Source of the DNA: a virus
Reading direction: 5' to 3' (one strand)
IMG/VR virus record: IMGVR_UViG_3300036832_001355
Location: 1-20,746 of that record
Length of the DNA: 20,746 nt
Positions 1 to 20,746 of this stretch are shown one piece after another; the first letter of the stretch is position 1; every line of letters begins with the position of its first letter. The notes beneath the pieces were generated by a model that ran no database searches, was not told the origin of the DNA, and saw nothing but the letters and a program-made list of their open reading frames with translations. The translations under genes were made by a program, and so were the position numbers.

Positions 1-1467
1 CACCTCGCGCAGATAGCCCTCGCTCGTTTCTTCGGTGCGAATGAGATCGCGGCGATCTTCGATGTTGCGTGACGGCTCGCCGTGTAATTGATTGGCCCAC
101 GCGAGATCGGGAACAAACTTACCGTCGCCTCGACCTACACCGCCGCCCGTGAATTGCTGCGGCGTGTCGGCATCATAACCTTGTTGGCCTGCACCGCCAC
201 CTCGCCGCTGATAAAGCGCAGGCGGCGAAGGCGGCAGGTTTTGGCGCTGGCGATCGATGCGCTGTTGGCTTTGTTCTTCGGTTTCCTGTTGCCCATGTGG
301 CCCAACTGCCCATTGTGCTCCGGGGATAAGCAATCGAAATATCGCCGCGCCGACCGGCGTTAGCTTAAATGCCTCGAAAGCAATTTTGCCCCAATTCGCA
401 TCTTTGATTGCTTGCGTGACTTCGTTGACCTTTTCGATCACCGAATTCAATTGTCCGACCGCGTAGCTCGCAACATCAAGCATGACCGGCTTGAGCTTGA
501 GCATTTCTTCGTTGAGATGTTTCTGCGATTCCGCGACTTTCGCTTGTTGTTCTTGTAACTTACGCTGCGCTTCGATATTCGCCGGATCGGTCATCAACCG
601 TCGTTGCTTTTCAAGTTCTTCGCCGCCATCGCGCATGAAGCGCAAAGTGACGTTCCAATATTGGCCCCACTCGCGCGCGTACTGAGTGTTCTTTTGCGAT
701 TCCCGTCCGATATCGCTCATCATCTTGCGGGCGACTTCTTCGTAAGCCACGCCCTGTTGCAACATTTCGAGATATTTGTTTAGGCCCGCCGGATCGACCT
801 GCATCAAACGTTGAAATAACGGGGCCGCGGCACCTTGCTGCTTCAACGCCGCAAGCTGCTCGACCATCCTGCCGAGAACTTCCTCCCCCTTTTCAGCGCT
901 TTCCCCAAATTCTTCGAAGGCGCGGCCCCAAGCGTTGATCATCACGTTGCTGGTTTCGCCGACCTGCGCTTGAAAATTGCGCATCTGTTGGTAGGCGACG
1001 CGCACGCGCTCGCCCGCCTGATAAATCCCATAAGCGAACGCGCCAACGCCACCAATCGCCGCCGTGGCAATGCCGCCAGCGCGACCAAGCGAAAGCACCA
1101 ACTCGGTCATCTTCGACGCTGCACCAGCGGCAGCCTTTTCCAAGCCGACCGTTTGCCCGGCCAGCCCGCCGAGCTTTGCCGCGAAGTCGACGATGTTTGA
1201 TCGGATCGGCCCACCGACAAATTTCGCAAAGCTCGCCTCGACTTCTTTGATCGAGTTCGGCATCTTGTCCAACGCCTGTTGCATTTGCCGCAACGACGCC
1301 GGAAGTTTTTGCGCATTCTCTGCAACGCTGTGGAACGCGGAGTCGCTCGTCGACCTCAAGACGGCAAAGCGCCGCGTGATGCCGTCAATCTCGTTGGTGA
1401 TCACCAACAGCTTGTCGGACATCTCGTCGGTAAGTGTCAGCGTAACCGATGCGCGTTCGTCGGCCAT
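1..1467 (-). CDS. Tail tape-measure protein, N-terminal part (3' end outside window)
   Basis: The frame is open from an ATG at 1467 to the left edge, giving 489 codons without a stop. The tape measure fills the tail tube, sets tail length and is ejected into the host with the DNA. The product starts MADERASVTLTLTDEMSDKL. It is mostly helical, with a small hydrophobic Gly/Ala stretch at about residues 128-150, Gln/Glu-rich coiled-coil-like helices at about 195-350, and a Gly/Gln/Pro-rich region from about 390 to 450. No enzymatic domain is visible in this part. The ATG lies one base after the stop of the chaperone extension (TAAGATG), so the genes are coupled. The identification rests on position directly after a frameshifting tail chaperone pair, on the helical composition and on the large open size. 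A different large tail protein is possible but less likely. Confidence 0.8.
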   Translation of the reverse strand, partial: MADERASVTLTLTDEMSDKLLVITNEIDGITRRFAVLRSTSDSAFHSVAENAQKLPASLRQMQQALDKMPNSIKEVEASFAKFVGGPIRSNIVDFAAKLGGLAGQTVGLEKAAAGAASKMTELVLSLGRAGGIATAAIGGVGAFAYGIYQAGERVRVAYQQMRNFQAQVGETSNVMINAWGRAFEEFGESAEKGEEVLGRMVEQLAALKQQGAAAPLFQRLMQVDPAGLNKYLEMLQQGVAYEEVARKMMSDIGRESQKNTQYAREWGQYWNVTLRFMRDGGEELEKQRRLMTDPANIEAQRKLQEQQAKVAESQKHLNEEMLKLKPVMLDVASYAVGQLNSVIEKVNEVTQAIKDANWGKIAFEAFKLTPVGAAIFRLLIPGAQWAVGPHGQQETEEQSQQRIDRQRQNLPPSPPALYQRRGGGAGQQGYDADTPQQFTGGGVGRGDGKFVPDLAWANQLHGEPSRNIEDRRDLIRTEETSEGYLREV

Positions 1468-1468
1468 C

Positions 1469-1687
1469 TTAATCGTCCAACGCCGATTCCTGATTGGTCC
1501 GCTCAATCAGCTTGTCCGTCCACATGACGGCACGCTGCAAGTCGGACACAGGTTTTATTAGGAATGTTTCTGGGTCGATCTGATAGAACTTGCCCAACCT
1601 ATAGCAGTGGAGAATCAACTCCCCTGGATTCTCCGCTATAGATCGGGCATGAAAAAATCGGCGAGCAACCACGCGCCGTTGTTCCAA
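1469..1687 (-). CDS. Tail assembly chaperone -1 frame extension (GT/E'-like)
   Basis: This frame lacks a believable start of its own: its first candidate is a TTG at 1687 with no spaced ribosome binding site. It overlaps the end of the upstream chaperone gene by about 50 bases and lies in the -1 frame relative to it. The likely product is a fusion: 147 residues of the upstream gene, then 60 residues starting HARSIAENPGELI after slippage at 1651-1657, ending with TAA at 1469-1471. Gene pairs of this layout (P2 E/E', lambda G/GT, Mu 41/42-region) make a short and a long chaperone that load the tape measure with tube subunits. The tape measure starts one base downstream, as expected for that role. 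Only the part below about 1651 is expected to be translated in this frame. Confidence 0.75.
   Translation of the reverse strand: MEQRRVVARRFFHARSIAENPGELILHCYRLGKFYQIDPETFLIKPVSDLQRAVMWTDKLIERTNQESALDD
1599..1657 (-). promoter_or_regulatory. Programmed -1 ribosomal frameshift signal (slippery site and stem-loop)
   Basis: On the minus strand the upstream frame reads GAT TTT TTC, giving the slippery heptamer T TTT TTC at 1657-1651, phased X XXY YYZ. Nine bases later a stem-loop begins. Its outer arm CTATAGC (1641-1635) pairs with GCTATAG (1605-1599). Its inner arm GGAGAATC (1634-1627) pairs with GATTCTCC (1616-1609). The loop is 10 bases, and one 3-base bulge (ACT) lies on the 3' side. This gives 15 perfect base pairs. 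The zero-frame UAG stop (1638-1636) lies inside the stem. Slippery site, spacer length and stem together match the standard -1 frameshift arrangement. Confidence 0.88.
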
Positions 1688-2091
1688 TCCTTCGGATGCA
1701 TCGATCGGATCGTCGACGGCGGAACGGTCGCAAGCCGCGCCATCATTTGCGTCATGATCCCGGTATCAAAGTGAATCTTCGGCGTGTTCTCATACATACC
1801 GACAAGCACCGGATTGCCGATGCGCTCGATATCGCCAGCCGTGGGCTCACGAAACGTGATCTCCATCGCCGGTTCACCATTGGCGATGACTTGCTTGCGC
1901 AGCACAAGCTTGCCGTCCCACACCGGTTTGCCGTTGACCATCCGCGTAGGCTCTTGCGCGGGGCGATCCGGCGGTGGAGCAGCCTTTGGCTGCCCGTTGC
2001 TCTGTGGCTGCGGCTGCGCTTGCGGCTGCTCTTGCTCCGGCGGAAGTATCGCCCCGTCGAGCGGGACTTGCGGGTTAACCTGATCCACCAT
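1636..2091 (-). CDS. Tail assembly chaperone, E/gp41-like (zero-frame product)
   Basis: This 151-aa protein starts MVDQVNPQVPLDG. Residues 15-50 are low-complexity Pro/Gln. They are followed by a folded part with ITFREPTAGDIERIG, the REPT-x-GD signature I associate with phage tail assembly chaperones of the E/41/14 family. The ATG at 2091 has AGGAGG at 2103-2098, six bases away. The longer frame to 2178 overlaps the previous gene and has no such site, so I reject that start. The chaperone coats the tape measure and recruits tube protein; it is not part of the mature virion. A -1 slip near its end adds 60 residues from the overlapping frame. The Pro/Gln-rich N-terminal tail is unusual for the family. 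Confidence 0.82.
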   Translation of the reverse strand: MVDQVNPQVPLDGAILPPEQEQPQAQPQPQSNGQPKAAPPPDRPAQEPTRMVNGKPVWDGKLVLRKQVIANGEPAMEITFREPTAGDIERIGNPVLVGMYENTPKIHFDTGIMTQMMARLATVPPSTIRSMHPKDWNNGAWLLADFFMPDL

Positions 2092-2107
2092 GAATTCCCT
2101 CCTGTTG

Positions 2108-2368
2108 TTAGGCGTTGCCCTCGCAATGGACGTGGCGCAACGCGCATTCGTCCGCGAACTCCCGTAGCTCGCGGTCAAGTTCGGCGTAGCTGATCTCTGG
2201 CCCGAGACGGCGCTGTGCGCGCGCCATGCTCATCAAAAGATGCTGCGCACCCGCGTAGAACGCGATGCGCATATCGATGATTTCCTCCGGTCGCAACGGC
2301 GCTTGCGCCGCCGCGAATGCTGTAAAGCCCGCCTCGATCAGATGTTGCTCAACGTTGGTCGTGGTCAT
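2108..2368 (-). CDS. Small hypothetical phage tail-region protein
   Basis: This is a helical, charged protein of about 86 aa with a hydrophobic middle (IAFYAGAQHLLMSMARAQRR). Two ATGs are possible. The one at 2374 overlaps the upstream stop (ATGA), but AGGAGG (2381-2376) is only one base from it. The ATG at 2368 has a seven-base spacing and is the better start. The gene sits between the tail tube and chaperone genes, where contractile phages often carry small variable proteins. I do not recognise a named family. A helper role in tail assembly is only inferred from position. Confidence 0.7.
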   Translation of the reverse strand: MTTTNVEQHLIEAGFTAFAAAQAPLRPEEIIDMRIAFYAGAQHLLMSMARAQRRLGPEISYAELDRELREFADECALRHVHCEGNA

Positions 2369-2370
2369 CG

Positions 2371-2532
2371 TCATTCCTCCTGCGGCTCGGCCTTTCGCAC
2401 AACGACATAGCCTTGAGATTCGAGCGCCGATAGGAACGCTTCAACTTCGTCTTCGTTGCAGCCGGGCATGATGCCGCTGTCGTCAAGCGCACGTGCGACC
2501 GCTTGATCGCGCAAAACGTTAGGATCAATCAT
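2371..2532 (-). CDS. Small hypothetical protein between tail tube and chaperone genes
   Basis: This 53-aa acidic protein starts MIDPNVLRDQAVARALDDSG. Its ATG at 2532 shares a base with the tail-tube stop (TAATG), which points to translational coupling; there is no strong ribosome binding site of its own. An alternative ATG at 2553 would add seven residues and overlap the tube gene more. The gene ends in an ATGA overlap with the next small gene. Its C-terminal half (DEVEAFLSALESQGYVVVRK) looks like a small helix-strand unit. No family is recognised. Confidence 0.65.
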   Translation of the reverse strand: MIDPNVLRDQAVARALDDSGIMPGCNEDEVEAFLSALESQGYVVVRKAEPQEE

Positions 2533-2897
2533 TACGGATTGATCTCGACGCAAGTCGTGCCTTCGAACCGAATCCGCGTTTGACCTTCACGCGTATTCAA
2601 TTCGAATGCCGAGCGACACCATGCCTCTTTGAGCGAGTACGTCTTGCCGTTGGCAAGCTCCGCCGTCACCACGGAATTGACGATGTTCGATACGTCTTCC
2701 ATCGACAATTCGGGCACGAGCGACACGTCGCCTTCGATGTACGGCACTCTTGGCAACTCGGAAAACCCGTGCACATAATCCTGCCCGGCGATTCCCGCGC
2801 GCTCCGTCGGCGACGGTGACACCGTGAAGTTTCCGCGAAGCGGATACAAGTCGCCATCTACTTTGAGAAACGCAATTCCCGCTATCCGTTGGGCCAC
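2532..2897 (-). CDS. Phage tail tube protein (Mu gpM-like)
   Basis: This 121-aa protein would polymerise into the inner tube of the contractile tail, inside the sheath. It begins MAQRIAGIAFLKVDGDLYPL and contains NFTVSPSPTERAGIAGQDYV and a beta-rich C-terminus, matching the pattern of the Mu-type tube family (120 residues is also the usual size). The start is a GTG at 2897, supported by AGGAGG at 2908-2903 with a five-base spacer. A nearby ATG (2899) is in another frame. In Mu-like tails the sheath gene directly precedes the tube gene. Here the same order holds, but a plus-strand zinc-ribbon gene is lodged between them. Confidence 0.85.
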   Translation of the reverse strand: MAQRIAGIAFLKVDGDLYPLRGNFTVSPSPTERAGIAGQDYVHGFSELPRVPYIEGDVSLVPELSMEDVSNIVNSVVTAELANGKTYSLKEAWCRSAFELNTREGQTRIRFEGTTCVEINP

Positions 2898-2902
2898 ATT
2901 AG

Positions 2903-2908
2903 CCTCCT
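2903..2908 (-). promoter_or_regulatory. Shine-Dalgarno site for the GTG-started tail tube gene
   Basis: AGGAGG lies five bases before the GTG at 2897 and fixes that start. On the opposite strand it directly abuts the ATG (2909) of the zinc-ribbon gene, so the two divergent genes are packed with no spare bases. Confidence 0.7.
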
Positions 2909-3235
2909 ATGCCAGCGTTGAAGCGATGCACGAAATGCCGCCGCCGTTTTCCGAAGACGCGCGCACATTTTTATTTGTATTGGTGGAGACACGATTTCTT
3001 GCGGCCGATGTGCAAAGACTGTTGTCGTAAGCATCATCGTCGCTACATGCGGACGCATCCGCACAAGAACCGCGAGTACAATCAGCGCGACTATCGCAAG
3101 CATTCACACAAGCGCATTGCCCGCGTGATGGCTTACTATTGGGAGATCAGGAAAGACTCGCGCCGCCATGCCGCTTATCTTGCCAAGCGGCGCGAGCAAC
3201 ATCGTCAACGAGTCGCGCGAGGATGGACTCGTTAG
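2909..3235 (+). CDS. Zinc-ribbon protein, HNH/endonuclease VII-like (plus-strand insertion)
   Basis: This very basic 108-aa protein starts MPALKRCTKCRRRFPK. Cysteines at 7, 10, 35 and 38 form CxxC...CxxC, and the second pair sits in MCKDCCRKHHRRYMRTHPHK. That layout is common in small phage proteins related to the zinc-binding part of endonuclease VII and HNH nucleases; whether this one has nuclease activity is unknown. It is one of few plus-strand genes and lies between sheath and tube genes. Its TAG stop (3233-3235) overlaps the sheath TAA (3234-3232) in the 4-bp TTAG. Its ATG touches the tube gene's ribosome binding site, and no ribosome binding site of its own is visible. It looks like a mobile, homing-type intruder. 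Confidence 0.72.
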   Translation: MPALKRCTKCRRRFPKTRAHFYLYWWRHDFLRPMCKDCCRKHHRRYMRTHPHKNREYNQRDYRKHSHKRIARVMAYYWEIRKDSRRHAAYLAKRREQHRQRVARGWTR

Positions 3236-3260
3236 ATGATCGCGGTATCGAGGCCGCGAT
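3207..3260. repeat. Two adjacent inverted repeats at the convergent sheath / zinc-ribbon stops
   Basis: AACGAGTC (3207-3214) pairs perfectly with GACTCGTT (3226-3233) around an 11-base loop. ATCGCGG (3239-3245) pairs perfectly with CCGCGAT (3254-3260) around an 8-base loop. The shared stop codons lie at the edge of the first stem. There is no T-run, so this is not a classic intrinsic terminator. It could shield 3' ends or slow polymerase, or be chance. Confidence 0.45.
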
Positions 3261-4779
3261 TGTACTGCAAACGGAACTGAGCAAGCACCATGAACTCGCG
3301 AAGCTGGTTGATTAGATCAGGTGGGTATAAAACGTTTAGTCTATTGGGGTCATTTGGGTCGCGTTCGACGATCAAGTGGTTTTTGAATTCGGTCAAATTC
3401 TCGACCAAACCGTTCCACATATCGAGTTCGTATTGCGCGACAAGTTCGGCTTTGATGATTTTCGGTGTGACGATCGCTTGCCCCGGACCGAACCTTGTAT
3501 CGTCGTCGGCGAGCTTGTGCCGCGGATATTTGGTTGTGATTGCGTAGCGCTGATTGCGGATCACCTTCGCAAGTGTCGCGAGCGTGGTGACCAATTCGAA
3601 CGCGTCGTCGCCGAAGCCGTAGAAGTTTAGCTGATAGGTCGTGGTTTCACGCGAGATCATCGGCGTGTTGTCGGTGAGCGTGCGTTGCGTCGCGATCCCC
3701 GATCCGGCCATGGTATTGAGTTCAAGCAGATTGAACCGCTCGTGGAATTTGGCCGGGATGACTTCTTCGAGGTGGAGGGTTTGCAGCGGGCGCGCCGGAT
3801 CATTGATCAGTGCGCGGGCGGCTTTCGCCGTATAGGCCGCGGACCATTCGTAATTCGGCGAGAGGCATGTCATTTCGATGCCCATGACGGAAGTCACGCG
3901 GCCGTTGCGCGTGAGGCCCCACGTCACGAGATCGCTATAGGTGCCGCGCTTGGCCGAGAAGATGTGTCCGAAGTGTTGGCGCATCCAGCCCCATCGCCCG
4001 GTGTCGCCGAAGCCATATTCTTCCTCCCACACGAGCAGCGTGTTGGAATCAGTCCAGGGCAGCGACACGAATTCGTATTCGTATTCGCCAAGGTTGGAGA
4101 TGGCGGGACCGTTCGCGAAGTCCGGGGTACCGACGCCGCCCGAGAGCGTGAAGCCGGAATAGGCGACGCCCAAGCCGATCGGAAGCTCATCGCCGCCGAT
4201 GCGTCCGTAGTAGGAGTCGCAAATCGTGATGTCGTTGCCGGTCACGCCGCCCCACTTGCACGTCACCGTCACGACGCCAGTGAGATCGGCGGCCGTCACC
4301 GGCAGATCAGGCAAGGCGTTGATCGCATCGGCGACCGCGGTGCCGATGTCATCGACCGTCATCGTCGTATAGAGATTCACCGGGATATGATGCCCGGCGA
4401 CATAGAGCGAATACGTTCCCGCTTCGGTGCATGGAGCAGAGAACGTAATCGTCCCGGTGGCGTTGCTCGCGTTGAGCGTTTCCGCCATCGGGAGCGCCCA
4501 CACTTCGTTTGCGAAGTTGTTATTAAAATAGGCCCTCATGGAACATGCCAACTCCGAGCCTTGACCAAACAAATTGTCCGCATCCATTTGTCGGCCGATC
4601 AGCACGGGAATGTCAGGCACACCAGCACCAAGCCACGGCGAACCGGCCTTGGTGATCATCGTGCCGACGATCAGCGCTGCCATGTGGGATTCGGGGAATC
4701 CCGCCATGCTGCCGTCGACCTCAACCCAATACAAAGGCTGCTTCCAGTTTGACGGAATAGTTTGGAATTCGATCGGCAT
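3232..4779 (-). CDS. Contractile tail sheath protein (Mu gpL-like)
   Basis: This 515-aa protein forms the outer contractile layer of the tail, whose shortening drives the tube through the host envelope. Features of the Mu-type sheath family include an early PDIPVLIGRQMDADNLFGQG region (about residues 54-73), an inserted beta-rich domain at about 100-215, and the C-terminal segment (about 380-515) that carries the tube-contacting part. Its length fits the family (about 500). The ATG at 4779 has AGGAGG at 4790-4785, five bases away. It is preceded by a DUF2635-like gene, as in Mu, and followed by the tube gene. This gene is the main evidence that the phage has a contractile tail. Confidence 0.92.
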   Translation of the reverse strand: MPIEFQTIPSNWKQPLYWVEVDGSMAGFPESHMAALIVGTMITKAGSPWLGAGVPDIPVLIGRQMDADNLFGQGSELACSMRAYFNNNFANEVWALPMAETLNASNATGTITFSAPCTEAGTYSLYVAGHHIPVNLYTTMTVDDIGTAVADAINALPDLPVTAADLTGVVTVTCKWGGVTGNDITICDSYYGRIGGDELPIGLGVAYSGFTLSGGVGTPDFANGPAISNLGEYEYEFVSLPWTDSNTLLVWEEEYGFGDTGRWGWMRQHFGHIFSAKRGTYSDLVTWGLTRNGRVTSVMGIEMTCLSPNYEWSAAYTAKAARALINDPARPLQTLHLEEVIPAKFHERFNLLELNTMAGSGIATQRTLTDNTPMISRETTTYQLNFYGFGDDAFELVTTLATLAKVIRNQRYAITTKYPRHKLADDDTRFGPGQAIVTPKIIKAELVAQYELDMWNGLVENLTEFKNHLIVERDPNDPNRLNVLYPPDLINQLREFMVLAQFRLQYNRGLDTAII

Positions 4780-4858
4780 ACATGCCTCCTATGTTGGCGA
4801 TCGTGAACGTGCGAGGGTGCGCGCAGCCGCGTTGCGCGCAGCTACGTTGGTTATTTCC
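4780..4858. other. Longest intergenic gap; sheath ribosome binding site and a short direct repeat
   Basis: These 79 bases hold the sheath Shine-Dalgarno AGGAGG (4790-4785, minus strand) and a 10-base direct repeat TGCGCGCAGC (4818-4827 and 4833-4842). No clear promoter or terminator is visible. Confidence 0.5.
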
Positions 4859-5026
4859 ATGCCTTCGATTGACGAACGCCCGCCTAAGCCGAGATCAGGC
4901 TTCCGTTATGAATTTCGCGCGGGCTGCGATTGCCCCGACTGTCCGTGGGGCGATGCCTGTATCGGCCGCACATGGCCGCACTGGCGAGAAGTGCGCGAGC
5001 GCTCACCGAGCGCCGCGGAATCTTAG
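4859..5026 (+). CDS. 55-aa Cys-rich protein on the plus strand
   Basis: The frame reads MPSIDERPPKPRSGFRYEFR and then CDCPDCPWGDACIGRTWPHW, with cysteines at 23, 25, 28 and 34 (CxCxxCx5C), a pattern that could bind a metal. It lies in the gap between the DUF2635-like gene and the sheath gene. It ends at TAG 5024-5026, overlapping the minus-strand TAA at 5025-5023 in TTAG, exactly like the zinc-ribbon gene. No ribosome binding site is seen; the frame stays open upstream, and a GTG at 4817-4819 is a possible longer start. The evidence is the Cys/Trp-rich sequence and the shared-stop layout, so I call it with moderate confidence. The function is unknown. Confidence 0.45.
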   Translation: MPSIDERPPKPRSGFRYEFRAGCDCPDCPWGDACIGRTWPHWREVRERSPSAAES

Positions 5027-5445
5027 CTCGATTGCGCCGGGTGCTCGGTACGCGGCGCTTCGCGTTGCGGGCGTCGCTTGTCGTTTTCTTGGCGTTGCTC
5101 GGGGCGCTGCTCCACTTGTGCGCGTTCTGCGCCCGCCGCCTCGATCGTTACGTCGCCGTCACGAACGCGGTTGCGCGTGAAGCTATCCATCGGCCATTCG
5201 GCGATGCCGTCTTTATTGAACGTGCGATGGCCACTTGGATGATAAATGAACTTGCCGATGATGCCCTCGCCGAGCCGGTTCGTTGCTTTCACGCGCACCA
5301 TGCCTTCCGGCATGCGGCGTTCTTTCTTGGCTTCGTCGCGCAGGAGTTGTTGCCGGATCGCCGCCGGGGCTCTCGGCCTAAGCGGCTTCGGCCGTTGGGC
5401 CGGACGCGGACCACGTTGATTGATATCGAACCTCACTTGCGGCAT
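5023..5445 (-). CDS. DUF2635-like small tail-region protein with extended arms
   Basis: This 140-aa protein has a basic Pro/Arg-rich N-terminus (1-45), a central part with MVRVKATNRLGEGIIGKFIY and WPMDSFTRNRVRDGDVTI, and a Glu/Arg/Gln-rich C-terminus. The central W..D.F.RNRxRDGDV pattern resembles the short DUF2635 proteins (Mu gp38 type) that precede the sheath gene, and it lies just upstream of the sheath here. The ATG at 5445 has AGGAGG at 5456-5451, five bases away, overlapping the stop of the previous gene. The family protein is normally about half this length, so the charged arms are extra. The biochemical role of the family is unknown to me; assignment is by position and a short motif. 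Confidence 0.6.
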   Translation of the reverse strand: MPQVRFDINQRGPRPAQRPKPLRPRAPAAIRQQLLRDEAKKERRMPEGMVRVKATNRLGEGIIGKFIYHPSGHRTFNKDGIAEWPMDSFTRNRVRDGDVTIEAAGAERAQVEQRPEQRQENDKRRPQREAPRTEHPAQSS

Positions 5446-5454
5446 CTGTGCCTC

Positions 5455-6195
5455 CTACTTTTTGCCTTCGGGTTTGATCGGCTGCACCACGGGCGGCGGC
5501 ACAGTCGGGTCGTCTTGCGGAATATTGAACACGTACTCGGCTGGCGGTTTGTAAGCGCCGGGATCGTAGGGCCACTGCGGCGCGAGGGTTAGGTGCATGT
5601 TCAAGAACAGATCATTCACTTCCGGCGGGAAGTACGTGCGGTGCACGAACGTCAAATCCATCTGCAATTCGGCAATCGGGGTTTCGTTATTGAGTCCAGC
5701 GTTGCCGAACACATGTCTGCGGCTGCCGCGCTCGACGCCTTCAATCATCGCGTCGGGCCACGGATCGGGCATCGGGAAGTGCCACCAACTTTGCAGCGAG
5801 AGGTAGTTCATGATCGCCCAATGGGCCATATCGAGATTTTGCTCCGCGCCTTCGTTGTTGTTGCTTTGAATGATGACCGAGAAACCGAGCTTGAGGCGAT
5901 GCGTAAACTTCGGCGCGCCCGCATTGATATCACCGTCGGGCCCCCAATCCTCGGTCATGAAATAGCACGCGAGGAAGGGGATGTTTTCGTTTTGAATTGG
6001 ACCCTTGCCGCGGTTCTTGGCAAAGAGCTTGACGGTCGAAAACGTCGGCACCGTCTTGAGCCGTTCCAGAATCCCATCACGGATGACAAGCGAATACGAT
6101 TGGGGGGTCGGCGGCAGCGCGGGCGATGGCGTGATCGCACTGACGGGCGGATCGGGCGTGACCGGCGGGGGCCTGTACGGCGTGTAGGAATTCAT
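5455..6195 (-). CDS. Probable tail terminator / tail-completion protein
   Basis: This 246-aa protein begins MNSYTPYRPPPVTPDP, a Pro-rich tail of about 35 residues, followed by an alpha/beta part with LVIRDGILERLKTVPTFSTV and FTHRLKLGFSVIIQSNNNEG, and a Pro-rich end. Proteins with a helical start, a central beta-sheet and this position (after connectors, before the sheath) often cap the tail tube or join tail to head (Mu gp37, lambda gpU type). I infer that role from position and fold impression only. The chosen ATG at 6195 overlaps the previous stop (ATGA); an upstream ATG at 6207 would add four residues. The Pro-rich arms are unusual. Confidence 0.6.
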   Translation of the reverse strand: MNSYTPYRPPPVTPDPPVSAITPSPALPPTPQSYSLVIRDGILERLKTVPTFSTVKLFAKNRGKGPIQNENIPFLACYFMTEDWGPDGDINAGAPKFTHRLKLGFSVIIQSNNNEGAEQNLDMAHWAIMNYLSLQSWWHFPMPDPWPDAMIEGVERGSRRHVFGNAGLNNETPIAELQMDLTFVHRTYFPPEVNDLFLNMHLTLAPQWPYDPGAYKPPAEYVFNIPQDDPTVPPPVVQPIKPEGKK

Positions 6196-6623
6196 GACGG
6201 CCGCCACGACACAAGTCTCGGTCGTGCGAAATCGAGCGGACCGAGCGAATACGCGGTGCCCACGAGCTTATCGATCACGAGCCTCCGCAGCGTCAATGTC
6301 GATTCCCCGCCCGCGTTGCCTTTGTCAGAGATATCCGCAATCTCGAAATCGCCGCCGTCAACCTCGGCATCCCACGGGATGAACACGCGATCGCCCTGCA
6401 TCGGCAGCACATCGTATTCGCTTTGCAAGATATCGAGTTCGGTGCGCGTGTCGGCATACAGCGATCCGTCCTGCGCGATCACCTCGATCGAGTTGGTATC
6501 GAAGATGCCGCGCCCATCGTATGCGCCCGCCCCCGGTTGGCTCACGAGCGGATAAATCGTCACCGGCCGTGCGAAGACCTGATAACACGGCAGATACGCA
6601 ACGGTTGGAAACGGAATCGACAT
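6192..6623 (-). CDS. Head completion / stopper-like protein
   Basis: This 143-aa, beta-rich protein starts MSIPFPTVAYLPCYQVFARP and includes IYPLVSQPGAGAYDGRGIFD and the end of a small barrel-like domain (STLTLRRLVIDK). Its place between the gp6-like connector and the putative tail terminator fits a head-closure protein. The ATG at 6623 follows the previous stop with no gap, and the stop forms an ATGA overlap with the next gene, so it is translated in the same coupled run. I do not recognise a named family with certainty. Confidence 0.6.
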   Translation of the reverse strand: MSIPFPTVAYLPCYQVFARPVTIYPLVSQPGAGAYDGRGIFDTNSIEVIAQDGSLYADTRTELDILQSEYDVLPMQGDRVFIPWDAEVDGGDFEIADISDKGNAGGESTLTLRRLVIDKLVGTAYSLGPLDFARPRLVSWRPS

Positions 6624-6899
6624 CTACCAGTTGCCCCAAAAATCGAGCAGCCGGTGATACATCACGCGCTCGATCATGCTTGCCTTCTGCGGACCTGTCG
6701 CGCTGTGCACGCGGCGCACGCGCCGTCCGGTCGCGTGATAGCGCCGCGTCGAGGCGGGACGCTTACGCCCGCCTGCCGCGGCATAGCTCTCGGCGCGGCG
6801 GCTGCCTTCCTGCACAGCATCGGGCACCATTTGCGTTGCCCGGCGGCGAAAAAGTTCGGCGAGTTGATCTAGCTCGTGCGTGTCGACCAGGAGCGGCAT
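6624..6899 (-). CDS. Small basic head-tail joining protein (gp10-like by position)
   Basis: This 91-aa protein starts MPLLVDTHELDQLAELFRRR and is rich in Arg in the middle. The ATG at 6899 overlaps the upstream stop as TGATG; a GTG at 6908 is an alternative. The helical start and length resemble HK97 gp10-type joining proteins, usually encoded after the gp6-like connector, but the sequence alone does not prove it. The C-terminus ends in HRLLDFWGNW, an aromatic tail that may dock on a partner. The function is inferred from neighbours. Confidence 0.55.
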   Translation of the reverse strand: MPLLVDTHELDQLAELFRRRATQMVPDAVQEGSRRAESYAAAGGRKRPASTRRYHATGRRVRRVHSATGPQKASMIERVMYHRLLDFWGNW

Positions 6900-7561
6900 C
6901 AAAGCCACGGTCGCCAGAAGTGCGAGAGCACACTGTCGACCGCCTTCTGAATCGCGGGCGATGCCGCGACGCCCTTCATTCCCATCGCACCTTGCTGCGC
7001 GCCTGTTGGGAAAAACATGACTCTCGCATGTTTATGGCTCACCATGCGAATGTTGCCCGCCGAGATCGCGCCCAACAGCATTTGATAGTAGGCTTCGCGC
7101 GTGAGCCCGACGGCGAGTTGCTTCAACGCGGGCGGCGCATCATCCGGCAACAAATAACCGCCGGAATAAACCACGTCGATCGTGCCATCCCACCATCCGC
7201 CGTCCGTTCTGTAGAGCATGCCGGTGCGCTGCTCTAACACCCAAGGGCGCGGATCGAGCAAGAGATCGTTGCCATCGGCGTCGACCATGCTCACGATATC
7301 TTGGAGCAGGACCGGCCAGCGCGAGAAAAAGAGCCGCTTTGGATAGTTGACGATATCGTAAAACGTTTCCTCGACCTGCTCTTTGACGAAGACGCGCGCG
7401 ACCAACGTCGCCAGCGTGTCGCTCATGTTCTCGATAAAAAACGTGAGCGATTGATCCTTGCTGGTATCGCTTGCCGGAATATTGAGCGCGGTCTTGGCTT
7501 CGGCGAGCGTGAGCAGCGCGACGGAATCCGCGGGTGTAAGCACGTTGAGAAGGTGTTGCAT
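6899..7561 (-). CDS. Head-tail connector protein (HK97 gp6-like)
   Basis: This 220-aa protein starts MQHLLNVLTPADSVALLTLA. It has the family layout: an N-terminal helix pair with LAEAKTALNI, a long loop, then VVYSGGYLLPDDAPPALKQL, the Y-x-x-GY...P...LKQA-like stretch typical of gp6 connectors, and a C-terminal helix. The family forms a ring below the portal. The ATG at 7561 lies just after the collagen-like gene's stop (7566). The longer frame to 7681 overlaps that gene and is dropped. The C-terminal region after about 165 is longer than in the short connectors. The start has only a weak ribosome binding site. Confidence 0.75.
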   Translation of the reverse strand: MQHLLNVLTPADSVALLTLAEAKTALNIPASDTSKDQSLTFFIENMSDTLATLVARVFVKEQVEETFYDIVNYPKRLFFSRWPVLLQDIVSMVDADGNDLLLDPRPWVLEQRTGMLYRTDGGWWDGTIDVVYSGGYLLPDDAPPALKQLAVGLTREAYYQMLLGAISAGNIRMVSHKHARVMFFPTGAQQGAMGMKGVAASPAIQKAVDSVLSHFWRPWL

Positions 7562-7565
7562 CGGT

Positions 7566-9401
7566 TCATGCCACGCGAAGGAATTCTTCGAACAGGCCGC
7601 GCACTTCGAGCGCGTGCTCGGTGCCATTCGACATCTTGGCGATGATGCGGAAGTTCGCGCGATCGACATCGAAACCGGCAAAGCTCACGCCCGCCTCACC
7701 GCGTTCGCCCTTGAGCCCTTGCTCGCCGGGCAAACCCTTCTCGCCCTTCTTTCCCGGCGACGCGACAAGCTGCCAATCCGGGCCGGGGCATTCGCCCGGA
7801 TTCTCCTTCCGAGCGATAAATGATCCGCCGTTGCACGCCACGAGATCGCGGGCGTGGTAGCTCTCGCTTTCGTCATAGGTGCCGCGGATCACCATGTCCC
7901 GGCCCGGCGTTCCGGCAGCGGCTATCAGTTGCCAACCCTCACCGCCGGGAACCGACTTGAGATCGCACAACGCTTGGAAGCATTCGCCGCCATAGGTGAC
8001 GCATGCCCCCGCATAGGTGATTTCGTCTTGCCGCCAGATTTTGACTGACGGCAGAAATCCGTTCGGTCCGCGCTCACCGCGCTCGCCGCGCTCACCACGC
8101 GCGCCGTCTTTGCCGTCGAGGCCATCACGGCCATCGACACCGCTCGCGCCGCGCTCGCCGCGCGCACCTTGCTCGCCGCGCAGCCCGCGCGTGCCGGGCA
8201 AACCTTGGACGCCGGGTAAACCGCGCTCGCCGTGCTCGCCGCGTGCCCCTACGTCGCCTTTTTCACCCTTGGGGCCTATGACTGTCTCGCCGCGCTCGCC
8301 GCGCGCACCAGCGACGCCCGTATCGCCTTTCTCGCCGCGCTCGCCGCGTTGACCGGCTTCGCCGCGCACGCCGCGTTGCCCGATTGGGCCGATCTCGCCG
8401 CGCAGGCCGAATTCGCCGCGTTCGCCTTTCTCGCCGCGCTCGCCCTTCTCGCCACGTTCACCGACCGCGCCAGGATCGCCCTGCTTGCCGATCAAACCGG
8501 GCTCACCTTGCTCGCCGCGTTCGCCCTTCTCGCCGAGAGCGCCGGGCTCGCCGCGCTCGCCACGCTCGCCACGCTCGCCGGGCTGTCCCTGCTTACCCTC
8601 GGGCCCCGGCTCGCCACGCTCGCCGGATTGACCTTGCACGCCGGGCTCGCCGCGCTCGCCGCGCTCGCCCTTTTCCGGCATGTCGATTTTCGCGACCGCT
8701 TTGTCGATCGCGGTATCAATGTAATGCATCGCGTGGTGCTCAAGCTTATCGAGCACCACCGGTTGAATGACTCGCGACACGAGTTCGGGATCGGCGGATT
8801 CGCCGCGATCGCCCTTGTCGCCCTTCTCACCGCGATCGCCACGCTCGCCACGGATGCCGCGCGTACCGGGTTGCCCCGGCTCGCCGCGCTCACCACGTTG
8901 GCCGGGAGGGCCAGCCGGGCCGGATTGACCATCTGCGCCATCCCTCCCGGCCGGTCCGCTCGCTCCGGTATCACCGGGCGGGCCGGGAGGGCCGCGCTCA
9001 CCCGGAGAACCATCACGACCGGCAGCACCGGGGTCGCCCTTCTCACCGCGCGGGCCGGGATTCCCGCTCGGTCCAGATGATCCCGGTTGCCCGTCACGCA
9101 CGACGGCAAGGCGAGCATCGATGATCTCGCCCTTGTCCGTCATGAAGCCTTCGATGCGGCGCAGTAGCTCGGAATTCTCGGCACGCAAATTAGCGATCGC
9201 AATGCTCGCGCTCGCAACCACTGCTTTCGCGGTCGCGTCGATAAGCTCGATCCTGCGCTCCGCTTCGCGCTGTACGTCGTCGAGAATTAGACCGATTGCT
9301 GCTTTGATACTGTTAGGGATTAAAGCGAGCGCATTCGCCGCGGCTAATTCGGCTCTGGCTTGCCCATCCTCGTAATTCTCGTGCGATGATATCTGTGACA
9401 T
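7566..9401 (-). CDS. Collagen-like fibre protein with two CBM5/12-like segments
   Basis: This 611-aa protein has a helical, coiled-coil-like N-terminus (about 10-98). It is followed by Gly-X-Y triplets at about 104-201 and 244-448, broken by a helical segment at 202-243. Next come two short segments, ITYAGACVTYGGECFQALCD and SYHARDLVACNGGSFIARKE, each ending in a WQLIA/WQLVA motif. Such pairs resemble small carbohydrate-binding (CBM5/12) modules. A last Gly-X-Y patch lies at 549-571 and a small tail completes the protein. Triplets are rich in GERGE/GEKGE, which can stabilise a triple helix without hydroxyproline. It would form a trimeric fibre. Its place between portal and connector genes suggests a head- or neck-attached fibre rather than an ordinary tail fibre. 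The ATG at 9401 overlaps the portal gene by 89 bases and has GAGG just upstream. Confidence 0.85.
   Translation of the reverse strand: MSQISSHENYEDGQARAELAAANALALIPNSIKAAIGLILDDVQREAERRIELIDATAKAVVASASIAIANLRAENSELLRRIEGFMTDKGEIIDARLAVVRDGQPGSSGPSGNPGPRGEKGDPGAAGRDGSPGERGPPGPPGDTGASGPAGRDGADGQSGPAGPPGQRGERGEPGQPGTRGIRGERGDRGEKGDKGDRGESADPELVSRVIQPVVLDKLEHHAMHYIDTAIDKAVAKIDMPEKGERGERGEPGVQGQSGERGEPGPEGKQGQPGERGERGERGEPGALGEKGERGEQGEPGLIGKQGDPGAVGERGEKGERGEKGERGEFGLRGEIGPIGQRGVRGEAGQRGERGEKGDTGVAGARGERGETVIGPKGEKGDVGARGEHGERGLPGVQGLPGTRGLRGEQGARGERGASGVDGRDGLDGKDGARGERGERGERGPNGFLPSVKIWRQDEITYAGACVTYGGECFQALCDLKSVPGGEGWQLIAAAGTPGRDMVIRGTYDESESYHARDLVACNGGSFIARKENPGECPGPDWQLVASPGKKGEKGLPGEQGLKGERGEAGVSFAGFDVDRANFRIIAKMSNGTEHALEVRGLFEEFLRVA
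8058..9092 (-). repeat. Gly-X-Y coding DNA, degenerate 9-base tandem repeats
   Basis: The collagen-like triplets are encoded by a long run of degenerate 9-base units read as CGCGGCGAG or GGCGAGCGC on the minus strand, with breaks at the non-collagen segment (about 8673-8798). Such DNA can gain or lose units in frame by slippage. The long plus-strand Ala/Leu-rich open frames here are shadows of this repeat. Confidence 0.8.
8733..8759. repeat. Perfect 9-bp inverted repeat inside the collagen-like gene
   Basis: GTGGTGCTC (8733-8741) and GAGCACCAC (8751-8759) flank a 9-base loop. It lies in the non-collagen segment and encodes part of VVLDKLEHHAMH. There is no T-run, so it is not a terminator. 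It may be chance or may affect the message. Confidence 0.5.
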
Positions 9402-10746
9402 CTTCCTCTTGGCTCCGTTCTGCGCCGGGTTGAGGTGGCGCTGCGGGAGCGGGCGGGGCAGATGGTATTTTTGGTTGGCCCGGCGAGCCCGCCGGGATGC
9501 CTGCCGCTGCCGAAAGTGGAACTACTTGCTGTTGGACCCTCGGTTCCTCACCGAATTTTACGCTATCGTAACCTTCCATGTTGCGCGCATCATTCGGCGA
9601 AAAGACTCCGCCTTGAACGCCGCGCACGAGCGCTTCAATGCGTTCCTTGAATGCAGCGCGCAACAGCGCATCGGTATCAAATTCAACGTACTCGTCGGGC
9701 TGGCCTTTGAGCGCAAACGTTACGCCGAATGCTTCCTCGACATGATTGAGCGCGAAGCCCAATCCGGTCGCAATCCATTCCCGCATTAGCGCTTCGGTCG
9801 CGCCCGCGGTTGCACCGCCAATACCAAGCAAAGCGAGAGGAATGCGGAACGCCAGCGCGATATCTTCGCGCGACATTTTCATTACTTCGGCAACCTGCGA
9901 ATCCCTGCCGGTCACCATCGGGATCGCAACCGGCTTTAATCCGCCGTTGAGAATGACCGTGCCGCCCTCGCGGCTCTTTTCATCCCATCGATCGCGCGCG
10001 GCATCGACCGTATCGGGATCGAGCAGTTGATCGGTTGAGAGCACAAAACCGGGCCGCGCTTGATTGAGGTAAAAATTCAATTGCTGGCGCTTGATCGCGT
10101 CGCCTGCGGCGGCGTCGAGCGCAGCGGCAACCAACGGCGACTCACCGAGCAACGGGTCTTCGCGGCGACCTTGGTGCAAGCGGATATGCAGCACATCGCG
10201 CGCGGGCACATGCGGGAGCGGACCGAAGCGGCGATCGACAATCCAATTGCCAGATAATTGGTAGAAAATATCGCCAGTCTCGGCGACCATGCCGCGGCTC
10301 GCTCGCGGCGACATCAAATGCATCTCGTCGATTTCGTAACGCGAATTGCGCAGGCAAAATGCATAGGCGTTGCCGTCAAGATAAAGCGAGCGAACGGCGT
10401 TGAGCAGGAAATCAGAGATCGATTGATAGTCGTTGGGCTGGCGCAACACGCGCGCGAGCGCAGAATTGGTGATGCGCTTGCGGCCGCCTTTGCCGCTGGC
10501 GCGCCAATGGTCGCCAGGGCACATGGCTACGGTCTGACTGTACGATGACACACACGCCTCGACCATCGCCGAGCGCCCACCGACGCCGACGGGATCGTAA
10601 CCCATCTGCCACCAGTTCCAGTATTTCCCCCAATCACCAAGAAATCCGCCCGTGACCGGGAGATAATACGGCGGCGGGCGCGGCTGCCCCTCTTTCGGGG
10701 CAACCACGCCGTTCGCTTTGCTAACGATGGGAACCGAAGTCCGCAT
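9313..10746 (-). CDS. Portal protein (HK97 family)
   Basis: This 477-aa protein is the dodecameric vertex ring through which DNA is packaged and ejected. Family features include an N-terminal YSQTVAMCPGDHWR region, RVLRQPNDYQSISDFLLNAV and LDGNAYAF (about 105-130), a HIRLHQGRREDPLLGESPL stretch, a RPGFVLSTD segment, and IPLALLGI...TEALMREWI near 305-330. The C-terminal 80 residues are Pro/Ala/Gln-rich and end near ECARFNP. The ATG at 10746 shares a base with the previous stop (TAATG). Here the portal follows the capsid genes and an inserted sugar-enzyme pair, whereas in HK97 the portal precedes the protease and capsid. The last 89 bases overlap the collagen-like gene in another frame. Confidence 0.92.
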   Translation of the reverse strand: MRTSVPIVSKANGVVAPKEGQPRPPPYYLPVTGGFLGDWGKYWNWWQMGYDPVGVGGRSAMVEACVSSYSQTVAMCPGDHWRASGKGGRKRITNSALARVLRQPNDYQSISDFLLNAVRSLYLDGNAYAFCLRNSRYEIDEMHLMSPRASRGMVAETGDIFYQLSGNWIVDRRFGPLPHVPARDVLHIRLHQGRREDPLLGESPLVAAALDAAAGDAIKRQQLNFYLNQARPGFVLSTDQLLDPDTVDAARDRWDEKSREGGTVILNGGLKPVAIPMVTGRDSQVAEVMKMSREDIALAFRIPLALLGIGGATAGATEALMREWIATGLGFALNHVEEAFGVTFALKGQPDEYVEFDTDALLRAAFKERIEALVRGVQGGVFSPNDARNMEGYDSVKFGEEPRVQQQVVPLSAAAGIPAGSPGQPKIPSAPPAPAAPPQPGAERSQEEDVTDIIARELRGWASQSRISRGECARFNP

Positions 10747-11123
10747 TAGCTGTGCGAGCCGCCGCTTTGCGAGCCGCTTGGTGCTTGTCCGGGCGGGCGC
10801 GCGCGCTGGTCGCGCTGATCCTGTTGCGGTTGCCGCGGCGCGCCATGCTGCGATTGCGGCGACATGTGCCGCGTATCGTAACCGGTGCGCGCACCGCGTT
10901 GCGCTTCGAGATTGCGCTCGTGGTAGGGGTCGGCCTCGCCACCATCGGGCTCGTGCTCAAGAACGTGCTCGCCGAGCTTGGCACGATCGTTTTCCTCTTG
11001 CGTCGGCGTGGGTCTGCCGCGCGTGCGCTCGGCAAACTCTTTGCGCGAATGCTCGCTCGCCTCCTGCCCCTCTTTGAGCAGCCGTTCGCGGTTCTCTCGA
11101 TTGGGGTCGTTTTGGTCGGGCAT
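10746..11123 (-). CDS. Small hydrophilic hypothetical protein upstream of the portal
   Basis: This 125-aa protein starts MPDQNDPNRENRERLLKEGQ. It is almost devoid of hydrophobic residues and looks disordered. A central GRPTPTQEENDRAKLG and EHEPDGGEADPYHERN resembles short proteins I associate with portal-adjacent genes in alphaproteobacterial prophages; the function is unknown. The ATG at 11123 has AAGGAG at 11137-11132, which overlaps the end of the TPR gene, spacing eight bases. A longer frame to 11225 is rejected because it overlaps that gene and lacks such a site. The stop TAA overlaps the portal ATG. Confidence 0.7.
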   Translation of the reverse strand: MPDQNDPNRENRERLLKEGQEASEHSRKEFAERTRGRPTPTQEENDRAKLGEHVLEHEPDGGEADPYHERNLEAQRGARTGYDTRHMSPQSQHGAPRQPQQDQRDQRARPPGQAPSGSQSGGSHS

Positions 11124-11128
11124 GGTAC

Positions 11129-12139
11129 TTACTCCTTGGTTAAACTCCGCCGTTGCGCGAATGCGCTTGGCCAATCTCCAACGGCGATCTGCTCGCAGAG
11201 TTTCATCGCCGGATACCACGGGCAACCGTTATGCCATCGCCACGTCTTCGCAAAGGGGAGCATGGCGAAGATATTCGGGTGCCCGATCGCGCCGGTTATG
11301 TGCAGTGCACCGGTATCGATCGATACGATTTCGTCCATCAACGAGGCAACGGCTGCAACGTCGGCATAATCGGCATATTCGAATGCCGTAACGCCACATC
11401 CAACCGCCTGCTCTCGATCGTGGCCCTGTAAGCTAAACAGCGCGCAATCATCAGCACCGAGAAGTTGTAAAAACTGAACGGCCGCGATTGATCGCTCTCC
11501 GTTGGCGTGCTCGCCGAAGTGCGAGGTGTTGCTTGACCACGCGATGCCGATTTTCTTTTTACCGCCATTGCCAACCCTTTCTGCCCATTGCCTGCGCAGC
11601 GCCGCCTCTACGTCGAGATACGGCGGCGGCGGGATCGTATCGATCGATTGATGCAACAATGCAACGAGATCGAACGTCGCGCAGTAGTAATCGACTTCGC
11701 TATCGCTCGATACCGGCGCGAGTTGTGCGGCGACGCGCGCGAGCGCGGGCGGAACGTCGAGCACCACGTCGATGCCCATCGCCTTGAGCATCGGCACATA
11801 GCGCAGAAACATGATCGTGTCGCCGTAGCCTGCTTCGTGCATGACCACGAGCCGCTTGCCGCTGATATCTTCGCCGCGCCACTGCGGCACGCCCGGCCGC
11901 TCCGGCGTCGGAAAGTATGGCCGCCGGGTGTCAATCTCGGCAAAGCCCTCGGCATAGCGCCCGAGCGCGAGCAGGGTGAGCACGCGGTTCCAGCGCGCGA
12001 GCGGCCTATCGCGAATTGCGATCGCCTGATCGAACTCGACCAGCGCCGTGGCAAAGTCGTTGCGCCACAGATACTCGACGCCTTGCGCGACGTGCAGGCC
12101 GTAAATGTCCGGCACTATGTTCGACAAAACGCCAGCCAT
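11129..12139 (-). CDS. TPR protein with GT9-like glycosyltransferase domain
   Basis: This 336-aa protein has a short TPR-like helical region (about 15-75: YLWRNDFATALVEFDQAIAI, LTLLALGRYAEGFAEID). It is followed by a Rossmann-type half with RLVVMHEAGYGDTIMFLRYV (about 96-115) and a second half with IGIAWSSN (197-204) and SIDTGALHITGAIG (273-286), then MLPFAKTWRWHNG and PWYP. This layout matches TPR proteins whose C-terminal part resembles GT9 heptosyltransferases (GT-B fold). A sugar-transfer role is likely, but donor and acceptor are unknown. It lies in the head operon between methyltransferase and portal, an unusual site. The ATG at 12139 has no clear ribosome binding site; the HNH gene directly upstream faces away and may have displaced it. 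Confidence 0.75.
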   Translation of the reverse strand: MAGVLSNIVPDIYGLHVAQGVEYLWRNDFATALVEFDQAIAIRDRPLARWNRVLTLLALGRYAEGFAEIDTRRPYFPTPERPGVPQWRGEDISGKRLVVMHEAGYGDTIMFLRYVPMLKAMGIDVVLDVPPALARVAAQLAPVSSDSEVDYYCATFDLVALLHQSIDTIPPPPYLDVEAALRRQWAERVGNGGKKKIGIAWSSNTSHFGEHANGERSIAAVQFLQLLGADDCALFSLQGHDREQAVGCGVTAFEYADYADVAAVASLMDEIVSIDTGALHITGAIGHPNIFAMLPFAKTWRWHNGCPWYPAMKLCEQIAVGDWPSAFAQRRSLTKE

Positions 12140-12168
12140 TGAATCGGCTCACTGGTCCGCGCTATGTT
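12139..12168 (+). promoter_or_regulatory. Weak candidate promoter for the HNH-AP2 gene
   Basis: TTGAAT (12139-12144), an 18-base spacer and TATGTT (12163-12168) match four of six bases at each element of a sigma-70-type promoter. Transcription would begin at or near the ATG at 12174, giving a leaderless message. It sits over the start of the divergent TPR gene. The match is weak and could be chance. Confidence 0.2.
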
Positions 12169-12173
12169 TTTGC

Positions 12174-12677
12174 ATGGCCGATTCTCTTTCCCCATCTCGC
12201 CTGCGGCATTTGCTTTCCTATGATCCGAAGACGGGCATTTTCCGTTGGCGCGTTGATCCGCCACGCGGCACCAAACGCAAAGGAACGCTCGCGGGAAGCG
12301 TTCGTCCAAAACCGGACGGCCGTCGCGCAATCATGATTGACAAACGAATGTTTTTCGCTGGCCGGTTGGCGTTTCTATACATGACAGGCAAATGGCCGCG
12401 TCAATTGGTAGATCACGCAAACGGCGTTCCGGATGATGACCGATGGTGCAATCTTCGTGAGGCCGATCATTCGCAAAATGCCGCAAACAGTCGCGGGCAG
12501 AAGCAACGCTTGTCGCCGTTCAAAGGCGCATATTGGGACAGGGGCAAATATACTGCTCAAATTATTGTTCGTGGTCAGCGCATCTATCTCGGTCGTTTTA
12601 TCTTAGCCAAAGAAGCTCATGCCGCCTATATCCACGCCGCTCGACGGTTTTTCGGAGAGTATGCACGCGCGTGCTAA
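12174..12677 (+). CDS. HNH homing endonuclease-like protein with AP2 domain
   Basis: This 167-aa protein starts MADSLSPSRLRHLLSYDPKT. It has the HNH_3-type region LVDHANGVPDDDRWCNLREA (about 78-97) with D80-H81, N93, H99 and N102 as candidate active-site or metal residues, then an AP2-type DNA-binding part at about 115-165 (FKGAYWDRGKYTAQI, IYLGRF, KEAHAAYIHAARRFFGEYAR). This is the standard HNH-AP2 homing architecture of phages; it would nick or cut an uninserted allele. It is on the plus strand between the methyltransferase and TPR genes. Its TAA (12675-12677) shares CTAA with the methyltransferase TAG. I prefer ATG 12174 over an upstream ATG at 12105, which would run into the TPR gene. No ribosome binding site is obvious. 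Confidence 0.88.
   Translation: MADSLSPSRLRHLLSYDPKTGIFRWRVDPPRGTKRKGTLAGSVRPKPDGRRAIMIDKRMFFAGRLAFLYMTGKWPRQLVDHANGVPDDDRWCNLREADHSQNAANSRGQKQRLSPFKGAYWDRGKYTAQIIVRGQRIYLGRFILAKEAHAAYIHAARRFFGEYARAC
12663..12674. repeat. 12-bp palindrome at the convergent HNH / methyltransferase stops
   Basis: GCACGCGCGTGC is a perfect palindrome ending at the shared stop region. It has no loop and no T-run, so a terminator role is unproven. Confidence 0.35.
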
Positions 12678-13300
12678 GTGCGCATGAAAGCTAACCACGT
12701 CGAATCAACTTGTTGGATCGGCCAACCGTCAAAGCTGAGCCGATCGAGCACGCGCGTCACCTCGACCGCGTGGTTGACGTAATCGTGCCAAATGATCATC
12801 CCGCCGGGTCGCACCAAGGCCCGCGCGAGTTCGCTATCGTGGGTCACGACACGTTCGCTGTGATCGCCGTCGATAAACGCCGCATCGCACGGCTCTAAAT
12901 CGCGCTCGGTAAGATCGAGCGAGCCGCAGGGACGAAGCACAAGCTCGAAACGCGGATCGCTAAACGCGCGCCAGCCGGGATTTGGCACCATCTCGCTTCG
13001 TTGGTGCCGCAATCCCGGTTGATAGGACATCGGCACGTCAATGCCGATGTAGCGTTCAAGCGTCGGCACGTTGTGCAGCAACACGCATGCGGTGCGCCCA
13101 TCACGACAACCGAATTCAATCATGGTCTTGGCATTCACGCTGCGCACGAGCGCCGCGATGATTTCCATCTCACCGTCGCCAAGGTAGTTACGCGAGAGCC
13201 CAAGCCAATTGATCGGCCAGAGATCGAGCGTTTCCTTGGCGACGGTTGATAGCAAGGTCGGAGAGTCGCGTTTACCAAGCCACGTTTTGGACAACCGCAA
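12674..13300 (-). CDS. Class I SAM-dependent methyltransferase
   Basis: The product (up to 208 aa) has motif I as TMIEFGCRDGRTACVLL (about 59-75), an acidic strand end at IGID (85-88), and a late motif DAAFIDGDHSERVV (139-152) followed by LVRPGGMIIWHDYV. The IDGDH...GG...HD pattern is typical of small-molecule or sugar O-methyltransferases of the Methyltransf_24 kind, not of DNA methylases, because no DPPY-type motif is visible. It lies next to the TPR-glycosyltransferase gene, so joint modification of a glycan is plausible but inferred. The start is unclear: the first candidate is a TTG at 13300 that overlaps the capsid gene by 29 bases; no good ribosome binding site is seen. Its TAG shares bases with the HNH gene stop. 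Confidence 0.78.
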   Translation of the reverse strand: MRLSKTWLGKRDSPTLLSTVAKETLDLWPINWLGLSRNYLGDGEMEIIAALVRSVNAKTMIEFGCRDGRTACVLLHNVPTLERYIGIDVPMSYQPGLRHQRSEMVPNPGWRAFSDPRFELVLRPCGSLDLTERDLEPCDAAFIDGDHSERVVTHDSELARALVRPGGMIIWHDYVNHAVEVTRVLDRLSFDGWPIQQVDSTWLAFMRT

Positions 13301-15716
13301 CCATGCCCGCGCGTCGCATCGTCCAGTTGACTCTGTAGATAAGTCGAAGCGCGAGCGAATCCGTCTGCCATAGACTCCTTACGGGAGTCGCAGGCGATGG
13401 CGTACCGCCCGTGATAGGCTGCGGGTTCGTGTCTTCCTCGTGTATGGTCGCGGTGTCACTAATTTCAAAACGGGGAGCTTCCTCTCCGGCCGTCACGAAG
13501 TCTGCGGCGTCGACGACACCAACCGAGTTGAGCGGCATGGTGCCAGAATCGATCACCGGCCAGCCGTTGAGTTGTCCGCGGTTGAGTTCCTCTTTGAACG
13601 CCCATGCTCCGGTCGGGAACGTGATGAACTTAGCGGAGTTCATGTTGCTCGGATTGATGAGCCACGCCGGTTTGCGGATATTGCCCTTCGTCGCGACCAT
13701 CAGCGCATTGGACAAGTTTTTCAGATCGCCGACAATCGCCGCGAATGCCCCGCCAGTGATCGGCGTCGGGGTGATCGGCGTCACGCCGTTGAACAACCCG
13801 GCAGGCCGGATCGTCGTCGCCGGATTGGTGTCGACGAGAATCGAGTCGAGCGACACCGCCGTATCTTCCTGCACCGCTAGTCGCAACAAACCCTCGATCG
13901 CAGGAATCGAATGCTCATCTAATTCGCGAGTCCAGGTCGTGATCACGGCCATTTTTTTCGGAGTTAAGATTTGCGCGACGAACTGTCCCTGCCTTACGGG
14001 AATCGGCATCCCTTCTCCAACGAACGATCCGGCGATCGTCGGCGTTGCCGCCCGCGTCGGAATACTAATCCGACCGGCGCGGCCGAATTGCAGCGCGAGC
14101 CCGAGCGCGGACAAGCGCGGGAAGATCGAGGTGGGCATCAAGAGTTGCATGAAATCTGAATAGATGGTTTCCACCAACTCCGCGGCCCAACCGGTCACCG
14201 TGGTCATCGCCGGATTTGCCGCCGCACGCGTCATCCAATCGACCGCAGCGCGCGTGCGATCGTCGCTGTAGGGCGGATAGGCGCGGCAGATTTCCTCCGG
14301 CGCGCGGTTGAACACCTTCGAAAGATACGTGACCACGCCAGCGCGGATCATGTAATCGAGCGGTTGAAGCTCTTTCTTGCCGCTCGTCTTTTGGAAGAAT
14401 TGCTGGCGGCGCTCGCGTTCCTCGTCGTCGATATTCGCATTGCGATTCCCGTTGAGGCCATTCGCCCGCGCGGGTAGCCGGTGCTCGCGGCCGTTCGTGC
14501 CGTCCGCCGTTCGCGCAGTCTGCGCAACATACTTTTCGGATTCGCGCAGGCTTTCGAGCAACCGGGTCTTCGCCGCGATCTGAGCGTTGAGTACGTTGTT
14601 CGCCTCAACCTCTTTGTCGGCGACGTTGTTGTCGTCCATCTTGTCGATATTGGCGTTGAGTTCGTCGGTGAGCCGCACAATGTCGGCTTCCGTATCCTGA
14701 ATGCGTTCTGCGAGCGACATAGCGCTGCTCCTTCTATTGCGATGTGAAGTTGCGTCTTTCGTCCGCCTTTCGCGGGCATGCTCGCCCCGGCGCACAATCA
14801 CGGTCTTTTCGTCGGCGTGCTCGCCAAAGACCATGCGTTGAGTTTCAGACGAAATGTTTAGGCTCTTTGCCACCGCCAACGCGTTCGGGTTGGCGGGAAT
14901 GCTCACGAGGGAGCACTCAACCAATTCCTGTTGCAGATAGCGCATCGGTCCGAAGCCGAACGGATCGCGCCCATTGTCTTCGGTGAGCGGTTCTTTCTTG
15001 ATCGCTTTGAAGCCGACCGATACCGCCTTGAGAATCCCCGCGTCGTGCAATGCGCGAATCTCATCGAGGCGAGCCGATGCACCCTTCGGCGCGAGCACGA
15101 GCCGCGCGCGCAAATCTTTATCGTCGTTTCGAATCCCGGCCCACGTTCCTATGGGAAAATTTGCGTCGTGGTTGAACAATGCGATGGGATGGCGCTTGAA
15201 ATGCTCGTAAATCCACCCCCTCGGTTCCACAATATCGCCGAACCGATCTGGCGTCGCATCCGAGAGAATGAATTCCTTGCCATCGGTGATGATCTTGCCA
15301 TCGTGCTGCTTGAGCACGAGCCCGTTATCGCGCGCGCCGGATTCCTCGTTGTAATCCTGCCACGCGAGTTCGCAGGCATCGTCGGCGTCGTCGTCGTCCA
15401 CACCGTTGTCGGTCAATTCCTCCGAACACCGCGACATGAACTCATCTTTACTTTCGCCTTCCTCGACTTCGGGCACATCCATCGCACTGCCCTGCTTGGC
15501 GAGCAGCCTGCACCACAGCTTGACGATGCGTCGAACTTCGTCGGCGGATTTCTTCGGCTTGGCGCTGCCCGGATGTTCCTTGCGCCATTCGCTAAGACAA
15601 GCGGCGACTGCTTGCTCCTGCGGGCGCTTGTTCTCACCCGTGCCAATCATCTCAGGGACGCAATAACTCATGTAATCGGATTGCGACTCACCTTTTCGCG
15701 GTTTACGGAGCGGCAT
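13272..15716 (-). CDS. Prohead protease fused to scaffold domain and HK97-fold major capsid protein
   Basis: One 814-aa frame carries several parts. Two related Cys-containing helical repeats come first (about 5-45 with KGESQSDYMSYC; 83-122 with EGESKDEFMSRC). An HK97-type prohead serine protease follows (about 135-285), with likely catalytic His in FNHDANFPIG (H183) and Ser in AVSVGF (S233), then CSLVSIPANPNA. A coiled-coil, delta/scaffold-like part lies at 333-400 and the HK97-fold capsid at about 495-814, ending VVQNVAW. In most phages protease and capsid are separate genes; here no stop separates them. The ATG at 15716 follows TGAGGTG. An internal ATG (14720) with AAGGAG could also give a separate scaffold-capsid chain of 482 residues. 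The protease would trim the scaffold part during maturation. Confidence 0.88.
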   Translation of the reverse strand: MPLRKPRKGESQSDYMSYCVPEMIGTGENKRPQEQAVAACLSEWRKEHPGSAKPKKSADEVRRIVKLWCRLLAKQGSAMDVPEVEEGESKDEFMSRCSEELTDNGVDDDDADDACELAWQDYNEESGARDNGLVLKQHDGKIITDGKEFILSDATPDRFGDIVEPRGWIYEHFKRHPIALFNHDANFPIGTWAGIRNDDKDLRARLVLAPKGASARLDEIRALHDAGILKAVSVGFKAIKKEPLTEDNGRDPFGFGPMRYLQQELVECSLVSIPANPNALAVAKSLNISSETQRMVFGEHADEKTVIVRRGEHARERRTKDATSHRNRRSSAMSLAERIQDTEADIVRLTDELNANIDKMDDNNVADKEVEANNVLNAQIAAKTRLLESLRESEKYVAQTARTADGTNGREHRLPARANGLNGNRNANIDDEERERRQQFFQKTSGKKELQPLDYMIRAGVVTYLSKVFNRAPEEICRAYPPYSDDRTRAAVDWMTRAAANPAMTTVTGWAAELVETIYSDFMQLLMPTSIFPRLSALGLALQFGRAGRISIPTRAATPTIAGSFVGEGMPIPVRQGQFVAQILTPKKMAVITTWTRELDEHSIPAIEGLLRLAVQEDTAVSLDSILVDTNPATTIRPAGLFNGVTPITPTPITGGAFAAIVGDLKNLSNALMVATKGNIRKPAWLINPSNMNSAKFITFPTGAWAFKEELNRGQLNGWPVIDSGTMPLNSVGVVDAADFVTAGEEAPRFEISDTATIHEEDTNPQPITGGTPSPATPVRSLWQTDSLALRLIYRVNWTMRRAGMVAVVQNVAW
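14718..14733 (-). promoter_or_regulatory. Internal ribosome binding site and ATG for the scaffold-capsid half
   Basis: AAGGAG (14733-14728) lies seven bases before an in-frame ATG (14720-14718) starting MSLAERIQDTEADIVRL, exactly where the coiled-coil scaffold domain begins. The site is as good as those of bona fide starts nearby. It would allow high-level capsid synthesis independent of the protease, similar in logic to nested protease/scaffold genes such as lambda C/Nu3. Confidence 0.65.
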
Positions 15717-15725
15717 AGCGGCACC

Positions 15726-16817
15726 TCACCAAATGGCGTTCTGAATCCAACTGACGCCTAACGGAGAGCGCAGCGCCCATGACACCGGCAACTCCATTTT
15801 CGTTGCGACGCTCGCGGTCTGGAACATCGATGACACCGGCACCGCCAAGCTTCCGCCCGAGCCGATCGCCGCCGGAGTATCGGACATGTGCAGCGACGCG
15901 CTGGTCGAGGCTTCGAATTCCGGTGCACCCATTGCCGCCACGACGGCATTGCATGCGACGGCGATCGCGGTGCCAGGAGGCACGGTGCCCGACGGAATCA
16001 AGATGACATCTTCCGCCTGTCGATAGGTGCGATACGCGAGCGAGATATACTGCGCGACGTTCATGATCAGCGCGATCGGACCAGCGCCCGACACCGGACC
16101 GATCCCCGCGCCGAGCGCGATCAAATCCTCCGTCGCCGCCTCGGTCTTGCTGGTGCCAGCGCCGCCGGTCGAGGGTGTGATCGGCGTCACGTTGTAAAGC
16201 AGCCCCGGCGGATGCGAGGCGTCGCCCGCGCTATTGGAAAAGACCACGGCATCGAGCAGCGGGCCCGCGCTTTCGGCGAGCAATTGTTGGATGACGGTTT
16301 CGACCGACGCCTGCGAATAGAGTTCCGACGACGCGACGGCGATGCCTGCGACCTTGTGCGGATCGATCCGCTGTGCCGTGCTCGATCCCTGCAACACCGG
16401 CTTAGGCGCGCCGGGCGCGACGAACTTCACGCCAACCGGCGCAATATTCGGAATGACGTAGCCGCCCGCTTCGCGCGTCAAGGTGAGCTTGAGTGTGTGA
16501 TTGAATAATTGCGCAGCGGCCGAAAATGGCGCCAGCAACGGAAACACGGCGAGCGCGACCTGCACGAGCGCCGACGTGTTGGTCATATCGAGCGGTACGG
16601 TCGCGGCGCGCAGGATCAATTGTGCATCGGCATCGAACGGCCATTGCTTTTCCGCGTGCTCCCACGCCTTCATCGATTTGTCGATGCGCGCATGCCCGCT
16701 TGCGACGGCCGCGCGCACGATCGAGCGTAGCGGATCGCGCGTGAAGGGCGGCGGACCGCCCTTGCGATCGAGCGGCGCGGCACGCTGAAAATCTTCGCGT
16801 GATCTGGCGAGGTTCAT
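15726..16817 (-). CDS. Second HK97-fold capsid paralogue
   Basis: This 363-aa protein lacks a protease part. From about residue 115 it parallels the capsid half of the downstream fusion: PPGLLYNVTPITPS here versus PAGLFNGVTPITPT there; an APEFEAS...LHMSD stretch versus APRFEIS...TIHEE; and ends WIQNAIW versus VVQNVAW. Spacing and secondary structure also match, so both are HK97-fold paralogues, although overall identity looks low. The N-terminal 75 residues are helical and charged. It could be a minor capsomer, vertex or second shell protein; sequence alone cannot say which of the two is the main subunit. The ATG at 16817 overlaps the previous stop (ATGA), and its stop is nine bases before the fusion gene. 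Confidence 0.8.
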   Translation of the reverse strand: MNLARSREDFQRAAPLDRKGGPPPFTRDPLRSIVRAAVASGHARIDKSMKAWEHAEKQWPFDADAQLILRAATVPLDMTNTSALVQVALAVFPLLAPFSAAAQLFNHTLKLTLTREAGGYVIPNIAPVGVKFVAPGAPKPVLQGSSTAQRIDPHKVAGIAVASSELYSQASVETVIQQLLAESAGPLLDAVVFSNSAGDASHPPGLLYNVTPITPSTGGAGTSKTEAATEDLIALGAGIGPVSGAGPIALIMNVAQYISLAYRTYRQAEDVILIPSGTVPPGTAIAVACNAVVAAMGAPEFEASTSASLHMSDTPAAIGSGGSLAVPVSSMFQTASVATKMELPVSWALRSPLGVSWIQNAIW

Positions 16818-16981
16818 TTGCGCTTATCCTTCGATTTCGCCTTCGCCTTCGCGCGATGGCGCTCGCGAATCTCTTTCGCCTTGTCCTGATTTTTCTGCGC
16901 CGGGCTCAACCAGTGCGCGCCCGTGCGCATATCGGTTTCGAGCAGATCGATGTGCACGTCTTTCGGTTTTTCTTTTGCCAT
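16814..16981 (-). CDS. Small basic protein (55 aa) in the head operon
   Basis: The product starts MAKEKPKDVHIDLLETDMRT and ends in a Lys/Ala/Arg-rich helix (KAKAKSKDKRK). The ATG at 16981 overlaps the upstream stop (TGATG) and its own stop overlaps the capsid paralogue's ATG (ATGA), so it is translated within the coupled run. The strongly basic tail could bind DNA or acidic parts of the neighbouring effector protein; this is only suggestion. A longer frame to 17092 overlaps the ADP-ribosyltransferase gene and is rejected. No family is recognised. Confidence 0.65.
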   Translation of the reverse strand: MAKEKPKDVHIDLLETDMRTGAHWLSPAQKNQDKAKEIRERHRAKAKAKSKDKRK

Positions 16982-19005
16982 CACGCTGCCTTCGGTAATG
17001 CCGCGTTTTCGCCGATGCCGGTGCCGTTTGCGCCTATCGGGATTTCGTCGAACGACGGCGCTTTGCCGATCCACGCATCCCATGCTTTCCAAGCCGTTCC
17101 GGCGATGACCACTTCGTGCTCGCTATGGATGTTGATGCCATAGGCCGGGACCGACACCGCCGCGGTGCGTGGCACTTGCGCGCGCAGCACAACGCGGTTC
17201 ATATCGCCATCCCAACCGCTCGCCACGCCGTTGTCGCTACTGGTCGAGGCCGCGCCGTTGCGATCGATTTTGATGGTCGGTGCCTTGCGATATTCGCCGA
17301 CATTGACCGCCGCCGCGCGCACCGGATCGAGCTTGTCATTGGTGAGCTTGAGGCCGCGATAAAGGTGCAACGTTTGCAGCCCGGCCTTGTCGAGCATGTA
17401 TTGCGTCACTTCCCACTTGGCGCGCAAGTAAGCCTTGAGCCCGAGATAGCCGCCGATGTCGTCGTAACGTTGATTGGCGGTCGCTTTCAAATCGTTCGGG
17501 TCGATTTCGCTTTGCGGATGGGTCTTATAGTTGAGCCGCCCGCCGAGTTCTTCGGCCGTGACCAGTTGCAGCAATTTCCCGTTCTCAGAAGTCGACGAAC
17601 TTTTCCAATCCGACCAAAGACGATTATCGATGCGGGCGAGTTCGGCCCTCACTGTTTCATCGCTCTTGTCTTCGATGTCGGGAATCTTCCGCTCTCGCAG
17701 CACTTGCAGCGCGCGCTCGACCGAGAGATAGCGCGCCATCGCTTGCGTGTTCCTGTAATCCGTTCCGCTCGTATCGTTGAGCGGATCGTATTTTTTCGGG
17801 ATAGCGATCGGCCCTTCTATTTTTTCCGGCTTGTCCTTCTCGGTTGCACCGCCAGCATATTGGCCGGTGCCCTCGGTGCTCTCGTCGCTAACAACATCGG
17901 TATGCTGTTTGGCAAATGCGAACTTGTCTGCATCCGACATCTGCCCCCATTGTTCCTCCATGAATTCCTTCGCGCTGTCGGCGAGATAATCGGGCGGCTC
18001 CATATCTCCCGCCTTTTTCTCGGCTTGTTCGCCGAACGCTTTGGTCAACGCCGCGCTGATATCGTCGCGCATTTCCTTGGTTAGCAGTTTCGAATAATCG
18101 GGCGGCTCGAAACCGGGCAATTGCTCCTGCCCTTCGCCTTCATGATGCGCCTTGCCCGCCGCATTCAATTTCTCATCGTCGAATTCGACCTCGAAATGCT
18201 TTTTCCAATATGATCCGCCGCCGTATCCGCCGCCTTCGATGGCGTCGCCGCTTAGCGTGATCGCGTCGAGCAATTCGTGATTGCCGAACGGAAAGCGCTG
18301 CTCCATATCGTTGAGCGCATCCATCGCCCACTGATTGTCGTCGCTGTTTTTGTCTTTGTTGAATTCTTCCGCGACTTGCATACGCGCATCCTCTTGCGCC
18401 TGTTCGTTGAAATAGTTTTCATTTTCGGAATCGATGTAGCTCTGCAAATTTTGGTCGTAATAGGCTTCCTCGACGCTGCTCTGTCCGCTGTTAGAAAGCG
18501 ATTCCCATTCCTCCGGCTCGAATGGCGGCTCGCCTTCGTCTTCGTCGGCAGGATCGCCCTCCGATACCGGCGCAACCGGAGTGGCACCGGTTTTTTCCGG
18601 CGCTTCGGTCGCGAGCTTATCGACCTTCGGCCGCGCGATCTGATAGTCACGCTCTAGCTTGCGCGCCGTCGCTTTGTTCCATTCGTCGCCGCCGACGGAG
18701 ATCACTTCGGGCGTTAACTTCGGCTCGGCAGCGCTTGCTTCGCTCTCGCTCTCGCCGCCGCCGCCACCTTCGCCGAATTGCCCGCCCTCTGACGATCCTG
18801 CGGGCACGCGCGGATGCTTCGACTCGTCCCAATCCTTTTGCGTCTTTGCTTCGGCCGCGGGCACGAGAAACACCGCGCCGCCTTCTTCGTCGGTAAACGT
18901 GAGCTTGATCAGCGATGCCGAAGCCTGATCATCAACCAACTCGAATTGATTATTGAGATACGCGGCGATTGCCGGGCGTCCATTGACATTGACGCTCTCG
19001 ATCAT
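16981..19005 (-). CDS. Putative virion-associated ADP-ribosyltransferase effector
   Basis: This 674-aa acidic protein has a small N-terminal domain (1-55), the linker WDESKHPRVPAGSSEGGQFG (59-78) plus a Gly run, a long acidic low-complexity middle (about 85-450, many Asp/Glu/Gln), and a C-terminal domain with the R-S-E ADP-ribosyltransferase signature. Visible elements are R550 in LYRGL, S587-T588-S589 in AASTSSDNG, and E629-H630-E631 (ExE) in SEHEVVIAG. ExE is typical of enzymes that transfer ADP-ribose from NAD to arginine. Head-module location recalls T4 Alt and MuF-linked toxins that are packaged and injected; packaging here is inferred. It shares an ATGA overlap with the upstream gene and the same linker motif. 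The target is unknown, and no immunity gene is evident beside it. Confidence 0.8.
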   Translation of the reverse strand: MIESVNVNGRPAIAAYLNNQFELVDDQASASLIKLTFTDEEGGAVFLVPAAEAKTQKDWDESKHPRVPAGSSEGGQFGEGGGGGESESEASAAEPKLTPEVISVGGDEWNKATARKLERDYQIARPKVDKLATEAPEKTGATPVAPVSEGDPADEDEGEPPFEPEEWESLSNSGQSSVEEAYYDQNLQSYIDSENENYFNEQAQEDARMQVAEEFNKDKNSDDNQWAMDALNDMEQRFPFGNHELLDAITLSGDAIEGGGYGGGSYWKKHFEVEFDDEKLNAAGKAHHEGEGQEQLPGFEPPDYSKLLTKEMRDDISAALTKAFGEQAEKKAGDMEPPDYLADSAKEFMEEQWGQMSDADKFAFAKQHTDVVSDESTEGTGQYAGGATEKDKPEKIEGPIAIPKKYDPLNDTSGTDYRNTQAMARYLSVERALQVLRERKIPDIEDKSDETVRAELARIDNRLWSDWKSSSTSENGKLLQLVTAEELGGRLNYKTHPQSEIDPNDLKATANQRYDDIGGYLGLKAYLRAKWEVTQYMLDKAGLQTLHLYRGLKLTNDKLDPVRAAAVNVGEYRKAPTIKIDRNGAASTSSDNGVASGWDGDMNRVVLRAQVPRTAAVSVPAYGINIHSEHEVVIAGTAWKAWDAWIGKAPSFDEIPIGANGTGIGENAALPKAA
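18754..18831 (-). repeat. Linker motif copy C (in the ADP-ribosyltransferase gene)
   Basis: It encodes WDESKHPRVPAGSSEGGQFG followed by EGGGGG, near-identical to the copy at 19812-19892 and to the partial copy at 20704-20746. It separates the N-terminal domain from the acidic region. Confidence 0.85.
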
Positions 19006-20746
19006 GCCGTGCCCTTGTAAACTTTCTCGACCGTTCGGTAGAGATCACGCCAGCGTTTCGCGTTTGCATCGATGACCGATTGCGGCGGCTTTGGCTTGTC
19101 CTCACCGCGATACGCGATGATGCCTTCGCCGTAGTGATTGGGGAATTTCCCCGTTTCGTATTTGATGCGCCCCATCTCGGCGAGCGTTTCATGCACAGCA
19201 AGTTCAAACTTGACGGTCGCCTGTTTGAAGCCCTTCCAATACTCGTAGCTGTATCCGGACACGCCGTCGGCGTCGGCGAATTCATCCCACGAGTAGGTGC
19301 GGAAATTTTTCTCCATCGCCTGATAGTTCGGATATTTCTTGTCGTAAGGCGGCCACAACGTGCCGTCCGGCCGCATCACCGCGTCTTTGCCGCCGCGTTG
19401 CTCCCACCAATGCTCGCTGTTCGGATTGGGCGGCGGGCCGGGATCGGCCATCATCGCCGCGGCTTCCTTTTGATATTTGTCGAGCGCAGTTTGGAATTTT
19501 TGGTGTTCGACTTCGTGCGCGGTGACGCCCTTCGTCAACTCATATTCGGTAATCTGTTGCGGGAAAAGCTTGATTGCTCCTTGCATCGGTCCCGTGGTGT
19601 AAGCCAGTCCGGCCGCTAAATATTCCTTACCGTTAAGCGTGAACTTGACACCCGGCGTTGCTTCATTGCGACCAATCGAAACCTTGCTCGGATCATAGCC
19701 AAGCTCTTTTGCCACTGCGCGCCCGGTATGCAAAACCAATTTCACATGCGCGGCTTCGCGCTCGCGCTCGGCGTCATCTGGCCTTGTGCCTTCGCCTTCG
19801 CCTTCGCCTTCGCCTCCGCCTCCGCCGCCTTCGCCGAATTGCCCACCATCGGGTGAACCGGCGGGAACGCGCGGATGTTGGCTTTCGTCCCATTCGAGCA
19901 GAATGAGTTCGATCTCGCGATCGGTGAGCCCAAGCTCTAATCCGGCCTCATCGTTTTGCCAGATCGCTTCGCAATCCTCGACCGTGAGATCGAGCGAGAG
20001 CGCGAGCGGCCCGCGGAAATCTTTCTTGCCCGCGGGTTTCTTGCCCTTGCCGCCGGTAAATTTCTCGGCTTCGTCCAGCAGCGTGATGATATCGATATCA
20101 ACGCGCGAGACGCGCATCTTGGTGTCGTTGTCAAGCTTGTTGTCTTTGGCGTCGAGCGCGAGCTTCGCCGCCCAATGGTGATGACCGTCGACGATATAGT
20201 TATCGCGCGAGACAACGAGTCGCTTTTCCAAGCGCTCCGGTTCGTCTTTGTTGCGCTCGATATTGATGACGACTTTTTCCGCCGAGAGTTGGTTTTGCGT
20301 CGCGCGTAGGTGCGATGCAAGCTCGCGATCCTTCTCGACTTTGTATCCCTTGTCTTTCAGATATTGGATGAACGCCTTTGTTTGTTTGGTGTTCATCTGC
20401 GGCATCTCGACTCGCGGGATGCCCTTCGTCTCGGCGCAGAAAAGATTCGTGCCCTTGATCGTGACGTTGCAGAGATCGAACAGCGGCGGCGCTTCGCCCT
20501 GCTCGTGATAGCGTTTCATCGTTTGGCCGAGCAGCTTGATCAGAGTCGCAACCTGCTTCGGCTGCTTCAACTCGACCTTGCGATTTTCAAATAGCGCGCG
20601 CTGCGCGTCATAGACGTTAGAGGTGTGAATCACGCCGCGCTTGTCGAGGCGCGCGTCTTTCGAATAGCCGGGGCCGGGATGCCCCTCGGTGTCGCCGCCG
20701 TCACCGCCGCCACCTTCGCCAAACTGGCCGCCCTCGGATGATCCGG
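19002..20746 (-). CDS. Polyvalent head protein with ParB-like and HEVEH zincin domains (5' end outside window)
   Basis: The frame has no stop up to the right edge, so the gene is truncated there; a GTG at 20633 is internal, not the likely start. Domains in order are: (1) a linker-motif end (20746-20704); (2) a domain with LFDLCNVTIKGTNLFCAETK and IVDGHHHWAA (20195-20166), the ParB/sulfiredoxin-like core seen in C-terminal parts of phage MuF/head proteins; (3) a second linker motif (19892-19812); (4) a domain with GVTAHEVEHQKF, HEVEH at 19517-19503, a zinc metallopeptidase motif, and a downstream HETLAEMGR that may supply the third ligand. The mixed architecture fits polyvalent proteins packaged in heads to act early in infection. 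The ParB box has His where Arg is more usual. Substrate and activity are unknown. Confidence 0.78.
   Translation of the reverse strand, partial: GSSEGGQFGEGGGGDGGDTEGHPGPGYSKDARLDKRGVIHTSNVYDAQRALFENRKVELKQPKQVATLIKLLGQTMKRYHEQGEAPPLFDLCNVTIKGTNLFCAETKGIPRVEMPQMNTKQTKAFIQYLKDKGYKVEKDRELASHLRATQNQLSAEKVVINIERNKDEPERLEKRLVVSRDNYIVDGHHHWAAKLALDAKDNKLDNDTKMRVSRVDIDIITLLDEAEKFTGGKGKKPAGKKDFRGPLALSLDLTVEDCEAIWQNDEAGLELGLTDREIELILLEWDESQHPRVPAGSPDGGQFGEGGGGGGEGEGEGEGTRPDDAEREREAAHVKLVLHTGRAVAKELGYDPSKVSIGRNEATPGVKFTLNGKEYLAAGLAYTTGPMQGAIKLFPQQITEYELTKGVTAHEVEHQKFQTALDKYQKEAAAMMADPGPPPNPNSEHWWEQRGGKDAVMRPDGTLWPPYDKKYPNYQAMEKNFRTYSWDEFADADGVSGYSYEYWKGFKQATVKFELAVHETLAEMGRIKYETGKFPNHYGEGIIAYRGEDKPKPPQSVIDANAKRWRDLYRTVEKVYKGTA
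19788..19823 (-). repeat. In-frame hexamer repeat in the Gly/Glu linker
   Basis: On the plus strand GCCTTC occurs four times (19788-19811), then GCCTCC twice (19812-19823), encoding alternating Gly-Glu and Gly-Gly next to the linker motif. Six-base units keep the frame if gained or lost. Confidence 0.7.
19812..19892 (-). repeat. Linker motif copy B (between ParB-like and zincin domains)
   Basis: It encodes WDESQHPRVPAGSPDGGQFG followed by a Gly run. It joins two unrelated domains of one protein, which marks it as a module boundary. Confidence 0.85.
20704..20746 (-). repeat. Linker motif copy A (partial, at the window edge)
   Basis: It encodes GSSEGGQFGEGGGG before the window ends, matching the last part of copies B and C. 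It implies a further domain upstream of the ParB-like domain, outside the window. Confidence 0.8.

Follow-up and report, generated by a model that had tools for sequence, protein, structure and literature searches.

A probable programmed −1 ribosomal frameshift site with a lineage-conserved hairpin in the tail assembly chaperone gene of an uncultivated phage

We found a site in a tail assembly chaperone gene that is very probably a programmed −1 ribosomal frameshift signal of the λ G/GT (P2 E/E′) kind, accompanied by a hairpin conserved in the lineage of the phage. The site lies in IMG/VR virus record IMGVR_UViG_3300036832_001355, whose 20,746 bases were analysed as a whole (hereafter the window), and all features of the signal are on the minus strand. 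The source is an uncultivated contractile-tailed phage. A −1 frameshift signal in the tail chaperone genes had been proposed in an earlier, sequence-only reading of this DNA, and the gene family, a conserved heptamer and an open −1 frame now lend it support. Moreover, the hairpin is backed by evolution, beyond fold prediction alone.

The chaperone gene, the slip site and the −1 frame

The zero-frame gene (1636–2091) runs from an ATG at 2091, with a Shine-Dalgarno sequence AGGAGG upstream, through 151 codons to a UAG stop at 1638–1636, and its product (MVDQVNP...ADFFMPDL*) is a G-like tail chaperone. It matches Pfam PF10109 Phage_TAC_7 (E=3.2e-8, 33.9 bits against a cut-off of 25), a model named for tail assembly chaperones E, 41 or 14, and also the tail protein family phrog_166 (E=8e-11). 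Upstream are the tail tube (PF10618) and tail sheath genes, and downstream is the gene of the tape measure protein (1–1467; phrog_1068, E=2e-6), which runs off the window. The same tube-chaperone-tape order is found in SfV, SfII, BgVeeders33, DVM-2008 and AH07. The tail chaperone identity assumed in the sequence-only reading thus agrees with Pfam, PHROGs and the position of the gene between tail tube and tape measure, on which the assignment rests.

The slippery heptamer U UUU UUC, also claimed by that reading to be in the right phase, is located at 1657–1651, 22 nt from the end of the chaperone gene, and is read in the context GCC GAT TTT TTC ATG CCC GAT CTA TAG. Eight in-phase X_XXY_YYZ sites (Y = A/T) exist in the genes of the window, and this is the sole U-only one. 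After the shift, a T-like extension in the −1 frame (1469–1651) would add 60 residues (HARSIAENPGELILHCYRLGKFYQIDPETFLIKPVSD...ALDD*) to 147 from the zero frame, and our recomputation therefore returned the 207 residues previously given for the fusion. The tape measure ATG at 1467 comes just after the stop of the T frame. Sequence, phase and gene identity are established here.

Two IMG/VR scans yielded 61 distinct segments containing the gene end; that of the window and two bacterial contigs are among them. In nearly all of them a U6C or U7 heptamer, at the same place in most of the related loci, precedes a −1 frame of about 50–75 codons with the extension motif CYRLAKYY..DP..FL; loss of the heptamer in related phages, which had been named as a refutation, is thus not what is seen. 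Four loci (L002, L003, L017 and L018) carry an AAAUUUY heptamer instead, L020 and L042 have the weaker, non-canonical sites TTTCTTC and TTTCTTT, and L007 has a run of eight U's. Over 28 codons from CYxL the −1 frame is open in 40/40 cluster representatives, and the same codons contain stops in 26 (frame 0) and 32 (frame +1) of the 40. Pairwise mismatch at the three −1-frame codon positions is 0.40/0.26/0.63, that is, variation biased to the third position. The overlapping frame is open, and these patterns indicate selection on it at the protein level, so that the conservation of heptamer and −1 frame can be regarded as established. A search of genome_contigs for relatives gave only three distant matches, in Chelatococcus, Bosea and Bradyrhizobium, and a DNA-level search of annotated phages gave none. 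One segment stands out: in L027 (1745–2319) the −1 frame is about 161 codons long and includes another chaperone-like domain (LRKEIVVDGKTLDVVSFREPTADDIEEFG), which looks like a duplication of the chaperone gene across the shift site.

We consider two other routes into the −1 frame very improbable: slippage during transcription of the U run, and independent translation initiation of the T part. RNA polymerase could slip on a run of six U's, or on the eight found in L007, but the four AAAUUUY loci, with AAATTTCTTC, have no run longer than three and keep the same −1 frame; RNA-polymerase slippage therefore does not explain the family. The stem described below is retained at these AAAUUUC/U sites, which argues for a ribosomal rather than a transcriptional slip. 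As for separate initiation, we read no conserved start codon with a Shine-Dalgarno sequence opening the T part.

The hairpin and its conservation

The sequence-only reading described a stem of 7 + 8 perfect pairs broken by a three-base bulge, nine bases after the heptamer. All of these pairs are correct: CTATAGC (1641–1635) pairs with GCTATAG (1605–1599), and GGAGAATC (1634–1627) pairs with GATTCTCC (1616–1609). However, the lower helix comprises 15 pairs, not 7, formed by UGCCCGAUCUAUAGC (1649–1635) and GCUAUAGGUUGGGCA (1605–1591) and including two G·U pairs. The whole hairpin thus has 23 pairs (15 lower and 8 upper) and a predicted energy of −35.2 kcal/mol. In the RNA, the upper stem consists of GGAGAAUC (1627–1634) and GAUUCUCC (1609–1616), closed by a 10-base apical loop, CAGGGGAGUU (1617–1626), in the centroid structure, and the bulge ACU (1606–1608) lies on the 3′ side between the two stems. 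By reading, no run complementary to the apical loop, as a pseudoknot partner would be, is found just downstream. The zero-frame stop (1638–1636) falls in the 5′ arm of the lower stem, inside the stem as had been claimed, and the 3′ arm encodes CYRLGK in the −1 frame. The nine-base spacer (1650–1642) belongs to the originally noted 7-bp stem and applies only once the ribosome has opened the base of the helix. The full helix begins 1–2 nt downstream of the heptamer, closer than the usual 5–9 nt (PMC7618472), which speaks against the signal unless this base is opened; the spacer would then be about 5 nt.

The fold is unusually stable for its composition. The 56-nt hairpin stretch has z = −4.2 relative to dinucleotide shuffles (0/200 as stable), and the whole fold has z = −4.8 when the downstream codons are recoded synonymously (1/3000 as stable). 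The codon choice of the 3′ arm alone favours pairing with the 5′ arm (z = −3.65), and an equally stable fold results from only 13 of 3000 synonymous 3′ arms. Among 13,790 windows of 62 nt on both strands, only 33 are as stable as the hairpin, and part of these fall in GC-rich repeats, for instance those of the collagen-like gene. A strong hairpin close to a gene boundary might also be a transcription terminator or another non-recoding element, but we give this hardly any credence: the hairpin lies inside a conserved reading frame and the window matches no curated Rfam family. The terminator reading was rejected, as no U tract follows the hairpin and a terminator scan of 1000–3000 finds none.

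The 5′ arm lies in the conserved codons of MPDL* and the 3′ arm in those of CYRLxK, so the lower-stem pairing could follow from the proteins alone. The frameshift would then be real and the hairpin incidental, with U6C slippage by itself setting the ratio of the products. We therefore set the pairing against synonymous recoding of the 3′ arm, using codons drawn from each locus's own usage in 40 clusters; L027, with its much longer −1 frame, and the distant L092 were excluded from the tests. The mean z was −1.42; 18 of the 40 clusters fell below −2, one exceeded +1 and none exceeded +2 (Wilcoxon p = 3e-6). When 3′ arms were swapped between phages, own arms gave −13.4 and swapped arms −10.5 kcal/mol (p = 5e-5, the smallest value that 20,000 permutations can give), and the p-value was unchanged within identical 5-aa peptides; the p-values are optimistic, as the clusters are not phylogenetically independent. 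Control arms 5, 7, 9 and 11 codons further downstream gave mean z of −0.39, −0.04, 0.06 and 0.21. A compensatory change is seen at pair 1639–1601, which is A–U in the window and L036 and G–C in most others, and its 3′ change in the window is synonymous (Tyr TAC to TAT). The lower stem occurs in two registers: loci with CYxLG have a continuous outer helix, and those with CYxLA have a one-base shift and a bulged A.

On the tree, the stem is present in nearly all of the window's clade and patchy in its sister clade, and 17 of 36 clusters with a U6C/U7 site show no significant pairing. The cut-off for stem presence (z < −1.4) was picked after the values had been seen; neither the mean z nor the Wilcoxon and swap tests depend on it. 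The hairpin is not essential to the family, as the outer clade and the SfV-like phages have the stem in some members only or not at all. Two ideas about the hairpin-less loci were rejected. Clusters without arm pairing do not in general carry a substitute structure (another strong structure in only 2/18; mean z −0.35), and hairpin-less sites do not use the more slippery U7 in place of U6C (Fisher p = 0.74). That lack of association, and the many relatives and SfV-like phages that presumably shift without such a hairpin, are what an incidental hairpin would lead us to expect, but the pairing-favouring synonymous codons, the poorer pairing of swapped arms, the null controls and the scarcity of equally stable synonymous arms in the window make it unlikely. 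On this comparative evidence, selection on the lower stem is established, and we regard the 15-bp helix as a conserved stimulator of the window's phage clade, acting on a slippage that is itself deduced.

The upper stem has a different history. The nearest relatives (L003, L017 and L018) lack 12 nt present in the window, and this insertion brings GGAGAAUC, complementary to the adjacent GAUUCUCC; the upper stem is hence a lineage-specific extension of the conserved helix. No exact copy of it occurs in any other IMG/VR record. The 8-bp upper stem is thus a recent extension, for which a template switch during replication would be a simple origin. L022 and L026 carry inserted upper stems of their own, by eye. 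The expectation that the pairing be kept in relatives is accordingly borne out for the lower stem in the window's clade, by the compensatory and synonymous-codon evidence, and fails for the upper stem.

Comparison with known systems and a proposed mechanism

Frameshifting by −1 in tail chaperone genes has long been known (Xu et al. 2004, as cited in PMC5009743 and PMC3483164), and the site in the window is a new, well-supported example of this device. In λ, which resembles the window in gene position, −1 direction and the common N-terminus of the short and long forms, the ratio of G to GT is near 30:1; each of them binds the tape measure protein, and the tail tube protein is the partner of the T part (PMC5009743). 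The λ heptamer is G GGA AAG (PMC7618472) instead of U UUU UUC, its protein family and tail type differ, and the λ site is not defined by a strong conserved hairpin such as the one described here. P2 gene E, whose record annotates a −1 shift (E+E'), is likewise a short tail gene that directly precedes the tape measure gene and carries a U6-type heptamer, but the heptamer is U UUU UUG (TTTTTTG) and the predicted downstream fold differs. SfV, SfII, EPP-1, AH07, DVM-2008 and BgVeeders33 have a homologous chaperone (about 30–35% identity to that of the window) with TTTTTTC at the same place, an open −1 frame of similar length and the gene order of the window, but no counterpart of the hairpin. The records of these six phages do not annotate the −1 extension, which occupies the interval up to the tape measure gene, as a fusion. 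We found no in-phase −1 heptamer in gp41 of phage Mu, for which a −2 shift has been reported (PMC2628397).

Simple stem-loop stimulators are also used by HIV-1 gag-pol and E. coli dnaX, whose sequences and genes are unrelated to those of the window. The HIV-1 element has a similar architecture, with two stems, a three-base bulge, a lower stem formed from the spacer and a stable upper stem (PMC7618472), but the lower stem of the window, at 15 pairs, is much longer. The dnaX site additionally uses an upstream Shine-Dalgarno sequence (PMC3711429), and none is evident in the window. The sequence-only reading held that many tail cases have no clear stimulator; this needs a caveat, since predicted stem-loops after tail frameshift sites have often been reported for individual phages (PMC3483164). 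We found no covariation-supported stem for this chaperone gene in the open literature, which is weak evidence of novelty.

A stem-loop after the slip site makes the ribosome pause, can keep tRNA from binding in the A site and favours slippage, and stem length and loop outweigh raw stability for frameshifting (PMC8861025). What follows on slippage and its efficiency, on the geometry of the ribosome and on what the two proteins do is inferred. Most ribosomes would end at the UAG at 1638, giving the 151-aa protein. Others would be halted by the hairpin while on U UUU UUC; both tRNA-Phe would slip back by one base, and reading on in the −1 frame would yield the fusion. With the heptamer in the P and A sites, roughly the first five nucleotides of the helix would already be open (about 5 nt of mRNA lie between the A site and the entry), so that about 18 pairs would remain at the mRNA entry, facing the helicase. 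By analogy with λ, the short form may coat the tape measure protein and the extra domain of the fusion may recruit tail-tube subunits.

It is conceivable, as a tentative extension of this scheme, that the −1 shift within this clade is set by the MPDL*/CYRL(A/G)K arm helix, and that repeated loss of it or extension by an upper stem (the window, L022 and L026) tunes the chaperone ratio. If so, turnover of the stimulator would adjust this ratio while the slip site and the proteins stay fixed, perhaps serving adaptation to tail length or host. With similarly low confidence, the clade with the arm-to-arm helix might be placed among Mu/SfV-like contractile phages. The same slip site with and without a hairpin in close relatives offers a natural series on the contribution of a stimulator to U6C, which also bears on how phages hold the ratio of short to long chaperone.

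Other genes of the window

The window has several further features. A single 814-aa frame (13272–15716, minus strand) fuses a prohead protease (PF04586) and a major head protein. It is preceded on the same strand by a 363-aa frame (15726–16817) whose product shares 30% identity with the capsid part of the fusion (E=2e-22), and the two form tandem capsid-like genes. Long collagen-like Gly-X-Y repeats (PF01391, seven stretches) mark a 611-aa protein encoded at 7566–9401 (minus strand) within the head-tail gene block, adjoining the portal gene. On the opposite strand of the structural operon are an HNH endonuclease gene (12105–12677, plus strand; PF13392) and a gene for a Cys-rich, basic 108-aa protein without a family (2909–3235, plus strand), both of which are likely inserted genes. 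The HNH gene is flanked, between portal and capsid, by a frame weakly resembling glycosyltransferase family 9 (11129–12139, minus strand) and a Methyltransf_24 methyltransferase gene (12674–13300, minus strand). Two long frames (16981–19005 and 19002–20744, minus strand) have no Pfam match and have in common a motif like ES(K/Q)HPRVPAGS(S/P)(E/D)GGQFGEGGGG. The C-terminal stretch of the former looks like an ADP-ribosyltransferase by eye (LHLYRGLKL ... SEHEVVI), and the latter holds an HEVEH motif.
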